From assembly GCF_006546625.1 (NCBI RefSeq), contig NZ_VIAR01000004.1, forward strand, positions 186,001 through 250,000: a DNA stretch of 64,000 nt, in the 5' to 3' direction. Source of the stretch: Haloflavibacter putidus. GTDB lineage: Bacteria; Bacteroidota; Bacteroidia; Flavobacteriales; Flavobacteriaceae. Position numbers and translations under genes: made by a program. This document shows positions 1-64,000 of the stretch, one piece after another. The notes beneath the pieces are model-generated. The model searched no databases, was not told the origin of the DNA, and saw nothing but the letters and a program-made list of their open reading frames with translations. The number at the start of each line of letters is the position of its first letter. Within the stretch, counting starts at the first letter, position 1.

Positions 1-1
1 T

Positions 2-247
2 TACCACGGCAGGTTAATGGAAGTTTTGCAAGCAATAGATTCCATTGCCTTTTCTAAATTAGACGACAGACTTTTAAAATATCTGGAGAACAAACGAAAG
101 ATAAACCAAAATTCTACAATAAATAGTACGCACCAAGAAATTGCCAGCGATTTAAATTCTTCTAGAGTGGTAATTTCTAGATTACTTAAAAAATTAGAAA
201 ACAGTGGATTTTTAAAATTGCAACGAAACAGTATAGAACTTCTTTAA
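2..247 (+). CDS. Crp/Fnr family transcriptional regulator, C-terminal part
   Basis: The reading frame is open to the left edge, so this is the tail of a gene that begins outside the window. The visible 81 residues are the C-terminal winged helix-turn-helix of a Crp/Fnr regulator: the end of the dimerisation helix, then THQEIASDLNSSRVVISRL as the recognition helix-turn-helix, then a wing ending ...QRNSIELL. The effector domain is missing, so the ligand (cAMP-like, redox, haem, persulfide) cannot be read. A TauE/SafE permease gene follows 53 bp downstream on the same strand, and a sulfur operon lies beyond. Two GTAAC-N4-GTTAC dyads at 5152-5165 and 5211-5224 are plausible targets. The family call is secure; the link to those sites is inference. 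Confidence 0.9.
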   Translation, partial: YHGRLMEVLQAIDSIAFSKLDDRLLKYLENKRKINQNSTINSTHQEIASDLNSSRVVISRLLKKLENSGFLKLQRNSIELL

Positions 248-300
248 TGAGATCAAAAAACCAAAAATCCTTTTTGGGATATTGAAGCTAAACAAAAAAT

Positions 301-1107
301 ATGTTAATAGAAATTCTTGGTTATATAGGCGCATTGCTAATTGGAGTGGTGTTAGGGCTAACCGGTGGCGGCGGTTCTATCTTAACCGTTCCAATTTTTG
401 TTTACGTTCTTAGTATAGAACCGGTTATTGCTACGGGTTATTCGCTTTTTGTAGTTGGTTTATCATCTTTATTTGGCACTTTTAAAAACCTTAGAAACGG
501 TATGGTAAATTATAAAGCTGCTCTGCTTTTTGCCATTCCTGCTGTAAGCGCTGTCTTTTTAACCCGCAAATTTCTTATTCCCGCCATTCCCGAAACAATT
601 GCGCAACTTGGTAAATTTACCTTGCATAAAGATATGGCAATCATGGTATTTTTTGCTGTTTTAATGTTAATTGCTTCGGTGAGTATGATAAAAACCAAAA
701 AAGAAACTACGTCAAAACAGAAAGCAGAAAAAAAATCTTCTGTAACCAATTATACTTTACTTTTAGTTTTAGGAGCTTTTACCGGATTAATTACCGGCCT
801 GGTTGGTGCTGGCGGCGGTTTTATAATTGTACCTATTTTAGTTTTACTGGCCAAGCTACCAATGAAAAAAGCTGCAGCTACTTCTTTGTTTATAATCGCT
901 ATAAACTCGCTTTTAGGTTTTCTTGGCGATGTGACAAATTTTGAAATAGATTGGATCTTCTTACTTAGCTTTTCTGCCATAGCAATAGCAGGTATTTATT
1001 TGGGTATCTATCTTAATAGATTTATTAATGGAAAAAAACTAAAGAAAGCTTTTGGTTGGCTGGTATTGGTAATGGGAATATATATTGTGTGGCGTGAACT
1101 TTTTTAA
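301..1107 (+). CDS. TauE/SafE family sulfite/organosulfur exporter-type permease
   Basis: This 268 aa integral inner-membrane protein has about eight hydrophobic segments. It carries the two glycine-rich signatures of the TauE/SafE family, LTGGGGSILTVP near residues 20-31 and GLVGAGGGFIIVP in the second half, so the internal two-fold repeat is intact and the length is typical. Family members move sulfite, sulfoacetate or other sulfur anions; the substrate here is not readable. It lies 53 bp after the Crp/Fnr tail, with a small CCAAAAA/TTTTTGG hairpin (261-277) between them. It converges on the DsrE/TlpA/SoxB-like operon across a strong terminator. The context supports export of an oxidised sulfur product or uptake of thiosulfate, but that is inference. 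Confidence 0.88.
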   Translation: MLIEILGYIGALLIGVVLGLTGGGGSILTVPIFVYVLSIEPVIATGYSLFVVGLSSLFGTFKNLRNGMVNYKAALLFAIPAVSAVFLTRKFLIPAIPETIAQLGKFTLHKDMAIMVFFAVLMLIASVSMIKTKKETTSKQKAEKKSSVTNYTLLLVLGAFTGLITGLVGAGGGFIIVPILVLLAKLPMKKAAATSLFIIAINSLLGFLGDVTNFEIDWIFLLSFSAIAIAGIYLGIYLNRFINGKKLKKAFGWLVLVMGIYIVWRELF

Positions 1108-1110
1108 ACA

Positions 1111-1144
1111 AAAAAGGTGATTGTTAGCAAACAACCACCTTTTT
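1111..1144. terminator. bidirectional intrinsic terminator
   Basis: AAAAAGGTG (1111-1119) pairs with CACCTTTTT (1136-1144). An inner TTGTT/AACAA stem pairs across a 4 nt loop, with a single A:C mismatch between the two stems. A or T runs lie on both sides, so it serves both the TauE/SafE gene and the convergent sulfur operon. Confidence 0.85.
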
Positions 1145-1160
1145 ATATAAAAAAATAACG

Positions 1161-1565
1161 CTATAAATCTAAGGCGTAATAGCCTTTTTCTTTGAGTTCT
1201 AACAGATAAACAAAAGCATCTTCAACCACTTCAAATTCTTTCGGAATATGTTGTTTTTGTACATCAAATTTCTTTAAAGCAATAGCGCAAGCGCTAAATT
1301 CTATAGCTTTGTGGGTTACTTTATCTAGCCATAGTTTTGTGGTAGAACTTTTATTTAAATCTTGTACGGCTTTTCCGTAAAGAACAATTTTTATTTTGCC
1401 CAGATTTTCTTTTTTATTTGCTGCCAAAGTATTGGCCGTGCCAATTATTGCCGGTACGTAATTAGGATTACCGGTAGATAATACGTAATTCTTTTCTTGA
1501 GCGTTAACGTTGGTAAAAATACTGCTCAAGACTGCTAGGAATGCAATTAGAAAAAACTTTTTCAT
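1161..1565 (-). CDS. periplasmic DsrE family protein (second copy)
   Basis: This 134 aa protein has an N-terminal signal peptide ending near VNAQ, so the mature protein should be periplasmic. The rest fits a single DsrE/DsrF fold: an alternating strand-helix pattern, KIKIVLYGKAV, and a cysteine in FSACAIALKKFDV. It aligns end to end with the DsrE protein at 3841-4287 (shared C-x(3)-LKKF-V, VVE-, L-L--KGY motifs), so the two are paralogues inside one operon. DsrE proteins are sulfur-relay carriers or folds derived from them, and the conserved cysteine is the likely persulfide site. It is last in the leftward operon, 6 bp after tlpA, just before the terminator. The family call is good; the carrier role is inferred. 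Confidence 0.8.
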   Translation of the reverse strand: MKKFFLIAFLAVLSSIFTNVNAQEKNYVLSTGNPNYVPAIIGTANTLAANKKENLGKIKIVLYGKAVQDLNKSSTTKLWLDKVTHKAIEFSACAIALKKFDVQKQHIPKEFEVVEDAFVYLLELKEKGYYALDL

Positions 1566-1571
1566 AATGTG

Positions 1572-2162
1572 TTATTTTAAATTATTGATAAAATTCTTAA
1601 ACTTTTTGGTATCATAATCAGCCATGCCTTTGTGCTCAAAAGCTATATTGCCATTTTTGTCTACAACAAAGGTGGTGGGAATACTGCGACTTTGATAAAC
1701 TCGGGGTAAATTTCCCAAAGTTTTATGTACGTCAAAATCAAACTCTTTACGGCTTTTAAACTTTTTTGCTTTTTCAAAGTTTTTATCTAGCGAAATCATT
1801 AGAAAAACCACGTCCTCATCCTTTTCAAAATGTTCGTGTAAATTATCAATGCTTGGCATTTCTGCTATGCAAGGCGGACACCAGGTTGCCCAAAAGTTTA
1901 TAAATATAACCTTGTCTTTTAAATTGGCCATATCTACTTTATTGCCATTTTGGTCTAGCAATTTAACCTTGTAACTCGCTTTTTTAGCTTTGTTGTCTTC
2001 TGTGGTTTCAGTAGTGGTATCGGGATTCATTATTCCCAGCTCTAAAACGCCTCTTTGAATAAAACCAAATACTTCTGCCCGAAGGCTTGAAGTAAATAAA
2101 ACTACCACAAAAACAATCCAAAAGCTGTAATTTCCTATTTTCTTAATTGTTTTCTTTTTCAT
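1572..2162 (-). CDS. TlpA-family thiol:disulfide oxidoreductase, membrane-anchored
   Basis: This 196 aa protein has an N-terminal membrane anchor or uncleaved signal (about residues 12-28) followed by a periplasmic thioredoxin-like domain. The active site WCPPC is at residues 94-98 in INFWATWCPPCIAEMP, and the cis-proline loop is SIPTTFVVD. Such proteins reduce or relay disulfides and persulfides in the periplasm. It sits 6 bp after the SoxB-like gene and 6 bp before the second DsrE gene, so it is translationally close-coupled. In Sox systems a periplasmic thioredoxin (SoxW/SoxS type) keeps the carrier reduced. By analogy this one may recycle the DsrE cysteine, but no partner is proven by sequence. 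Confidence 0.85.
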   Translation of the reverse strand: MKKKTIKKIGNYSFWIVFVVVLFTSSLRAEVFGFIQRGVLELGIMNPDTTTETTEDNKAKKASYKVKLLDQNGNKVDMANLKDKVIFINFWATWCPPCIAEMPSIDNLHEHFEKDEDVVFLMISLDKNFEKAKKFKSRKEFDFDVHKTLGNLPRVYQSRSIPTTFVVDKNGNIAFEHKGMADYDTKKFKNFINNLK

Positions 2163-2168
2163 GTTAAT

Positions 2169-3830
2169 TTATTTGAATTCATAATTTGTTCCGGGCACGG
2201 TAGAAAAAGAATGTTCTCCTAAAACATCGCAATAAGCCCTTTTTTCTAATTTTGGCGCTACTGGAGAGTGTTCTGCCAAATACTCTTCTACGGCATCGTG
2301 AATAGTATAATCTTTTTCCACAACATTTTTTACGTTAGTCATTCTACATAAATTGTCTATTGGATCGCCGGGACGTTTACACGCAGATATAGTGTACATT
2401 TTGTCTTCTTGTATTGGTTCTCCTGCAACGCTAATACTGTTAATTCGTTCTCCTTTTGGCGCGTTGCTGGAAAAATCTACTTTCATTCCGGAAAAACGTA
2501 CCAGCCAACCCCCAAAACGTTCGGTTGGGTTTTGTGCAAAAGCATTGTGCATTTCTTTTTCTAACCAATCTTTAATTTGTTTTCCCGAAGCTTTCCCAAC
2601 TTTTACATTTTCGTTTACCGGTAAAATATTCCATAAATTGGCTTTGGTAATGGGGGCGGGTTCTCCGTTTTGTGGTACAATTGGATTTCCAAACCTAAAG
2701 CCGTTGGAGATAGAAATATCTGCGCCGGTTTTCCATTTTGCAGCATCTGTAATCATATTATCCATGGTGTTTTCCACCGTAAGGTAGCGATATAGCGGCA
2801 CTTTTGTATAACCAATTATGCGTTCCATTTCTTTTTTATATGGTGCTTTTGCCTTTTCTACCAGGGCAGCAATTTTGGCATCTGCCGGATATTTTTTAGG
2901 ATCTACTTCTAGCAAATCATAATCTTCTTTTACAATTTTTCCATCTACAAAATGCAGCACCAATTTTCCTACAAAACTACCAAAAGCGCCGGGTTCTGTA
3001 ACGCGTGCAAATTTACCTTGTATAGGTTCGCGAATGCGCTCGTGCGTGTCATTTCCTAAAATATAATCTATATCTTTTGCAATGGGATTGTTGGCTAATT
3101 CTACTTGTTTAAAAACGCCAAAATGCGTCAGTAAAAATAAAGCATCTACCTTTTCTTCGGTTTTAAGTTTATCAATGAGATTTTTTGTAGCCGAATCTAT
3201 TCCGCTAAAAGCGATACCTTTACTAAAAATGGGGTTTTGTCTTACCGGAACATCGGGATCGTTAATGCCTATAAAACCAAGTTTTACGCCATCTACTTCC
3301 TTTATCCAATGACTTGGAAAAAGTTCTTGCTTTTCTTTTTCATGAAACATATTTTGAGCAATTACCGGCGTGTCGTAGGCGTTTAAAATTTTTAGCATCT
3401 GCGCTTTGCCATACACAACTTCCCAATTGCCGGGAATTAACAAATCATAATTCATGTTTTTTATGATTTCCGGTAAAACATCGCCCTTGGAAAGCGCGGT
3501 ATAACCACTGCCTTGAATTAAATCTCCGCCATCTACAATTATTGTGTTTTTGTTTTTGGCGCGTTCTTGATCAAACAGGGTTTTTATGTGTGCCAGACCG
3601 CCACGCTCTTTAAAAACAATTTGGTTGTTTTCCCAAAATAGTTCCGGGTGTGCGTCTAATTGTCCGTGAATATCTGCCGTTTGCAGAATGTTTATACTAA
3701 TCGTGTCTTTTTTACTTTCGGTTTTTGGTAAGTTTTCGGCAACAAGTTTTTCTTTAGAAGAAGTTTGTTTTTTGCACGAAATAAACGCTAGTAAAATTAG
3801 ACTTAAAATACTTATGTTTATCGTTTTCAT
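2169..3830 (-). CDS. SoxB-like 5'-nucleotidase-family metallophosphoesterase lipoprotein
   Basis: This 553 aa lipoprotein (lipobox ending at Cys19, LLAFISC) has an N-terminal calcineurin-like metallophosphoesterase domain and a C-terminal 5'-nucleotidase domain, the full UshA/SoxB architecture. Visible metal ligands are Asp53 and His55 (TADIHG), Asp103 (GGDLIQGSG), Asn135 in GNWE, His236 (LTHFG) and His263 in GNDTHER. Classical 5'-nucleotidases have GNHE and a GHxH-type motif. The Trp after Asn in GNWE and the DTHER motif are instead reminiscent of SoxB, the dimanganese thiosulfohydrolase that releases sulfate from a carrier cysteine. No SoxYZ, SoxAX or SoxCD is visible. The operon contains DsrE, TlpA and DoxX genes, so sulfur chemistry is more likely than nucleotide scavenging. 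An ordinary nucleotidase remains possible. Confidence 0.8.
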   Translation of the reverse strand: MKTINISILSLILLAFISCKKQTSSKEKLVAENLPKTESKKDTISINILQTADIHGQLDAHPELFWENNQIVFKERGGLAHIKTLFDQERAKNKNTIIVDGGDLIQGSGYTALSKGDVLPEIIKNMNYDLLIPGNWEVVYGKAQMLKILNAYDTPVIAQNMFHEKEKQELFPSHWIKEVDGVKLGFIGINDPDVPVRQNPIFSKGIAFSGIDSATKNLIDKLKTEEKVDALFLLTHFGVFKQVELANNPIAKDIDYILGNDTHERIREPIQGKFARVTEPGAFGSFVGKLVLHFVDGKIVKEDYDLLEVDPKKYPADAKIAALVEKAKAPYKKEMERIIGYTKVPLYRYLTVENTMDNMITDAAKWKTGADISISNGFRFGNPIVPQNGEPAPITKANLWNILPVNENVKVGKASGKQIKDWLEKEMHNAFAQNPTERFGGWLVRFSGMKVDFSSNAPKGERINSISVAGEPIQEDKMYTISACKRPGDPIDNLCRMTNVKNVVEKDYTIHDAVEEYLAEHSPVAPKLEKRAYCDVLGEHSFSTVPGTNYEFK

Positions 3831-3840
3831 TGGTGTGGTT

Positions 3841-4287
3841 TTATAATTCTATACTTTTATATCCTTTGCGTTGTAAATCTAAGTTGAAGTAAATACCGTT
3901 CTCTACAACATCTAAATCATCTGGCAAATCTTTTTGTTTTACACCGAATTTCTTTAAGGAAAATCCGCAAGCATGAATCTTAATTCCAAGTTTTTTTGCT
4001 TGATCTAGAAAAGGCTGTATACTTTTTGCATTGGTCATTTTTCGCACGGTTTTTCCGCAAACTACAATCTCGAACTTGCCAAATTTTTTGCCGTCCTCTT
4101 TTTTAATTTGTTCCGCGGCCAATAAAATTGGTTTCAGTTGTGGAATTTTTCGTGTTAAAACCACATAATTGTTCATTTTTTCTTTGGCAAGAGTTTCTGT
4201 GTGGCTTACCGCCGAAAGATTATTTTGAGCTTGCAAGCCAAAAAAGCCCACAAAGAATACTAAACTGGTTATTATTAATTTTTTCAT
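3841..4287 (-). CDS. periplasmic DsrE family protein (first copy)
   Basis: This 148 aa protein has a signal peptide (GFFGLQAQ) and a DsrE-like fold with KFEIVVCGKTV and a second cysteine in HACGFSLKKFGV. It is paralogous to the gene at 1161-1565 but has the additional cysteine in VVCGK, where the other copy has Tyr. Two cysteines could allow an intramolecular persulfide or disulfide relay; that is inference. It sits 2 bp downstream of doxX and 10 bp upstream of the SoxB-like gene. A DsrE protein next to a SoxB-like hydrolase could replace the SoxYZ carrier, which is absent here. Confidence 0.8.
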   Translation of the reverse strand: MKKLIITSLVFFVGFFGLQAQNNLSAVSHTETLAKEKMNNYVVLTRKIPQLKPILLAAEQIKKEDGKKFGKFEIVVCGKTVRKMTNAKSIQPFLDQAKKLGIKIHACGFSLKKFGVKQKDLPDDLDVVENGIYFNLDLQRKGYKSIEL

Positions 4288-4289
4288 GT

Positions 4290-4694
4290 TTATTTATTTT
4301 GTTTGATTAAAGAAATATCGTTTAGAATAAAAAATAGGAGTCCGCCCATAATGGCAATATTTTTAAATAATGGCCCAAGCGTGGTTATTTGTCCTACTTG
4401 AATGGTTAAGGTAATTGGTATGAGCACCAGCGCTAAAACTATGGCCGCATAACGTGTTTTAAATCCTATTAGTAAAGAAATACCGGCAATTAACATCACA
4501 ATTCCAGATGCGATTACCAATAATTCCGGATTGCCAAAAAATAGGGCAATTCCTTTAAAATTTGCTTGATTAATACGGTTTACGGTTTTTTCTAAATGGA
4601 TGAGGTGGTTAAAACCAGCCACCAGAAAAATGCCGCTTACCAAAATGCGCAATAGTTGCACAGAACGGTAGTTAACCGCTATGGTAAATTTCAT
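4290..4694 (-). CDS. DoxX-family membrane protein
   Basis: This 134 aa protein has four hydrophobic segments and a typical DoxX-like start: RILVSGIFLVAGFNHL, followed by GIVMLIAGISLLIGF. The family is named after the thiosulfate:quinone oxidoreductase subunit of archaea, but many bacterial members have other or unknown roles. It lies 2 bp before the DsrE gene, with its start 76 bp downstream of the 114 aa gene. No TAnnTTTG box was seen in that gap, so it is probably cotranscribed from the promoter near 5122. It may pass electrons from a sulfur compound to the quinone pool, suggested only by context. Confidence 0.8.
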   Translation of the reverse strand: MKFTIAVNYRSVQLLRILVSGIFLVAGFNHLIHLEKTVNRINQANFKGIALFFGNPELLVIASGIVMLIAGISLLIGFKTRYAAIVLALVLIPITLTIQVGQITTLGPLFKNIAIMGGLLFFILNDISLIKQNK

Positions 4695-4770
4695 AGTAAA
4701 TTTATTTTAGGTTTATAGGCTACTTTCTTTACGGAAAAAAAGTAGTGAAAAACTATTTTGTAATAAATTA

Positions 4771-5115
4771 CTATTTGGGAGGGGGTAAGTTTAAATCTTG
4801 GTACGTAAAATAATTCTGAAGTTTTGGCTCTTTAAAAAGTTTACGTTTTGGGGGAGTCATTTTGGAAAGTTCTTCAAAATTCTTCAGTAAAATAGGAGTA
4901 ACACAAACCGCTTGAAAATTAAGTGTATGTGATATGCTTTGTTTTTTAAAGTCGGTTGTATCTTGATCTGTTGGATAATTTTTTTCGCAAAACGGATTGC
5001 TAAACGAAATAACATTTTCGTCAAGCATAAATTGCATGGTTTTTGCTTCAACCATCACAACCTTGGCCATAAAGAGCCAAACTAAAAAGAATGCTATAGA
5101 GTTTTTCCAATTCAT
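4771..5115 (-). CDS. conserved-looking small membrane-anchored protein of unknown function, first gene of sulfur operon
   Basis: I chose the start at Met 5115 (MNWKNSIAFFLVW) because an upstream in-frame ATG at 5142 would lie above the predicted -7 box. This gives 114 aa: one N-terminal hydrophobic segment (about residues 6-23), then a polar domain with two cysteines (NPFCEKNY and QAVCVTP) and a proline-rich tail ending LPPPK. I do not recognise the family. Position as the first gene under the predicted Crp-type operator suggests a role in sensing or handling the same sulfur species, and the two cysteines would fit that. The predicted transcript start is only a few bases from the ATG, so the mRNA may be nearly leaderless. 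Confidence 0.6.
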   Translation of the reverse strand: MNWKNSIAFFLVWLFMAKVVMVEAKTMQFMLDENVISFSNPFCEKNYPTDQDTTDFKKQSISHTLNFQAVCVTPILLKNFEELSKMTPPKRKLFKEPKLQNYFTYQDLNLPPPK

Positions 5116-5121
5116 TGAAAT

Positions 5122-5129
5122 CAAAGATA
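5122..5129 (-). promoter_or_regulatory. -7 promoter box TATCTTTG for the leftward sulfur operon
   Basis: On the minus strand this reads TATCTTTG, a perfect TAnnTTTG box. No TTG -33 element is present at the usual 17-23 bp distance; its place is taken by the dyad at 5152-5165. That pattern fits an activator-dependent promoter. Confidence 0.6.
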
Positions 5130-5151
5130 CACAAGATTGCAACTTACTTGC

Positions 5152-5165
5152 GTAACTTTGGTTAC
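5152..5165. promoter_or_regulatory. Crp/Fnr-type dyad GTAACTTTGGTTAC (leftward operator)
   Basis: Perfect 5+5 dyad with a 4 bp spacer, the geometry of an FNR or Crp half-site pair. Its centre is about 41 bp upstream of the start predicted from the 5122-5129 box, the class II activation position. The same dyad recurs at 5211. Confidence 0.65.
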
Positions 5166-5210
5166 ACTCTTTGTTTTTTAAGGAAAAACACCATACTTTA
5201 TTGGTTTAAT

Positions 5211-5224
5211 GTAACTATGGTTAC
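5211..5224. promoter_or_regulatory. Crp/Fnr-type dyad GTAACTATGGTTAC (rightward operator)
   Basis: Second copy of GTAAC-N4-GTTAC, 59 bp from the first. Its centre lies about 41 bp upstream of the start predicted from the TAAATTTG box at 5247-5254. The two copies therefore sit symmetrically, one for each divergent promoter. Confidence 0.65.
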
Positions 5225-5246
5225 CTATTTACTCTAAGATATTTTT

Positions 5247-5254
5247 TAAATTTG
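5247..5254 (+). promoter_or_regulatory. -7 promoter box TAAATTTG for the rightward pair
   Basis: Perfect TAnnTTTG box 16 bp before the ATG at 5271. No -33 TTG is seen; the dyad at 5211-5224 occupies that region. The leader would be only about 12 nt. Confidence 0.6.
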
Positions 5255-5270
5255 TTACGCGTAATAAAAT

Positions 5271-6203
5271 ATGGAGAAGTACTGGACAATTTTTCAAAAT
5301 TCGTTTAGCGGCTATTTTAATTATTTGGTTAATGAAATAGCCAATCCGTCGTGGACCAATTATTTTTATTGGCTGCTGGTTCTTTCTTTGGCGGTTTGGG
5401 TGGTAGAAATAGTTTTACCTTGGCGGAAAAACCAAAAAATATTTCGAAAAGACTTTTGGTTAGACAGTTTTTATATTCTCTTCAACTTTTTCTTATTTTC
5501 TTTAATTGGTTATAACGCGATTTCTAATGTTGGCGTAGAGTTGTTTACCGATTTTCTAAATATATTTGGAGTTAGTAATATTGTAGCAATAGAAGTGCAA
5601 AACTTGCCAACTTGGGTGCAACTACTAATTATGTTTGTTATAGCAGATTTTATACAGTGGAATGTACACCGGCAATTACACAAACAACCTTGGCTTTGGA
5701 AATACCACCAAGTACACCACAGTATTAAAGAAATGGGATTTGCAGCGCAATTTCGGTTTCATTTTATGGAAACTATTTTTTATAAAAGCGCGCAATATAT
5801 TCCGTTGGCAATGATAGGTTTTGGTATTAAAGAATTTATTATTGTACATATGTTTGCCGTTTTAATAGGGCATTTAAATCACGCCAATGTAGGCTGGGAT
5901 TATGGTATTTTCGGGTATATTTTTAACAACCCAAAAATGCATATTTGGCATCACGCCAAAGCCTTGCCGCAAGAACATCCGCAGGGTATGAATTTCGGTT
6001 TGAGCTTGAGTATTTGGGATTATCTTTTTGGAACTGCTTATATTCCCCAAGACGGTAAAAATATAGAATTGGGGTTTGCCGGCGATGAAGATTTTCCGCA
6101 AAGCTTTAAAAAACAACTATTGTATCCGTTTGATAAAAACAAACCTTTACTATTTAAATTTAAAAAAATAAAAACTACAAATTATGAAGATAAAACAGTT
6201 TAA
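5271..6203 (+). CDS. sterol desaturase / fatty acid hydroxylase superfamily membrane protein
   Basis: This 310 aa protein has several transmembrane segments and the three histidine clusters of the membrane di-iron hydroxylase superfamily: HRQLH (133-137), HQVHH (146-150) and HIWHH (224-228), with further His at 164, 201 and 204. The iron ligands are complete, so it should be an active oxygenase or hydroxylase, but the substrate is unknown. It is the first gene of the rightward arm, and its last 20 bp overlap the start of the persulfide dioxygenase gene, so the two are translationally coupled. A lipid hydroxylase co-controlled with persulfide oxidation is unexpected. A role in membrane adaptation to sulfide or in oxidising a sulfur species is speculation. 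Confidence 0.85.
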   Translation: MEKYWTIFQNSFSGYFNYLVNEIANPSWTNYFYWLLVLSLAVWVVEIVLPWRKNQKIFRKDFWLDSFYILFNFFLFSLIGYNAISNVGVELFTDFLNIFGVSNIVAIEVQNLPTWVQLLIMFVIADFIQWNVHRQLHKQPWLWKYHQVHHSIKEMGFAAQFRFHFMETIFYKSAQYIPLAMIGFGIKEFIIVHMFAVLIGHLNHANVGWDYGIFGYIFNNPKMHIWHHAKALPQEHPQGMNFGLSLSIWDYLFGTAYIPQDGKNIELGFAGDEDFPQSFKKQLLYPFDKNKPLLFKFKKIKTTNYEDKTV

Positions 6204-7515
6204 AGACGATGCTTTGGCACATTTTTCCTACGCTATTATTAGTAAGCAAAAAATGGCTGTAGTAGATCCGGCCAGAGATCCAAAACAATACTATAAGTTT
6301 GCAGAAGAAAATAACGCTCAGATTGTAGCTATTTTTGAAACGCATCCGCACGCAGATTTTGTGAGCAGCCATTACCAAATACATAAAGAAACCGGAGCAA
6401 CAATATATGCTAGCGAAAAATTGGGAGCAGACTATCCGCACCAAGGTTTTGACGATGGAGCATCTTTTAAAATGGGAGATATTGAATTTTCTGCTATCAA
6501 CACGCCTGGACATTCGCCAGATAGCATAAGCATTATTGCAGACGATGGTAAAGAAAAAGCAGCGTTTACCGGCGATACTTTATTTATCGGGAATGTAGGA
6601 AGGCCAGACTTACGCGAAAAAGCCGGTAATATGAGAGCTAAACGCGAAGAATTGGCGGAGCAAATGTACCATACTATGCAAAATAAATATACAGATTTAC
6701 CAGACGAAACTTTGGTTTATCCTGCACACGGCGCGGGTTCGCTTTGCGGAAAAAACATGAGCGATGCTTCTTCTAGTACGTTAGGACGAGAGCGTATGAG
6801 CAATTGGGCTTTTCAAAAGCAAAGTGAAGAAGAATTTGTCGAAGAATTATTGAAAGACCAACCAATGATTCCGCATTATTTTGGTTTTGACGTAGACACC
6901 AATAAAACCGGTGCCGAAAACTATGCAAAAAGTATTGGAGCTGTTCCTGTTTTGATAAATGTAGATAAATTGGAAGAGCAATATTTGGTTGTAGATATTC
7001 GGGAGGAAGAAGAATTTAAACAAAATCATCTGGGAAACAGCATAAATATTATGGGAGTAAAAGACAGCCATAAGCTAGAAACCTGGTTGGGTGCAATTGT
7101 AAAACCAGATGAGAAATTTTATGTGGTAGTGCCATCTGTAAACGACATGGAAAATATTTTAAGCCGAATTGCAAAAATTGGTTATGAAAAAAATATTAAA
7201 GCTATTGTAACTATAACCGGCAATTTGCAGAAAGATGCTGAATTAGATTTAGAAGCTTTTAAAAACAACAAAGATGCTTACACCATTGTAGATATTAGAA
7301 ATGCTCCCGAAGTAGCAGAAGGTGAAATTTTTGACTCTGCAGTGGCAATTCCGTTACACGAATTACGCGAACGTACAGACGAAATTCCTACTGATAAACC
7401 CATAGTGGTGCATTGTGCGGGAGGTTATCGTAGTGCTGCGGGCAGTAGCATTTTAGATAATAAACTAGATAAAAAAGTATATGATTTAAGCGATGCTATA
7501 GAGCAATTTAAGTAA
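6184..7515 (+). CDS. CstB-like persulfide dioxygenase-pseudorhodanese-rhodanese fusion
   Basis: This 443 aa cytoplasmic protein has three domains. Residues 1-225 form an ETHE1-type metallo-beta-lactamase fold with H54-x-H56-x-D58, His110, Asp131 (TGDTLFIGNVGRPD) and His182 (PAHGAGSLCGK), the single-iron persulfide dioxygenase signature. Residues 260-345 are rhodanese-like (VVDIREEEEF) but have VVVPSVND where the catalytic cysteine should be, so this domain is inactive. Residues 365-443 are a rhodanese with intact Cys411 in VVHCAGGYRSA. Length and order match staphylococcal CstB (444 aa), which turns persulfide into thiosulfate. Cys188 lies in the loop where CstB has a second functional cysteine. 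It overlaps the upstream gene by 20 bp and ends at a strong terminator. The product would be thiosulfate, a possible substrate for the SoxB-like arm. Confidence 0.88.
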   Translation: MKIKQFKDDALAHFSYAIISKQKMAVVDPARDPKQYYKFAEENNAQIVAIFETHPHADFVSSHYQIHKETGATIYASEKLGADYPHQGFDDGASFKMGDIEFSAINTPGHSPDSISIIADDGKEKAAFTGDTLFIGNVGRPDLREKAGNMRAKREELAEQMYHTMQNKYTDLPDETLVYPAHGAGSLCGKNMSDASSSTLGRERMSNWAFQKQSEEEFVEELLKDQPMIPHYFGFDVDTNKTGAENYAKSIGAVPVLINVDKLEEQYLVVDIREEEEFKQNHLGNSINIMGVKDSHKLETWLGAIVKPDEKFYVVVPSVNDMENILSRIAKIGYEKNIKAIVTITGNLQKDAELDLEAFKNNKDAYTIVDIRNAPEVAEGEIFDSAVAIPLHELRERTDEIPTDKPIVVHCAGGYRSAAGSSILDNKLDKKVYDLSDAIEQFK

Positions 7516-7534
7516 ACATACTTTATTAAACTAG

Positions 7535-7567
7535 AAAAAGCCTGTTTGTACAACAAACAGGCTTTTT
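7535..7567. terminator. bidirectional intrinsic terminator
   Basis: Fourteen-base perfect stem: AAAAAGCCTGTTTG (7535-7548) pairs with CAAACAGGCTTTTT (7554-7567) over a 5 nt loop. It lies between convergent genes and has A and T runs on both flanks. Confidence 0.92.
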
Positions 7568-7585
7568 TTGATGAAGAAAACGATA

Positions 7586-7894
7586 TTAATTGTCGTAATC
7601 TACTTTTCTTTTTACAGTTTTACCGTCTTCTTTTTTAATTTTCTTTTCAACATTTTCGCCGTCAACTTTTACTTTTTCTACGTTGCCTTGCTCGTCTTTT
7701 TTGATTTTTACCTCTTTTTGGTCGTCCTCAATTTTAATCTTCTGGCCATCGTCACTTACTTTCATTTCTGCGTCTTTATCTACTTCTACGCCTTCAATGT
7801 TTTTTGTATCTTCGTTCTTGTTTTCGTCTCTGCAAGAAGAAAGCACAATACCAAAGCTTAACAACAAAATGCCTACTTTAACTAATTTTTTCAT
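7586..7894 (-). CDS. small highly charged lipoprotein of unknown function
   Basis: This 102 aa protein has a lipoprotein signal with lipobox IVLSSC. The mature part is almost entirely Lys, Asp, Glu, Val, Gly and Asn in short alternating-strand units (KIKIEDDQKEVKIKK, then KVKVDGENVEKKIKK). The pattern suggests beta-strands with charged faces, perhaps a small repeat protein at the outer membrane or in the periplasm. I do not recognise a family. It is convergent with the persulfide dioxygenase gene over a shared terminator. The coding call is supported by the lipobox and by a frame free of stops in biased sequence; function is unknown. Confidence 0.7.
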   Translation of the reverse strand: MKKLVKVGILLLSFGIVLSSCRDENKNEDTKNIEGVEVDKDAEMKVSDDGQKIKIEDDQKEVKIKKDEQGNVEKVKVDGENVEKKIKKEDGKTVKRKVDYDN

Positions 7895-7931
7895 GAATAA
7901 ATAAATTTTGGTTAGTTTGTGTAATAGCTAA

Positions 7932-8201
7932 TTACCCGTCTATTACAATTTTATATTTTTTGTAAAAGAGCATCAAGCATATAAAACAGATTAAAACCAT
8001 AAAGCCAACGCTTCTAGGGTCTGCAACATCTATACCTACCAATTTATGGTCTAAAGAATAGTTGCCGTGCGTCAATCTAAAACTCCAGTCTTTAGTTGTC
8101 TTCTGTGTAAAAAGACTTAAAAAATAAATACTGTTAAATGCTAAGAAACATAGACCCGCAATAATAATGCTACTTAGTAATAATCTTAATTTTAAAAGCA
8201 T
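7932..8201 (-). CDS. small two-helix membrane protein of unknown function
   Basis: This 89 aa protein has hydrophobic segments at about residues 6-30 and 66-82, separated by a polar stretch (KTTKDWSFRLTHGNYSLDHK). It ends with a basic cytoplasmic-looking tail KKYKIVIDG. I do not recognise the family. It lies 89 bp downstream of the PspC gene on the same strand and 37 bp upstream of the charged lipoprotein gene, so it may be cotranscribed with either. Segment composition supports a real gene, but no motif is diagnostic. Confidence 0.55.
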   Translation of the reverse strand: MLLKLRLLLSSIIIAGLCFLAFNSIYFLSLFTQKTTKDWSFRLTHGNYSLDHKLVGIDVADPRSVGFMVLICFICLMLFYKKYKIVIDG

Positions 8202-8290
8202 AACCCACTTTTTTTTAAAGGGCGAATATAAAACTTATTTCCATATTTCAATACTTTTCTTAAAAAATGTACCGGAAGGCAAAATTTCAC

Positions 8291-9973
8291 TTAATTTTTT
8301 ACTGGATAGCTAGTTGTAGGCTCCGCTGACTTTTTAAGTGATTTTTTTTTCCGGTTTAGAGAATCTTCTATAATGAGTGTGTCTCCTTTTATTTGCTGGT
8401 TTTTTTGATTCTGTTTTAATTGCAAAGTTGTATTTGGACAATTAGTGCATATAGCCTCGTTGGCAGAAATTATATAATAATTACTGTCTTGGTAATCTTT
8501 AAAAATACTATTATAGTGTTTTAAGTAATCTTCCAGATAATTGTCAGTATGAAAAATGGTGTTTTCTGGCAGATAGAGATTTACTTGCACTTCTTGATCA
8601 TAAAAACCATATTGGGCCGCGGTAGTAAAATAACCATCAATAAACAAGGAACCGTTTTGGTATTCGGTTTCAAACAAAATATTATTTGCACGGTTTTGTG
8701 CGTCTTTGTAATTACGACCTTCAGCTTCTTTTAAAACTTCAATTTTGGCATTTTCGCTGGTGCTAGCAAGTAGGTTTACCGATATGTTTTCGGAATAGAT
8801 TATGCTTTCTCCGTCTGCATTATTCTTAATTACAAAATCTTTGTCTTGGCTAATTTTATTTCCGTAAAGGGAATTGGCACGCATTTTTATACGCAAGGTG
8901 TCGTTTGGCTGGATATCTAGAGGCTGAGTAATAACTACCTGTTCTTCAAAAGAGCGTGCAGAAACTTGCTTTATAACCAAGAAACTTAAACCAAAATTAG
9001 CCAATAACCAAATTACCAGTAAGAAAATAGCGCCAGACCAACCTATGGTGCGTAAATGATTAGCCATTAATTTTAAACCAGCCATAAACAAAAAGAATAG
9101 GGGAATGGCGGTAGACAAAAATGCTAAAATACTTATAACCCAAAGCGGTGCACCAATTTGCGCCATCTCTACATAATCTAGCCAATAGGGTTCGTAAATA
9201 CCCAGAAAACTTATGCTAAGTAATGCAAAAACAAGACTTAGCAATCCGCTAACGGCTATAAAAATAAGGAAAATACCTATTAATTTTTTGAGAATGTTGA
9301 AAGTGGTATTAAAAGCATTGCCTACACCTTCAGAAAACTCGGAAGTGGTTTGGTTTACTTTCTGCCCGTACTTTTTATAATCTACGTTTTTTACTTTGTT
9401 GGCCATGTTATCAAAACCCTCTCTTACTTTGCGTTCTATATTGTTGAGGTTTACCGGCTCGCCACGCATTTGCAACTTTTCTGCTGTAGTGTTAGCTTTA
9501 GGCACTAAAAACCATAATAGGAAATAGACCACCACAAAAGTTCCGCTGGTAGCAAGTGTTAAGATTATAAAAATAATACGTACCCAAAGGACATCTATAT
9601 TAATGTAATGCCCAATACCGGAACAAACCCCTGCTACTTTAGAGTCGTCTGGATCTCTATATAGTTTTTTATCTGAATAATAGTTTTGGTAAGCGTCTTC
9701 TTCTGGCTCGTTTAGGTTATAATCTTCTGGTTGGCCCATTATTTCTATAACCCTATTTACTTCTGCCAAACTTATTACCTGATTTTGGGTTTGCATTTTT
9801 TCCGTAAATAACTCGGCTATGCGCGCTTCTATATCTTGTAAAATTTCTTCTCTGCCAACTTCATCTGTAAGGGATTGTTTGATGGCGTTGAGGTAATTTT
9901 GCAATTTGGCAAAAGCATCTTCGTCTATATGAAACGAAATCCCAGCTAAATTTATATTTACTGTCTTATTCAT
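8291..9973 (-). CDS. PspC domain-containing membrane protein
   Basis: This 560 aa protein has three parts. Residues 1-90 are a soluble N-terminal region (NINLAGISFHIDEDAF...) with a helical stretch (EEILQDIEARIAELF) found in flavobacterial PspC proteins. Residues about 102-165 are a PspC domain (KLYRDPDDSKVAGVCSGIGH, then a long transmembrane helix). Four to five further membrane segments and a C-terminal domain likely outside the cytoplasm follow (QDKDFVIKNNADGES...). It overlaps the PadR gene by 8 bp, so expression is coupled. PspC proteins act in membrane-stress responses. Here a PadR repressor rather than PspA/PspF is the partner, as is common in Bacteroidota. Confidence 0.85.
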   Translation of the reverse strand: MNKTVNINLAGISFHIDEDAFAKLQNYLNAIKQSLTDEVGREEILQDIEARIAELFTEKMQTQNQVISLAEVNRVIEIMGQPEDYNLNEPEEDAYQNYYSDKKLYRDPDDSKVAGVCSGIGHYINIDVLWVRIIFIILTLATSGTFVVVYFLLWFLVPKANTTAEKLQMRGEPVNLNNIERKVREGFDNMANKVKNVDYKKYGQKVNQTTSEFSEGVGNAFNTTFNILKKLIGIFLIFIAVSGLLSLVFALLSISFLGIYEPYWLDYVEMAQIGAPLWVISILAFLSTAIPLFFLFMAGLKLMANHLRTIGWSGAIFLLVIWLLANFGLSFLVIKQVSARSFEEQVVITQPLDIQPNDTLRIKMRANSLYGNKISQDKDFVIKNNADGESIIYSENISVNLLASTSENAKIEVLKEAEGRNYKDAQNRANNILFETEYQNGSLFIDGYFTTAAQYGFYDQEVQVNLYLPENTIFHTDNYLEDYLKHYNSIFKDYQDSNYYIISANEAICTNCPNTTLQLKQNQKNQQIKGDTLIIEDSLNRKKKSLKKSAEPTTSYPVKN

Positions 9974-10310
9974 TGTTTGATGGTTTAGAGGTGGTTATTT
10001 TGGTTACGGCTTTATGCAAATCGTTCCAGGTGAGGGCTAATTCTGCCAAAAAATCTTTTCCTTTTTCGGTAAGGCTGTAATATTTTCTTGGCGGGCCGCT
10101 TGTAGATTCTTCCCAGTGATAACTTAACAAACCGGCATTTTTTAGGCGTGTTAATAAAGGATAAATTGTGCCTTCTACCACCAGTAATTTGGCATCTTTT
10201 AGCGCATCTAAAATTTCGGCTACGTAAGAATTTTTATCTTCTAAAACAGATAAAATACAGTATTCCAGTACACCTTTTCGCATCTGCGCTTTTGTGTTTT
10301 CAATTTTCAT
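9966..10310 (-). CDS. PadR family transcriptional regulator
   Basis: This 114 aa protein fits a PadR winged helix: MRKGVLEYCILSVLE, then AEILDALKDAKLLVVEGTIYPLLTRLKNAGLL, then the wing with PPRKYYSLTEKGKDFL. It is short, with a single C-terminal helix, as in the small PadR subfamily. It lies between a DUF4870 gene (34 bp upstream) and the PspC gene (8 bp overlap), the usual arrangement for control of a membrane-stress module. A dyad beside the operon promoter (10845-10857) may be its operator. Confidence 0.92.
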   Translation of the reverse strand: MKIENTKAQMRKGVLEYCILSVLEDKNSYVAEILDALKDAKLLVVEGTIYPLLTRLKNAGLLSYHWEESTSGPPRKYYSLTEKGKDFLAELALTWNDLHKAVTKITTSKPSNNE

Positions 10311-10344
10311 ATATATAAGTTTTTCAAGAGCATAAGTGATTTTG

Positions 10345-10818
10345 TTATTGTGTTTTTTCTTCTGTTTTAAAAAAAGGAATGCTTAAAGGGTAACGATAGT
10401 TTTTACCGTTGCCGGAAGCTACAGCGGCTCTTATAACAAAGATTATGTCCACTAAAGTGAAAATAAGACTAAAAAAAAGGCAGATAAATATAAATGCTAA
10501 CACTCCAGTGCTGAAAAGCCAGTTTTGATTTTGTTCTAACCAATAATCTTCTGCTATAATAAGTTGATTAATATTAATATATTGTAACCCAATAAACACC
10601 GCAATGCCTAAGCCAAAAGTGGCTAAAATTAAGGCATACAAAAACCAACTTATTTGAAAATTTAAAGCATTTTTACCGTGGTTGCTTATAAAAGCATCTT
10701 TTGGGTGACTTAGCCAAATTATTAGAGGTATTATAAAATTTCCGAACGGAAATATATACTTGCTAAAACTACCAAGGTGGGCAAAAACAGCCCAAATATT
10801 TGAATTATTATTTCTCAT
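10345..10818 (-). CDS. DUF4870 domain-containing membrane protein
   Basis: This 157 aa protein starts NIWAVFAHLGSFSKYIFPFGNFIIP, continues with HPKDAFISNHGKNALNFQ, and has about four hydrophobic segments, the pattern of the DUF4870 (Tic20-like) family. It is the first gene of the DUF4870-padR-pspC operon. Function is unknown; the partners suggest a role in envelope homeostasis. Confidence 0.82.
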   Translation of the reverse strand: MRNNNSNIWAVFAHLGSFSKYIFPFGNFIIPLIIWLSHPKDAFISNHGKNALNFQISWFLYALILATFGLGIAVFIGLQYININQLIIAEDYWLEQNQNWLFSTGVLAFIFICLFFSLIFTLVDIIFVIRAAVASGNGKNYRYPLSIPFFKTEEKTQ

Positions 10819-10836
10819 ACCTAATATTATCTAATG

Positions 10837-10857
10837 CAAATATATATCTAAAAGATA
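10837..10857 (-). promoter_or_regulatory. promoter with probable PadR operator for the DUF4870-padR-pspC operon
   Basis: On the minus strand a TATATTTG -7 box (10837-10844) lies 19 bp before the ATG. Immediately upstream is the dyad TATCT-AAA-AGATA (10845-10857), placed where a bound repressor would block RNA polymerase. Autoregulation by PadR is inferred from position. Confidence 0.45.
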
Positions 10858-10945
10858 GTATTATGCAATACAAAGTACCTAAATTTAACATTTTATTTTG
10901 ATTATATAGTTTTCTGCTTTATTTCGCTTTAGCTAAATTGTCACG

Positions 10946-11413
10946 ATGAAAACTCAATTAAATCCACGTAAAATAAATACATTTTTATTTTTTAAACTTC
11001 CATCTGCTTTTTGGTGTGGGGTTAGAGTTAAAGAAATTTCTACTAAGCATTGTAAAGTAGGTGTAAAGTATAGCTGGTTTACTAAAAACCCGTTTAAATC
11101 TTTATATTTTGCCGTACAAGCAATGGCAGCAGAATTAACAACCGGTAGTTTGGTAATGCAGGCCATACAAGAAACGCAGGCTTCTGTCTCTATGTTGGTG
11201 GTTGGTCAAAAAGCCAGCTTTTTTAAAAAAGCAACCGGAAAGGTTTATTTTGTATGTAATAAAGGTTCTTTTATAAAAGAATGCATAAATAAAACAGTAC
11301 AAAATAACGAAGCGCAACGATTTTGGTTAGAAGTAAATGGGGTAGATAAGCAAGGAGATACGGTGGCTACTTTCTCTTTTGAGTGGAGTGTGAAATTAAA
11401 GTCTAAGAATTAA
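10946..11413 (+). CDS. DUF4442 domain-containing (hotdog-fold, thioesterase-like) protein
   Basis: This 155 aa protein has the pattern of DUF4442 hotdog proteins: an N-terminal KINTFLFFKLPSAFWCGVRV, a central helix YFAVQAMAAELTTGSLVM as the hotdog helix, and four C-terminal beta-strands. Such proteins resemble PaaI and YiiD thioesterases, but a catalytic residue cannot be named with confidence. It stands alone between a leftward operon and the small 65 aa gene. The fold is likely; the reaction and substrate are unknown. Confidence 0.75.
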   Translation: MKTQLNPRKINTFLFFKLPSAFWCGVRVKEISTKHCKVGVKYSWFTKNPFKSLYFAVQAMAAELTTGSLVMQAIQETQASVSMLVVGQKASFFKKATGKVYFVCNKGSFIKECINKTVQNNEAQRFWLEVNGVDKQGDTVATFSFEWSVKLKSKN

Positions 11414-11581
11414 ACAATAGTTAAAATTATTTATATTTTTTACTGCTTTATTTGTTAAAAAAATCTAAATTTTTCTGACTTTAATCGGTATTATTGTTTT
11501 AATTGTTTATATTAGTTACCAAATCAAAATCCAAAAGCGTATACTAAAAACTACCAAATTTCACTAAAAACTGTTCAAATT

Positions 11582-11779
11582 ATGGCTAGAGCAATGGTAG
11601 AATATACGAAAGTTGTTCTAAAAAAAGTAAGCTTTGATGTAGCCCTTTTCTGTAAAGAAGTAGAGAAAGCTATAACACGATTACTACCTCATGAAATTGA
11701 GGAACTAAAAGAGTTTATTTTGGTGCTAACCAGACAAAATCCAAAATTAAACCAATGTTTAATCTATTTAAATAATTAA
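11582..11779 (+). CDS. small conserved-type protein of 65 aa, function unknown
   Basis: The protein is rich in helix formers: MARAMVEYTKVVLKKVSFD, then FCKEVEKAITRLLPHEIEELKEF, ending LNQCLIYLNN. It resembles a short protein I recall from flavobacterial genomes, but I know no function. A complete 13 bp stem terminator follows at 11789, and the gene has its own 168 bp upstream region, so it is an independent short transcript of about 300 nt. It lies next to oxyR, convergent with it. Small size, terminator and good codon pattern support a real gene. Confidence 0.7.
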   Translation: MARAMVEYTKVVLKKVSFDVALFCKEVEKAITRLLPHEIEELKEFILVLTRQNPKLNQCLIYLNN

Positions 11780-11788
11780 CATAATTAC

Positions 11789-11853
11789 GGGTGTTTAAAA
11801 ACTTGATCTTATTTTTTCGTTACAACCAAAAACTAACTAATTTTTAAACACCC
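11789..11853. terminator. long-loop hairpin between the 65 aa gene and oxyR
   Basis: GGGTGTTTAAAAA (11789-11801) pairs perfectly with TTTTTAAACACCC (11841-11853), followed by TTTTTTA. The loop is 39 nt, unusually long for a simple terminator. It can act for both convergent genes. Confidence 0.7.
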
Positions 11854-11857
11854 TTTT

Positions 11858-12802
11858 TTATGCTTTTTGTTTGAGCGGACTTATAATGTTTACGTTCTGA
11901 AAGGTAATTGCACCTTTTATCACGCCACTTATACTTTTTTCTAACACGTTTATAATTTGCATTTTTAACTCACTTTTGTTAAAAATTAAACTCACTTCGC
12001 GTGCCGGAACCGGTTCTTCAAAGCTATGTAAGTTATTTTGATACTTGGGTTGTAGGTCTAAAGTGTGTAAATAAGGTAAGAGCGTCATTCCTAACTCTTC
12101 GTTAGAGAGTTTTACCAAGGTTTCGAAGCTTCCGCTTTCTAAATGAAACTTGGTGTCTTCTATTTTTTTATGGGTTTTACAAAGGTTTATAATACCTTCT
12201 TTAAAACAGTGACCATCTTCTAAAAGTAAAATATCGTCTATATCTAAATCTTCTACTTTAAGCTCTTTGCTTTGTGCCAACCTATGGTTAGGCGGAATGT
12301 AAGCTACAAAAGGCTCGTAATATAAAGGTATTTCTTTTAAGGTTTCTTGTTGTAACGGGGTTGCTGCTATTGCCGCATCTAAATGTCCGTCCTTTAATTT
12401 TTCTATAATAGCTTCTGTGTGTAATTCTTCTATTTTAAGTTTAACCTTTGGGTAGGTTTTGGTAAAATTACTTAAAAACATAGGCAAAAGCGTAGGCATA
12501 ATTGTAGGAATAATGCCCAGTTTAAATTCGCCACCAATAAAACCTTTTTGTTGGTCTACAATATCTTGAATACGATCACTCTCATTGACAATATTTTTTG
12601 CTTGCTCTACTATTTTTTTACCAACCTCTGTTAGTTCAATTGGTTTTTTAGTTCTGTCAAAAATTTGAACTTCTAATTCTTCTTCCAACTTTTGTATTTG
12701 CATACTTAAAGTAGGTTGGGTTACAAATACTTTTTGCGCAGCTTTTGTAAAGTTTTGATATTCTGCGACGGCCAATACGTAATGTAACTGCGTAATTGTC
12801 AT
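11858..12802 (-). CDS. oxyR: OxyR-type LysR regulator of peroxide response
   Basis: This 314 aa LysR-family regulator has an N-terminal winged helix-turn-helix (ITQLHYVLAVAEYQNFTKAA, FVTQPTLSMQIQKLEEEL) and a two-lobed sensor domain. Cys199 and Cys208 in LEDGHCFKEGIINLC match the E. coli OxyR redox pair in both spacing and numbering, so a peroxide-triggered disulfide switch is well supported. No catalase or peroxiredoxin gene lies beside it, so its targets are elsewhere. A TAACTTTG box on the minus strand at 12823-12830 is a likely promoter. The distance of the sulfur locus does not suggest direct linkage. Confidence 0.92.
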   Translation of the reverse strand: MTITQLHYVLAVAEYQNFTKAAQKVFVTQPTLSMQIQKLEEELEVQIFDRTKKPIELTEVGKKIVEQAKNIVNESDRIQDIVDQQKGFIGGEFKLGIIPTIMPTLLPMFLSNFTKTYPKVKLKIEELHTEAIIEKLKDGHLDAAIAATPLQQETLKEIPLYYEPFVAYIPPNHRLAQSKELKVEDLDIDDILLLEDGHCFKEGIINLCKTHKKIEDTKFHLESGSFETLVKLSNEELGMTLLPYLHTLDLQPKYQNNLHSFEEPVPAREVSLIFNKSELKMQIINVLEKSISGVIKGAITFQNVNIISPLKQKA

Positions 12803-12822
12803 AACTATTTGTTTTTTAAATA

Positions 12823-12830
12823 CAAAGTTA
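12823..12830 (-). promoter_or_regulatory. -7 promoter box TAACTTTG upstream of oxyR
   Basis: Perfect TAnnTTTG on the minus strand, 20 bp before the oxyR ATG. The flanking sequence TATAGTAACTATTG contains a short dyad that could be an autoregulatory site, but no clear LysR T-N11-A box was verified. Confidence 0.45.
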
Positions 12831-12921
12831 TAGTAACTATTGATTTACTCTATTAAACTTTTGCTAAACTTTTTAAGAGAAAAGAAAGTAAAATTGCGTT
12901 GTAACTAAAAGAATTCTTGCG

Positions 12922-13329
12922 TTACATTATTATGTGTATGGTAGTATCGCGTTTTACATCAAATTTAGATTCTTCCCAAGTTGGTGGGCCCATTAACATC
13001 TTGTTATTAGAGACACCATAACTTTCTTTAGGCATTCCATTAGCTTCAAAATCCATTGTTTGATTGCCATTACTATCTTGAAAACAGGAAGCGGCATAGG
13101 TTCCATTTTCCACATTTTCAAAAACAAATTTTACTTTGTTATTAGTTATGGGCAAGCTTTCGCTGTAATTGGGTGCGCCTTTCATAAAAGTGTTTTCAGT
13201 AAAAACACCCATTAAAACCTCTCCTTTATTATTAGGTATATTTTCTACCAGTACAGTTAAAGTACTTTTTTCCTGTGCAAATAAAAAATTACTTAGCATC
13301 ACGGTTATACAAATCAAAAGAATTCTCAT
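12922..13329 (-). CDS. DUF2141 domain-containing secreted protein
   Basis: This 135 aa protein has a signal peptide (LSNFLFAQ) and a single small beta-sandwich domain. It has the features of DUF2141: NIPNNKGEVLMGVF near the start, then NGTYAASCFQDSNGNQTMDFEANGMPKE with its Asp/Asn turn (D-x-N-x-N-x-x-M-D), and GPPTWEESKFDV near the end. The acidic turn may bind calcium; that is inference. It stands alone, with 92 bp to the oxyR start region. Confidence 0.88.
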   Translation of the reverse strand: MRILLICITVMLSNFLFAQEKSTLTVLVENIPNNKGEVLMGVFTENTFMKGAPNYSESLPITNNKVKFVFENVENGTYAASCFQDSNGNQTMDFEANGMPKESYGVSNNKMLMGPPTWEESKFDVKRDTTIHIIM

Positions 13330-13473
13330 AATTTTTTATTTTTTAATTAATAGCAAGTTGTGAAATTATATAAATTTACGCAATAATAATCCGTAAAGAT
13401 TGCATTATAATTTTAATTTTTTGTTTTTAAATGTTTTTTGAAAAAAATTTTAAGAAACATTCCGTAAAGTCTA

Positions 13474-14811
13474 TTACAGCAAACCTCTTGCTTTAATTTC
13501 TAAATATTTATTAATGGTATTGATGCTAAGCTCTTTTGGCTTGCTAAAAATAGCTTGAATGCCATGTTTTTGCAGCAAATGCAGCATTTTCTTTTTATCT
13601 TGTCTAAACTCTCCCGCAATGGTTTTCTCGTAAATTTCGGGGAGCGTTTTTGGTTCTTGCTCGCTTAGTTTTTCCATTTCTGTATTTTCAAAAAACACTA
13701 CCAGTAATAAATGCTTTTTAGAAATGGCTTTTAGATAAGGCAACTGTCGTTCTAAAGCGCCAATATGTTCAAAATTGGTATACAATAAAAGTAAACTGCG
13801 TTGTTTTACTTTTTGCTGAATACCGGCGTAAAGCAAACCAAAATCACTATCCATAAACTTGGTTTGTATATTGTATAAGCCGTTTAAAATGCGTTGCAGA
13901 TGCGTTTTTTTATTTTGTGCATTTACAAAATCGCCTATTTGGTTAGAAAACGTAAACATGCCAATTTTATCGTCTTTTTTTAAGGCAATATTGGCAAAAG
14001 CTAAACTGGAGTTGATAGCATAATCTAAAAGGCTTAAATTTTCGAAAGGCATCTGCATAACCCGCCCGGTGTCTATCAAGCAATAAATTGGCTGCGATTT
14101 TTCGTCTTGGAATTGGTTTACCATCAACTCGCCATGTTTGGCCGTGGCTTTCCAGTTTACGGTTCTAATGTCATCGCCTTGCACATATTCTTTTATTTGT
14201 TCAAACTCCATTGTGTGCCCAATTCGTCTTATTTTTTTGAGGCCGCTGTGTGTTAATTTTTTATCGAAAGCTAAAAAGTCGTACTTTCTCATTTGTATAA
14301 AAGAAGGATAGACTTTTACCATTTGTTTTTTAGAAAAAGTATAGCGTCTTTTTATTAAACTTAAAGGAGTGGTGATATAGCAATTTAACTTTCCGAAAAA
14401 ATATTCGCCGCGTTCTACAGGAGTTAAATAGTATTGCGTTTTTTTCTTTTCGGAAGCTTCTAATCGTATACTTTTTTTAAAATCTCTTTTCTGAAATTGT
14501 ACCGGTATTTCGTCTATTAACACAGCATTAATACGAAACTTGTATTTATTTTGAAACCAAAGTACCACTGTATTGGCGTCTGCATTAGAAAATTTATCGG
14601 GTAAATTACGTTTTGCTTTAAAATTAGAACTTTGGTATAAAGCGCTGGCATCTGCCAACAGAATAATTGCAAATGCAAAAACTAAAAGCCAAATAAAAGG
14701 ATAAATTGCTGGTAGCCAAAACGACACCAAAAATAAAAACGAAATGCCTACCAAAACATAATAGACGTTTTGGTGTAAATAAAGCGATTTGAAAAAGCCT
14801 AACAGCTTCAT
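13474..14811 (-). CDS. DUF58 domain-containing protein
   Basis: This 445 aa protein has two transmembrane helices near the N-terminus, a beta-rich middle region and a C-terminal von Willebrand A-like domain. The DUF58 signature GDDIRTVNWKATAKHGELMV is followed by a degenerate MIDAS, YCLIDTGRVMQM. Its start overlaps the MoxR stop in a TAATG junction. DUF58 proteins work with MoxR AAA+ ATPases in envelope or protein-maturation systems, but no substrate is known. A TTCCGTAAAG word lies just past its 3' end (13460). Confidence 0.9.
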   Translation of the reverse strand: MKLLGFFKSLYLHQNVYYVLVGISFLFLVSFWLPAIYPFIWLLVFAFAIILLADASALYQSSNFKAKRNLPDKFSNADANTVVLWFQNKYKFRINAVLIDEIPVQFQKRDFKKSIRLEASEKKKTQYYLTPVERGEYFFGKLNCYITTPLSLIKRRYTFSKKQMVKVYPSFIQMRKYDFLAFDKKLTHSGLKKIRRIGHTMEFEQIKEYVQGDDIRTVNWKATAKHGELMVNQFQDEKSQPIYCLIDTGRVMQMPFENLSLLDYAINSSLAFANIALKKDDKIGMFTFSNQIGDFVNAQNKKTHLQRILNGLYNIQTKFMDSDFGLLYAGIQQKVKQRSLLLLYTNFEHIGALERQLPYLKAISKKHLLLVVFFENTEMEKLSEQEPKTLPEIYEKTIAGEFRQDKKKMLHLLQKHGIQAIFSKPKELSINTINKYLEIKARGLL

Positions 14812-15809
14812 TATCTAGGAATTTCTACAGATTGGGTAATCATTTCTATAACCTGCTCGGGTTTTATACCTTCCATCTCGCGTTCGGGCGCCAGTAAAAT
14901 ACGATGGCTTAAAACCGGATTTAAAGCTTTTTTTACGTCTTCCGGAGTTACAAAATCTCTGGCTTGTATAGCTGCAAAAACTTTAGCGGCACGCATTATA
15001 GCAATACTTGCGCGTGGCGAAGCTCCTAAAAATAAATGCGGATGATTTCTGGTTTTGTCTACAATTGCAGCAATATAGTTTAGAATCTTAGGCTCTATTT
15101 TTATTTCGTGTATTTGGGTTTTAAATTTCTGAAGCAATTCCGGCGAAAGCACGGGTTCTACCATTTCTGTAGCCTCTTTTGCTTTACGCTGATGATGCGA
15201 TTCTAAAATTTTAATTTCTTCTTCTAAAGAAGGATAGGCTACATTTATTTTAAATAAAAACCTATCTAATTGTGCTTCGGGCAGAGCATACGTACCTTCT
15301 TGTTCTATTGGGTTTTGTGTGGCCAAAACCATAAAGGGTTTTTGCATTGTGTGGCGTTTGCTGTCTATGGTTATTTGGCGTTCTTCCATAACTTCAAAAA
15401 GAGCAGCTTGGGTTTTTGCCGGCGCGCGGTTAATCTCGTCTATTAAAATGATATTAGAAAAAATAGGGCCGGGCTTAAACTCAAATTCAGAGGCTTGGTT
15501 AAGCACAGATGTTCCTAAAATATCACTGGGCATCAAATCTGGCGTAAATTGAATTCGACTAAAATTAGTTTGTACAGATTTTGCAAAAAGTTTGGCGGTT
15601 ATGGTTTTGGCAATTCCGGGTACGCCTTCTATCAAAACGTGACCGTCTGCCAACATTCCTACAATTAACAGCTCTACAAAATCTTTTTGACCAATAATTA
15701 CATTTGCCAATTGTTTTTTTAAATTTTCCACGGCTTGTTGCAATTCTTCTAGCGGGATGCGCGAATCAAAATTAATATTACCGGTGCTTTGGCTTTCTTC
15801 TGTTTTCAT
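14811..15809 (-). CDS. MoxR-family AAA+ ATPase
   Basis: This 332 aa cytoplasmic ATPase has Walker A GVPGIAKT at residues 62-69, Walker B IILIDEINRAPAKTQ at about 120-134, sensor 1 MVLATQNPIEQEGTY, and a C-terminal lid with GASPRASIA as sensor 2. These are the MoxR hallmarks. It is coupled by TAATG overlaps to both the upstream DUF4350 and downstream DUF58 genes. The pair is expected to act as a chaperone-like motor with a VWA-type partner at the membrane. Confidence 0.94.
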   Translation of the reverse strand: MKTEESQSTGNINFDSRIPLEELQQAVENLKKQLANVIIGQKDFVELLIVGMLADGHVLIEGVPGIAKTITAKLFAKSVQTNFSRIQFTPDLMPSDILGTSVLNQASEFEFKPGPIFSNIILIDEINRAPAKTQAALFEVMEERQITIDSKRHTMQKPFMVLATQNPIEQEGTYALPEAQLDRFLFKINVAYPSLEEEIKILESHHQRKAKEATEMVEPVLSPELLQKFKTQIHEIKIEPKILNYIAAIVDKTRNHPHLFLGASPRASIAIMRAAKVFAAIQARDFVTPEDVKKALNPVLSHRILLAPEREMEGIKPEQVIEMITQSVEIPR

Positions 15810-17014
15810 TAGATTTGTTTTTTAAATTTTATTATTTGTTGCGTTAGCAATTGCAATTGGTCTTGGTTTATTGACTGAGCAGTTTTTATCTTTTCTATCA
15901 AACCGAATAATTTATTTGTCAGCTCACTATCTACACCGGTTTGCGAGGCTATTTTTGTACTATCTATTTTGCTGTCTTTGTTTATTTCTAAACGAAATTC
16001 TTCTCGTAAATAAGCGTAAAACTGATTTATTTGCTTTTCGGCAATTTCTTTGTGCTTTTTTTGCTCCAGATACATTCCGGCAATGGTGCGGGTATACTCG
16101 TAACTACGGTTTTGTAAGGCTTTTACTACCGGAATGCTTTTTTGCTTGCGTTTTCCTTCAAAATAAATAAATAAAAGCGCTCCCAATAATACCGTGTAAT
16201 AGGCCCATTTTAAATAGCGGTTATTTAGCAGAATATACAACGGCGAGGTTTGAATGGTTTTTCCGCTTTTGTAATAATTATCCCAAAATAAGCTTTGCTG
16301 CGGAGATAAATAGGCCAAAGCATTTTTTGCATACCTATAATTATCTTCGGCTAGCATAAAATAATTACTGAACAATTCTGGATTGCTGTGCATTAGAATT
16401 TTTCCTTCCCCGAAAGGGGCTTCTAAAAAGTTTACCAAAGAGTCTTTTAAATTCTTGTTTTCTAACCGAAGCGATGCAAGTCCCAATATCTTATGCTTGC
16501 TGGTATCTATTTTACTGAAATAAACTAACTCTTTTTCTTTTTTAAAGGCAAAAGCTTTTTCTGCTTTTAGCTCCGGATTACTAAAATTAAAATAGGGGAG
16601 GGTTTTTACTTTGTTAAGCGAGCGCTTGGTTTTTACTTCCAATTGCAAGGTGTCTAAAAGTGTGGTAGAAAAATTGTTGGCTGCCAGAAATAGAGTATTG
16701 CCGTTTTCTACCCAATTTAGCATTTTGCTCAACTCGGCTTTATCTAAAAATAAATTGTTGTTCAAAAAGAAATAATTTCCCGCTAAACTCTCGTGCTTTT
16801 GTAAAAATTGGTAAGGCGGATTGTTTACTTCTTCTAAGGTAAAATTGCTTTCTTTTAAACTTTCGTAAAGAACCAAACTGCCCAACGGAATTTTATCTGT
16901 CTTGGCATAGCTGGGATACCAATTTATGGGAGTTGGTTTGCTGGCTTCCAGATAAAAGATAAAACCTAAAACCAAAAGAAACCCAACTAATAAAAGTTTG
17001 TATGTTTTACCCAT
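15809..17014 (-). CDS. DUF4350 domain-containing membrane protein
   Basis: This 401 aa protein has an N-terminal membrane helix (LLLVGFLLVLGFIFYL), then a domain likely outside the cytoplasm starting WYPSYAKTDKIPLGSLVLYE that fits DUF4350. A second transmembrane helix lies at about residues 272-290, with a cytoplasmic tail rich in Lys and Gln. It overlaps the DUF4129 gene by 8 bp upstream and MoxR by one base downstream. The position between DUF4129 and MoxR is the standard order of this flavobacterial array. Confidence 0.8.
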   Translation of the reverse strand: MGKTYKLLLVGFLLVLGFIFYLEASKPTPINWYPSYAKTDKIPLGSLVLYESLKESNFTLEEVNNPPYQFLQKHESLAGNYFFLNNNLFLDKAELSKMLNWVENGNTLFLAANNFSTTLLDTLQLEVKTKRSLNKVKTLPYFNFSNPELKAEKAFAFKKEKELVYFSKIDTSKHKILGLASLRLENKNLKDSLVNFLEAPFGEGKILMHSNPELFSNYFMLAEDNYRYAKNALAYLSPQQSLFWDNYYKSGKTIQTSPLYILLNNRYLKWAYYTVLLGALLFIYFEGKRKQKSIPVVKALQNRSYEYTRTIAGMYLEQKKHKEIAEKQINQFYAYLREEFRLEINKDSKIDSTKIASQTGVDSELTNKLFGLIEKIKTAQSINQDQLQLLTQQIIKFKKQI

Positions 17015-17753
17015 GCGAAGCTTGATTTAAAGTAGTTTCTATTTTTTTAAAATCAACTTCTGCCATCTTATATTGGTTATGGTTTACCGTAAAATCGCCG
17101 TACCAAATATATTCATACAAATGCGTAATGCTGTAAAACTGTTGTTGCAATTTTTTCGACTCAATTTCTGCCAGGTAATCTGTATTGGTTTTTTGGTATT
17201 GGTAATCTATATAATCGTTTTCTTTTAGCTTTTTTAAAATTAGTAAATAATAGTACCGCACCGCCAAACGATAATTGTTATTTTCTAAAGCCCTGCTAAT
17301 TAAACTTTTTATATCGTCTTTTTCTATAATTTTTTCTTCTTCGCTTAAAAAGGTTTTTCCTTTGGCTTTACTTTCTAAAAAGTCTTTACCGGGATTGGCT
17401 TTTACAAAAAGATAAATTGCAAAACCTACAATAGTCAATAAAATTAGATAGGGTAAATAGCTTACTAAAAAAGCAATAAAACTTCCGGCTTTAATATCGC
17501 CAAAAAGCCATTGCCAAAAACTCATCCAGATTTGACCAAGCCAGTTTTTAAAACTTTCCCACCAATCTACAGCCGTATCTGCCGCTTCATAATTAAAAGC
17601 TTTATCTATTTTGTAGCCAATAAAATCTTTGGCTTCAAAAGAAACAGGTTGCAAATGCGCTTGCCGGTCATAGTGTAAACTATCTGGAGAGACTTGTGCG
17701 CTAATAGCGGAAAGTTTCAGTAAAAACAATAAAATTACAACTACCTGTTTCAT
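17007..17753 (-). CDS. DUF4129 domain-containing membrane protein
   Basis: This 248 aa protein has a signal peptide (LLKLSAISAQ), a short extracytoplasmic part, one transmembrane helix at about residues 91-115 and a cytoplasmic C-terminal region. The stretch SRALENNNYRLAVRYYYLLI with the following KLKEND is the DUF4129 signature. It is 6 bp after the upstream membrane-protein gene, so it is cotranscribed. Function is unknown beyond membership of the MoxR array. Confidence 0.82.
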   Translation of the reverse strand: MKQVVVILLFLLKLSAISAQVSPDSLHYDRQAHLQPVSFEAKDFIGYKIDKAFNYEAADTAVDWWESFKNWLGQIWMSFWQWLFGDIKAGSFIAFLVSYLPYLILLTIVGFAIYLFVKANPGKDFLESKAKGKTFLSEEEKIIEKDDIKSLISRALENNNYRLAVRYYYLLILKKLKENDYIDYQYQKTNTDYLAEIESKKLQQQFYSITHLYEYIWYGDFTVNHNQYKMAEVDFKKIETTLNQASHG

Positions 17754-17759
17754 ATTTTT

Positions 17760-18656
17760 TTATTCGCCAATCTTGCTTATATCTTCGTAAGTACCGGTAG
17801 CATTTTTCTTTTCGTCCAGGTTAAAGTAAATAAAAACAGTACTTATCACTACAATAATATACACGATATATTGTGCCGCACTGCTTAAGACCGAAAGGCT
17901 TAAATAAACCCAATCAAACATAAAAGAGGTGTCTGCCATACTGCCTTCTTTTGCCAGTGTAAATACTTTTATAAACGAGTAAATTATAGCTGGTACCTGA
18001 AAAATTATATTTATTAAATAATATAATAACATCATTACTACCAGGGTTAAAAAGCTAATCCACCAGTTGTTTTTAACTAAACTAAAACTGTATGAAATAC
18101 TTTCGCCAATACTATAATTTTTAAAAATTTTTATAGAATAGACCAAAGCTAAGGGAACGGCAATAAAAATACCCGGAATAATAAACAGGGTTAAACCGAA
18201 AAATATGAAAATACTTACCAAAAACCCAAGTCCCAAAAATTGCGGCCATTGTTTGTTTAGGCTATTTCCTACTTCTGTTTTGTCTATTTTTCCGTCGTTA
18301 TTTATATAACTTTTTATAATTAAATTTATCGTGCCAAACAGCATAGCGTTGTATACCCAAGCACTGAACAATAAAAAAATTATTCCAATTAAAACACTGG
18401 AGAAAAACCCCGAAGCATTACCGGAGCTCGCCGCGCTAGTATCTAAAACACTTAAAAAATCTTGACCGGATTTTGCTGTGGTAAACACATAAAAACCCAT
18501 TGCAAATATCAATACCAAATAAGCCGGACCAACATAGGTAAAAAGTGTTTTTAATAAGCTTTTGTAGTTTTCTCGTATAAAGCCAAAAGTATCTCCTAAG
18601 ACTTCGCCCAGTTCACGTTCTCGCTTAAAGCGGATTTTTTTATTGGTCTGATTCAT
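17760..18656 (-). CDS. polytopic membrane protein of the MoxR array, family not certain
   Basis: This 298 aa protein has a charged start (KKIRFKRERELGEVLGDTFG) and six or so transmembrane segments. It contains FLGLGFLVSIFIFFG and FIIPGIFIAVPLALV, features reminiscent of glycerophosphodiester phosphodiesterase membrane-domain proteins. No catalytic motif is seen. It overlaps the SpoIIM gene by 17 bp upstream and lies 6 bp before the DUF4129 gene. Conserved position in the array suggests a structural or substrate-binding partner. Confidence 0.7.
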   Translation of the reverse strand: MNQTNKKIRFKRERELGEVLGDTFGFIRENYKSLLKTLFTYVGPAYLVLIFAMGFYVFTTAKSGQDFLSVLDTSAASSGNASGFFSSVLIGIIFLLFSAWVYNAMLFGTINLIIKSYINNDGKIDKTEVGNSLNKQWPQFLGLGFLVSIFIFFGLTLFIIPGIFIAVPLALVYSIKIFKNYSIGESISYSFSLVKNNWWISFLTLVVMMLLYYLINIIFQVPAIIYSFIKVFTLAKEGSMADTSFMFDWVYLSLSVLSSAAQYIVYIIVVISTVFIYFNLDEKKNATGTYEDISKIGE

Positions 18657-19614
18657 TTTTTAAAGTTTGTTGGTATAAATAGCGTGGATAAATTACGTAA
18701 TAAAATAAAATAAAAGCCAAAGAACTACCTATTATAAAAATAGAAAGCCAATCTGGCATGTGCGTAAGACGGGTAACAAAACCTTCTAAAAATCCGGCTA
18801 TAATAAAGAAAGGAATAGTGCTAACCACTATTTTTATTCCGTTTTTTACCCCGTTTATAAAAGATTGTAATCTAGTATAAGTGCCCGGAAACAAAATGCT
18901 TTTGCCAACTACAAGTCCCGCACAACCGGCTACTATAATTACAGAAATTTCTATCGTGCCATGAATCCAAATAGTTCTAACAGACTCCCACAGCAATCCT
19001 TGTTCATGGAAAAAATATTGAAAAGCGCCCAGCATTACCGCATTTTGCATAAGCGAAAAGACAGTGCCCAAGCCAACTAAAATTCCCAATACAAAAGTAA
19101 TTAAAGCTACTTTTATATTATTTACCGTAATGCCCAAAAACATATCTACTTCGCCCATTTTTTTGTAAACGGCCATCGGGTCGTTGTTGGCAATATTATC
19201 TAAGGTCATATTTACATAAGCATCACCCATAATAGCCCGAACAAATGCGGTATCTGTAGCTGCAGAATAAGCGCCGATAATACTAAAACCGGCAAAAATT
19301 AAGAATGCAATTAAAAGTTCTTTTTGAAAACTATAAAAAAACAACGGAAAATCTTTACTGAAAAAAGACCAAAAGCGTTTTTTAGATTCTTTTTTGGTCT
19401 TATAAATCTTTTGGTGTGCTTCTCGCGCCAGTTTGTTTAGATATTGCGTAGTATTACTTTGCGGATAAAAAGTTTGCGCAAAACTAAGATGGTCAGAAAT
19501 TTCTAAATACAACGAAGAAAGCTCATCTGGTGAAATTTTTATATTATTGTGCAATACATTTTCAAATTTTAACCATTTGTCCTTATTTTGTCGTACAAAA
19601 ACCGCCTCGCGCAT
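18640..19614 (-). CDS. stage II sporulation protein M (SpoIIM)-family membrane protein
   Basis: I place the start at Met 19614 (MREAVFVRQNKDKW), because homologues I recall begin this way; the ATG at 19638 adds eight poorly conserved residues. This gives a 324 aa protein with a soluble N-terminal helical part and six or so transmembrane segments containing VNNIKVALITFVLGI and FHEQGLLWESVRTIWIHGTIEIS. These are the SpoIIM/DUF95 hallmarks. The organism is not a spore former; in Bacteroidota this gene goes with RDD and MoxR genes. It is divergent from the RDD gene with only 37 bp between starts. Confidence 0.85.
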   Translation of the reverse strand: MREAVFVRQNKDKWLKFENVLHNNIKISPDELSSLYLEISDHLSFAQTFYPQSNTTQYLNKLAREAHQKIYKTKKESKKRFWSFFSKDFPLFFYSFQKELLIAFLIFAGFSIIGAYSAATDTAFVRAIMGDAYVNMTLDNIANNDPMAVYKKMGEVDMFLGITVNNIKVALITFVLGILVGLGTVFSLMQNAVMLGAFQYFFHEQGLLWESVRTIWIHGTIEISVIIVAGCAGLVVGKSILFPGTYTRLQSFINGVKNGIKIVVSTIPFFIIAGFLEGFVTRLTHMPDWLSIFIIGSSLAFILFYYVIYPRYLYQQTLKNESDQ

Positions 19615-19651
19615 ATTAGTTGTATTATAGCTCGTCAAAGAAACATATTTA

Positions 19652-20365
19652 ATGGATAATTTTCAAATAGAAACCGCGCAAAATGTTAAGATAAAGCAAA
19701 ATGTTGCTAACATTGGCGACAGAATACTGGCTTTTTTAATAGATGTTTTAATTCTGTTTGCTTTCGAAACCGTTTTGGTGCTGGCATTGAGAGGTATGGA
19801 TGTAAACCTTTCAGAAAAATGGATGATGATTTTGGTTTTTGGACTTCCGGTTTTTTTATACCATCTACTGTGGGAAAGTTTTAATAACGGTCAATCTCCG
19901 GGAAAAGCCGTAATAAAAATTAAAGTGGTAAAATTAGACGGCAGTAAACCTTCATTTTTTAATTATCTGGTGCGTTGGTTGCTTCGCATTATAGATATTA
20001 GCATTACATCGGGAGCGGTTGCAATTGTTACTATTTTGCTTAGCGGAAGAGGCCAGCGCTTAGGAGATTTGGCGGCACAAACTACTGTAATTTCTGAACG
20101 GGATTCCAGTTCGTTTCATAAAACTTTGTTGGTAGATATTCCGCCAGATTATTCGCCACATTATCCGCAAGTCACAATTTTTTCCGATAAGGACATACAA
20201 AGCATAAAAAATATTTTTACGGAAGCTAAACGCAATCGCAATAATGCTGTAATTTTGGCGCTGCATAGACAAGTTACCAAAAAACTGGAAGTCGAGCCAA
20301 AAGAGAAACCAGTAATCTTTATAGAAAAAGTAATTACAGATTATAACTTCTATACGCAACAATAG
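19652..20365 (+). CDS. RDD family membrane protein
   Basis: This 237 aa protein has the RDD motif variants VANIGDRILAFLIDVLILF and WESFNNGQSPGKAVIKIKVV. RWLLRIIDI and GRGQRLGDLAAQTTVI follow, then a long cytoplasmic tail. RDD proteins are implicated in cation antiport or in assembly with SpoIIM partners. It is divergent from the SpoIIM gene and 5 bp ahead of the TRIC-type channel gene, with which it is probably cotranscribed. Confidence 0.9.
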   Translation: MDNFQIETAQNVKIKQNVANIGDRILAFLIDVLILFAFETVLVLALRGMDVNLSEKWMMILVFGLPVFLYHLLWESFNNGQSPGKAVIKIKVVKLDGSKPSFFNYLVRWLLRIIDISITSGAVAIVTILLSGRGQRLGDLAAQTTVISERDSSSFHKTLLVDIPPDYSPHYPQVTIFSDKDIQSIKNIFTEAKRNRNNAVILALHRQVTKKLEVEPKEKPVIFIEKVITDYNFYTQQ

Positions 20366-20370
20366 TACAG

Positions 20371-21000
20371 ATGAATTATTTATTATTTTTAGACATCTTA
20401 GGAGTAATCGCTTTTTCTATATCTGGCGTTTTGGCTTCTATGAACAAGCGTATGGATGTATTTGGTATCTTGATTATTGCCTTTGTAACTTCTGTTGGTG
20501 GTGGTACTTTACGCGATATTCTAATTGGTTTTCCGGTTGCCTGGATGCGCAATTTGGTATATGTGCACGTTATTATTGCAACGGTTATTTTTGCAATAGT
20601 TTTCCGCAAAAAATTGGTTTATTTTAGACGTTCACTATTTTTATTTGATACTATAGGGATTGGCCTTTATACCGTTTTAGGTATAGAAAAAGGTTTAGCA
20701 GCCGGCTTTCCTGCAATTATTTGTATAGCTATTGGCACAATGACGGCTTGTTTTGGCGGCGTAATAAGAGATATTTTGTGTAACGATATTCCGGTTATAT
20801 TTCGGCATAAAGAAATTTATGCTACGGCTTGTATTTTAGGTGGGTTGGTTTATTTTTTACTGTTGTATACCAGTTTAGAAGATTTTTGGGTGTTTACTAT
20901 CTCTGGCTTGGTGGTTATGATTATGCGCACGTTGGCTGTAATCTTTAAACTGCGTTTGCCGTCTGTCTATAAACAAGAAGATATTAGTCCAAAACTTTAA
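20371..21000 (+). CDS. trimeric intracellular cation channel (TRIC) family / YadS-like membrane protein
   Basis: This 209 aa protein has seven hydrophobic segments and two inverted-repeat-like motifs: GVLASMNKRMDVFGI with VGGGTLRDIL in the first half, and GMTA..-type TACFGGVIRDIL in the second. The GGG/GG-x-x-RD pairs are the UPF0126/TRIC signature. Prokaryotic members form cation-permeable trimers. Its end overlaps the end of the convergent cyclophilin gene by 17 bp. Confidence 0.88.
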   Translation: MNYLLFLDILGVIAFSISGVLASMNKRMDVFGILIIAFVTSVGGGTLRDILIGFPVAWMRNLVYVHVIIATVIFAIVFRKKLVYFRRSLFLFDTIGIGLYTVLGIEKGLAAGFPAIICIAIGTMTACFGGVIRDILCNDIPVIFRHKEIYATACILGGLVYFLLLYTSLEDFWVFTISGLVVMIMRTLAVIFKLRLPSVYKQEDISPKL

Positions 21001-21742
21001 TGTCTATATCTACATTTTCTCGTGGCCATTCTTTGTCATCTACTTCTACTTGTGCAATTTTGTCAACCACATCCATTCCGCTAATAACGCGACCAAAAAC
21101 CGTATGTTCGTTATCTATATGATGTGCGCCGCGCTCACCTTGCACGATATAAAACTCAAACGGACTGGAAGCATTGCTAACGTTTTGTTCGCTATATTTT
21201 GCCGCGCCAAACGCGCCTCTGGTATGCGTATGTCCGGCTTCAAACTCGCTTGGTATTAAAAAAGAGCCAACTTTACTTCTAATTTTACTAGCAGCAGTAC
21301 GATCGCTGTTGCCGCCTTGAATTACAAAATTTTTAGAAACCCTATGAAAAAAAGTAGCGTCAAAATATCCCATTTTTACTAAACGTATAAAATTAGCGCG
21401 GTGCAAGGGCGTATCCTTATAGAGTTGCACTTTTATATCTCCAAACGGTGTTTCTATAAATACTTTTGTTTCGGGGTTTTCTTTACCATATTTCGTAAGA
21501 AAAGGTATGAGTTCTTCTTGTTCTATGGTTTTTATAGCGGCAATATCTACCTTACTTTTTCCCCCGGCAGGGATTTTTATACTATTTAAAATACTATCGG
21601 TACGTTTTTCTTGTTCGGCTTGTTTTTTTTCTTTTAAAATTTTCTTCTTTTCGGGAGCAGTATTTTTAGTATCTTCACAACTGCACATTCCCAAAAAAAA
21701 TAAAATGCTAATTACCGGTATAATGAATTTTAGTGATGACAT
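20984..21742 (-). CDS. cyclophilin-type peptidyl-prolyl isomerase lipoprotein
   Basis: This 252 aa protein has a lipoprotein signal (FFLGMC or MCSC), a charged linker rich in Lys and Glu, and a cyclophilin domain from about residue 85. Visible motifs are TPLHRANFIRLVKMGYFDATFFHRV, read here as FHRV followed by FVIQGG, and GVISGMDVV near the end in the form FGRVISGMDVV. It should fold proteins in the periplasm. Its 3' end overlaps the TRIC gene, and its 5' end overlaps the start of the divergent Nudix gene, which leaves no free promoter space upstream. Confidence 0.9.
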   Translation of the reverse strand: MSSLKFIIPVISILFFLGMCSCEDTKNTAPEKKKILKEKKQAEQEKRTDSILNSIKIPAGGKSKVDIAAIKTIEQEELIPFLTKYGKENPETKVFIETPFGDIKVQLYKDTPLHRANFIRLVKMGYFDATFFHRVSKNFVIQGGNSDRTAASKIRSKVGSFLIPSEFEAGHTHTRGAFGAAKYSEQNVSNASSPFEFYIVQGERGAHHIDNEHTVFGRVISGMDVVDKIAQVEVDDKEWPRENVDIDIKVLD

Positions 21743-22377
21743 TTTCAGAGTTTAAAAAATATATTCCAAAAATAGAAAAAATAGATCTTTTTGGAGAGAA
21801 AGCACATTTAGAATTGTCGCCAAAGTTTCGTACCAACGAATTAAAGCAAATAAATTTTGCCGAAAAAAATCCTAAATATGCCGGGGTTATGGCACTTTTT
21901 TATCCAGATAAACATGCCGAAACCCGAATTGTACTAATTCTTAGAAAAACGTACAAGGGCGTTCACTCGGCACAAATTGGTTTTCCCGGTGGCAGGGCAG
22001 AGCACATAGATAAAGATTTACAAGAAACCGCTATACGCGAAACTTATGAAGAAGTTGGAGTGCAACCCTCTAATATTCAGGTGGTAAAAAAACTAACTAA
22101 AATATATATTCCGCCATCTAATTTTTGGGTACAACCATTTTTGGGACATTGCGAGCATACACCAAATTTTAAACGTCAAGAATCTGAAGTAGAACAAATT
22201 TTAGAAGTAAAACTCATAGATTTTTTAAAAAAAGAAAGTTTAACCTCCCAAAATGTTACTACCTCTTATGCCAAGAACGTAGAAGTTCCGGGTTTTCTAC
22301 TCAACCAGCACGTAGTTTGGGGTGCAACCGGAATGATGCTAAATGAAGTACGACTTTTGCTCAATAAAGTACTTTAA
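21736..22377 (+). CDS. Nudix hydrolase, CoA pyrophosphatase-like
   Basis: I use the ATG at 21736; a GTG three bases earlier is also in frame. The 213 aa protein has the extended CoA-pyrophosphatase motif: HSAQIGFPGGRAEHIDKD at about residues 77-94, followed by the Nudix core RETYEEVG at 101-108. The length fits the NudL/UPF0035 family, which cleaves CoA or short acyl-CoA to phosphopantetheine and 3',5'-ADP. It starts inside the first codons of the divergent cyclophilin gene. Its substrate preference is inferred from the motif only. Confidence 0.88.
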   Translation: MTFSEFKKYIPKIEKIDLFGEKAHLELSPKFRTNELKQINFAEKNPKYAGVMALFYPDKHAETRIVLILRKTYKGVHSAQIGFPGGRAEHIDKDLQETAIRETYEEVGVQPSNIQVVKKLTKIYIPPSNFWVQPFLGHCEHTPNFKRQESEVEQILEVKLIDFLKKESLTSQNVTTSYAKNVEVPGFLLNQHVVWGATGMMLNEVRLLLNKVL

Positions 22378-22381
22378 TGCG

Positions 22382-22397
22382 TAAATTTGTATATTTG
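22382..22397 (+). promoter_or_regulatory. tandem -7 boxes TAAATTTG and TATATTTG
   Basis: Two perfect TAnnTTTG boxes lie end to end (22382-22389 and 22390-22397), 27 bp before the acyltransferase ATG. Either or both could serve as its promoter, giving start sites 8 bp apart. Confidence 0.5.
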
Positions 22398-22424
22398 GCG
22401 GCTTTAAAAAACAGCAATTAACGT

Positions 22425-23234
22425 ATGGGGTTATTTAAGAAAAATCCTTTTGGACACATATTATTATTAAAAAAATGGCTTATTCGTATTATGGGTGGGC
22501 TAACCCATAGCCGGTATCGTGGTTTTAACGATTTAAAAATAGAAGGCTCGGAAGTAATTAAAAATTTACCGGATAAAAACGTACTTTTTGTTTCTAACCA
22601 CCAAACCTATTTTGCAGATGTAGTGGCAATGTTTCACGTTTTTAACGCGAGTTTAAGCGGTAGAACAGATAGCATCAAAAATGTAGGGTATCTATGGCAC
22701 CCAAAACTTAATCTTTATTATATAGCAGCCAAAGAAACAATGCGAGCCGGTTTACTGGCTAGGGTATTATCTTATGCCGGCGCTATTACCGTAGAACGTA
22801 CCTGGCGTGAGAAAGGCAAAGAAGTCAATCGCCAAGTAAAAATGAGTGATATTAGCAATATTGGTAAAGCTTTAGACGATGGTTGGGTTATTACTTTTCC
22901 GCAAGGTACTACCAAACCCTGGAAACCCATTAGAAAAGGTACTGCTCACATTATTAAAAAATACAAACCCGTTGTGGTTCCTATAGTTATAGATGGATTT
23001 AGACGTTCTTTCGATAAAAAAGGTATACGCATAAAAAAACGTAACATCTTACAATCTATGGTAATTAAAGAACCTTTAGAATTTGATTACGAAAACGAAG
23101 AGGTAAACAGCATTATAGAAAAATTAGAGTACGCAATAGAGCAACACCCATCCTTTTTAAAAGTTATTTCTGAAGAAGATCTTAAAGCGGAAGAAGAACT
23201 TAATGAAAAAAGAAGGTGGAGTTACAAAGAATAA
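22425..23234 (+). CDS. 1-acyl-sn-glycerol-3-phosphate acyltransferase (PlsC-like)
   Basis: This 269 aa protein has an N-terminal amphipathic or membrane segment and an acyltransferase domain. Block I is SNHQTYFAD at residues 57-65, so the histidine-to-aspartate spacing is five residues rather than the usual four. Block II fits YIAAKETMRAG and block III is FPQGTTKPWK. The protein should acylate a lysophospholipid or related acceptor at the inner membrane. The altered spacing leaves the exact acceptor open. It has its own promoter after the Nudix gene. Confidence 0.85.
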   Translation: MGLFKKNPFGHILLLKKWLIRIMGGLTHSRYRGFNDLKIEGSEVIKNLPDKNVLFVSNHQTYFADVVAMFHVFNASLSGRTDSIKNVGYLWHPKLNLYYIAAKETMRAGLLARVLSYAGAITVERTWREKGKEVNRQVKMSDISNIGKALDDGWVITFPQGTTKPWKPIRKGTAHIIKKYKPVVVPIVIDGFRRSFDKKGIRIKKRNILQSMVIKEPLEFDYENEEVNSIIEKLEYAIEQHPSFLKVISEEDLKAEEELNEKRRWSYKE

Positions 23235-23375
23235 GCTCCTATTTTTAGGCTTTATTGAGGTCTAAAGTGTTAAAAGCTAAAATTTTAACACTAAATCTTC
23301 GTTATGGCATAAACATTGAAATTAATTTGCAGAACCATTAAATTAAAATTAATTATTAAAAATTCTTTTTATTTT

Positions 23376-24290
23376 ATGCAAAAAACACGTTTTGCCCTTC
23401 TAATTTTTAGTGCTTTATTTATTTCTTTATCCGTAAAAGCACAGCAAAGTTTACCCCTTACAACCACAACACCTTCTCCCTTAATAGAAGTTGCCAACGA
23501 CCCACTACAAATCTTGTTGAAAGATGAAATTAATCGTCATGCACATTGGAAAAATCTTGTAGACCGCAAAAAAATGTCTGTTGCCGTAGTAGATTTAAGC
23601 AACATAGACAATGCTCGTTATGCCGGCGTAAACAGCGACGAAATGATGTACGCTGCCAGCCTGCCTAAAATCGCTATTTTACTTGCATCTATGGATGCTA
23701 TAGAAAAATGTGAGCTGGAAGAAACCGAAGCCGTAAAAAATGACATTAGGGTAATGATTAGCAGATCTGATAACGCGGCTTCTACTAGAATGATAGATCG
23801 CTTAGGTTATGATAAGATTGCAAAAGTACTTACAGAAAAACGCTATAAATTATACGATAAATTGCAAGGTGGCGGCCTTTGGGTAGGCAAGCGTTATGCG
23901 GCAGCCGGAGCAAGAAATCCAGATCCTTTAAAAGGTTTAAGCCACGCAGCAACTGTAAAACAAGTTGCCCGTTTTTATTATAAAATGATTACGGGAGAAT
24001 TGGTTAGCCCAGAGCGTTCTAAACAAATGTTAGAGGTAATGAAAGACTCTGACTTGCACCATAAATTTGTAAACACTTTAGATAGAATTGCGCCAAATGC
24101 CAAAGTTTTTAGAAAATCCGGTTCTTGGAGAAATTACCACGCAGACTCGGCTTTAGTTTGGGGTAAAGATGGTAGAAAGTATATAATTGTTGCCTTGATA
24201 GAAGATGCTAACGGCGAACAAATTATAAGAGATTTGGTAGAACCTATAGAAAAAATAATAAAAAAATCACGTTCTTTGGAAACTACTTAA
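23376..24290 (+). CDS. exported class A beta-lactamase-like serine hydrolase
   Basis: I place the start at 23376 (MQKTRFALLIF), which gives a clean signal peptide ending VKAQ; an upstream ATG at 23316 would add 20 residues before it. The mature protein has the SxxK motif S95-L-P-K98, the SDN triad S131-D-N133 and K247-S-G. This is the full penicillin-recognising set of class A enzymes, but I see no clear omega-loop glutamate (ExxLN). It may therefore be a D,D-peptidase or esterase rather than a true beta-lactamase. It is 18 bp before the HEAT-fused permease gene and likely cotranscribed with it. A related serine hydrolase is convergent on the far side. Confidence 0.82.
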   Translation: MQKTRFALLIFSALFISLSVKAQQSLPLTTTTPSPLIEVANDPLQILLKDEINRHAHWKNLVDRKKMSVAVVDLSNIDNARYAGVNSDEMMYAASLPKIAILLASMDAIEKCELEETEAVKNDIRVMISRSDNAASTRMIDRLGYDKIAKVLTEKRYKLYDKLQGGGLWVGKRYAAAGARNPDPLKGLSHAATVKQVARFYYKMITGELVSPERSKQMLEVMKDSDLHHKFVNTLDRIAPNAKVFRKSGSWRNYHADSALVWGKDGRKYIIVALIEDANGEQIIRDLVEPIEKIIKKSRSLETT

Positions 24291-24308
24291 TATTAGTAGT
24301 TTGCCATA

Positions 24309-27113
24309 ATGCTGAAAAAATTTATACAAAATACATTTGATATAAGAAACCGGGAATTACCGGTTTCTTTGTTCATGCAATTGTATATCTTTTTGATTAT
24401 TACAACGCTTTTAATCGTAAAACCTACGGTTAATGCGTTGTTTTTATCAGAACTAACTTCCAAAAGCTTACCCTATGCTTATCTAATGGTTGCATTAGTA
24501 GCGGTGGTAAGCTCTTTTTTTTATAATAAAGCTTTAGGTTATTTTTCCCTTAAAAAAGTAATTAGTTTTACTTTGGTGTTTTCGGCGGCGGTTTTTTTGT
24601 CGCTTTATTTACTGCTTAACTTACAGTACTTTAATACAGGCATTCTCTACTTTTATTACGTTTGGGTAGCGCTATTTGCTTTATTGGCCACTTCGCAATT
24701 CTGGGTTTTGGCCAACTATGTTTATAACATTCGGCAAGCAAAAAGATTGTTTGGCTTTATTGGTGCCGGCGGAATTTTAGGGGGAATTGCCGGTGGTTAC
24801 CTTACCAACTTATTGGCGCCGGTTATTGGTACCGCCAACTTGATGATAATTGCAAGTATCTTGCTTTTAGGTTGTATTCCTATTTTACATTTTATCTGGA
24901 AAAACCGTGTAAATCCTTCCAAAAATATAGACGATGCAAGCAGTACGCCTACTGCTACCACGCCGGCTTTTAAACTTATTCTAAAATATAGACACCTAAG
25001 TTATATTGCCGGTATTATTGGTATGGGCGTGGTTGTGGCCAAGTTGGTAGATTACCAGTTTAGCGATATGGCTTCGCAATATTACCCCAATTCTAATAAT
25101 TTAGCTTCTTTTTTCGGGTTTTGGTTTTCTACTTTTAATTTGGTGTCGTTGCTGCTGCAATTGTTTTTAACTAGAAAAATTGTTGGGGTTTGGGGCGTGG
25201 CTTCTACTTTGCTAATTCTTCCGTTAAGCATTGGTTTGGCTGCGATGTTATTTTTGGTTTTCCCGGAATTGTGGGTGGTAATTTTAATAAAAGGTTTGGA
25301 TGGCAGCCTAAAACAATCGGTAAATAAAGCTGCTTCAGAATTATTGGTTTTGCCGGTTTCCGAAGAAATCAAAAATAAAACAAAATCTTTTATAGATGTG
25401 GTGGTAGATAGCCTGGCTACTGGCCTTGCCGGCGCTTTGCTTATTTTTGTAATTCAGACTTTTAATTTCTCTGCCAGAGAAGTTTCGGTACTTATAATAA
25501 TTTTGCTGGCGGCTTGGCTTTTCTTTATCTATAAAGTACGCGGCACTTATTTTGAGTCTTTTCGAGAAAATCTTATGCATTTTACCCAAACGCATAACCT
25601 ACACAACAAAAATAAAAGTTCTAAACGGGTTTTAACCAAGAAAACCATTATTGGCGTTTTAGAAAATGGCAATACAAGCGAGTTGCTTTTTATTTTAAAA
25701 CGTCTGGATAAAATTCAGGATAAACGCATTAGAGATTTGGTAATTGGCTTGCTTTCCCATCCTTCCGAAAAGGTAAAAACAGCGGCCATAAAGTCTTTAT
25801 ATTTTTTAGATAAAGGCGCTGCCGTAAAAAAAGTACAACAGTTAATTCATTTTAAGGAAGATGAGGTAGTGCTTGCAGCAATGGAATATTTATTGGCGCA
25901 TACCAACCTAAACGAGTTGCGTATTTTTGATGCTTATCTAAACCATAAAGACGAATATATTTCTGGCGCAGCCTTGCTTTGTCTAGCAAAAGAAGCGCAA
26001 GAAAATGAGGTTTTGGCAAAGCGTTATAATCTAAAACTGCGTTTAGACATGCAGATAAAAGAATTGAGTCTGCCAGAAGAAATGCACCGCGATGCCACCA
26101 CCATCCAATTATTGCTTAGTATAGGTTATGCCGGTTATTTGCGGTATTTTTCTTTTATCTCTGCGCATTTCAACAATAAAAACCCCGAAGTGGTAAAAGC
26201 AGCCATCAAAGCAGCCGGAATAAGCGCGCACCCAATGTTTTTTAAAGAGTTACTGAATTTTGTAAAACAAGCAGAATTTCGTTCGTATGCCATAGATGCT
26301 ATAACCAATTATCGTGCATCGGTTATTGCTTTGTTGGTAAACGCGGTTAATAAACCCGAAGGTTCTTTTACGGTAAAAGAAAACATTCCCGAAATTTTAG
26401 CCGACTTGAATAGTCCTAAAGCAACAACGGCTTTAATTAAATTACTGAAAAATAAAAATTTAACTATCCGATTAAAAGCAGCTAAGGCTTTATATCAACT
26501 TAAAGAGAAAAACCCGAAACTTAAATTTCAGAAAAGAAAAATTGTACGCTTAATTTTAACCGAATGTAATTTGTATTACCAAGCGCTTTCTGCTATGTAT
26601 TTACAGAAAAAAATTACAAAATCTTTAGATGCTAAAAACCTAGAAGATAAAGAAACCGAAGAATTGACAGCGAGAAATAGTTTAATAGAAATTTTAGAAG
26701 AACATTTAGAATATGCTTTAGAACAAATTTTCACCCTGTTGGGAATGCGTTATCCGCAGAAGGATATAGAAATTGCGTATAAAGGAATTAAAAGTGAACA
26801 GGAAGAAGTGCGGGCCAATGCGTTGGAATTTTTAGATAATTTATTACAAAAAGACCTTCGGCAAACATTATTGCCTTTAGTAGAACACGTAAATATTGGG
26901 CAATTAGAACCCTTGCAAAAAACCTCTCCAACAGAATATGAATGTTTTAAAAACCTCTTAAGCGGTCAGGATCTTCAGGTAAAGCTGGCAGTTTTAAACC
27001 TTATTCAACAAACCCAGGCAAAAGAATTTAAACCATTATTAAAAGGTTTAGACAAGCATTCTAATAAGAAAATAAGACGCTTTGCGCGGAAGGCTAAGTT
27101 AGCTGTAAAATAA
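24309..27113 (+). CDS. ATP/ADP-translocase-like MFS permease fused to a C-terminal HEAT-repeat domain
   Basis: This 934 aa protein has about 12 transmembrane segments in residues 20-415, then about 500 residues of soluble helical repeats. The membrane part resembles the nucleotide transporter (TLC/NTT) branch: RELPVSLFMQLYIFLIITTL near the start and RQAKRLFGFIGAGGILGG at about 148-165. The C-terminal part consists of HEAT-like units such as LSHPSEKVKTAAIKSLYFL and LNSPKATTALIKLLKNKN. The HEAT domain should be cytoplasmic and may bind a regulator or cyclic-nucleotide-free partner. It converges on the second serine hydrolase with no gap. The transported substrate cannot be read; nucleotide exchange is a family-based guess. 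Confidence 0.75.
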   Translation: MLKKFIQNTFDIRNRELPVSLFMQLYIFLIITTLLIVKPTVNALFLSELTSKSLPYAYLMVALVAVVSSFFYNKALGYFSLKKVISFTLVFSAAVFLSLYLLLNLQYFNTGILYFYYVWVALFALLATSQFWVLANYVYNIRQAKRLFGFIGAGGILGGIAGGYLTNLLAPVIGTANLMIIASILLLGCIPILHFIWKNRVNPSKNIDDASSTPTATTPAFKLILKYRHLSYIAGIIGMGVVVAKLVDYQFSDMASQYYPNSNNLASFFGFWFSTFNLVSLLLQLFLTRKIVGVWGVASTLLILPLSIGLAAMLFLVFPELWVVILIKGLDGSLKQSVNKAASELLVLPVSEEIKNKTKSFIDVVVDSLATGLAGALLIFVIQTFNFSAREVSVLIIILLAAWLFFIYKVRGTYFESFRENLMHFTQTHNLHNKNKSSKRVLTKKTIIGVLENGNTSELLFILKRLDKIQDKRIRDLVIGLLSHPSEKVKTAAIKSLYFLDKGAAVKKVQQLIHFKEDEVVLAAMEYLLAHTNLNELRIFDAYLNHKDEYISGAALLCLAKEAQENEVLAKRYNLKLRLDMQIKELSLPEEMHRDATTIQLLLSIGYAGYLRYFSFISAHFNNKNPEVVKAAIKAAGISAHPMFFKELLNFVKQAEFRSYAIDAITNYRASVIALLVNAVNKPEGSFTVKENIPEILADLNSPKATTALIKLLKNKNLTIRLKAAKALYQLKEKNPKLKFQKRKIVRLILTECNLYYQALSAMYLQKKITKSLDAKNLEDKETEELTARNSLIEILEEHLEYALEQIFTLLGMRYPQKDIEIAYKGIKSEQEEVRANALEFLDNLLQKDLRQTLLPLVEHVNIGQLEPLQKTSPTEYECFKNLLSGQDLQVKLAVLNLIQQTQAKEFKPLLKGLDKHSNKKIRRFARKAKLAVK

Positions 27114-28394
27114 TTAGAGACTTTGATTTTTATCTTCTGCTGTAATTATTTTATCCAGTTGCGAAGCCAAAACCATATGATCCCAAGCCGAATTTTTCCG
27201 TAAAACATTGGTCATTAGCGCTACAATATATTTTTTACCTTGTGGATGCTCTACAATGGCAACAGAATTCATATAATTATAAACATTGCCCGCATACTCC
27301 CCACAAGTTTTTCCGTTAGACCTATCGCAAGAATATAAACTACCCGATTTAAAATAAACCGCGGCATCTTTTAATTCTTTTGAATAGGCATAGCGTATGC
27401 GACGATCTGTTAAATAAAGCAAACGTTTTATTTCTAAACTCGAGGCCTCATCTACAATATTACCTTGTTCCAGTTGAACCATATATTTCATAAGTCCCAA
27501 AGGCGTTCCTATGCTTCCGCCATAATCGTTTACATATTTATTGGCTCCCGAAGTAAAAAAGCTTCCTAAACGCCACTCGTCGTGCCCAATATTTACTTTC
27601 CGTAAAGGTTCGTTTACAATTTTATTGGCCAATAGTGTTATTTCTTTTTTTGGGGTATTTTTAAAATAAGCGTCAGCTTCTTCTTGCGTTAAATTTCGGT
27701 AAGCATCGCCAAAAGCAGCCATTAATAATGCTTCCCGCCATACAATGCTTGCCGCGCCATTATTGCTTACAGACATCATATGGTCTGCCCATTCGTATAG
27801 GCTAAAAACATCGTTGGGAACTACTTTTCGTTTTGTAAATTTATCGGTTTCCGGTTCATAATCCGGGATAGTGTGGTGGTCATAAATTGCCCAATCGCCG
27901 GCGCGCACTTTTTTGTTTTTCAGTAAAGCTACACGCGCATCCCAAGATTCCGGACAAAGTTTGTTCAATTGGTCAAACAAAGCAGTAATGACAGATAATT
28001 TCCCAACACTTCCCGGTTGGTAGCCAATTTCTGCTTTGTGAGAAGCATATTTTAAGTTATTGGGGTCTGTCATATCCATTACCGTAACAGAGTAATTTCC
28101 ACGTGGAATTGCAGCTTTTATTTTTTCTGCAAATTCTTTGTCTTCTTCCAGTAAAACCGATAATGAATCGTCTTGACGCTCGGTTAAATTAAGTTCTATG
28201 CAATTAACCGGTAAAAGTGCTCCGGCTGGTAAGTTTAATGTTTGACTGGTATCTGCCGCAATATGTTCTAAGCGTAACAAACGCTTTATGCCCGTAGAAC
28301 TGTAACCGTCTATCGGGTAAGCGTCTTTGTTGGCGTAGGCTAATAAAACCAAACAAAGAAGCGTAACTATAGAAATGCTTATTTTTTTATACAT
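27114..28394 (-). CDS. exported beta-lactamase/PBP-like serine hydrolase
   Basis: This 426 aa protein starts with a signal sequence (TLLCLVLLAYA). It has S129-V-G-K132 (GSVGKLSV), S210-N-N212 (SVSNNGAAS) and K349-S-G, the three active-site motifs of serine penicillin-recognising enzymes, with a longer N-terminal region than class A beta-lactamases. Four cysteines cluster near residues 356-364 and in the N-terminal part, suggesting a periplasmic disulfide. It lies 3 bp after the dikinase-like gene, so the two are one operon. Substrate is unknown; a peptidoglycan or ester substrate is plausible. Confidence 0.8.
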   Translation of the reverse strand: MYKKISISIVTLLCLVLLAYANKDAYPIDGYSSTGIKRLLRLEHIAADTSQTLNLPAGALLPVNCIELNLTERQDDSLSVLLEEDKEFAEKIKAAIPRGNYSVTVMDMTDPNNLKYASHKAEIGYQPGSVGKLSVITALFDQLNKLCPESWDARVALLKNKKVRAGDWAIYDHHTIPDYEPETDKFTKRKVVPNDVFSLYEWADHMMSVSNNGAASIVWREALLMAAFGDAYRNLTQEEADAYFKNTPKKEITLLANKIVNEPLRKVNIGHDEWRLGSFFTSGANKYVNDYGGSIGTPLGLMKYMVQLEQGNIVDEASSLEIKRLLYLTDRRIRYAYSKELKDAAVYFKSGSLYSCDRSNGKTCGEYAGNVYNYMNSVAIVEHPQGKKYIVALMTNVLRKNSAWDHMVLASQLDKIITAEDKNQSL

Positions 28395-28397
28395 AGG

Positions 28398-31313
28398 TTA
28401 TATTTTCTGGTTTAAGTCAATTTTTTTGGTGTAATCTACCGGCGGATTCATCGCGGCTAAATAATTAGAAGATTTTGCCTTTTCATTTTCTACAAAGGGT
28501 CGTATTTGAAAAAGCCATAAATTATCATCTTTAAAGCCTAATTCTACATCGTAAGGACCAGAACTTGCTTTTTTACTTTTCGGAATTTTCTCTCGGATAG
28601 TAGTTGCCAATTCCCTTATTTGATCGATGTTTTTTTGCGATAAAATTGGTCGGTTTAAATAGGTGTGTTTTTGTACAAGTCCGCCGTGCTCTGGCAATTG
28701 GTTATACAAAAACTCGCGCGCTGGCGCCAATAATTGTATACCTTGCGGATATTGCACTGTCCAAGATTCTGCAGACTGACCGTCTACCGCGCCGCCTGCA
28801 CCTTTACTAAAGGCAAGCGTTAATCCATTAGATTGATTATTTTCTAAATCTTTGGTTATTAAAACACCGGAATAATCTACATCTACAGACGGAATAATTA
28901 AGATACTGGGATAAACATTTTCTGGGTTTTCAAGAAAACTTTGACGCCATTTAAAACTTCGTGCCGTATACGGCGAAGCCCAAACGTCTTTTATTCCTTG
29001 TAAAACTTTGTTTTTATCGCGTACATTAAAAACGGTTAGATTTAAACCGGCTCCGGTAAAATTCTCTAAATCTTCCATATTTGTATCGCTACGTAAAAAT
29101 ACCGGCGTTTGCCCAATAGAACTATTAAAGTTGTTTTGGAAGCTTTTTTCTAACGCATTTGTAAAATTTGGTAGAAATGCCATGTTTTCAATAGCATTTC
29201 GTAAAACAGCAAGACGCTCTAATTGGCAGGTTTTTATTTCTTCTTTCGTAAAGTTATGTGCTCGCAACTCTTCGGCTTCCTCAAAAGTAGCCGATAAGTA
29301 GTGCCAGTAACTGCCAGAGTAATTAGGCATTTTTTGTTCCATATGTGCTTGAAATACACCAAAAGGTAACACCAAACCGTTTACAACTTTTTTGGGGAAC
29401 ATATTTTTTAATTCGCCCAGATTGGCAGCTTTAGGGCCACAAATTTTACCCGAATGTTTTGCACTTATTTCCCGTAAAGAAACCGGTTTTTTGACCGATA
29501 AATCTAAGTTGGTTAACGGTACTTTAATTCTCTCTTGGGTTTGCTTTTCTTGCGAGAAAAGCTCTTTCTCTTTTTCAGACAACTCTGTGGCAGGTTTCAT
29601 TACCACATTACCTTTATCTGAGACTGCATAAAAAATTTCTTGGTTCTTATACTTTTCTATTTCCTTTAAGTTTTCTTCTGAAATAACCGCATTGGGAATA
29701 CCTAAATTACGTGCCAATAATTGCACATGCGAAACCAAATTACCTTCTGCAACAGTTGCTATGCCGGCAACGGGTTCTAAATCTGCCGGTGCTTTTTGAA
29801 ATATGTAAATATTGTTTTGCTTTACATCTACTTTTTTAGGATTGTCTTTTACAATTATTAGCTTTCCTTTAGCAAAACCGGGATTTAAACCTCTAATATT
29901 TACTTGATTTTCTAAGTTAAACACGCGATTTTTTAAATTAGCTTCCTTTTTAACCAATTGCCCCATTTTTTCTAAGCTGTTGCTTAATTGCAATACCAAG
30001 GAAGAACGTATACGGTCGTCTATAAAACTAGTCGCTTTAGGTTCAAAAGGTTTATAATGCTCTACCACTGGGCCGTAAACTGTTTTTACCATAGCAGAAC
30101 CCCATTCTACCATAGCTTGCGAATTGACTAAGAAATTTTGTAAATTCTTTAGACTAATATTTTGTAAATTTTCTACTTGTAAATGGGGTTCTACTTGATT
30201 CCATTCCCACCATTCTACATACCCGGAAGCTGCGGTGGCAAGGCTTAAATTATAAATTTTATCTAATAATTCCAGTAGGTTTTCCGGTTTCCATTTATGG
30301 GAATTTTTAAAGATTATTTCTTCCAATTGTAGAGAAATATCCAATGCCTCTAACTTATCTGAAGTGCTAGGTATACTTTCTAAAGAAGTGCGAATCTCGC
30401 ACATTAAATTTGCGGCGTCTTGCACCAATTCTGCAGAAGAAAGTTCTTCTAAATTTTGATTTGAAAATTCATTTAATTTTTTTCTTAAAAAACTATTTTT
30501 AGGAAAATACCGCAATTTATTTTTAAAATAGGTTGCAGTAACCGGGGCGTAAAAACTTGTTAAGGCTTGGTGTAAAGAGTCTAACTGCTTTACTTGTTTT
30601 TCTGAAAGTTGCTTGGAATGATTTTCTCTAAAATTATCTACCAATTCTATATCCGAGGCAGCCGGAGAGCCGTGTATCTTGGTACGAACGTCCATAAAAT
30701 CTTCGTTGTTATCTGCTATAATTTTAGATAAGCTTCGTACGGTTTCGGCTTCATTAGATTCATTATTGCCATGTGGAATGTCTTTTAAAGATTGCCGAAT
30801 TAAAAAGTAATTTTCTTCTAAATTTTTATCGTTTAAAAACAGCCAATTATAAAAATCTTCGCCCCATTCTTCTTCGTCTTCACTTTGCACAGAACCGCGA
30901 TAATATTGAGCTTTTTCTAAAATCCACCCGTTGTCTATACTAGCAAGGTATTTGTTTAATTGGTATTGTTTTAATCGCGAATGTAAATTAGCGGCATCCC
31001 AAAATGCGTTCTTCTTGGAGTAGGCCAAGATGTCTGCAAAAAATAAATGGTTTTTTTCTCTTAAAGTTTTAACAAATGGTTTGTAACTTGCGTGTTGTAT
31101 ACCTTCAATATCATCTGGGCACGGATCCTTAGAATCTCTTCTCGTGCCGTCTTCGCAAAACCATTCTATTTTTAAATAAGGTCCGCGGTGTAGCTTTTTA
31201 TAAGCTTCAATTTTTTCTTTAATTTCTTGGTTACTAACCTCTTGGCTGTTTGCAAAATCTGTACTTCCAAGTAAAACTATGGCAAATAATAGGAAAAAGT
31301 AATGTTTTTTCAT
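28398..31313 (-). CDS. exported PEP-synthase/glucan-water-dikinase-like protein
   Basis: This 971 aa protein has a clear signal peptide (LLGSTDFANSQ), a helical N-terminal region to about residue 460, and a swivelling phosphohistidine domain at about 472-575 with His529 in EGNLVSHVQLLARNLGIP. A C-terminal pyruvate/PEP-dikinase ATP-grasp domain from about 618 carries GPKAANLGEL, LRSDTNMEDLENFTGAGL and VELGFKDDNLWLFQIRPF. The order His-domain before ATP-grasp is that of plant glucan, water dikinases, not of PpsA. The substrate could be a glycan. Export is paradoxical, because the periplasm has no known ATP pool. It is cotranscribed with a serine hydrolase and close to an NTT-like permease. Confidence 0.8.
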   Translation of the reverse strand: MKKHYFFLLFAIVLLGSTDFANSQEVSNQEIKEKIEAYKKLHRGPYLKIEWFCEDGTRRDSKDPCPDDIEGIQHASYKPFVKTLREKNHLFFADILAYSKKNAFWDAANLHSRLKQYQLNKYLASIDNGWILEKAQYYRGSVQSEDEEEWGEDFYNWLFLNDKNLEENYFLIRQSLKDIPHGNNESNEAETVRSLSKIIADNNEDFMDVRTKIHGSPAASDIELVDNFRENHSKQLSEKQVKQLDSLHQALTSFYAPVTATYFKNKLRYFPKNSFLRKKLNEFSNQNLEELSSAELVQDAANLMCEIRTSLESIPSTSDKLEALDISLQLEEIIFKNSHKWKPENLLELLDKIYNLSLATAASGYVEWWEWNQVEPHLQVENLQNISLKNLQNFLVNSQAMVEWGSAMVKTVYGPVVEHYKPFEPKATSFIDDRIRSSLVLQLSNSLEKMGQLVKKEANLKNRVFNLENQVNIRGLNPGFAKGKLIIVKDNPKKVDVKQNNIYIFQKAPADLEPVAGIATVAEGNLVSHVQLLARNLGIPNAVISEENLKEIEKYKNQEIFYAVSDKGNVVMKPATELSEKEKELFSQEKQTQERIKVPLTNLDLSVKKPVSLREISAKHSGKICGPKAANLGELKNMFPKKVVNGLVLPFGVFQAHMEQKMPNYSGSYWHYLSATFEEAEELRAHNFTKEEIKTCQLERLAVLRNAIENMAFLPNFTNALEKSFQNNFNSSIGQTPVFLRSDTNMEDLENFTGAGLNLTVFNVRDKNKVLQGIKDVWASPYTARSFKWRQSFLENPENVYPSILIIPSVDVDYSGVLITKDLENNQSNGLTLAFSKGAGGAVDGQSAESWTVQYPQGIQLLAPAREFLYNQLPEHGGLVQKHTYLNRPILSQKNIDQIRELATTIREKIPKSKKASSGPYDVELGFKDDNLWLFQIRPFVENEKAKSSNYLAAMNPPVDYTKKIDLNQKI

Positions 31314-31453
31314 AAAAAATAAAGCTGTATTTAAATGCTTTGTAAGAATAATTTCAAGATAAGCTTTATAATGTTAATTTGATGCTAATAGAATGTTGAT
31401 GGCATCCTAAAGTTTAATCTTTTTTAAGTTTTGTGAGAAATTATAGAAAATAC

Positions 31454-31495
31454 TTCCGTAAAGAAATTAAGAATAAACATTTAGTCTTTACGGAA
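31454..31495. repeat. inverted pair of the TTCCGTAAAG word forming a hairpin
   Basis: TTCCGTAAAG (31454-31463) and CTTTACGGAA (31486-31495) form a perfect 10 bp stem over a 22 nt loop. It lies in the 251 bp gap upstream of the dikinase-like gene. Other intergenic copies of this word are at 4727, 13460, 34802, 45785, 47798 and 63729. Confidence 0.75.
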
Positions 31496-31564
31496 TATCT
31501 ATAAGAGGGGAGATGCGTAGTTTTGAAAGAAAAGTTTTTACTGAAAGAAAACCTACTAAAAACT

Positions 31565-31966
31565 TTATTTTTTTCCTTTACGGAAAAATATTTTTAAAAC
31601 AGGCAATTTTTTAATCCCGTAAAGAACCAATATGGCAATACAAGCTGCAGTGCCCAAGCCGCCGCCGTAACCTTGAAAAAACTGACTGGCATGAAAATAT
31701 AAAAAACAGAATAAAACACCACTAACAGCTGTATGCCAGTAGCTGGGAAAAATAATTTTATTAACCATCCCAACAAAAGAAGCGCCAAAAAATATAAAAG
31801 CAATCTCTGTAGCTACAGTTGTTTCTAAGCCAATAATTTTTACCAGAATGGCTACAATTAAACTTGGTAAAGCAGATGCTGTAACGGCATCCCAATAAAA
31901 TTCACGCTGTAAAAAATACGGAATTACAGCGCCGCCAATACCGGTTAAAATATATAAAATTACCAT
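31565..31966 (-). CDS. small polytopic membrane protein, half of a duplicated pair
   Basis: This 133 aa protein has four hydrophobic segments: ILTGIGGAVIPYFL, TASALPSLIVAILVKIIGLE, IFFGASFVGMVNKIIFP and SQFFQGYGGGLGTAACIA. It ends in a basic tail FFRKGKK. It aligns along its whole length with the protein encoded immediately upstream, sharing F-V/I-GM, P-Y, F-QG-GG-LG and a V-A-L-V-K-I block. It overlaps that gene by 7 bp. I do not recognise the family. Confidence 0.65.
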   Translation of the reverse strand: MVILYILTGIGGAVIPYFLQREFYWDAVTASALPSLIVAILVKIIGLETTVATEIAFIFFGASFVGMVNKIIFPSYWHTAVSGVLFCFLYFHASQFFQGYGGGLGTAACIAILVLYGIKKLPVLKIFFRKGKK

Positions 31967-32538
31967 AAGAAATAGTGTAAAAGCAGGCTAAACAACATTC
32001 CTACAAAGGCTATGCTACCTAATTTTCCGCCAAAACCTTGAAACCAAAATTGCGAAATGCTAAAAAACAAGCCGCTAATAATGCCGGCCAGACTAAGAAT
32101 TAGATAATAGGGTTCTACAAAACCTTTTGTCATACCAATAAAGGAACCGCAATAAATAGCCGGTGCTAACAAAGCCGATGAGTTTTTAAATATCTTTTTT
32201 ATTAGAACTCCTACAAGTCCAACCACAGCCGAAGCTATGACGCCGCCAAGGCCTAATTCTATATTTAAAATTCCGGTCAATAAAGCGCCGCCCAAAACGC
32301 CTAAACTAAGCGACCAGGAAAAGTTGGAAATCTTGTCTTTTCTACGAAATAAATACAAATACGCCAGCAAAACACTTAAGATAAAAACCGTATGTGCCAA
32401 ACCAATATACCACGGATTTTCTTCTTCAAAAATTATAAAAAGTAAGAAAATACTGTGGGTGACAAAAAGTATAATCACCGGCAAGGGTGTTAACAGTTTT
32501 TGATAATTAGCAGGTTTTAAAGTATTGTTTTTTTTCAA
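31960..32538 (-). CDS. polytopic membrane protein, longer half of a duplicated pair
   Basis: This 192 aa protein has about six hydrophobic segments. The last four (LGGALLTGILNIELGLGG, ASAVVGLVGVLIKKIF, YCGSFIGMTKGFVEPYY, WFQGFGGKLGSIAFVG) match the downstream 133 aa protein. It has two extra N-terminal helices and a charged connector FRRKDKISNF. It lies 27 bp after the LETM1-related gene on the same strand and may be cotranscribed with it. Function is unknown. Confidence 0.65.
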   Translation of the reverse strand: MKKNNTLKPANYQKLLTPLPVIILFVTHSIFLLFIIFEEENPWYIGLAHTVFILSVLLAYLYLFRRKDKISNFSWSLSLGVLGGALLTGILNIELGLGGVIASAVVGLVGVLIKKIFKNSSALLAPAIYCGSFIGMTKGFVEPYYLILSLAGIISGLFFSISQFWFQGFGGKLGSIAFVGMLFSLLLHYFLW

Positions 32539-32565
32539 AAGAGGTGTTTTTTGGACTTGCCAAAA

Positions 32566-33759
32566 TTAATTGGTTATGCGGTTTTCGTTAAAGGCAGAAG
32601 GTAATAACTGCGGAATAAATTTTATAAGAATAGGCAGCAAAATACTGCCGCCGGGCAAAACAAAAATTGCCAAAGAAGGTACGCTTTTACAAATATCTAA
32701 AAGTTGTTCTTTTACAATTTTTCTCTCTTTTTCGGTTAGATTGCTGTGCGTAGATTTGCTGAGTAAAACTACCAATGCACCACTTTCTTTAATTTCTGTA
32801 AGCAAGCGGTTTTTATTCCGTAAAATAAGCAATTTTACTAATTTATGCGTGTTTTTATAGGCTTGATGAATTGCGTTAGAATTCTCAAAATAAGCTATTT
32901 CTGCTTTATGGGTTTTTAAAAATTCTTGCGTGCTTTCTAAAGCTTGGTGGGTGTCTTGTAGGCTAAAACCTAATTTTTTTCCTAAGTTTTCTATAAAAAG
33001 TTTTTCTGTTTTTTCTATAGCTTGATCGTTATAAACCGTTATACACGCCAAATCTAACACGTATTTTTTGGCGTTAGTGTTTTTTAAAGCTTTAAACTTT
33101 ATTTCTTGCAAATGCTTTACGGAAGGTTTTTGATTGGTATACCGAAGCGAATTTTGGAGCAATTTTAGCACTAAAGCTTCATAAATATTTTTCTCTGCTT
33201 TTTGCTGAAATGCCAAATACATGGTATTTACAATGTTGGTTTCAGTATTTTTTAAATAAGCTAGCGGAGATTGTTTAGTTTTTAAAAATGTTTCAAAACC
33301 TAAAACATCTAAATATAATAAGGCATTAGTAAGCAGATTGCTAAAGTTTTTTTGCAATAAATTCTGGTTGGTTTGTATGCGTGCGTGCAGCAAATTTTCT
33401 AATTGAGAAGCCGGGCTACTTTTAAACTTAAATAGTTTTTTAAAAGTTTTATGTTGACTTTCTATACTAAGATAATACGCGCAAATTTTTGTTAGGCAGG
33501 CTTTTGCATCTTTTTTTTTACCGTGTTGATAATAGCTTACCACCAAAGCATCTAAGAGGTTTATTTTGGTTTTTTCTTCTATGGTCCATTTGCTGCTTAT
33601 GCTTTGCGGATAGCTAGGGGTTTGCAAGGTATTTGCGTAAATAAAACCGGCATTTCTAAGTTCTAAATAAAAATTATTTGTTTGCCAGTTTTTGTCGTGT
33701 AGGTTTTCTAAAACTACAGGAAAATGTTTTTCTATCCATCCGGAGGCAGAAGGGTTCAT
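32566..33759 (-). CDS. LETM1-related biofilm-associated protein
   Basis: This 397 aa, largely helical protein has a C-terminal region (about residues 320-397: LLSKSTHSNLTEKERKIVKEQL, read here in parts, then SLAIFVLPGGSILLPILIKF) that matches the LETM1 ribosome-binding-like domain ending in a hydrophobic segment. Proteins of this layout in Flavobacteriia are annotated as LETM1-related and biofilm-associated. In eukaryotes LETM1 is a mitochondrial inner-membrane cation exchanger with ribosome contact. No such activity is proven in bacteria. A possible TATTTTTG promoter box lies at 33773-33780 on the minus strand. Confidence 0.75.
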   Translation of the reverse strand: MNPSASGWIEKHFPVVLENLHDKNWQTNNFYLELRNAGFIYANTLQTPSYPQSISSKWTIEEKTKINLLDALVVSYYQHGKKKDAKACLTKICAYYLSIESQHKTFKKLFKFKSSPASQLENLLHARIQTNQNLLQKNFSNLLTNALLYLDVLGFETFLKTKQSPLAYLKNTETNIVNTMYLAFQQKAEKNIYEALVLKLLQNSLRYTNQKPSVKHLQEIKFKALKNTNAKKYVLDLACITVYNDQAIEKTEKLFIENLGKKLGFSLQDTHQALESTQEFLKTHKAEIAYFENSNAIHQAYKNTHKLVKLLILRNKNRLLTEIKESGALVVLLSKSTHSNLTEKERKIVKEQLLDICKSVPSLAIFVLPGGSILLPILIKFIPQLLPSAFNENRITN

Positions 33760-33786
33760 AGGTATTTTTTTTCAAAAATAACATAA

Positions 33787-33818
33787 AAAAAAGACTGCCA
33801 AAGTAGACAGTCTTTTTT
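33787..33818 (-). terminator. intrinsic terminator of the 273 aa lipoprotein gene
   Basis: AAAAAAGACTG (33787-33797) pairs with CAGTCTTTTTT (33808-33818) over a 10 nt loop. On the minus strand the stem is followed by a T run. It lies 24 bp after the lipoprotein stop. Confidence 0.85.
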
Positions 33819-33841
33819 ACATTTTTTAGCTTAATCTAATT

Positions 33842-34663
33842 TTACTTTTCTAGGGTAAAAGTTCTGGTTACAGGATTGTAAGGACTTTCAACGCGGTTAT
33901 TATCTGCGTCTAATAATTCTAATTGCACAGTGTTTTCACCCATTGGTAAACCTTCCATAACATAAGGTGTCCATTCTGTAATCATAAATTCTTCTCCGTT
34001 TATGGTAGCTTTTACTTTGTTTCCGCCATCGCTTAAATCTGTATTAAGCAAGTAGAAATCTAACATTACTTTTTGCGTGTCTTTGCCAGAATAGGTTCCT
34101 TTTGGTCTGCTGTAAAACATATGTGGAGCAGAGAAATCTACGTCTAATTTGTTTTCTTCCGATACATCGCCTACAGATAATTTCTTAATTACATAAGCAT
34201 TTTTGTTTTTAACAGCTTCGTGATAAGAGCGAGACAAGAAAGCCAAAACGGTATGGTCTCCTTCTTCTAAGTTTTTGGTGAAACTATCTTCATAATGTGC
34301 AGAATACGGATTGTTATCTACAATAAAATGTACGTGTTGTCCTTTTTTAGACTCTGCAATACCCAGATCGCTATCGGTTTCTGTAGGAATTCCTAACTCG
34401 TAGTTTTCTACATCAAATTGAAATTCTACTTCTCCGGCAGCAACTTGATCTTTTGTGGGTTTTGTCATACTTAAGGCTGCATCGTCAAATTTTGGTGAGC
34501 CTTGCATTTTGGTCAAGGTGATTTTTGATTTTTCATCAGAAACATCTTGCTCTTGTTCCATTTGGTCTGCCGCATTAGTGTCTGTATCTTTTTTGTTCTC
34601 GGTTTTACAAGAAGAAGCAAAAATTAACGCAAACATTGCTATTGTCAAACTTACTTTTTTCAT
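33842..34663 (-). CDS. conserved-type lipoprotein of unknown function
   Basis: This 273 aa protein has a lipobox (IFASSC), an acidic linker and then two beta-rich domains. The first contains KGQHVHFIVDNNPYSAHYED, followed by HTVLAFLSRSYHEAVKN. The second contains GTYSGKDTQKVMLDFYL and ends with RTFTLEK. Similar proteins I recall in flavobacteria are sometimes called phosphopeptide-binding, but I see no such evidence here. The HVHF and H-A-FLSRSYHE pattern is close to DUF4399. It is a single-gene transcript with its own terminator. Confidence 0.7.
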   Translation of the reverse strand: MKKVSLTIAMFALIFASSCKTENKKDTDTNAADQMEQEQDVSDEKSKITLTKMQGSPKFDDAALSMTKPTKDQVAAGEVEFQFDVENYELGIPTETDSDLGIAESKKGQHVHFIVDNNPYSAHYEDSFTKNLEEGDHTVLAFLSRSYHEAVKNKNAYVIKKLSVGDVSEENKLDVDFSAPHMFYSRPKGTYSGKDTQKVMLDFYLLNTDLSDGGNKVKATINGEEFMITEWTPYVMEGLPMGENTVQLELLDADNNRVESPYNPVTRTFTLEK

Positions 34664-34837
34664 AATATTTATATTATTTCATTTTTGGTAGAATAAAAGT
34701 ACTAGGATAAGCGCCAACCGCAAAAAAATTAAAAAAAGCTTAACATTAAGTTATACAATAAATTTTATCGCAATTTCTATCGTATATCTTACATTTTGTT
34801 ATTCCGTAAAGAAAAAAGTTAAAATTTGAACAGCTTT

Positions 34838-35707
34838 TTAGGGTACATAAACCTCTAGAATTTTAGGAACTATTTTGGCAGATACATTGGTAAGGTCTTC
34901 GCAATATTCGCCATCTATCTGAAAACTTACAGGTTTTGGCGTGCTTATTTTTACCTCTTTAAGCGGTATAATTTCTACAAAATCTTTAGACATTTCTGCT
35001 TCTTCGTTTAAGGTTTTTAAAATTTCTAAAACATCTAGTTTTTTAAAAATTAGCAATTCAAAAATACCATCGTCTATTTTGCCGTCTGGATTTACTATTG
35101 CTCCGGTGCCAAATTTTTTGCTGTTAGCAAGCGCAATCATAATGGCTTGGCGTGTAAACTTTTTTTCTTTTGTTTTGATGGTAAAAGGGTAGGGACCTTC
35201 GTTTTGAATTAGAGTAGGTATAGAATTTAACGCATAACCTAGTTTTCCGCGTATACTACTATTTGTAAACTCTTTAATTAACTCTGCGTTTAAGCCAAAA
35301 TCGCTAATGTGTAAACCCAGCTCATTATTAATGTTTATAGCATCTATAGTTCTTGTTTTGTTGCCTAATGCTACTTTTAAAAACGTTTCTGGCGTTTGGG
35401 GTAAATTTAAATCGCTGGCCAAACCGTTGGCAGAACCTGCCGGTAAAATTGCTATGGGTGTTGCTGGTGTTTCGGGGTTTTGTAAACATTCGGCAAGCAT
35501 TTTTATACTGCCATCGCCTCCTGCAACTAAAATCCTATCAAAATTATTTTTCTGTAAGAGGTTCGCAATTTGCTCTTTATCATTTTGTCCGTTAGTTTTA
35601 TAAAGCTCTAAAGTGTCTTTTGGTTCAAGAAAATGGCGCAATTTTCTTACGAGAAATGCTTTATCTTGATTTCCGCTAACCGGATTTATGACCATCAAAA
35701 TTTCCAT
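34838..35707 (-). CDS. diacylglycerol kinase / lipid kinase family protein
   Basis: This 289 aa protein has the family motifs MVINPVSGN at the start, ILVAGGDGSIKMLAECL at about residues 59-75 as the ATP-binding glycine motif, and ILPAGSANGLASDLNLP. The C-terminal beta-sandwich ends SFQIDGEYCEDL. It resembles the soluble DgkB/YegS type, which phosphorylates diacylglycerol or related lipids at the membrane face. It is divergent from an APP1-type phosphatase gene with 71 bp between starts, so opposing lipid reactions are encoded side by side. Confidence 0.9.
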   Translation of the reverse strand: MEILMVINPVSGNQDKAFLVRKLRHFLEPKDTLELYKTNGQNDKEQIANLLQKNNFDRILVAGGDGSIKMLAECLQNPETPATPIAILPAGSANGLASDLNLPQTPETFLKVALGNKTRTIDAININNELGLHISDFGLNAELIKEFTNSSIRGKLGYALNSIPTLIQNEGPYPFTIKTKEKKFTRQAIMIALANSKKFGTGAIVNPDGKIDDGIFELLIFKKLDVLEILKTLNEEAEMSKDFVEIIPLKEVKISTPKPVSFQIDGEYCEDLTNVSAKIVPKILEVYVP

Positions 35708-35778
35708 AATTATATAAAAATCGTATTTTGTAAAAATATTGGTTAATATATAAAGACCACATTATTTTTCTTAATTAT

Positions 35779-36741
35779 ATGAAATTAGATTTAAAAATTT
35801 ACAGAGGTTATGCTAACGAACGTAAGGTGGTAGTCTACGGACACGTTTTTGAAAAAGCCGCACCAGATGTTTTTGAAATGGATTTGCCGTGGTATAAACA
35901 CGCTTTTCAAGTTTTGCGTATGTTTCGCATAAAAACCAGTAGTAATATAGCTATTTCTTTAAAAATTTTAGGTAAAACAGCTGAGACCAAAACTTTAGAC
36001 GACGGGCATTTTAAAGTAATGGTGCCATATGATGGTAATTTAGAACCAGGTTGGCATAAATTTTCTGTTTCTGTAAAAAGCGGTGAAAATGAAGTGGAAG
36101 AATCTGGTGAGTTTGTAAAACCTTTTCCCGGGGAATACGGCGTGATTTCTGATATAGATGATACCTTTTTAATTTCGCATTCCGGTAATATTTTTAAAAA
36201 ATTATATGTTATGCTTACGCGGAATGTAAATCGGCGTAAAGTTTATAAGAATGTAGTAAAACACTATCGTTTACTAAATAAACTAGGCAGAAAAGAAAGA
36301 GATAAAAATAACGCTTTTTTTTATGTGAGTAGTAGCGAGTGGAATTTGTATAATTTTATTATACAGTTTACAGAATTACATGATTTTCCTAAAGCGGTTT
36401 TAAAATTACAAGATATTAAAACCGGTTTACGCGATTTTTTTAAATCCGGAAAAGGAGATCACGGGCATAAGTTTCATAAAATACATCATATTGTAGAGTT
36501 TTATCCGGAACTACATTTTATTTTGCTAGGAGATGACTCGCAGCGAGATGTGTTTATTTATCGTGATATTTCTAAGCAATTTCCAAAAAACATTAGCACG
36601 ATTTACATTAGACAAACGGGTAAAAAAAAGAAGAAAGAGGTAATAGCTATTTTAAAAGATTTGGAAGAGATTGGTATCAAGACTTGTTATTTTAACAATA
36701 GTGCAGAAGCTATGCAACATAGTGAAGAAAAATTGAGCTAA
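35779..36741 (+). CDS. APP1-type phosphatidate phosphatase domain (DUF2183) protein
   Basis: This 320 aa protein has an N-terminal beta-rich part (IYRGYANERKVVVYGHVFE) and a C-terminal HAD-like phosphatase domain. The nucleophile motif is SDIDDTFLISHS at about residues 126-137, the second motif FYVSSSEWNLYNFI, and the acidic motif FILLGDDSQRD. These are the hallmarks of DUF2183, the yeast App1 catalytic domain, which removes phosphate from phosphatidic acid. It has no membrane anchor. It is divergent from a diacylglycerol kinase gene, which makes the same lipid. Confidence 0.88.
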   Translation: MKLDLKIYRGYANERKVVVYGHVFEKAAPDVFEMDLPWYKHAFQVLRMFRIKTSSNIAISLKILGKTAETKTLDDGHFKVMVPYDGNLEPGWHKFSVSVKSGENEVEESGEFVKPFPGEYGVISDIDDTFLISHSGNIFKKLYVMLTRNVNRRKVYKNVVKHYRLLNKLGRKERDKNNAFFYVSSSEWNLYNFIIQFTELHDFPKAVLKLQDIKTGLRDFFKSGKGDHGHKFHKIHHIVEFYPELHFILLGDDSQRDVFIYRDISKQFPKNISTIYIRQTGKKKKKEVIAILKDLEEIGIKTCYFNNSAEAMQHSEEKLS

Positions 36742-36744
36742 CAA

Positions 36745-36770
36745 AAAAGACCGCTAAAAAGCGATCTTTT
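36745..36770. terminator. intrinsic terminator
   Basis: AAAAGA-C-CGC (36745-36754) pairs with GCG-A-TCTTTT (36761-36770) with one internal mismatch, followed by AATTTTTTT. It lies between the APP1-type gene and the convergent YtxH gene and can act in both directions. Confidence 0.75.
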
Positions 36771-36797
36771 AATTTTTTTCTAACAGTTTACAGCAAT

Positions 36798-37082
36798 CTA
36801 ACTTGCAGCATCATGCAAATCTGCTTTTGCTTTATTTGCAATTTCTTCTCCCTTAGAATCTGCCATAGCTGCATTTTTTCGTGCCTTTAGCGATTCTATT
36901 TTATGTTCTAAAGAATTTTTCACTTCGCCAAATTTATCTTTTGCTCCAGATACATAATCGTTACCGGTTTGAGAAATTTGCTTGCGCGTATCAGCACCTT
37001 TTTTTGGTGCAAATAAAATTCCTGCTAATGCTCCTACGGCAGCGCCAGAAGTGATTCCGATTAAAATTTTTCCTAACTTCAT
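36798..37082 (-). CDS. YtxH domain-containing small protein
   Basis: This 94 aa protein starts with a glycine/alanine-rich hydrophobic segment (ILIGITSGAAVGALAGILFAP) followed by KKGADTRKQIS and a long amphipathic Lys/Glu/Ala helix. This is the YtxH/gas-vesicle-like pattern of stress-associated small membrane proteins. It is a single gene with its own upstream region. Confidence 0.88.
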   Translation of the reverse strand: MKLGKILIGITSGAAVGALAGILFAPKKGADTRKQISQTGNDYVSGAKDKFGEVKNSLEHKIESLKARKNAAMADSKGEEIANKAKADLHDAAS

Positions 37083-37206
37083 TTTTCTTTTTTTTATGGT
37101 TATTGTTTTGCTGGGTTAAAATTACAATAAGAATCTCTTCCTTCCATACTTATAAAGTTAAGCTATGTATAAACTTTTTAATAGAATCTTAAAGATTTAA
37201 CACTTG

Positions 37207-38976
37207 TTAATTTTCCTTATTTTTGGAAGTTTTATTTTCTATAAGAAACCGCTCTTTAGATAAGTGCGCCCCATGTTCTAACTCGCTTATAAATTTAACC
37301 AAATCTTCGCGCAAAGCGCAATGTAAATCCCACGTGGTTGTTGCATCTTTAGCACTACACAAAGCTCTAATTTTAATAGCTTTTTCTGTCATATCTACAA
37401 CTTGCAAAACCGGTGGATAATCTTGGTCCCAATTCTCTGAATTTTCTAGCAATTCTTTAAATTTCTCACGTATTTTTTGTACATCTACTTTATAATCTGC
37501 ATATAGAACTATAGGTCTAATTTGGTGAGCAGAATTCATAGACCAGTTTTCAAAAGTATTGGTAATTACGCTTTTCAGCGGAATTATAAGTCGGCGTAAA
37601 TCCCATGTTCTTACCACCATATAGGTAAACCTTATATCTTCTACATAACCCCAGTCATCATCAAAAATCACTGTGTCGCCAATACTAGCCGGTCTGGTAA
37701 TAGCAATTTGAATACCGGCAATAATATTCCCTAAAGTACTTTGGGCTGCAATACCTAAAATAACGGTAGCAACACCAGCCGATGCCATTAAAGAAATACC
37801 AATCTTTTCTAATGATCTAAATTGCGATAAAACAACACTTACTCCAATAATAATAACTACAAAAGTGAGAATTCTTCTTGCTACCGAAACATAGGTAAGC
37901 AATTTTCTCGCCTCCGAATTTTCTTCTGCGTTAATATCGCCAATTCTACCTTCTGCCAAATGACTTATAAAGTAATCTACCATTCGCATAAAAAACCAAG
38001 TGATAGAGCCAATTACCATAATTATAAGAATAGCGTACAAGGTGCTGGCATAATAACCGGTAAACGAGATAAGTTTGTTTAAAACCAAGTAGAAAAATAA
38101 AACGCCAATGGTGAGACCTGCCGGTTTGGCAAGTTTACTGGCTATATTATGAATCCATATTTTATTGGAGTTTAAGAATATTTTTCTAAAAATATAGGCT
38201 GTGAGCTTACCTACAAAGTAAGATAGAAAAAAGAGTAGGAGGGTACTTACAAATTTCCATACAGGAATTTTCCATATTTTTAAACGTGCCCAATCCGGCA
38301 TCATTCTGTCTAATCTTCTTGGGCCGTAAACCTTATATAGTGCATCAATATTATCTACGGTATTGGCAGAAATTAACCAAATTGCACCATAATCTTTATA
38401 TTTAATACGTTGCAACCGTAAAATTACATCTCTGTCTTCTAGATCTATTGCTCCAAAAACGAGACTTCTTCGTGGTTTTCCGGCAACAGCTTGGTTGGTG
38501 GTGGTGCTTATATCTATTTGTCCGTCTGGTCTGTCAGGCAAATCGTCCCAATTAATACGCACGCGTTGGTTTATTACAAAATAGAGTTTTTCTGCCAGAG
38601 TTGCCGCCTCTTTTCGCGTTAGATCATCTGGCATCAAATTGTAATTCAGCGCAAACAATGCGTCTTCGTAATTGTCATTTCTCGCATTTAATACAAAGTG
38701 CTCTAAAGCCGCTTGCGGAGTCTGTAAATTAAATTCGTTTGGGGGCAAACCAACCGATTTGTTAAGTCTGCTTAATTGGTAATATGCTTCATTATAAGCT
38801 TTTATAGAATTGGGTCTAAAATCTTCTTTGTCTTTGGTAACAGAGGTTTTTGAAGGAAGATTGCCTTGCGTGGTATCTTTGTCTTGTTTCTGATAAAAGC
38901 TAGTACCCGCAGTAGAATGACAAACAGAAAATAGCGTAAATAGAGCTACGGCAACAACTAAATTATAATTTCTCAT
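37207..38976 (-). CDS. MscS-family mechanosensitive ion channel
   Basis: I place the start at Met 38976 (MRNYNLVVAVALF), which begins a good signal peptide ending STAG; the ATG at 39003 adds nine residues. The 589 aa protein has a periplasmic N-terminal domain to about residue 235, four to five membrane segments, and the MscS pore and beta domain: LMASAGVATVILGIAAQS, then GNIIAGIQIAITRPASIGD. The C-terminal cage part contains RVTWDL-like SAKDATTTWDLHCALRE. It should release pressure on osmotic down-shock. The large periplasmic domain makes it a medium-size MscS relative. Confidence 0.9.
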   Translation of the reverse strand: MRNYNLVVAVALFTLFSVCHSTAGTSFYQKQDKDTTQGNLPSKTSVTKDKEDFRPNSIKAYNEAYYQLSRLNKSVGLPPNEFNLQTPQAALEHFVLNARNDNYEDALFALNYNLMPDDLTRKEAATLAEKLYFVINQRVRINWDDLPDRPDGQIDISTTTNQAVAGKPRRSLVFGAIDLEDRDVILRLQRIKYKDYGAIWLISANTVDNIDALYKVYGPRRLDRMMPDWARLKIWKIPVWKFVSTLLLFFLSYFVGKLTAYIFRKIFLNSNKIWIHNIASKLAKPAGLTIGVLFFYLVLNKLISFTGYYASTLYAILIIMVIGSITWFFMRMVDYFISHLAEGRIGDINAEENSEARKLLTYVSVARRILTFVVIIIGVSVVLSQFRSLEKIGISLMASAGVATVILGIAAQSTLGNIIAGIQIAITRPASIGDTVIFDDDWGYVEDIRFTYMVVRTWDLRRLIIPLKSVITNTFENWSMNSAHQIRPIVLYADYKVDVQKIREKFKELLENSENWDQDYPPVLQVVDMTEKAIKIRALCSAKDATTTWDLHCALREDLVKFISELEHGAHLSKERFLIENKTSKNKEN

Positions 38977-39102
38977 GCGGTTTATGTAAAAATAGATTAA
39001 CAATGGTACGCTGCAATTGTACTACAATAAGTTCAAATTACTGTTAAAAATAACAAAAGCTGCAAAAAAATTGCAGCTTTTGATCTTTAACTTTCGCAAC
39101 AC

Positions 39103-40920
39103 CTAGAAGCAATAATCGTTTTCTTCCGTAAGTTTTTCGGCAATTGTATTTCTTAGTGCTACTACGTTTGGCATGTTTTCGTATTTAGTAAAACGTTTAA
39201 GCCCCATAAGCAGCATTCGTTGCTCATCGCCTTCCGCAAAGGAAACAATGCCTTCTTTTGCTTTATGGTTTATTGTATCTACCGCTTGGTAAAGGTATAA
39301 TTTAGCCATTGCAATTTGCTCTTTTTGGGCATCTTCTCCAAAACGCTTAGCATTCTTTTCGGCACGTAAAATACCGGATTCTGCCATATAAACCTCAATT
39401 AAAATATCGGCAGAAGCCAATAGCAATTGTTGGTGTTCTTCTAATTCTTGTCCAAATTTCTGAATAGCGCTACCGGCTACCATTAAAAATACTTTCTTTA
39501 ATTTTTTAAGCATTTCTTTTTCTTCGGCAAACAACTGGTTATAATCGGGTTTGTCAAAAGAAGGTATAGAGGTTAATTCTTTTGCCACTGCTTGCGCTGG
39601 TCCTAATAAATCTACGTGGCCTTTCATTGCTTTTTTAATAAGCATTCCTACGGCCAACATTCTATTTATTTCGTTGGTACCTTCGTATATTCTAGAAATA
39701 CGTGCATCTCTCCAAGCCGCTTCCATTGGCGTATCTGCAGAGAAACCCATTCCGCCAAAAATCTGTATACCTTCGTCACTACAGTTTTGAATATCTTCAG
39801 AACAAGCTACTTTTAAAATAGAACATTCTATAGCGTATTCTTCAATACCTTTCAATTCTGCTTCTGAAGCAGAATTGCCGCTCTCTTTACGGATATTAAT
39901 GCGGTCTTCTATATCTTTTGCAGCGCGATAACTTGCAGCTTCTCCCACATAAGCAGAGGTTGCCATTTCTGCCAGTTTCATTTTTATAGCGCCAAATTTT
40001 GCAATGGGTGTATCAAACTGTACTCTGTCGTTAGCATACTTTACGGAATGATCTATCACCCGGCGTTGCGCGTCTAAACAAGCCGCAGCCAACTTTACAC
40101 GACCAAAGTTAAGCGCATTCATCGCAATTTTAAAGCCGTTGCCACGTTCTGAAAGCAAGTTTTCTTTAGGAACAAGCGTGTCGTTAAAGAAAACTTGTCG
40201 GGTAGAGGAAGCATGAATTCCCAATTTTTTTTCTTCTTCGCCAAAGCTAATGCCGTTAGGGTTTTCTTTGTCGTATTCTACTATAAAACCACTTATGTAT
40301 TTGTCGTCTTCAATTCTGGCAAAAACTATAAAAATGTCTGCAAACCCCGCGTTGGAAATCCACATTTTCTGACCGTTAATTTTATAGTTTTTTCCGTCTT
40401 CTGTAAGTTCTGCTTTGGTTTTTCCAGAATTGGCATCACTTCCCGCCCCAGGTTCAGTAAGGCAATACGCGCCAAACCACTCGCCGGTAGCTAATTTTGG
40501 AATATATTTTTTACGTTGCTCTTCATTTCCGTAAAGTAAAATTGGTAAAGTACCAATACCGGTATGGGCACCAAATGCAGTTGCGATAGATCCGGTTGCC
40601 CCGGAAATATAGTCGCAAACCAGCATCGTAGAAACAAAGCCCATTCCTAAACCATCATATTCTTCTGGAATAGCAACGCTTAAAAAACCAAGCTCTCCGG
40701 CTTTTTTTAAAATTTCTTCGGTAACTGCATAGTTCTTTTTTTCTATTTCTTCTTTTTTAGGAACTACCTCGCGATCTACAAAATCTTTAACCGAATCGCG
40801 CATCATTTTTTGCTCTTCACTAAAGTCTTCCGGAGTAAATACATCTTCTGCTTTTGTTTCCTTAACCAAAAACTGTCCGCCGCGTAGAAGATCATCTTTT
40901 TTATTTTCGTTTTTTTCCAT
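39103..40920 (-). CDS. fadE: acyl-CoA dehydrogenase, long form (FadE-like)
   Basis: This 605 aa FAD enzyme has an N-terminal helical domain, the flavin motif GAYCLTEPGAGSDANSG, and the catalytic region GGMGFSADTPMEAAWRDARI followed by YEGTNEINR with its glutamate. A C-terminal extension of about 170 residues is present, as in VLCAD/ACAD9 and in Bacillus FadE. It catalyses the first step of fatty acid beta-oxidation. It is last in the marR-fadN-fadA-fadE-like series, with a 198 bp gap before it containing 13 octamer repeats, so its expression may be partly independent. Confidence 0.92.
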   Translation of the reverse strand: MEKNENKKDDLLRGGQFLVKETKAEDVFTPEDFSEEQKMMRDSVKDFVDREVVPKKEEIEKKNYAVTEEILKKAGELGFLSVAIPEEYDGLGMGFVSTMLVCDYISGATGSIATAFGAHTGIGTLPILLYGNEEQRKKYIPKLATGEWFGAYCLTEPGAGSDANSGKTKAELTEDGKNYKINGQKMWISNAGFADIFIVFARIEDDKYISGFIVEYDKENPNGISFGEEEKKLGIHASSTRQVFFNDTLVPKENLLSERGNGFKIAMNALNFGRVKLAAACLDAQRRVIDHSVKYANDRVQFDTPIAKFGAIKMKLAEMATSAYVGEAASYRAAKDIEDRINIRKESGNSASEAELKGIEEYAIECSILKVACSEDIQNCSDEGIQIFGGMGFSADTPMEAAWRDARISRIYEGTNEINRMLAVGMLIKKAMKGHVDLLGPAQAVAKELTSIPSFDKPDYNQLFAEEKEMLKKLKKVFLMVAGSAIQKFGQELEEHQQLLLASADILIEVYMAESGILRAEKNAKRFGEDAQKEQIAMAKLYLYQAVDTINHKAKEGIVSFAEGDEQRMLLMGLKRFTKYENMPNVVALRNTIAEKLTEENDYCF

Positions 40921-40960
40921 TTTTTATTGTCTTATGAATTTTGTTGTTGTTTTATTAAGA

Positions 40961-41064
40961 GTCAAAGAGTCAAAGAGTCAAAGAGTCAAAGAGTCAAAGA
41001 GTCAAAGAGTCAAAGAGTCAAAGAGTCAAAGAGTCAAAGAGTCAAAGAGTCAAAGAGTCAAAGA
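40961..41064. repeat. tandem repeat: 13 exact copies of GTCAAAGA
   Basis: The 8 bp unit is repeated 13 times without a mismatch over 104 bp. It lies in the gap between the thiolase stop and the acyl-CoA dehydrogenase start. Perfect identity suggests recent or ongoing slippage. A second small repeat follows at 41083. Confidence 0.97.
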
Positions 41065-41082
41065 ATTTCTTTTTAATTTATT

Positions 41083-41106
41083 ACTGACCACTGACCACTG
41101 ACCACT
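41083..41106. repeat. tandem repeat: three copies of ACTGACC
   Basis: Three exact 7 bp units followed by a partial ACT. They sit 18 bp after the octamer array and 12 bp before the thiolase stop codon. Confidence 0.95.
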
Positions 41107-41118
41107 CATCACTATAAA

Positions 41119-42312
41119 CTACGAGAGAAACTCGTAAACTCCTGCGGCGCCTTGCCCGGTTCCTACGCACATGGTTACCATGGCATATTTATTTTGAAGG
41201 TTGCGTTTTCGCATTTCATCAAAAATCTGAACCGATAGTTTTGCGCCGGTGCAACCCAATGGGTGTCCCATAGCAATTGCTCCTCCGTTCGGGTTTATTT
41301 TTTCCGGATCTAAATCTAAACCGCGTATTACGGCGAGCGATTGCGAAGCAAATGCTTCGTTTAGCTCAATAAGTTCCATTTGGTTTTGCTTTAATCCGGC
41401 CTGCTCTAGTGCTTTTGGTATAGCATGTAAAGGTCCGATACCCATTATTTTTGGTGGTACGCCAACTGGGGCATAACTTACCAAACGAGCTATGGGTTCT
41501 AACTTATGTTCTTTTAAAAATTTCTCACTAACTACCATCGTAAAAGCAGCGCCATCACTGGTTTGTGAAGAATTACCTGCCGTTACGCTGCCGCCTTCGG
41601 CAAATACCGGTCGTAATCGTGATAAAGCTTCTAAAGATGTGTCTTTACGCGGACCTTCGTCTTTATTTACGGTATAGGTTCTTGTTTGTTTTTTATTATT
41701 GTCGTCTACATAAGTCTCGTCTACTTCTATAGGTGCAATTTGATCTTGAAAACGATCTTCGGCTTGCGCTTTTAAAGCTTTTTGATGCGATTTATACGCA
41801 AACTCGTCTTGGTCTTCTCTAGAAACTTCGTATTTATTAGCCACAGCTTCTGCCGTTAGCCCCATTCCCCAATAATAATCTTCGTGTCCTGCTTTAGCAG
41901 TTTTATAATTGGGTACAGCTTTGTATCCGCCCATAGGAATGTAGCTCATACTTTCTGTCCCGCCTGCAATAATGCAATCTGCCATTCCGCTTTGAATTTT
42001 TGCACTGGCAGTAGCTATTGTTTCTAAACCAGAAGCACAATAACGGTTTACCGTCACCCCGGGAACTTTTTCGGTTTCTAAACCCATTAAAGAAATTAAT
42101 CGTCCTACATTGAGGCCTTGTTCTGCTTCAGGCATTGCATTACCTACAATTACATCGTCTATTTTATTTTTGTCAAAATCTGGCAGTTGGTCCATCATAT
42201 ACTTAATGGTTTCTGCCGCCAAATCGTCCGGTCGTTTAAACCTGAAAACACCACGGGGAGCTTTACCCACGGCTGTTCTATATGCTTTTACTATGTATGC
42301 TGTCCTGTTCAT
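41119..42312 (-). CDS. fadA: acetyl-CoA C-acyltransferase (3-ketoacyl-CoA thiolase)
   Basis: This 397 aa thiolase has the nucleophile in NRYCASGLETIATA, the motif NGGAIAMGHPLGCTGAK and the C-terminal catalytic cysteine in MVTMCVGTGQGAAG. Length and motifs are complete. It cleaves 3-ketoacyl-CoA in beta-oxidation. It follows the fadN-like gene, separated from it by the inserted four-helix-bundle gene, and precedes the fadE-like gene. Confidence 0.94.
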   Translation of the reverse strand: MNRTAYIVKAYRTAVGKAPRGVFRFKRPDDLAAETIKYMMDQLPDFDKNKIDDVIVGNAMPEAEQGLNVGRLISLMGLETEKVPGVTVNRYCASGLETIATASAKIQSGMADCIIAGGTESMSYIPMGGYKAVPNYKTAKAGHEDYYWGMGLTAEAVANKYEVSREDQDEFAYKSHQKALKAQAEDRFQDQIAPIEVDETYVDDNNKKQTRTYTVNKDEGPRKDTSLEALSRLRPVFAEGGSVTAGNSSQTSDGAAFTMVVSEKFLKEHKLEPIARLVSYAPVGVPPKIMGIGPLHAIPKALEQAGLKQNQMELIELNEAFASQSLAVIRGLDLDPEKINPNGGAIAMGHPLGCTGAKLSVQIFDEMRKRNLQNKYAMVTMCVGTGQGAAGVYEFLS

Positions 42313-42329
42313 TTTTTAGTATTTAGATA

Positions 42330-42741
42330 TTAGTATTGAGTAATCTGATTGCTCAAATAGCTAAAGATTTTATTAATGCGTAATTCATTTTTTGAATTTC
42401 AGTAACTTCTTTTAAAATGGGCTTAACTAAATCTTCTTTAACCAAGTTTAAATTTTTGGCAAGAATTAATTGCGTATGCAGTTCATAAGCTGAACCGTTT
42501 GCTATGCCCAAAAAGTTCTTAAATTCTCCGTTGGTATTTCTACCTGCACCTTCTGCAATATTAGAGGGTATCGAGATTGCACTTCTTCTTATCTGACTTG
42601 TTAGCCCAAATTTTTCTTCAAGAGGAAAGTTAGTAGAGAGTATGTAAGTTTTCTCAGCAATAATCATTGCTTTTTTCCAAAGTTTTAAATCATTTAGATT
42701 ATGCATAACTTCTGAATTTTTTTCTCAATACTCAATACTAA
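42330..42741. repeat. 13 bp inverted repeat flanking the four-helix-bundle gene
   Basis: TTAGTATTGAGTA (42330-42342) and its exact complement TACTCAATACTAA (42729-42741) bracket the gene at 42353-42706. They lie 11 bp and 22 bp outside it. The arrangement looks like the ends of a small mobile cassette, but no flanking target duplication was identified. Confidence 0.6.
42353..42706 (-). CDS. four-helix-bundle protein, S23/IVP family
   Basis: This 117 aa all-helical protein has the family signature: DLKLWKKAMIIAEKTY, FGLTSQIRRSAISIPSNIAEG, GEFKNFLGIANGSAYEL. S23-type proteins are known from 23S rRNA intervening sequences, and the related Avd protein from diversity-generating retroelements. Neither an rRNA nor a reverse transcriptase is present here. 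It stands between the fadN- and fadA-like genes, flanked by an exact 13 bp inverted repeat, so it appears to be an insertion into an older operon. Its role is unknown. Confidence 0.9.
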   Translation of the reverse strand: MHNLNDLKLWKKAMIIAEKTYILSTNFPLEEKFGLTSQIRRSAISIPSNIAEGAGRNTNGEFKNFLGIANGSAYELHTQLILAKNLNLVKEDLVKPILKEVTEIQKMNYALIKSLAI

Positions 42742-42751
42742 CTGCTCTGTA

Positions 42752-45157
42752 CTAGTTTCTTAGCGGTTTCCCTTTCTGCAACATATGTTGTAAACGTTCT
42801 AAGGTTTTTCTTTCTCCGGTTAAGGATAAGAAAGCTTCACGTTCTAGGTCTAATAAATACTGTTCGCTTACTTCTTGTGCTTCCGATAAATCGCCACCTG
42901 CCATTACGTAGGCTAATTTGTTGGCTATTTTTTTATCGTGATCACTTATGTAGTTACCGGCATTCATTTGATCGGTTCCAACCAAGAAAGCTCCTAATGC
43001 TTGTTTACCAAGTACTTTAATATTATTGCGCATAATTGGTTTGGTATAGCCATTTTCTGCCATTAATAAAGCATGTTGCTTAGCAATGGTGAGCTGTCTG
43101 TCTTTGTTTATCACAACAATATCTTTACCTCTTTGCAAAATATTGGTATCAAAAGCTTCTTCTGCAGAAGTAGACACTTTTGCCATTCCTATGGTTAAGA
43201 AATTTTCGCGCAAGCGGTTTAATTCTACATCGTCTTTTTGATAAGTATCTGCAGCTCTTAAGGTCATTTCTTTAGAACCGCCGCCGCCAGGAATTACGCC
43301 TACGCCAAATTCTACCAAACCTATATAGGTTTCTGCGTGAGCCACAACTTTATCTGCGTGTAACGAAAGTTCGCAGCCGCCACCTAACGTCATATTGTGT
43401 GGCGCAGAAACGGTTGGAATAGAGGAGTAGCGCATACGCATCATCGTATCTTGAAAATACTTGATTGCCATATGTAACTCGTCATATTCTTGCTCTGCCG
43501 CCATCATAAATATCATACCTATATTGGCACCAACAGAGAAATTTTTACCGTTGTTGCAAACTACTAAACCGCGGTATTTTTCTTCGGCTAAGTCTATTGC
43601 TTTGTTAATTCCGTCAAGAACATCGCCACCAATGGCATTCATTTTACTACGGAATTCTAAGTTTAAAATACCGTCTCCTAGATCTTGAATGATTACCCCG
43701 CTATTGCTCCAGACTTCTTTGGTTTCTCTAATGTTATCTAAAACAATAAACTTATCTTGTCCGGGTATTTTAACGTGTTTTTTCTGCTGAAGGTTATAAT
43801 AATAAGTATTACCATCTTTTACGGAATAGAAGCTCTCTACGTTATTTTCAAGCATTTCGTTTACCCACGCCGCAGGTTCATAACCTTCTTTTTTCATCAT
43901 TTCGATGCCTTTCTTCACGCCAATGGCATCCCAAATTTGAAACGGACCGTGTTCCCAGCCAAAACCGGCACGCATACCATCGTCTATTTTATAAAGGTCG
44001 TCTGAAATTTCCGGAATACGATTAGAAACATAAGCAAACAAAGCCGAAAAGTTTTTACGGTAAAATTCACCTGCTTTGTCTTTGCCTTCTATCAATACTT
44101 CAAAACGGTCTTCTACTTTCTCAATAGATTTAGTTTTTTCTAAAGTTCCAAAAGAGGCTTTCTTTTTATCGCGATATTCCATTTTCTCCAAGTCTAACGA
44201 CTTGATAGTACTGGAACCGTCTTTGTTTTTTATTTTTTTATAGAAACCTTGACCGCTTTTGCTTCCGTACCATTCATTATCCATCATGGTTTGTATAAAA
44301 TCCGGAAGTTTAAAAAGCTCGTGTTGTTCATCGTCGGGTACATTTTCATACAAACCGTTGGCCACGTGTACCAAAGTGTCTAAACCAACCACATCTACTG
44401 TGCGGAAGGTAGCCGATTTTTGTCGACCTATTACCGGACCGGTAAGTTTGTCTACTTCTTCTATGGTCATATCCATATCTTTTACCATATGGAAAAGGCT
44501 CATAATACTAAAAATACCAATACGGTTACCAATAAAGGCCGGCGTGTCTTTTGCAACTACTGCATTTTTACCCAAATATTGCTCGCCGTAATCTTTTAAA
44601 AATTCTAAAACATTTTCTGAAGTATCAGGACCCGGGATAATCTCGAATAATCGCAAATAACGTGGCGGATTAAAGAAATGCGTTCCGCAGAAATGCTTTT
44701 TAAAGTCATCACTACGACCTTCGTTCATCTTGGCAATTGGTATACCAGAAGTGTTAGAGGTGATTAAAGTACCTTTTTTACGGTGTTTTTCTAGTTTTGC
44801 AAAAACATCTTTTTTAATGTCTAAACGCTCTACTACCACTTCTATAATCCAATCTACTTCTGATACTTTTTCAATATCGTCTTGCAAATTACCGGTGCTT
44901 ATGCGGTTCGCAAATTTTTTGTGATAAATAGGCGAAGGTTTAGATTTTAAGGCGTCTTGCAGAGAATTGTTTACTATACGGTTACGTACTTCTTTATCTT
45001 CTAGACTAAGACCTTTTTTCTTTTCTTTCTCGTTAAGCTCTCGCGGAACAATATCCAACAGTAAAACCTCTACGCCAATATTGGCGAAATGACAGGCAAT
45101 ACCGCTACCCATAATTCCGGAGCCTATTACTGCTACTTTGTTAATTCTTCTTTTCAT
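42752..45157 (-). CDS. fadN: 3-hydroxyacyl-CoA dehydrogenase / enoyl-CoA hydratase fusion (FadN type)
   Basis: This 801 aa protein has an N-terminal NAD-binding domain (VIGSGIMGSGIACHFANIG), the dehydrogenase helical domain, then a C-terminal enoyl-CoA hydratase/isomerase domain (FSVGANIGMIFMMAAEQEY, GGGCELSLHAD, GVGVIPGGGGSKEM). The order is dehydrogenase first, as in Bacillus FadN and the reverse of E. coli FadB. It catalyses the middle two steps of beta-oxidation. It lies one base after the marR gene and two genes before the fadE-like gene, so the order matches fadNAE. Confidence 0.93.
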   Translation of the reverse strand: MKRRINKVAVIGSGIMGSGIACHFANIGVEVLLLDIVPRELNEKEKKKGLSLEDKEVRNRIVNNSLQDALKSKPSPIYHKKFANRISTGNLQDDIEKVSEVDWIIEVVVERLDIKKDVFAKLEKHRKKGTLITSNTSGIPIAKMNEGRSDDFKKHFCGTHFFNPPRYLRLFEIIPGPDTSENVLEFLKDYGEQYLGKNAVVAKDTPAFIGNRIGIFSIMSLFHMVKDMDMTIEEVDKLTGPVIGRQKSATFRTVDVVGLDTLVHVANGLYENVPDDEQHELFKLPDFIQTMMDNEWYGSKSGQGFYKKIKNKDGSSTIKSLDLEKMEYRDKKKASFGTLEKTKSIEKVEDRFEVLIEGKDKAGEFYRKNFSALFAYVSNRIPEISDDLYKIDDGMRAGFGWEHGPFQIWDAIGVKKGIEMMKKEGYEPAAWVNEMLENNVESFYSVKDGNTYYYNLQQKKHVKIPGQDKFIVLDNIRETKEVWSNSGVIIQDLGDGILNLEFRSKMNAIGGDVLDGINKAIDLAEEKYRGLVVCNNGKNFSVGANIGMIFMMAAEQEYDELHMAIKYFQDTMMRMRYSSIPTVSAPHNMTLGGGCELSLHADKVVAHAETYIGLVEFGVGVIPGGGGSKEMTLRAADTYQKDDVELNRLRENFLTIGMAKVSTSAEEAFDTNILQRGKDIVVINKDRQLTIAKQHALLMAENGYTKPIMRNNIKVLGKQALGAFLVGTDQMNAGNYISDHDKKIANKLAYVMAGGDLSEAQEVSEQYLLDLEREAFLSLTGERKTLERLQHMLQKGKPLRN

Positions 45158-45158
45158 A

Positions 45159-45611
45159 TTACTTTAGCGAAGTTTCTGGTTTATAAATTCTTTTATTATT
45201 AATCATCTCCATTATTGAGTTGGCAACCCTGTGAAAGGTTTTCAGGTCTTCTTCGGGAATTTCTTTTTTTACGGCTTCATCAAATTTTAAAACCACTTCT
45301 TTAGAAAACTCCCGCATTTCCCTACCAAAACTAGTAAGTTGTATAAGTACACTACGGCCGTCTTCAGGATTTCTTTTTCTAGTTATTAAGCCTTTATCTT
45401 CCATAGCACGTAGAGTACGCGAGAGACTAGTGGCTTCCATTCCCATTTTTGGTCCTAAAGATGTTGAAGGCGTGCCTTCTTCAGGGTCTATATTTAATAA
45501 TGTAAAACCGGTTGCCATTGTGCTGCCTTTTTTTCCGGCTTCTTCATTATACATCTTAGATACGGCTATCCACGTAGATCTTAATGTATAATCTATTGTC
45601 TTTTCTCTCAT
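45159..45611 (-). CDS. MarR family transcriptional regulator of the fad operon
   Basis: This 150 aa MarR regulator has the winged helix-turn-helix GPKMGMEATSLSRTLRAMED, then KGLITRKRNPEDGRSVLIQLT with the conserved D-x-R wing. It is first in the operon, one base ahead of the fadN-like gene. A perfect 18 bp palindrome lies just upstream (45647-45664), which is probably its operator. An acyl-CoA or fatty acid ligand is likely by context. Confidence 0.92.
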   Translation of the reverse strand: MREKTIDYTLRSTWIAVSKMYNEEAGKKGSTMATGFTLLNIDPEEGTPSTSLGPKMGMEATSLSRTLRAMEDKGLITRKRNPEDGRSVLIQLTSFGREMREFSKEVVLKFDEAVKKEIPEEDLKTFHRVANSIMEMINNKRIYKPETSLK

Positions 45612-45630
45612 TGCTGAATTTTGATTCTTC

Positions 45631-45638
45631 CAAATATA
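45631..45638 (-). promoter_or_regulatory. -7 promoter box TATATTTG of the marR-fad operon
   Basis: Perfect TAnnTTTG box on the minus strand, 20 bp before the marR ATG. The palindrome at 45647-45664 begins 8 bp further upstream and covers the -33 region. Confidence 0.6.
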
Positions 45639-45646
45639 CTAAAATA

Positions 45647-45664
45647 TATTATGCGCGCATAATA
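45647..45664. promoter_or_regulatory. MarR-type operator palindrome TATTATGCGCGCATAATA
   Basis: An exact 18 bp palindrome with centre GCGC, about 28 bp upstream of the predicted transcription start. Binding here would block RNA polymerase, consistent with autorepression of marR and the fad genes. Confidence 0.65.
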
Positions 45665-45746
45665 AAAACTTTAAAAAAAAGATTAAAATTTAGCTTATTT
45701 AAGTTGTGCTACTGAGAAGTGGACTATTAAAAAAATCGATATAAAA

Positions 45747-45777
45747 AAATGCGTACAATTTAAAACTGCACGCATTT
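45747..45777 (-). terminator. intrinsic terminator of the acyl-CoA ligase gene
   Basis: AAATGCGT (45747-45754) pairs with ACGCATTT (45770-45777) over a 15 nt loop. On the minus strand the stem is followed by TTTTT. It lies 46 bp past the ligase stop codon. Confidence 0.7.
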
Positions 45778-45823
45778 GGTATTTCTTTACGGAAAGGATA
45801 GATCTTTTTACAACTCTTTGTCT

Positions 45824-47602
45824 TTAAAACCTGTTGTAAAGTTTGTTATATAAATCTTCGTGTTTTTCTTTTACCACCTTTCTTTTTACTTTCATAGTAG
45901 GGGTAAGGTGGTCGTTGTCTACCGTCCATTCTACCGGAGTTAGTTCAAAAGTTTTTACCTGTTCCCAATGTCCAAAACGTTCATTATAAAAATCTATTTC
46001 TTCTTGAATTCTATCTCTTACCGAAGTATTTCTAACAATAGCTTCGTTAGATTCTTCTAGCTCTATATTTTTGCGTTTGGCCCATTCTTTAATAAATTCG
46101 AAATTTGGCTGAATTAAAGCTGCCGGCATTTTTTCGCCTTCGCCAACCACCATTACTTGTTCTATAAACCGCGATTGCTTTATGGCGTTTTCAACTTTTT
46201 GGGGCGCCACATATTTGCCGCCAGAAGTTTTAAACATTTCTTTTTTCCTGTCTGTTATAGATAAGAAGCCGTCTTTATCTATATCACCAATATCGCCGGT
46301 ATGCAGATACTCGTCTGTAAAAACATCTTTGGTTTGCTCTTCATCTTTAAAATAACCTATCATTACTTGTGGTCCTGCAACCAGAATTTCGCCGTCGTCT
46401 GCAATTTTTATTTTTGTCTCCGGTATTGGCTTACCTACAGTTCCTATTTTCAAGCCGTTATCACGCATATCGTTTACAGCTATAACGGGAGATGTTTCGG
46501 TTAAACCGTAACCTTCTACTACATTTAACCCGGCGGCATTAAAAATCCGCGCTAAGCGAGGTTGTAAGGCTGCACTGCCAGAAACGATAGCTTGAATGTT
46601 TCCGCCAAGGGCTTCTTGCCATTTAGAAAAGATTAATTTTCGTGCAATTTTTAGCTGAAACTCAAACCACCAACCATTTTTACCGTAAGGTTCGTATTCT
46701 TCTCCCAGAGAAACCGCCCAATAAAATAGTTTTTTCTTTACACCGGTAAGTTCACTGCCTTTGGCTGCAATCTTGTCGTAAACTTTTTCTAAAAGCCTTG
46801 GTACGGCAGACATTACATCTGGTTTTACTTCTTTGAGGTTGTCGCTAATTTTATCTATAGATTCTGCATAATAAATTGTAACCCCGTTATATTGGTATAA
46901 GTAAATAAGCATACGCTCGTAAACATGACAAACCGGTAAAAAGCTCAACGCCAGGTTATCTCCTGGTTCTAAAGGTAATCTGGTAGTACAATTTATTGCG
47001 TTGCTTGCAATATTTTTATGCGATAGCATAACGCCTTTTGGTTTTCCGGTGGTACCGGAAGTATAAATTAAAGTAGCTAAATCGTCTTCTTTAATCGAGT
47101 CTTTAATTTTTTCTACGTCGTCTTGGTTGTCATCGTCTTTCCCTAAATCTAATAATTCTGACCAGTTTTTTGCTCCCTTTAAATCATCAAAAGAATAAAC
47201 GTCTTTTAGTGTTTCTACTTTGTCTTTAATCTTGTTAACTTTATCTAAGACTTCTTTATCAGATACAAAACAGTAAGTAGATTCGCTGTGGTTTAACACA
47301 TATTCATATTCTTCTTCAGAAATTGTGGGATAAATAGGTACGTTTTGCGCCCCTACTTGCAAAATACCAATATCCATTATATTCCATTCAGTACGGTTGC
47401 TGGTAGAAATTACAGCAATTTTATCGTTTGCTTTTACGCCCATTCGCAGTAATGCACGGCTAATCTGGTTAGCCTTATCTATATATTCTTTCGAGGAAGT
47501 CCCAATCCATTCGCCATTATATTTTGTTACCAGTGCTTTTTTAAGATTAAATTTTTCAAGCTGGTAATGAGGAAAGTCGAATAATCGTGTAGGCTCTTTC
47601 AT
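45824..47602 (-). CDS. fadD: long-chain fatty acid-CoA ligase
   Basis: This 592 aa AMP-forming ligase has the nucleotide motif LIYTSGTTGKPKGVMLSH, the acyl-adenylate motif VEGYGLTETSPVI and the C-terminal hinge motif TGDIGDIDKDGFLSITDRKKE with KTSGGKYVAP. Length and features fit the FadD/FAA1 type. It activates fatty acids for the beta-oxidation genes downstream, but a terminator separates it from the marR operon. Confidence 0.93.
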   Translation of the reverse strand: MKEPTRLFDFPHYQLEKFNLKKALVTKYNGEWIGTSSKEYIDKANQISRALLRMGVKANDKIAVISTSNRTEWNIMDIGILQVGAQNVPIYPTISEEEYEYVLNHSESTYCFVSDKEVLDKVNKIKDKVETLKDVYSFDDLKGAKNWSELLDLGKDDDNQDDVEKIKDSIKEDDLATLIYTSGTTGKPKGVMLSHKNIASNAINCTTRLPLEPGDNLALSFLPVCHVYERMLIYLYQYNGVTIYYAESIDKISDNLKEVKPDVMSAVPRLLEKVYDKIAAKGSELTGVKKKLFYWAVSLGEEYEPYGKNGWWFEFQLKIARKLIFSKWQEALGGNIQAIVSGSAALQPRLARIFNAAGLNVVEGYGLTETSPVIAVNDMRDNGLKIGTVGKPIPETKIKIADDGEILVAGPQVMIGYFKDEEQTKDVFTDEYLHTGDIGDIDKDGFLSITDRKKEMFKTSGGKYVAPQKVENAIKQSRFIEQVMVVGEGEKMPAALIQPNFEFIKEWAKRKNIELEESNEAIVRNTSVRDRIQEEIDFYNERFGHWEQVKTFELTPVEWTVDNDHLTPTMKVKRKVVKEKHEDLYNKLYNRF

Positions 47603-47931
47603 AATAAAAAGATGGTGTTAATTTCTATGCAAAATAGGAAATTTACGCTTCTTTTAAAATTAATTTTTACAAAACTCAATTTAAATATCTTAAACTGTAA
47701 CAAGCTTACTAATTACTTTGCTTGTTTTGTGTTGAAAATGATAAAGATAGCAGTAGAAAGTTGGTTTTATGCTATTATAATTTTTTTTGGAAAATAACTT
47801 TACGGAAATTGTAATTTATTGGTATAATTTTTTTCTTGGGATATTAAATTATTCTTATTAAAAAATCCTCGGGAGAAGTAATTTAAAAAACACCGCCCCG
47901 AGAATCGTTATAAGTAAAACAGATTGAAGTT
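47603..47931. other. intergenic region without a gene
   Basis: This 329 bp gap holds the upstream region of fadD, a TTCCGTAAAG copy (47798-47807, minus strand) and the purL terminator (47867-47902). A 61-codon frame at 47612-47797 has no recognisable features and I do not regard it as a gene. No clear TAnnTTTG box for fadD was found. Confidence 0.6.
47867..47902 (-). terminator. intrinsic terminator of purL
   Basis: CTCGGG and CCCGAG form the stem with a long AT-rich loop. On the minus strand it is followed by GGATTTTTTAA. It lies 30 bp past the purL stop. Confidence 0.65.
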
Positions 47932-50900
47932 TTAAGAATTCTCCAACCATTTTCTGGCATTAACAAAAGCCTCTAACCAAGGCGATACTTCGTCTTTTCT
48001 GTCTTTTGGATAATACGGCCAATTCCAGGTAAAAGTAGAGCGTTCTAAATGCGGCATCATAACCAAATGCCTGCCGGTATCATCTGTTAACATAGCGGTA
48101 TTAAAATCGGAGCCATTTGGATTGGCAGGATAATTCTCGTATCCGTATTTCGCCGGAATGTTATATTTTTCTTCCCCGTAAGGAAAACTAAACTTGCCCT
48201 CGCCATGCGCTGCCCAAATTCCTAAACGACTCCCCGAAAGCGAAGAAAGCATAACCGAATTATTGTCCTGAATCTCTACACTGGTAAAATTACATTCAAA
48301 TTTATGCGAATCGTTGTGCAGCATTTCCGGTTTTTGCTGGTGATTCGGGTTTATTAAACCTAATTCTATAAACAATTGGCAGCCATTACAAACGCCTAAA
48401 GACAAAGTATCTTCTCTGTTAAAAAAGTCTTTAAGAGCCTTATTAGCTTTTTGATTGTATAAAAACGCACCTGCCCAACCTTTGGCACTTCCTAAAACAT
48501 CTGAGTTAGAAAAACCGCCTACAGCCGCAATAAACTGAATGTCTTCGAGGGTTTCGCGACCGGTAATTAAATCGGTCATATGTACGTCTTTTACCTCAAA
48601 ACCGGCCAAGTGCATAGCGCGCGCCATCTCGCGTTCTGAGTTAGAACCTTTTTCCCTAATTATTGCCGCTTTAATTTTTGTTTTCCCGCTGTCTATTTTT
48701 GGTAACTTTCCGTCAAAACTCTCCGGAAATCTATAATTTAAAGGCTGTTTTTTATAGTTTTCAAAACGTTCTTTGGCTTTTTGTTCGCCGCTTTGTTCTT
48801 GGTCTAGCAAATAAGAAGTTGTATACCAAAGGTCGCGGTATTTAGCTACATCAAACTCCAAATTTGTTTCATAATTGCGTACTTGTAAAGTTCCGGAAGT
48901 GTTAACTTTTCCAATTTTATGGAAGTTGATATTCTTTGTCTTTAAGATTTCTTCTGCCAAAGTATCTTTGGCCTGAAAAACAATTCCGCAGTTTTCATTA
49001 AATAAAGCCTTTACGGAATCTTTTTCTTCTAGCGAAGATAAATCTATTTCGGCACCAATATTTGTATTGGCAAAACACATTTCGAGTAAGCTGGTAATCA
49101 ATCCGCCCGAAGCGATATCATGTCCTGCAACAATTTGCTCTTGTTTAATAAGCTCCTGAATAGCCTCAAAACTATTTTTAAAATTTTCTACATCTTTAAT
49201 CGTAGGCGTTTCTGTACCTATTTTATTTAAAATTTGCCCAAAAGAAGAGCCACCAAGTTTAAATTTATCTGCAGATAAATTAAGGTAATAAATTGCACCT
49301 TTAGAATTTTCCGATTGAAAAACCGGCTCTACCACTTGTTTAATATTGTTACACGTGGCTGCAGCCGAAACAATTACCGTTCCCGGCGCAATAACTTCTG
49401 TGTCTTTATATTTTTGCTTCATCGATAAAGAATCTTTACCGGTTGGCACGTTAATTCCTAAATCTATAGCAAAGTTAGATAAAGCTTCCACAGCTTCGTA
49501 TAACCTGGCATCTTCGCCCGGATTGTTGCAAGGCCACATCCAGTTGGCAGATAAAGAAACAGCTTGCATGCCGTTTTCTAAAGGTGCCCAAATAATATTG
49601 CTCAAAGCTTCTGCAACCGAGTTGCGAGAACCGGCTGCTGCATCTATCAAAGCCGAAATAGGCGAGTGGCCAATGCTGGTTGCTATACCGTTTTTGCCGT
49701 TATAATCTAAAGCCATAACGCCAACATTATTAAGTGGCAATTGCAAGGCACCAAGAGATTGTTGCTTTGCAACACGACCACTTACACAACGATCTACTTT
49801 GTTGGTAAGCCAATCTTTACAAGCCACAGCTTCCAATTGTAAAACTTGTTCTACATAATCATAAATTTTAGCCGAATCGTATTCTAAATCTTTATAGGTA
49901 CGCGACACTTTCGTATCGCTCATAATAGTGGTTGGCGAACTGCCAAACATATCTTCCAGCGCAAAATTCATTGGGGTTTCGCCGGTTTTTTGGTGCTTAA
50001 AAATAAAATTATTGTCGTCTGTTACACGACCAACATCGTAGAGCGGCGAGCGTTCACGTTTTGCAATTTTTTCTAAGTTACTTAAATGTTTCGGAGCAAT
50101 TAATAACCCCATACGTTCTTGCGACTCGTTCCCAATAATTTCCTTAGCGGAAAGGGTTGGATCGCCTACCGGTAATTTATCTAAAGCAATATTACCGCCG
50201 GTATCTTCTACCAACTCGCTTAAACAGTTTAAATGTCCTCCTGCGCCGTGGTCGTGTATAGAAATAATAGGATTATCATCGCTTTCTACCATCCCGCGAA
50301 TAGCGTTGGCTGCGCGTTTTTGCATTTCCGGATTAGAACGCTGCACGGCGTTTAACTCTAAACCACTGGCAAATTCTCCGGTATCTGCAGAAGAAACTGC
50401 TGCGCCGCCCATCCCAATACGATAATTTTCTCCTCCTAGAACTATAATTCGGTCGTCTTTTTTGGGTACTTCTTTTATAGCGTCTTTTGCTTTTGCATAA
50501 CCAATTCCGCCGGCGAGCATAATAGATTTATCATAACCTAATAAACGATTATCTTCGTCGTGCTCAAAAGTTAATACAGAACCGGTAATAAGTGGTTGTC
50601 CAAATTTGTTTCCAAAGTCAGAAGCGCCATTAGAGGCTTTTATTAAAATTTCCATAGGGGTTTGGTACAACCATTCTCTTTCTTTAATGGCATTTTCCCA
50701 AGGATTTTTATTTAAACGCGAATAGCCGGTCATATAAACTGCAGTTCCGGCCAAAGGCAAAGAACCTTTTCCGCCGGCAAGTCTATCGCGTATTTCGCCA
50801 CCGCTACCGGTTGCAGCGCCGTTAAAAGGTTCTACAGTCGTAGGGAAATTGTGTGTTTCTGCTTTTAAGGAAATTACAGACTCAAAATCTTTGTTTTGGT

Positions 50901-51603
50901 AATATGAAGGCCTATCGGCATATTGGGGTGCAAATTGTTCTACTTTTGGTCCTTTTAGAAAGGCAACATTATCTTTATAAGCCGAGACAATTCCGTTAGG
51001 ATTTTCTTTGGCCGTTTTTTTAATGAGTTGAAAAAGGGACTCGCCTTTCTTCTCGCCATCTATTATAAAAACGCCATTAAATATTTTATGACGACAATGT
51101 TCTGAATTGATTTGCGAAAAACCAAAAAGCTCCGAATCGGTTAGCTTTCTGTCTAATCTCTCAGCGAGTTTTTCTAGGTAAGTGATTTCTTCCGCGTTTA
51201 ACGCTAATCCATGTTTTTTATTATATGTGGCAATGTCTGCCGTATCTATTTCTTCAATAGCTTCCGGCGAGTGATTTACCTTAAAAATATCTTGATTTAA
51301 ACAAGTATATTTTTGTGAAACCATTGGGTCATAACCTGCGTTTTGGGTACTTTCCTGGTAAAATTCCTCTATTCGTAAAATACCTTCTATACCCATATTT
51401 TGCGTAATTTCTACCGCATTGGTGCTCCAAGGAGTTACCATAGTTTTACGCGGACCAACAAAGTTGCCGGCAACCGTATTGCTTTCTATTTGTGGACTGT
51501 TACCAAAAAGCCAGACTAGTTTGTCTATGGCAGGTTGCGGTAAATCTTCCAGTATTTGTACTGCAAAAACAGTTTGATGCGGATCTCCAAAAAAAAGGAT
51601 CAT
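47932..51603 (-). CDS. purL: phosphoribosylformylglycinamidine synthase, single-chain
   Basis: I place the start at Met 51603 (MILFFGDPHQ), because the upstream ATG at 51636 falls inside the predicted -7 box. The 1223 aa protein has the full large PurL layout. The N-terminal part is followed by the synthetase core (SAEHCRHKIF-like SEHCRHKIFNGVF, KAETHNFPTTVEPFNGA, then SIHDHGAGGHLNCL). A C-terminal class I glutaminase has its nucleophile in LGVCNGCQLF and the histidine in WAAHGEGKF. It makes FGAM from FGAR, glutamine and ATP in purine synthesis. It stands alone among genes of unrelated function. Confidence 0.96.
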   Translation of the reverse strand: MILFFGDPHQTVFAVQILEDLPQPAIDKLVWLFGNSPQIESNTVAGNFVGPRKTMVTPWSTNAVEITQNMGIEGILRIEEFYQESTQNAGYDPMVSQKYTCLNQDIFKVNHSPEAIEEIDTADIATYNKKHGLALNAEEITYLEKLAERLDRKLTDSELFGFSQINSEHCRHKIFNGVFIIDGEKKGESLFQLIKKTAKENPNGIVSAYKDNVAFLKGPKVEQFAPQYADRPSYYQNKDFESVISLKAETHNFPTTVEPFNGAATGSGGEIRDRLAGGKGSLPLAGTAVYMTGYSRLNKNPWENAIKEREWLYQTPMEILIKASNGASDFGNKFGQPLITGSVLTFEHDEDNRLLGYDKSIMLAGGIGYAKAKDAIKEVPKKDDRIIVLGGENYRIGMGGAAVSSADTGEFASGLELNAVQRSNPEMQKRAANAIRGMVESDDNPIISIHDHGAGGHLNCLSELVEDTGGNIALDKLPVGDPTLSAKEIIGNESQERMGLLIAPKHLSNLEKIAKRERSPLYDVGRVTDDNNFIFKHQKTGETPMNFALEDMFGSSPTTIMSDTKVSRTYKDLEYDSAKIYDYVEQVLQLEAVACKDWLTNKVDRCVSGRVAKQQSLGALQLPLNNVGVMALDYNGKNGIATSIGHSPISALIDAAAGSRNSVAEALSNIIWAPLENGMQAVSLSANWMWPCNNPGEDARLYEAVEALSNFAIDLGINVPTGKDSLSMKQKYKDTEVIAPGTVIVSAAATCNNIKQVVEPVFQSENSKGAIYYLNLSADKFKLGGSSFGQILNKIGTETPTIKDVENFKNSFEAIQELIKQEQIVAGHDIASGGLITSLLEMCFANTNIGAEIDLSSLEEKDSVKALFNENCGIVFQAKDTLAEEILKTKNINFHKIGKVNTSGTLQVRNYETNLEFDVAKYRDLWYTTSYLLDQEQSGEQKAKERFENYKKQPLNYRFPESFDGKLPKIDSGKTKIKAAIIREKGSNSEREMARAMHLAGFEVKDVHMTDLITGRETLEDIQFIAAVGGFSNSDVLGSAKGWAGAFLYNQKANKALKDFFNREDTLSLGVCNGCQLFIELGLINPNHQQKPEMLHNDSHKFECNFTSVEIQDNNSVMLSSLSGSRLGIWAAHGEGKFSFPYGEEKYNIPAKYGYENYPANPNGSDFNTAMLTDDTGRHLVMMPHLERSTFTWNWPYYPKDRKDEVSPWLEAFVNARKWLENS

Positions 51604-51633
51604 AAAAGTAAGTTTGTGTGTTGTGTTAGGTTG

Positions 51634-51641
51634 CAAATTTA
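51634..51641 (-). promoter_or_regulatory. -7 promoter box TAAATTTG of purL
   Basis: Perfect TAnnTTTG on the minus strand, 30 bp before the chosen purL start. It excludes the longer start at 51636. Confidence 0.55.
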
Positions 51642-51674
51642 ATTGTTTCCTTTTAATAAACTTCAGAAAAAGCG

Positions 51675-52178
51675 TTAATCAGTTTTTTTTTGGTATAAAT
51701 TATAGAAAGAACCCCCAAGTTTTTGTTCGCCTACTTTTATAAAGCCTTGCTGTTGGTAGTAATTACAGAGTTTGGTGTTCTTTGCTTCGCAATCTAAACG
51801 CAGGTATTCGAAATCTTGTTTTTTGGCTTCTTCTGCAATTTTTTGCAAAATCTTTTGCCCGATATTTTTTCCCGTAAATTTTTCTAAAACCACTAAAGAA
51901 TGAATGTATTTGGCTTTAGCTGTAGTTTTGCCCCAATAACGTAAATCTTCTTCCAGAATACGAAGCATCCCGATGATTTCTTGTTGCTGACTTTCTATAA
52001 AGAAAAACTCTTCTTTTTCAAAGCCTTCTTGCACCCACGCAATTTTCTCTTGGGGCGGATTTTTCCAATACTGCCAATGGTCTATATTTTTCTTTGCAAT
52101 ACTTTCCGCGGCAGCTTTAAACATAGCAAAAGCTTTATTGATTTCGTCTTTTTTTGCTTTTCTTAAATTAAATTTCAT
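51675..52178 (-). CDS. GNAT family N-acetyltransferase
   Basis: This 167 aa protein has the GNAT core: IESQQQEIIGMLRILEED, SLVVLEKFTGKNIGQKIL as the acetyl-CoA-binding motif A (with G-x-x-IG-x-KIL), and CEAKNTKLCNYYQQQGFIKVG as motif B. The substrate is not readable. It is a single gene between purL and the nuclease terminator. Confidence 0.9.
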   Translation of the reverse strand: MKFNLRKAKKDEINKAFAMFKAAAESIAKKNIDHWQYWKNPPQEKIAWVQEGFEKEEFFFIESQQQEIIGMLRILEEDLRYWGKTTAKAKYIHSLVVLEKFTGKNIGQKILQKIAEEAKKQDFEYLRLDCEAKNTKLCNYYQQQGFIKVGEQKLGGSFYNLYQKKTD

Positions 52179-52203
52179 TTATAAAATAATATTTATCTCA
52201 AAC

Positions 52204-52233
52204 AAAAAAGACGAACCTGCGTCCGTCTTTTTT
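52204..52233 (-). terminator. intrinsic terminator of the secreted nuclease gene
   Basis: AAAAAAGACG (52204-52213) pairs with CGTCTTTTTT (52224-52233) over a 10 nt loop, with a T run on the minus strand. It lies 21 bp past the nuclease stop. Confidence 0.88.
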
Positions 52234-52253
52234 AAGCTTGAAAATTTATAGTT

Positions 52254-54125
52254 TTACTGAATTACCAATTTTTTAGTAGCAACTTTTCCTTCTGTAGAAA
52301 CTTGCATTAAATACAAACCTGCTTGTAGTTTTTCTACAGAAATAGCTTGCCCGGTTTTCGCTTTCGCGGATTGTAACAAGCGCCCATTTATATCGAAAAT
52401 TTTATAACTAAAATTATTGTTAGCAGAAAGTTTAACTTGAAGGTAACCGGAAGAAGGATTAGGATAAATTACTAAATCTTCCAATTTATTTTGAGCAACC
52501 GAAAGATCTTCTGTTCCTTCAATCTTAAAATTATCTACCGTCCAGCGCGTGGCTTGCTCGCCATTAGAAGTGTCGTATTTAAAGGCAAAATAAACATCTC
52601 CTTGAATACTGCTAATATCTATATCTTCAAAAAGGTAAACCTCTTCTTCGCTACCGCCGGGAAATAATGGAATTGTAACATTTGGAACTGGCAACCAAGC
52701 AGCGTTAGACGGCATTTGATTACTGTCATAATCTGTAGAGTACAAGAGTTGTAACTCGGTATTGCCAAAAGATGCATCTGTATAAAAACTTAGTTGCTCT
52801 TCCGTAAAGGCATCAAAATTAATTGGGTTATTGGTTATTAACCAGTCAATACTTGGTACTTGTTGTCCGCTTTCAAAAGCATTCATTTGGTAAGAACCCG
52901 TATCGTTTTGCCCGTATTGAATTGAACACTCCCAATCTACGTCACTCATTTCGCTAACTGCTGTGAATTGTATGTTGTTGCAATCGTTAAAGTCTTCTTC
53001 AAAAATAATTTCAGGCGCTTCTAAAGTCGTTATGCTTACACTATTACTTGCCGCAGAGATATTGTTTTGCGCGTCTAAAGCGAAAACACCAAAACTATAG
53101 GTATTCTCTGGCGTTAAATTGTTTACCGAAAAATTGGTAGTTACCGAAGTGCCAATTACCGCGCCGTCTTGTTCTATTTGATAGGATGTTACAGCCACAT
53201 TATCTGTAGCAGCATCCCAAAATAAATCTACGCCGGTATCTGTTATGTTGTCTGCTGTTAGGTTGGTTGGAGCAGTTGGTGCTTCTGTATCTGGTTCTCC
53301 CCAAATTTCTGCAGCCCACTGCGGATTATCGATAAACGGATTACGATTGCCTTGAAAATCGTAGGAAGCATTGTTACGGTCTAATTCTTTTTGGGAAACC
53401 GGATCGCTAAAATGCCATTCTAAAAGCATGGCAAGCATCCAATCTTCAAAAACTTGGTCAGAACTGCCGTCCAAGGTATTTTGACTGCCGTCGTTTTCGC
53501 TTTCCCAGCTTCCAATCTGACTTTCGTAGCGGGTAGCCATATAAAAGTAAACGCGGGCAATGTCTCCTTTAAATTCGTCTATTGGTTCAAAAACTTCGCC
53601 GGTGTAGGCGTTGGGATATACGTTGTTTCCTTTTTTAGAACCGTTTTGCGACGTCCAGTTAGGATTGTTTACTTCGCCGAAAGGCAAATGCCCTCTTCTG
53701 CCATTAACATAACCATCTGTTGGGTAAACGTGGTGTACATCACTTTTCATAGGAGAAGCAGAATTAAACCAACTCTGCGGCATCAAATGCTCGCGGTTAT
53801 AGCAAACTCCTTCGCCACTATAATTGCCGCACTGGTCGTTGCCCACAGAATAGGTATATGGGTCTGCGCCCGAAGGGTTTTCAGAATAAATATCTAAAAT
53901 TGTCGCGTCGTTTTCGTAATAATAATCTCGATCTGTATCGTAGTAGGCGCTCCATAAAGCATCGTAACCTTGCGATGTGTGTCCGTTAGAAATTATGGTG
54001 CTTAGCGCAGATTTTAAAGTGTAACCACTTAAGTTTTGTGCATCGTTATAATAACCGGTTGGGGCTTGTGCAAAGATGCCAATACAGAATAAAAAAAATA
54101 GGGGTAAAGTAATTTGTTGTTTCAT
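52254..54125 (-). CDS. secreted endonuclease I with fibronectin type III and T9SS sorting domain
   Basis: I place the start at Met 54125 (MKQQITLPLFF), which gives a clean signal peptide ending GIFAQ. The 623 aa protein has an endonuclease I domain (GVCYNREHLMPQSWFN, DVHHVYPTDGYVNGRRGH) at about residues 20-280. A fibronectin type III domain follows at about 285-370 (PTAPTNLTADNITDTGVDLFW), then a cleaved-adhesin-like region. The C-terminal type IX secretion signal starts KLEDLVIYPNPSSGYLQV. It should degrade extracellular DNA or RNA for nutrients. It is one base from the convergent-direction end of the methyltransferase gene on the same strand. Confidence 0.93.
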   Translation of the reverse strand: MKQQITLPLFFLFCIGIFAQAPTGYYNDAQNLSGYTLKSALSTIISNGHTSQGYDALWSAYYDTDRDYYYENDATILDIYSENPSGADPYTYSVGNDQCGNYSGEGVCYNREHLMPQSWFNSASPMKSDVHHVYPTDGYVNGRRGHLPFGEVNNPNWTSQNGSKKGNNVYPNAYTGEVFEPIDEFKGDIARVYFYMATRYESQIGSWESENDGSQNTLDGSSDQVFEDWMLAMLLEWHFSDPVSQKELDRNNASYDFQGNRNPFIDNPQWAAEIWGEPDTEAPTAPTNLTADNITDTGVDLFWDAATDNVAVTSYQIEQDGAVIGTSVTTNFSVNNLTPENTYSFGVFALDAQNNISAASNSVSITTLEAPEIIFEEDFNDCNNIQFTAVSEMSDVDWECSIQYGQNDTGSYQMNAFESGQQVPSIDWLITNNPINFDAFTEEQLSFYTDASFGNTELQLLYSTDYDSNQMPSNAAWLPVPNVTIPLFPGGSEEEVYLFEDIDISSIQGDVYFAFKYDTSNGEQATRWTVDNFKIEGTEDLSVAQNKLEDLVIYPNPSSGYLQVKLSANNNFSYKIFDINGRLLQSAKAKTGQAISVEKLQAGLYLMQVSTEGKVATKKLVIQ

Positions 54126-54126
54126 G

Positions 54127-55341
54127 TTATTCTTCTTTTTGTAATAATGCCATATAAAAACCATCGTAACCCGATTTATGGGCCAAGATTTTTTTCTCTT
54201 TTATCAAATTAAATTTTTCGCCTTCTTCAGATTTTAAAAAGTTTTGTACTTGCTTTTCGTTTTCGGGAGGGAGAATAGAGCAAGTGGCATATACCAATTG
54301 TCCGTTTGCTTTAAGTATCTTAGAATAATCTTTTAAGATTTCTTGTTGGGTTTTCTTTATTCTCTCTATAAATTCTGGTTGTAGTTTCCATTTTGCATCC
54401 GGATTTCTACTTAGAACCCCCAAGCCGCTACACGGCGCATCAATCAACACACGATCTGCGGTGTTGTGTAATTTTTTAATCACTTTGGTAGACTCTATCG
54501 TCCGGGTGTCTATATTATGTGCTCCCGCACGTTTTGCGCGTCTTTTTAATTCTCTTAATTTATTTTCATAAATATCCAGCGCTATAATCTGACCTTTGTT
54601 TTCCATTAAAGCAGCCAAATGCAAGGTTTTACCACCGGCACCGGCGCAAGTATCTACCACGCGCATTCCCGGTTCTACATTTAAAAATGCCGCTACCAAT
54701 TGCGAGGAGGCATCTTGCACCTCAAAAAAACCTTTTTTAAATGCTGCTGTTTTAAAAACGTTTTCGCGATTTTCTAATTGTAGGGCATCGGGATATTTAC
54801 TTAAGCTGCTGCTTTGTATTTTTTCTGAAAATAAGCTGTCGCGGACTTCTTTTTTGGAAGCTTGCAATTTATTTACGCGCAATACTACAGGTGCTTGTTT
54901 GTTTAGCGCCGCAATTTCTTTAGTCCAGGTTTCTTCGCCTAAGCTTTCTACGCCCAGTTCGTCTAACCAATCTGGAATGGACTCCCGGAATTTTCTTGTT
55001 TTACTAAGCTCGTCAAATCTGCCTTTTATACGGCGGGTAGGAGTTTCTTCCAACTGTTTCCAGTCGGGTAATTTTATTCCTTTTAAAGTTGCCCAAACCG
55101 CAAATAACCTAAATAAATTAGGTCTGGAAAAAGGCTCTTTTACTTCTGCAATTTCTGCATAAAGTCTTTTCCAACGTACAATATCGTAGGTGGTTTCGGC
55201 AATAAAACTTCTATCGCGGGAGCCCCAGCGTTTATCGCGTTTTAAAGTTTTGGCTATTTCTTTATCGGCATATTTATTATCGTTAAATATAAGTTTTAAC
55301 GTATCTATTACCGCAAAAACAAGGTTTCTGTGCAGTCGCAT
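54127..55341 (-). CDS. RsmB/NOP family RNA (cytosine-5) methyltransferase
   Basis: This 404 aa protein has a helical N-terminal NusB-like part and a Rossmann methyltransferase domain. GMRVVDTCAGAGGKTLHLAA is the SAM motif, DAPCSGLGVLSRNPDAKW holds motif IV, and ATCSILPPENE holds the second cysteine. Both catalytic cysteines of the family are present. It modifies rRNA or tRNA cytosine; the site is not readable. Its gene ends one base before the nuclease start, so the two may be cotranscribed. Confidence 0.92.
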   Translation of the reverse strand: MRLHRNLVFAVIDTLKLIFNDNKYADKEIAKTLKRDKRWGSRDRSFIAETTYDIVRWKRLYAEIAEVKEPFSRPNLFRLFAVWATLKGIKLPDWKQLEETPTRRIKGRFDELSKTRKFRESIPDWLDELGVESLGEETWTKEIAALNKQAPVVLRVNKLQASKKEVRDSLFSEKIQSSSLSKYPDALQLENRENVFKTAAFKKGFFEVQDASSQLVAAFLNVEPGMRVVDTCAGAGGKTLHLAALMENKGQIIALDIYENKLRELKRRAKRAGAHNIDTRTIESTKVIKKLHNTADRVLIDAPCSGLGVLSRNPDAKWKLQPEFIERIKKTQQEILKDYSKILKANGQLVYATCSILPPENEKQVQNFLKSEEGEKFNLIKEKKILAHKSGYDGFYMALLQKEE

Positions 55342-55391
55342 GGTATAAAAATTGAGGAGGCAAAGTTACGTATTTTAGCAAGGAATAATCT

Positions 55392-55399
55392 TATATTTG
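55392..55399 (+). promoter_or_regulatory. -7 promoter box TATATTTG
   Basis: Perfect TAnnTTTG box 17 bp before the ATG at 55417. It supports that start over the in-frame ATG at 55330, which would lie upstream of the promoter. Confidence 0.55.
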
Positions 55400-55416
55400 A
55401 AATAAATTATAAACCA

Positions 55417-56484
55417 ATGAGAAATCTATGGATACTGCCGTTACTTTTTATACATTTTGCTTGCGTAAATGTAGCTAAAGATGAGCAAACCCAAAATGCC
55501 TTTTCAGCAGTTAGGGTAGAAACTATTTACGAAGACGATATTAGTATTAGGGCGTTAATGGTAAATGCAGACCATATATTTTTTGCAGGCAATAAAGGAA
55601 AATTCGGGTATTTAAATACCGCAGATCATTCGGTTGCTTATTTAGGAAAGATTACCGAAAACGGTAAAAAACCGGAGTTTAGAGCAATTGGTACAAATGG
55701 CAAAGCAGATTTTTTATTGAGTGTTGCCAATCCTGCCTTGCTTTATAAAGTGAATTATTTTGGGAAACGGCAGTTGGTTTACACCGAAGAAAATAAAAAT
55801 GTTTTTTACGATGCTATGCAGTTCTGGAATGCCAACGAAGGTATTGCTATAGGCGATCCCGTTGGCGATTGTATGTCGGTTTTAATTACAAGAGATGGTG
55901 GCCAAACTTGGCAGAAAGTAGCTTGTGACAAATTACCGCCCAAAAAAGAAGGTGAAGCGGCTTTTGCCGCCAGCAACTCCAATATTGCTGTCGTAGGTGA
56001 AAAAACTTGGTTTGTAAGCGGCGGAAAAACCTCTCGTGTGTATTTTTCCCCCGACAAGGGAAAAACCTGGAAAGTTTATAACACGCCTTTAGTGCAAGGT
56101 AAATCTACTACCGGAGCATATTCTTTAGATTTTTATGACGAAAAAAATGGGGTTATTTTTGGCGGAGATTATACAAAGCCGGAAATGAAAACCAATAATA
56201 AAGCCATTAGTAAAGACGGCGGTAAAACCTGGCAAATAGTAGCCAATGGTGAGATGCCCGGTTATAGAAGTTGTGTAAAATTTATTCCGCAAAGCAACGG
56301 AAAAGAATTGGTAGCAATTGGCTTTAAAGGCATTGCTTATTCTAACGATTTTGGCCAAACTTGGCAAAGTCTAACCAAAGAGCCTTTTTATACCTTAACT
56401 TTTATGAACGATTTTATAGCGTATGCAGCCGGAGATGGTAGAATAGCCAAACTTACCTTTATAGAAAATGGCCTAAAAAACTAA
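55417..56484 (+). CDS. BNR/Ycf48-like beta-propeller lipoprotein
   Basis: I place the start at 55417 (MRNLWILPLLFIHFAC), which gives a lipoprotein signal with Cys16 and agrees with the promoter. The 355 aa protein has repeated BNR/Asp-box motifs: TRDGGQTWQ, SPDKGKTWK, SKDGGKTWQ, SNDFGQTWQ. They indicate a beta-propeller such as Ycf48/VPS10-like or glycosyl hydrolase BNR proteins. In databases such proteins are often called oxidoreductases without basis. It is a single gene, convergent with the operon ending at 56532. Confidence 0.82.
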   Translation: MRNLWILPLLFIHFACVNVAKDEQTQNAFSAVRVETIYEDDISIRALMVNADHIFFAGNKGKFGYLNTADHSVAYLGKITENGKKPEFRAIGTNGKADFLLSVANPALLYKVNYFGKRQLVYTEENKNVFYDAMQFWNANEGIAIGDPVGDCMSVLITRDGGQTWQKVACDKLPPKKEGEAAFAASNSNIAVVGEKTWFVSGGKTSRVYFSPDKGKTWKVYNTPLVQGKSTTGAYSLDFYDEKNGVIFGGDYTKPEMKTNNKAISKDGGKTWQIVANGEMPGYRSCVKFIPQSNGKELVAIGFKGIAYSNDFGQTWQSLTKEPFYTLTFMNDFIAYAAGDGRIAKLTFIENGLKN

Positions 56485-56499
56485 ATTTTTAGACCATTT
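56466..56499. terminator. hairpin at convergent gene ends
   Basis: AAATGG-C-CTAAAAA (56466-56479) pairs with TTTTTAG-A-CCATTT (56486-56499) with one internal mismatch and a 6 nt loop. It overlaps the stop codon of the BNR gene. A T-rich flank exists only on the minus side, so it may mainly serve the leftward operon. Confidence 0.5.
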
Positions 56500-56531
56500 C
56501 CAACCATTAACACTAACCAAAAAAAAACTAT

Positions 56532-56954
56532 TTATTTCCTATATTTTTTTAAAAGCATTTTATGAAAATCGTGTTCTGCTTTTTTTAAGCGCAATATTTT
56601 TTTTGCTGAAATTATTTCTTTTAACTCCTTAATAAATTCTTTTTTTAACGCTAAGCTTTCTTCTTTTAAACTAATGTATTCTTGCAATAATTCTTCAGAA
56701 GTCGGCTTATCTATTTCTTCTATTAACTCTAAACCGTTTTTTACATTACACCATTTATCGTCATATAAATCATCGGTGCGTTTATCAAAACTGTTATAAA
56801 GCGGCCAAAATTTTTCGGCTTCTTGGCTTGTTAACGAAAGTGCATCTGTAATAAAAGCTGTTTTTAGGTTCCGAATTTTTTCATCGTCCATCTTTTGAGC
56901 CGAAAGGCTAAAAATACTTGTGCAAAAAAACAGTAGAACTATTATTTTTCTCAT
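56532..56954 (-). CDS. periplasmic Spy/CpxP-like helical protein
   Basis: This 140 aa protein has a signal peptide ending FSLSAQ and a helical mature part with SLTSQEAEKFWPLYNSFDKR, a motif common in small periplasmic proteins near sigma-factor genes, then a Lys/Glu-rich coiled region. One cysteine (DKWCNV) is present. It is the last gene of the sigma-factor operon, 2 bp after the membrane anti-sigma-like gene. It may sense envelope stress; that is inferred from context. Confidence 0.72.
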   Translation of the reverse strand: MRKIIVLLFFCTSIFSLSAQKMDDEKIRNLKTAFITDALSLTSQEAEKFWPLYNSFDKRTDDLYDDKWCNVKNGLELIEEIDKPTSEELLQEYISLKEESLALKKEFIKELKEIISAKKILRLKKAEHDFHKMLLKKYRK

Positions 56955-56956
56955 TC

Positions 56957-57562
56957 TTAATTGCTTAGAAGCATAGAAACTTCTGATTTTTCATTTAAAT
57001 ATTCAAAAATTGCCTCTTGGGTAACTTCGTTTAATTCTTTAGATATTTCTTCTTTTTTCAAATCAAAAGAATACTGTATATCTTGGGTGTTAAAATCTAT
57101 AGAACCATTATCTAAATAGGCTTCTATTTCTAATTGCGATAGCGGCATAACCGTATTTTCGGTAATGCTTTTTTCCGGCAATAAGAACAAGCCTAGCATA
57201 AATATAGCTGCAATTGCGGCTGCGCGTACTAGGTTTTTACGACGGAAAATAGAAATAACTTTCGGTTTTTTACTCTCTTCTTTAGGAATTTCTACTTTAA
57301 AGTCTTCTAAATAATTTTCGGGAGTTCTAAAGCCTGCTTCTACTTTTTCGGGTAAACCGCTATTTTCCAAAACAGGTAAATTAACAACAAAATCTTCTAA
57401 GTAATTTTCTGGCATTTTAAAACCGGAATCTTTTTTAGAAGGCAATACATTTTCTTGCTTTACGGAATTGACCAAAGAGCCATCTACCGAAAAATTTTCG
57501 AGATAGTTTTCAGGTGCTTTAAAACCTGAACTAAGATTATATAGCAACTTGCTCTTTTTCAT
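56957..57562 (-). CDS. single-helix membrane protein with three PENYLE repeats, probable anti-sigma-like
   Basis: This 201 aa protein has three copies of a GF-x-x-PENYLE-x-F motif: residues 13-24 (GFKAPENYLENF), 47-58 (GFKMPENYLEDF) and 77-88 (GFRTPENYLEDF). A basic stretch (FRRKNLVR) and one transmembrane helix at about 111-128 follow. The N-terminal repeats would be cytoplasmic and the C-terminal domain periplasmic. It lies 17 bp after the ECF sigma gene, the usual place of an anti-sigma factor. The repeated motif may be the sigma-binding unit. Repeat function is inferred. Confidence 0.7.
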   Translation of the reverse strand: MKKSKLLYNLSSGFKAPENYLENFSVDGSLVNSVKQENVLPSKKDSGFKMPENYLEDFVVNLPVLENSGLPEKVEAGFRTPENYLEDFKVEIPKEESKKPKVISIFRRKNLVRAAAIAAIFMLGLFLLPEKSITENTVMPLSQLEIEAYLDNGSIDFNTQDIQYSFDLKKEEISKELNEVTQEAIFEYLNEKSEVSMLLSN

Positions 57563-57579
57563 CTACTTCTTAGACCGTA

Positions 57580-58143
57580 TTATTTGTCTATGGTTTGATT
57601 TTCTTTTAAAAATTTTTCAACTTTTTTTACCGCGTGGTGATAATTAGATTTTAAAGCTCCTTCGCTTACTTCTAAAATTTCAGCGATTTCTTTGTATTTA
57701 AGGTCCTGAAAATATTTAAGATTAAAAACTTGCTGTTGTTTTTCCGGTAAAATAACTACTGCTTTTTGTAATAATAACTGAATTTCTTCACCTTCAAAAT
57801 ACGGGTCACTTTCTAAATTTTCAAGTAACAGCTCGTTCAACTCTAAGTTATTAATATTTAACTTTTTGGCTTTTTTGTTTAAAAAGGTAATCGACTCATT
57901 GGTTGCAATTCGATACATCCAGGAGTATAACTTGCTTTCTTTTTTAAACTTTTTTCTATACCTAAATACTTTTATAAACGTGTTTTGCAAGACGTCGTGC
58001 GCATCTTCGTGGTTTTTTACAATATGTCTAATGTGCCAGTATAAGCGTTCTTTGTAAAGCTGCACCAATTGATCAAAAACATACTCTACCTCTTGATCGT
58101 TTTGCAGTTTATTTACAATTTCTTCTTCGCTTAACCGACTCAT
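57580..58143 (-). CDS. ECF-type RNA polymerase sigma factor
   Basis: This 187 aa protein has region 2 (LYWHIRHIVKNHEDAHDVLQ, then YSWMYRIATNESI) and region 4 (LPEKQQQVFNLKYFQDLKY, then EIAEILEVSEGALKSNYHHA), the two sigma-70 domains of an extracytoplasmic-function factor. It is followed by an anti-sigma-like membrane protein and a Spy-like periplasmic protein. It lies 3 bp after the ABC exporter gene, so it is embedded in a longer operon. The stimulus is unknown. Confidence 0.93.
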   Translation of the reverse strand: MSRLSEEEIVNKLQNDQEVEYVFDQLVQLYKERLYWHIRHIVKNHEDAHDVLQNTFIKVFRYRKKFKKESKLYSWMYRIATNESITFLNKKAKKLNINNLELNELLLENLESDPYFEGEEIQLLLQKAVVILPEKQQQVFNLKYFQDLKYKEIAEILEVSEGALKSNYHHAVKKVEKFLKENQTIDK

Positions 58144-58146
58144 ATT

Positions 58147-59976
58147 TTATTCAAAAGATTGCATTTCTACCAAATTTCTATACGTACCATCTATACGCAT
58201 AAGTTCTGCGTGCTTTCCCTGTTCTACGATTTTGCCGCGTTGCATAACAATAATTCTATCTGCGTTTTGTATAGTGCTTAAACGGTGCGCAATTACAATA
58301 GAGGTTCTGTTTCTAGTCATATTTTCTAAAGCTTGTTGCACCAGCTTTTCGCTTTCGGTATCTAAGGCAGAAGTGGCTTCGTCTAAAATCATAATAGGCG
58401 GATTTTTAAGCACGGCGCGCGCTATGGAAAGTCGCTGTTTTTGTCCGCCGCTCAATTTGTTTCCGCTATCGCCAATATTGGTATCTAAACCTTTGGGTAA
58501 TTCTTGTACAAACTCCCAGGCATTTGCTATGCGCAAGGCTTCTTCTATCTCTTTTTCTGTGGCATTGTCTTTGCCCAAAGCAATATTATTTCTAACCGAA
58601 TCGTTAAACAAAATCGAATCTTGGGTTACCAAGCCCATCAAATTCCGTAAAGACTTTTTGCTTATGTTTCTTATGTCCTTATGGTCTATTTCTATATTGC
58701 CGTCGTTTACATCGTAAAAACGGGTTACCAAATTGGCAATGGTAGATTTTCCGCTGCCGGATTGTCCCACTAATGCCACGGTTTGTCCTTTTTTAACCTC
58801 CATAGAAAAATCGTGCAAAACGTTATCTTTCTCGTACCGGAAATTGATGTTATTTATCCGGATTTTGTCTTCAAAAGCTGCTTTTTCTTCGGCGTTGGGC
58901 GCGTCTTGAATGGTAGATTCTGTCTCGATAATTTCTAAAATACGTTCTGCACTGGCGTTACCTTTTTGAATGCTGTAGGTAGCTTTAGAAATGGCTTTTG
59001 CAGGCGTTAAAATGTTGTAAGCCAAGACCAGAAAACCTATAAAAGTAGAAGCATCCATAGAGTTTTCTATCAATACCATTCTCCCGCCAAACCATAGAAT
59101 TATAGTTATAACCACCACACCCAAAAATTCACTCATTGGCGAAGCCAGGTTTTGACGATGCAATAAGGAGTTAAGCGTTTTATTAAGGCGTAAAGTACTA
59201 TCGTAAAACTTTTGTTTAAATTTTGGTTCGGCGTTAAAGCCTTTAATGATTTTTAAACTGGAAAGCGACTCTTCTACAATGCTTAAAAATGTGGCACTTT
59301 CTTCTTGTACCTCGGTAGATTTTGCTTTTAATTTTTTCCCAATAGAAGAAATAAGCAAACCTGAAAGCGGTAAAAATACAAAAACAAAAAGCGTAAGTTT
59401 GGGACTAAGCATTATCATGGCTATAAGTGTAAAAATAAGCGTTAGTGGCTCTTTTACAAACAACTCCAACATACTTAAAAAAGAGCTTTGTATAACCTGA
59501 ACATCGCTGGTAATCCTAGAAATAAAGTCTCCTTTTTTCTTTTCGGAAAAAAACGAGATTGGCAATTCTACAATTTTATCATATATTTTATTGCGGATGT
59601 CTTTTAACATGCCATTGCGCAAACTGGCAATAAAATATAAGGCCATATAGTTAAAAAAGTTTTTTAAGAAAAACAGAATTATAACCGTAATGCAAATGGT
59701 AACCAAAGCCGAAATTTGCCCATATTCTTCTACGCGCTGGTTAAGAAAATAGTTAGAATAATCGTTAGCAAAATCTTTTAAATCGCCAAAACTGCCATCC
59801 CAAACAGGTTTGGTGGTTAAAGGTTCTTCTTCCTGAAAAAGAACCCGAAGCATTGGAATAAAAGAAATAAATGCCAAAGTGCTAAACAAGGCGTAAAAAA
59901 CATTGCTAATAATGTTTAAAATTGCATAACGCTTATAAGGTTTGGCAAACTGCAGTATCTTTTTGAGGTATTTCAT
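58147..59976 (-). CDS. ABC transporter ATP-binding/permease protein (MsbA-like exporter)
   Basis: This 609 aa half-transporter has six transmembrane helices followed by a nucleotide-binding domain with Walker A GQSGSGKSTIANL, signature LSGGQKQRLSIARA and Walker B PIMILDEATSALD, plus H-loop IAHRLSTI. It resembles MsbA-like lipid or drug exporters; the substrate is not readable. It lies 9 bp after the phosphosugar mutase gene and 3 bp before the sigma gene. Confidence 0.92.
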   Translation of the reverse strand: MKYLKKILQFAKPYKRYAILNIISNVFYALFSTLAFISFIPMLRVLFQEEEPLTTKPVWDGSFGDLKDFANDYSNYFLNQRVEEYGQISALVTICITVIILFFLKNFFNYMALYFIASLRNGMLKDIRNKIYDKIVELPISFFSEKKKGDFISRITSDVQVIQSSFLSMLELFVKEPLTLIFTLIAMIMLSPKLTLFVFVFLPLSGLLISSIGKKLKAKSTEVQEESATFLSIVEESLSSLKIIKGFNAEPKFKQKFYDSTLRLNKTLNSLLHRQNLASPMSEFLGVVVITIILWFGGRMVLIENSMDASTFIGFLVLAYNILTPAKAISKATYSIQKGNASAERILEIIETESTIQDAPNAEEKAAFEDKIRINNINFRYEKDNVLHDFSMEVKKGQTVALVGQSGSGKSTIANLVTRFYDVNDGNIEIDHKDIRNISKKSLRNLMGLVTQDSILFNDSVRNNIALGKDNATEKEIEEALRIANAWEFVQELPKGLDTNIGDSGNKLSGGQKQRLSIARAVLKNPPIMILDEATSALDTESEKLVQQALENMTRNRTSIVIAHRLSTIQNADRIIVMQRGKIVEQGKHAELMRIDGTYRNLVEMQSFE

Positions 59977-59985
59977 AAATGCTGT

Positions 59986-61701
59986 TTAAAAATCGAAATA
60001 GCTTACAAGCGCGTCTATTTTTTTGTTGAGTTCTTCTTGTTTTGTTTTAATGTCTTCTATGTTTTTCAATTCGCCTTTTAGACTGATGTAAAACTTAATT
60101 TTAGGTTCTGTACCACTTGGTCTTGCAGCTATTTTTGTGCCATCTTCCAAATAGAAAATAAGTACATTAGATTTTGGCACTTCTAAAACCGTTTTCTCTT
60201 GGTTAACCAGATTTTGCGCTTCAGAAATTTGATAATCTTCTACTTTTATAACCTTGGTTTCGTTAAAGCTGCTTGGGGATTTCTCGCGCAAGCCGGCCAT
60301 TATTTTTTTAATTTCTTCGGCACCAGAAACGCCTTTTTTCACTAAGGATACAAGTTTTTCTTGATATAAACCGTGCTGTTGGTATAAATGCAATAATTCT
60401 TCGTAAAAAGAACTGCCTTTCTCTTTTGCTTGAGCTGCAATTTCGCAAACCAGTAGAGTAGAGGTAACCGCGTCTTTATCGCGAACAAAATCTCCTACCA
60501 TATAGCCAAAACTTTCTTCGCCACCGCCAATAAATTTCTGTTCGGGGAAGTCTTTAATCATTTTGGCAATCCATTTAAAGCCGGTTAAACCAACTTTACA
60601 TTCTACACCATAATGTTTTGCAAGATCTAACATCATTGGGGTAGAAACAATCGTACTAGCCACAAATTCGTTTCCTTTAAAGCCCGGATTTTCCTGGTAT
60701 TTTTTCAGTAAAAAATCAGTCATCATTACCATGGTTTGGTTGCCGTTTAACAGCAACATCTTACCATCTAAATCGCGTACGGCAATGCCAATTCTATCGC
60801 TATCGGGATCGGTACCAATTACGATATCGGCATTTTTTTCTTCGGCCAAAGCCAAAGCCATTTTTAATGCTTCGGGTTCTTCGGGATTGGGAGATTTTAC
60901 CGTTGGGAAATCACCATCCGGCTCGGCTTGTTCTTGCACGATATGCAAATTCTCGTAGCCGGCTTCTTTTAGCATTTTAGGAATTAAAGTTATCGAAGTT
61001 CCGTGTAGCGACGTAAAAGCAATGTTCAATTTGTTTTTGGCTTTCGCCGAAGTGCCAAAACTCCCGTTTTTGATAGACGCATCTATAAAAGCTTTATCTA
61101 ATCTTTCGTCTATTGGCTCTATTAAATCTTCGTTAGCTTCAAAATTAATTTCCGAATAATCTAAGGCGTTAATTTGCTCGATTATCTCTTGGTCTTGTGG
61201 TGGCACCAATTGTCCGCCATCTTGCCAATAAACTTTATAGCCGTTGTATTCTGGCGGATTGTGACTTGCGGTAAGCACAATACCACAATGACACTCTAAA
61301 TATTTTAAACTAAAAGAAAGCTCCGGAGTAGGGCGGAGGTCAGAAAAAAGATAAACCTTTATACCGTTTGCCGAAAAAACATCTGCTACCAATTTAGCCA
61401 GTTCTTTACTATTATGGCGACAGTCAAAAGCTATAGCCACTTTTAAATCTTCTCCTGGAAATTGTTTTTTAAGGTATTCCGATATTCCTTGCGTATTCTT
61501 ACCCAAGGTATATTTATTTATTCGGTTGGTGCCAACGCCCATAATACCGCGCATTCCGCCGGTACCAAATGCCAAGTTTTTATAAAAACTATCTTCTAAA
61601 GTCTTGGGGTCGTTATCTATTAAATTCTGAACTTTATCTTGTGTTTTGGCATCAAATGTATTGCTAAGCCAATGTTTTGCTTTTTCTAAAATCTTTTCCA
61701 T
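59986..61701 (-). CDS. phospho-sugar mutase (phosphoglucomutase/phosphomannomutase)
   Basis: This 571 aa enzyme has the phosphoserine motif TASHNPPEYNGYKVY, the metal-binding motif GTDPDSDRIGIAV, the sugar-binding motif GGEESFGYMVGD and the phosphate-binding motif ARPSGTEPKIKFYI. The length fits the PgcA type. It interconverts hexose 1- and 6-phosphates. It lies 45 bp after a GT2 gene and 9 bp before the ABC exporter gene, so envelope glycan supply is a plausible context. Confidence 0.94.
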   Translation of the reverse strand: MEKILEKAKHWLSNTFDAKTQDKVQNLIDNDPKTLEDSFYKNLAFGTGGMRGIMGVGTNRINKYTLGKNTQGISEYLKKQFPGEDLKVAIAFDCRHNSKELAKLVADVFSANGIKVYLFSDLRPTPELSFSLKYLECHCGIVLTASHNPPEYNGYKVYWQDGGQLVPPQDQEIIEQINALDYSEINFEANEDLIEPIDERLDKAFIDASIKNGSFGTSAKAKNKLNIAFTSLHGTSITLIPKMLKEAGYENLHIVQEQAEPDGDFPTVKSPNPEEPEALKMALALAEEKNADIVIGTDPDSDRIGIAVRDLDGKMLLLNGNQTMVMMTDFLLKKYQENPGFKGNEFVASTIVSTPMMLDLAKHYGVECKVGLTGFKWIAKMIKDFPEQKFIGGGEESFGYMVGDFVRDKDAVTSTLLVCEIAAQAKEKGSSFYEELLHLYQQHGLYQEKLVSLVKKGVSGAEEIKKIMAGLREKSPSSFNETKVIKVEDYQISEAQNLVNQEKTVLEVPKSNVLIFYLEDGTKIAARPSGTEPKIKFYISLKGELKNIEDIKTKQEELNKKIDALVSYFDF

Positions 61702-61746
61702 AGTAAAATTTGATTTACAAAATTACATATTAATTGCTGAAGACGC

Positions 61747-62703
61747 TTACGGATTTACAGTTTTGCTAATTTTATAGCGCTCGGGGTTTTTTTGCGTACG
61801 CAAAATTAACTCGCCTAAAAAACCTGCAATAAATAATAAGGTTCCTAAAATCATAACGGTCAAGGCAATATAAAACCAAGGATTGTCGGTTACCAGAATA
61901 TCGGGAATGTTATGCCAAAGTTTGTACAATTTAGAAGCGCCAATCCAAATGGTAACAACAAAACCAACCACAAACATTAAAACACCCCAAGCGCCAAATA
62001 AGTGCATTGGTCGTTTCCCGAATTTAGAAAAAAACCAAATGGTTATTAAGTCTAACAAACCGTTTATAAAACGTTCTGCGCCAAATTTGGTTTTACCGTA
62101 TTTACGAGCTTGGTGTTTTACTACTTTTTCTTGAATATTGGCATAACCGGCATTTTTTGCCAATACTGGTATATACCTATGCATCTCGCCGTGCACATCT
62201 ATATTTTTTACCACTTTATTTTGGTAGGCTTTAAGACCACAATTAAAATCGTGCAATTTTACGCCAGAGGTTTTTCTGGCCGCGGCATTAAAGAGTTTGG
62301 AAGGCAGGTTTTTGGTAAGTACAGAATCGTACCGCTTTTTTTTCCACCCCGAAACCAAATGATAGTTTTCTTGACTTATCATGCGGTATAATTCTGGTAT
62401 TTCTTCTGGATTGTCTTGTAAATCTGCATCCATGGTAATTACCACATTGCCAAGAGCAGCTTTAAAACCGGCGTGCAAAGCTTGCGATTTACCGTAATTT
62501 TGTTGAAAATGAATTCCTCTTACCGCTTGGTTTTTTTCTGCCAGTTTTTCTATAATTTGCCAAGAATTATCTGTACTACCATCATCTATAAAAATTATTT
62601 CATAGGTAAATTTGTGTGCTTGCATAACATCTACAAGCCACCTGTATAATTCTGGAAGCGATTTTTCCTCATTCAGTAAAGGAATTACGACAGATAATTG
62701 CAT
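61747..62703 (-). CDS. GT2 family glycosyltransferase, polyisoprenyl-phosphate hexose synthase type
   Basis: This 318 aa protein has the GT2 start VVIPLLNEEKSLPELY, the DxD region ITMDADLQDNPEEIP and the QxxRW-like segment KHQARKYGKTKFG. Two C-terminal transmembrane helices (residues about 235-258 and 275-300) follow. This is the DPM1/ArnC/GtrB layout, so it likely loads a sugar onto polyprenyl phosphate at the inner membrane. It is 16 bp after the DUF4199 gene. Confidence 0.92.
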   Translation of the reverse strand: MQLSVVIPLLNEEKSLPELYRWLVDVMQAHKFTYEIIFIDDGSTDNSWQIIEKLAEKNQAVRGIHFQQNYGKSQALHAGFKAALGNVVITMDADLQDNPEEIPELYRMISQENYHLVSGWKKKRYDSVLTKNLPSKLFNAAARKTSGVKLHDFNCGLKAYQNKVVKNIDVHGEMHRYIPVLAKNAGYANIQEKVVKHQARKYGKTKFGAERFINGLLDLITIWFFSKFGKRPMHLFGAWGVLMFVVGFVVTIWIGASKLYKLWHNIPDILVTDNPWFYIALTVMILGTLLFIAGFLGELILRTQKNPERYKISKTVNP

Positions 62704-62719
62704 TAAAAAACTGTTTTGC

Positions 62720-63241
62720 TTAATGAACTGGATTGTCTTTTTTCATTACCAATCCTAAAATTAAAGAGATTATAAAGCCCATAAATAAAGTGCCAATTAA
62801 GCTCATAGTAGCCATCCAGAAAGGCGTGGTAAACATTTTAGACATTTCTAGGGCTTGGTTCATTTGCTCATCGCTCATATTGGGTTGACTTTCCATCATA
62901 GCGGTTTTTGAAGTTTCTAAAGCAATTTCTTGAAATTCTGGATAGATAAAACTATAATGTACAAAGGCATAAATAGCGCCAATTAATCCGCCAATGGCAG
63001 CAATGGCCAAACCTACTTTTAAGGCTTGCCCTAATTTTAAAAAGCCATTATTATCTTGTTTGTAATTTTTTATTCCGTAAAAATAAATAAAAACAGTAAT
63101 AAGAATGCTAGCTATACTTAAGTATAAATTGCTTTCTTGTAAATTAAGCACGTAGGTTAAAATAAGTAAGGCAATGCCAAAAACACCTAAAATAACGCCA
63201 TAGGTGCCGGCTGTAGATTGGATAGAAGCGGTATTTTTCAT
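62720..63241 (-). CDS. DUF4199 domain-containing membrane protein
   Basis: This 173 aa protein has four hydrophobic segments, including YGVILGVFGIALLILTYVL and LKVGLAIAAIGGLIGAIYAF, and a Met-rich linker (MMESQPNMSDEQMNQ). This matches DUF4199. It is the first gene of the long leftward operon, with a TATATTTG box 34 bp before its ATG. Function is unknown. Confidence 0.85.
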   Translation of the reverse strand: MKNTASIQSTAGTYGVILGVFGIALLILTYVLNLQESNLYLSIASILITVFIYFYGIKNYKQDNNGFLKLGQALKVGLAIAAIGGLIGAIYAFVHYSFIYPEFQEIALETSKTAMMESQPNMSDEQMNQALEMSKMFTTPFWMATMSLIGTLFMGFIISLILGLVMKKDNPVH

Positions 63242-63275
63242 AATACTCGTGTTGGTTAAAAATGTTCTTTGCAGA

Positions 63276-63283
63276 CAAATATA
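63276..63283 (-). promoter_or_regulatory. -7 promoter box TATATTTG of the DUF4199-GT2 operon
   Basis: Perfect TAnnTTTG on the minus strand, 34 bp before the DUF4199 ATG. No clear -33 TTG was found. Confidence 0.5.
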
Positions 63284-63346
63284 GAAAAAGCTTGCATAGT
63301 TGTTGAAGAAAAATTTTAAAAAGGCATATATTTTTGCCTAAAATAT

Positions 63347-63375
63347 TGTTTAATTATAAGAATTGTTTAAATTTG
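63347..63375 (+). promoter_or_regulatory. rpmE2: promoter of the L31 gene, TTG-N18-TAAATTTG
   Basis: TTG at 63347-63349 and TAAATTTG at 63368-63375 are 18 bp apart, the best complete promoter in the window. The leader to the ATG at 63413 is about 32 nt. Confidence 0.65.
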
Positions 63376-63412
63376 CACCTCGAAAAAATCATAAGATTTA
63401 AAGTTTAACAAG

Positions 63413-63667
63413 ATGAAACAAGGAATCCATCCAGAAAATTATAGACTTGTAGCTTTTAAGGATATGTCTAATAACGATATATTTTTAACTAAGTCTACTG
63501 TAAATACTAAAGAAACAATAGATGTAGATGGGACAGAATACCCATTGGTGAAATTAGAAATTTCTAGATCTTCTCACCCGTTTTACACCGGAAAAACCAA
63601 ATTGGTAGATTCTGCCGGTCGTATAGATAAGTTTAAAAACAAATATGCTAAGTTTAAGAAAAAATAA
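63413..63667 (+). CDS. rpmE2: 50S ribosomal protein L31 type B
   Basis: This 84 aa protein starts [19 protein letters not shown] and contains [20 protein letters not shown] with the terminal [12 protein letters not shown]. The absence of the CxxC zinc motif shows the C-minus, type B paralogue. It is a single-gene transcript with a clear promoter and terminator. Confidence 0.97.
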
Positions 63668-63689
63668 ACCCAAGCAATTATTATATAGT

Positions 63690-63717
63690 AAAAGCTCCTT
63701 TTTTTAAAGGGGCTTTT
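63690..63717 (+). terminator. intrinsic terminator of the L31 gene
   Basis: AAAAGCTCC (63690-63698) pairs with GGGGCTTTT (63709-63717), with one G-T wobble, followed by a T run. Confidence 0.85.
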
Positions 63718-63947
63718 TTTATGTTTAACTTTACGGAAGTTGCAAATAGAAGATAATTTAAAAACACGCTCTATAATTCAGTTTTTATGGAAGTTGTTTT
63801 TCACATCAGAAAAAATTTTAATGGTAAAGGGATAGCTAAACTTGCTTTTTAAGTAATAAAATTCAAGGAAAAGTAATATTATTTGTCTCAAATTAAAAAG
63901 AAACCTTAAAATGAGAAGCAATCAACCAAGCTTCTTTTTAAATTACT

Positions 63948-63955
63948 TATCTTTG
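63948..63955 (+). promoter_or_regulatory. -7 promoter box TATCTTTG of the rightmost partial gene
   Basis: Perfect TAnnTTTG box 28 bp before the ATG at 63984. It is the only support that a gene starts at the right edge. Confidence 0.45.
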
Positions 63956-63983
63956 TCGCAGCTAACTTATAAAAATAAATGTA

Positions 63984-64000
63984 ATGAAAATGTTAAGCAA
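63984..64000 (+). CDS. start of a gene running off the right edge
   Basis: Five full codons (MKMLS) begin at 63984 after a TATCTTTG box and an AT-rich leader. Nothing can be said about the product. The start could also be the ATG at 63990. Confidence 0.35.

Follow-up and report, generated by a model that had tools for sequence, protein, structure and literature searches.

Putative class II Crp/Fnr sites at a divergent locus of Haloflavibacter putidus and a proposed sulfide regulon in Flavobacteriaceae

Two divergent gene arms in a 64,000-nucleotide stretch of the Haloflavibacter putidus genome, here called the window, flank the region between positions 5116 and 5270, which raises the question of how both arms are controlled and by which protein. 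An initial annotation had proposed a divergent sulfur regulon driven by a pair of Crp/Fnr-type dyads. We favor, with a probability of roughly 0.85, two independent class II sites, the neighboring Crp/Fnr protein as their regulator and a sulfide/persulfide regulon. Dyads, spacing, target genes and regulator co-occurrence are shown at the level of sequence; binding, activation and start sites are inferred. The locus comprises the following features:

1..247, plus strand: 3' part of a Crp/Fnr-family regulator gene, proposed activator (PF00027 9.5e-13, HTH_Crp_2 4.4e-08)
301..1107, plus strand: gene of the TauE/SafE (sulfite exporter) family, following the regulator gene (PF01925 1.8e-45)
1161..4694, minus strand: further minus-arm genes (small protein without family match, ResA/TlpA-like thioredoxin, SoxB-like hydrolase, DsrE-type, DoxX)
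4774..5115, minus strand: first minus-arm gene, 114 aa, no family match
5122..5129, minus strand: -7 box TATCTTTG, inferred +1 at 5117
5152..5165, minus strand: dyad GTAAC-N4-GTTAC, putative class II activator site, centre -41.5 from the inferred +1
5211..5224, plus strand: dyad GTAAC-N4-GTTAC, putative class II activator site, centre -41.5 from the inferred +1
5247..5254, plus strand: -7 box TAAATTTG, inferred +1 at 5259
5271..6203, plus strand: first plus-arm gene, fatty acid hydroxylase / sterol desaturase family (PF04116 3.4e-28)
6184..7515, plus strand: metallo-beta-lactamase (MBL) and rhodanese protein, persulfide-dioxygenase/sulfurtransferase-like (PF00753, PF00581)

The dyads annotated initially, GTAACTTTGGTTAC on the minus arm and GTAACTATGGTTAC on the plus arm, were both recovered and are the only exact GTAAC-N4-GTTAC dyads in the window, compared with a mean of 0.06 in shuffled sequences. 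The two annotated TAnnTTTG boxes were found in place as well. On either arm, 22 nt separate the dyad from its own box. Start-site mapping in Flavobacterium psychrophilum located TAnnTTTG at -12 to -5 (PMC9723704). When this box position is applied to the window, starts are inferred at 5117 (minus) and 5259 (plus), which have not been mapped. From the 22-nt gap and the mapped Flavobacterium box position it follows that both dyad centres lie at -41.5 from the inferred +1. The distance of about 41 bp claimed before is thereby refined, and the proposed class II Crp/Fnr geometry is met on both arms with respect to the inferred starts. The lack of a -33 element is also confirmed. Neither box has a TTTG at the usual -33 distance, since the GTTAC half of the dyad fills that place. 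Among the matches listed for the family genomes, a TTTG at a spacer of 16-18, where possible, occurred at only 1 of 116 gap-22 sites.

The start codon of the plus arm (5271) is positioned 12 nt past its inferred start and that of the minus arm (5115) 2 nt past, which makes the 114-aa gene near-leaderless if the transferred box position holds. At all seven sites at which the 114-aa family comes first, window included, the ATG is found 5-9 nt past the box. Gene order and close spacing lead us to infer that the minus-arm genes make up one operon. Its SoxB-like hydrolase (2169-3830) scored 253.7 bits with TIGR04486, under the cut-off of 550, and no SoxA, X, Y or Z was found among the neighboring proteins scanned. 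On the plus arm, the MBL/rhodanese protein reached 51 bits with the Blh model, far under the cut-off of 625. The fatty acid hydroxylase family takes the second place, after TauE, in four relatives (L113, L163, L174 and L191). At 150-310, ahead of the window's own TauE/SafE gene, no gap-22 site was found.

Do the two dyads act together? In the sister locus L240 they lie about 340 bases further apart, and each retains its own box and arm, indicating that they are independent units; cooperation between the two was rejected on account of these extra bases. A blastn comparison with the 12 nearest loci gave matches confined to the inside of the plus-arm gene for L241-L245 and no match for L246-L251. 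Based on this comparison and on L240, the divergent pair is two standard units combined locally. The additional sequence between the arms of the sister locus (L240:11737-12072), missing from the window, carries short direct repeats (TAAAATTTTACG-like) and no convincing ORF, none exceeding 43 aa.

A genome-wide search for the dyad, as suggested in the initial annotation, revealed 10 exact copies in the 2.9 Mb genome and 5 copies of the reversed control pattern. Three dyads reside inside genes (read as rpsE, atpC and dnaJ) and have at most three of six box letters at gap 22. The other seven precede genes, many of them sulfur-related, and show, on one side, a box at gap 22 that matches in 4-6 of its 6 fixed letters: four boxes are perfect, two match in five of six letters and one (cytochrome c) in only four. 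The chance of at least four perfect boxes is about 2e-9, that of seven boxes with at least four letters 2e-4. Two of the seven sites are the window arms with the MBL/rhodanese operon and the SoxB-like/DsrE operon. The others precede:

C1: SQR-like gene, box TAAATTCG (NF049943 64.3 bits, under the cut-off of 525)
C22: TolC gene with RND genes, box TATCTTTG
C22: TilS-DsbD genes, box TATATTTG
C33: cytochrome c gene near a cytochrome bd gene, box TAACTTGC, the weakest of the seven
C33: rhodanese gene, box TTACTTTG

The names RND, TilS, DsbD and CydA were assigned by reading the sequence. The TilS-like/DsbD-like pair is an unexpected member for a sulfur regulon; ahead of such a pair, a perfect dyad-N22-TATATTTG at L010:2887-2930 overlaps the end of the preceding gene. 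A perfect box combined with a dyad of two mismatches marks an eighth candidate, located ahead of a gene read as DUF983; this family follows 3 of 135 sites among the matches listed for the own genome and relatives. When up to three mismatches over dyad and box were allowed in the own genome, no excess was observed (49 versus 56 control matches), so that weaker regulon members are indistinguishable from chance. The signal resides in near-exact matches.

That a spacing match on both sides is hard to attribute to chance had been argued from the window alone, and the relatives bear this out with a peak at gap 22. When gaps of 10-36 were allowed, the dyad-box pair matched 208 times, with 85 of 120 family genomes represented, compared with 42 matches in 34 genomes for the reversed control. 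Among the 150 matches listed (62 genomes; the other 58 of the 208 are not among them), the gap was 22 in 116, 21 in 12, 23 in 6 and a different one in 16. The same peak appeared in named Crp loci. For the best 80 of 162, the gap was 22 in 76 of 78 pairs, with at least one exact site in 55 loci, and a reversed-letter control on these best 80 of 162 displayed three pairs, all with gap 26. The 25 loci of this set (best 80 of 162) that lack an exact site contained 36 relaxed sites at gap 22, distributed over 21 loci, versus at most four at any other gap. The two samples are not independent, because some named loci belong to genomes of the family set (e.g. a 3,142,700-base Altibacter contig), and the relatedness of the genomes likewise precludes independent counts. 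In a sample of the phylum, 22 of 148 genomes contained the arrangement when every gap from 10 to 36 was admitted. Gap-22 matches in G121, G126, G160 and G218, all outside Flavobacteriaceae, demonstrate that it is not confined to this family.

Two further observations concern the sites in relatives. An uncultured Tenacibaculum carries five tandem 215-nt units with gap-22 dyads and TAACTTAG boxes upstream of its Crp gene (L301:4805-5872) and two more gap-22 dyad sites with TAACTTAG boxes at 4548 and 4698. The more distant orthologues L220-L239 are accompanied by degenerate sites (e.g. GTAACN4ATTAC, GTGACN4GTCAC; gap 21-22), which precede genes resembling YeeE and MBL proteins.

Which genes stand behind these sites? 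The 112 regions fetched represent 130 sites at gaps 21-23 outside the own genome among the matches listed; the 16 matches with other gaps were left out. Together with the own genome the set comprised 137 sites, 135 of them followed by an ORF, and the three own-genome boxes with the weakest match (those of the SQR-like, rhodanese and cytochrome c genes) entered it via a looser, purpose-written pattern. All counts that follow refer to these 135 first genes among the matches listed. They start at a median of 20 nt past the box and within 30 nt in 107 cases. Assignment by Pfam, in which one protein may score in several families, yielded rhodanese (33), TauE (28), outer-membrane efflux (22), MBL (20), Sulf_transp (6) and SulP (4). 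Clustering grouped them into MBL/rhodanese proteins (33), TauE (28), TolC (22), homologues of the 114-aa protein (7, window included), YeeE (6), cytochrome c (6), cluster c14 (5, probably the five Thioredoxin_9 matches), SulP (4), fatty acid hydroxylases (4, window included), DUF983 (3) and smaller groups. No evident sulfur role is apparent for TolC, whose TolC-RND genes form the largest such group, nor for the cytochrome c, c14, fatty acid hydroxylase and DUF983 clusters, CydA (2), aldehyde dehydrogenase (2) and five singletons. The target-family counts lack a random-gene control. Within this limit, the postulated link to sulfur genes holds: in the own genome and in relatives, dyads outside coding genes precede genes of which many are sulfur-handling.

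The Crp/Fnr gene, which indeed ends at position 247, is complete when the upstream genome is included (208 aa, L005:2622-3248), and it had been put forward as a natural candidate regulator. Where an orthologue reached E <1e-66, 69 of 72 genomes had the arrangement; the figure was 13 of 23 for an orthologue between 1e-66 and 1e-50 and 3 of 25 for a weaker one or none (Fisher 3.6e-12, first two classes versus third; the classes were chosen after the data had been seen). The reversed control rises less steeply over the same classes (24/72, 7/23 and 3/25). As it is also more common with an orthologue (24/72 versus 3/25), part of the association may stem from genome size or composition. Among the three exceptions without a close orthologue, the gap is 22 in G010 and in G088; the site in G088, an 87% complete genome, precedes a TolC gene. 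Ten of the 23 genomes of the middle class lack the exact pattern, yet the regulator locus of each holds a site at gap 21 or 22 that deviates in at most two letters, with 16 variant matches at gaps 21-22 versus 9 at 25 other gaps. No site with at most two mismatches was detected at gaps 21-23 in L230, L231 and L232, which have a close orthologue and no pattern. Of the best 80 of 162 loci, 68 contain a gap-22 site (at most two mismatches in all) no more than 250 nt past the 3' end of the regulator gene, compared with 0-4 at other gaps; beside the regulator gene of the window genome and of its sister L240 no such site was found. Co-occurrence, recognition helix and nearby gap-22 sites make the neighboring gene the best candidate, although binding is untested.

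The protein shares 98% identity with its counterpart in an uncultured Mesonia and belongs to the Crp/Fnr superfamily (PF00027 48.4 bits, cut-off 27.5; PF13545 33.4, cut-off 27; PF00325 24.2, cut-off 21), and its predicted fold matches CRP structures. The best PDB match by sequence (9.1e-16) and by fold was 3dv8, a Crp/Fnr-family protein of Eubacterium rectale titled putative, with 25% identity in the structural alignment. The protein did not qualify as a cAMP-responsive CRP by the NCBIfam equivalog (47.4 bits versus 266), nor as an FNR with iron-sulfur cluster (28.4 bits versus 228), its only cysteines being 77, 83 and 84. In the recognition helix S-S-R-V-V-I-S-R, residues R180, V181 and R185 are nearly invariant; V181 is shared by 68 of the 70 proteins in the alignment, among them the own copy, and only two distant paralogues deviate. 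Cys77 is conserved in 69, Cys83 in 65 and Cys84 in 64 of the 70 proteins, as expected of a thiol-based persulfide sensor. The Cys83-Cys84 pair is missing in a few orthologues and in the two distant paralogues. The structure model (pLDDT 85.6, pTM 0.59) was based on 62 of the 70 proteins plus the own copy and places Cys83 and Cys84 in a predicted helix (79-86). Judged by eye, all three cysteines are situated in the domain region that holds cAMP in CRP.

According to the mechanism that we propose, a Crp/Fnr-family dimer, most likely the protein encoded 5 kb away, would bind GTAAC-N4-GTTAC 41.5 bp upstream of the start, at the place of the -33 element, and would bring the RNA polymerase of flavobacteria to a TAnnTTTG box without such an element. 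The predicted regulon of the own genome would consist of the SQR-like gene, the MBL/rhodanese operon, the rhodanese gene, the SoxB-like/DsrE/DoxX operon, the TolC-RND efflux operon, cytochrome c and TilS-DsbD, a content that points to sulfide and persulfide handling. Reactive sulfur appears the most likely signal because the gene content overlaps the FisR, BigR and CstR regulons. As a weaker inference, the effector pocket would sense persulfide or sulfide through its cysteines 77, 83 and 84. Our more specific proposal remains tentative, with chances slightly below even: the pocket would have traded the cyclic nucleotide for a cysteine trio (C-x5-CC), the persulfidation of which would trigger a family-wide class II regulon joining SQR, persulfide dioxygenases, TauE/YeeE/SulP transport and the TolC-RND pump.

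The switch itself is the point at which a different explanation is possible, even if unlikely: sites and regulator may be identified correctly and respond to heme via Cys77, to another ligand or to a redox signal instead of cysteine persulfide. CooA also has a cysteine in use in this region, and Cys77 is the sole fully invariant cysteine of the 63 aligned proteins, Cys83 and Cys84 being less strictly kept. By eye, Cys77 aligns with Met68 of the Porphyromonas HcpR, which was mutated in a heme study, as judged from a primer sequence (PMC12750200). However, the only invariant histidine, His171, belongs to the helix-turn-helix and thus leaves no obvious second heme ligand, and the target genes point to reactive sulfur. 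Heme also enters through a related alternative, namely that an HcpR-type regulon for nitrosative stress, heme and NO owns the sites. The Porphyromonas HcpR is heme-dependent (PMC12750200), and the published HcpR2 consensus upstream of hcp in genomes with HcpR2 is GTAACnnnnGTTAC, the very motif of the window system, so that the motif is already known (PMC1274295). The two systems further share a Crp/Fnr-family regulator in which residue 181 is no longer Glu, a change that Rodionov et al. (2005) tied to the GTAAC motif (PMC1274295). HcpR2 nevertheless controls hcp and has Pro181, whereas the window regulator has Val181 and many sulfur targets (PMC1274295). A search for hcp (PF03063, E up to 0.001) was negative in all 120 family genomes, of which 100 reach a completeness of 90% or more, and positive in 5 of 14 control genomes. 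The HcpR/hcp reading was rejected on this ground, and we regard an HcpR-type regulon as very unlikely.

Four cNMP-domain proteins are encoded in the own genome, and another Crp/Fnr paralogue could bind the dyads with the neighboring gene as a bystander. Against this, the other three proteins keep E181 in a reading by eye, and it is the change of Glu181 that accompanies the GTAAC motif (PMC1274295). The paralogue C49, the only one of the three followed into relatives, was rejected as regulator, with close orthologues (E <1e-40) in only 26 of 120 genomes and E181 in its helix. A paralogue is highly improbable in our view. Hardly any credence is given to the dyads as repressor sites or functionless chance repeats. 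The three intragenic copies among the ten genomic dyads do look like chance, but the spacing peak at 22 and the position of the dyad at the place of the -33 element fit activation and neither repression nor chance. We therefore retain the class II reading with the Crp/Fnr neighbor as regulator.

For Flavobacteriaceae, abundant marine heterotrophs, this provides a concrete and easily testable sulfide regulon with a candidate regulator, a binding site and a promoter geometry. For promoters of Bacteroidota, about whose activators little is known, it also offers a strict class II rule that sets the dyad 22 nt from TAnnTTTG, and it suggests that an RND efflux pump takes part in the sulfide response. 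The same arrangement in related bacteria, ahead of genes for moving or detoxifying sulfur, suggests a widespread sulfide-response system with a little-known regulator. Our literature search, limited to open-licence papers, did not reveal any published sulfide regulon under a Crp/Fnr protein in Bacteroidota, Flavobacteriaceae included. If the cysteine mechanism proves true, this kind of persulfide sensor would be one that is absent from the consulted review passages on known sensors.

Class II control as such is textbook knowledge, and SqrR/BigR are members of the ArsR family. At E. coli CRP/FNR class II promoters the dyad is centred at -41.5 and the regulator replaces the upstream promoter element; the window system differs in the Bacteroidota -7 box TAnnTTTG with its sigma factor and in the half-site. 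SQR, persulfide dioxygenase, sulfurtransferase and YeeE/YedE are target functions shared with the FisR, SqrR/BigR and CstR regulons, and FisR is described as a sigma54-dependent activator and CstR as CsoR-like (PMC7315123, PMC8148161). Unlike all of these, the system of the window would employ a Crp/Fnr-family protein at a proposed class II promoter.
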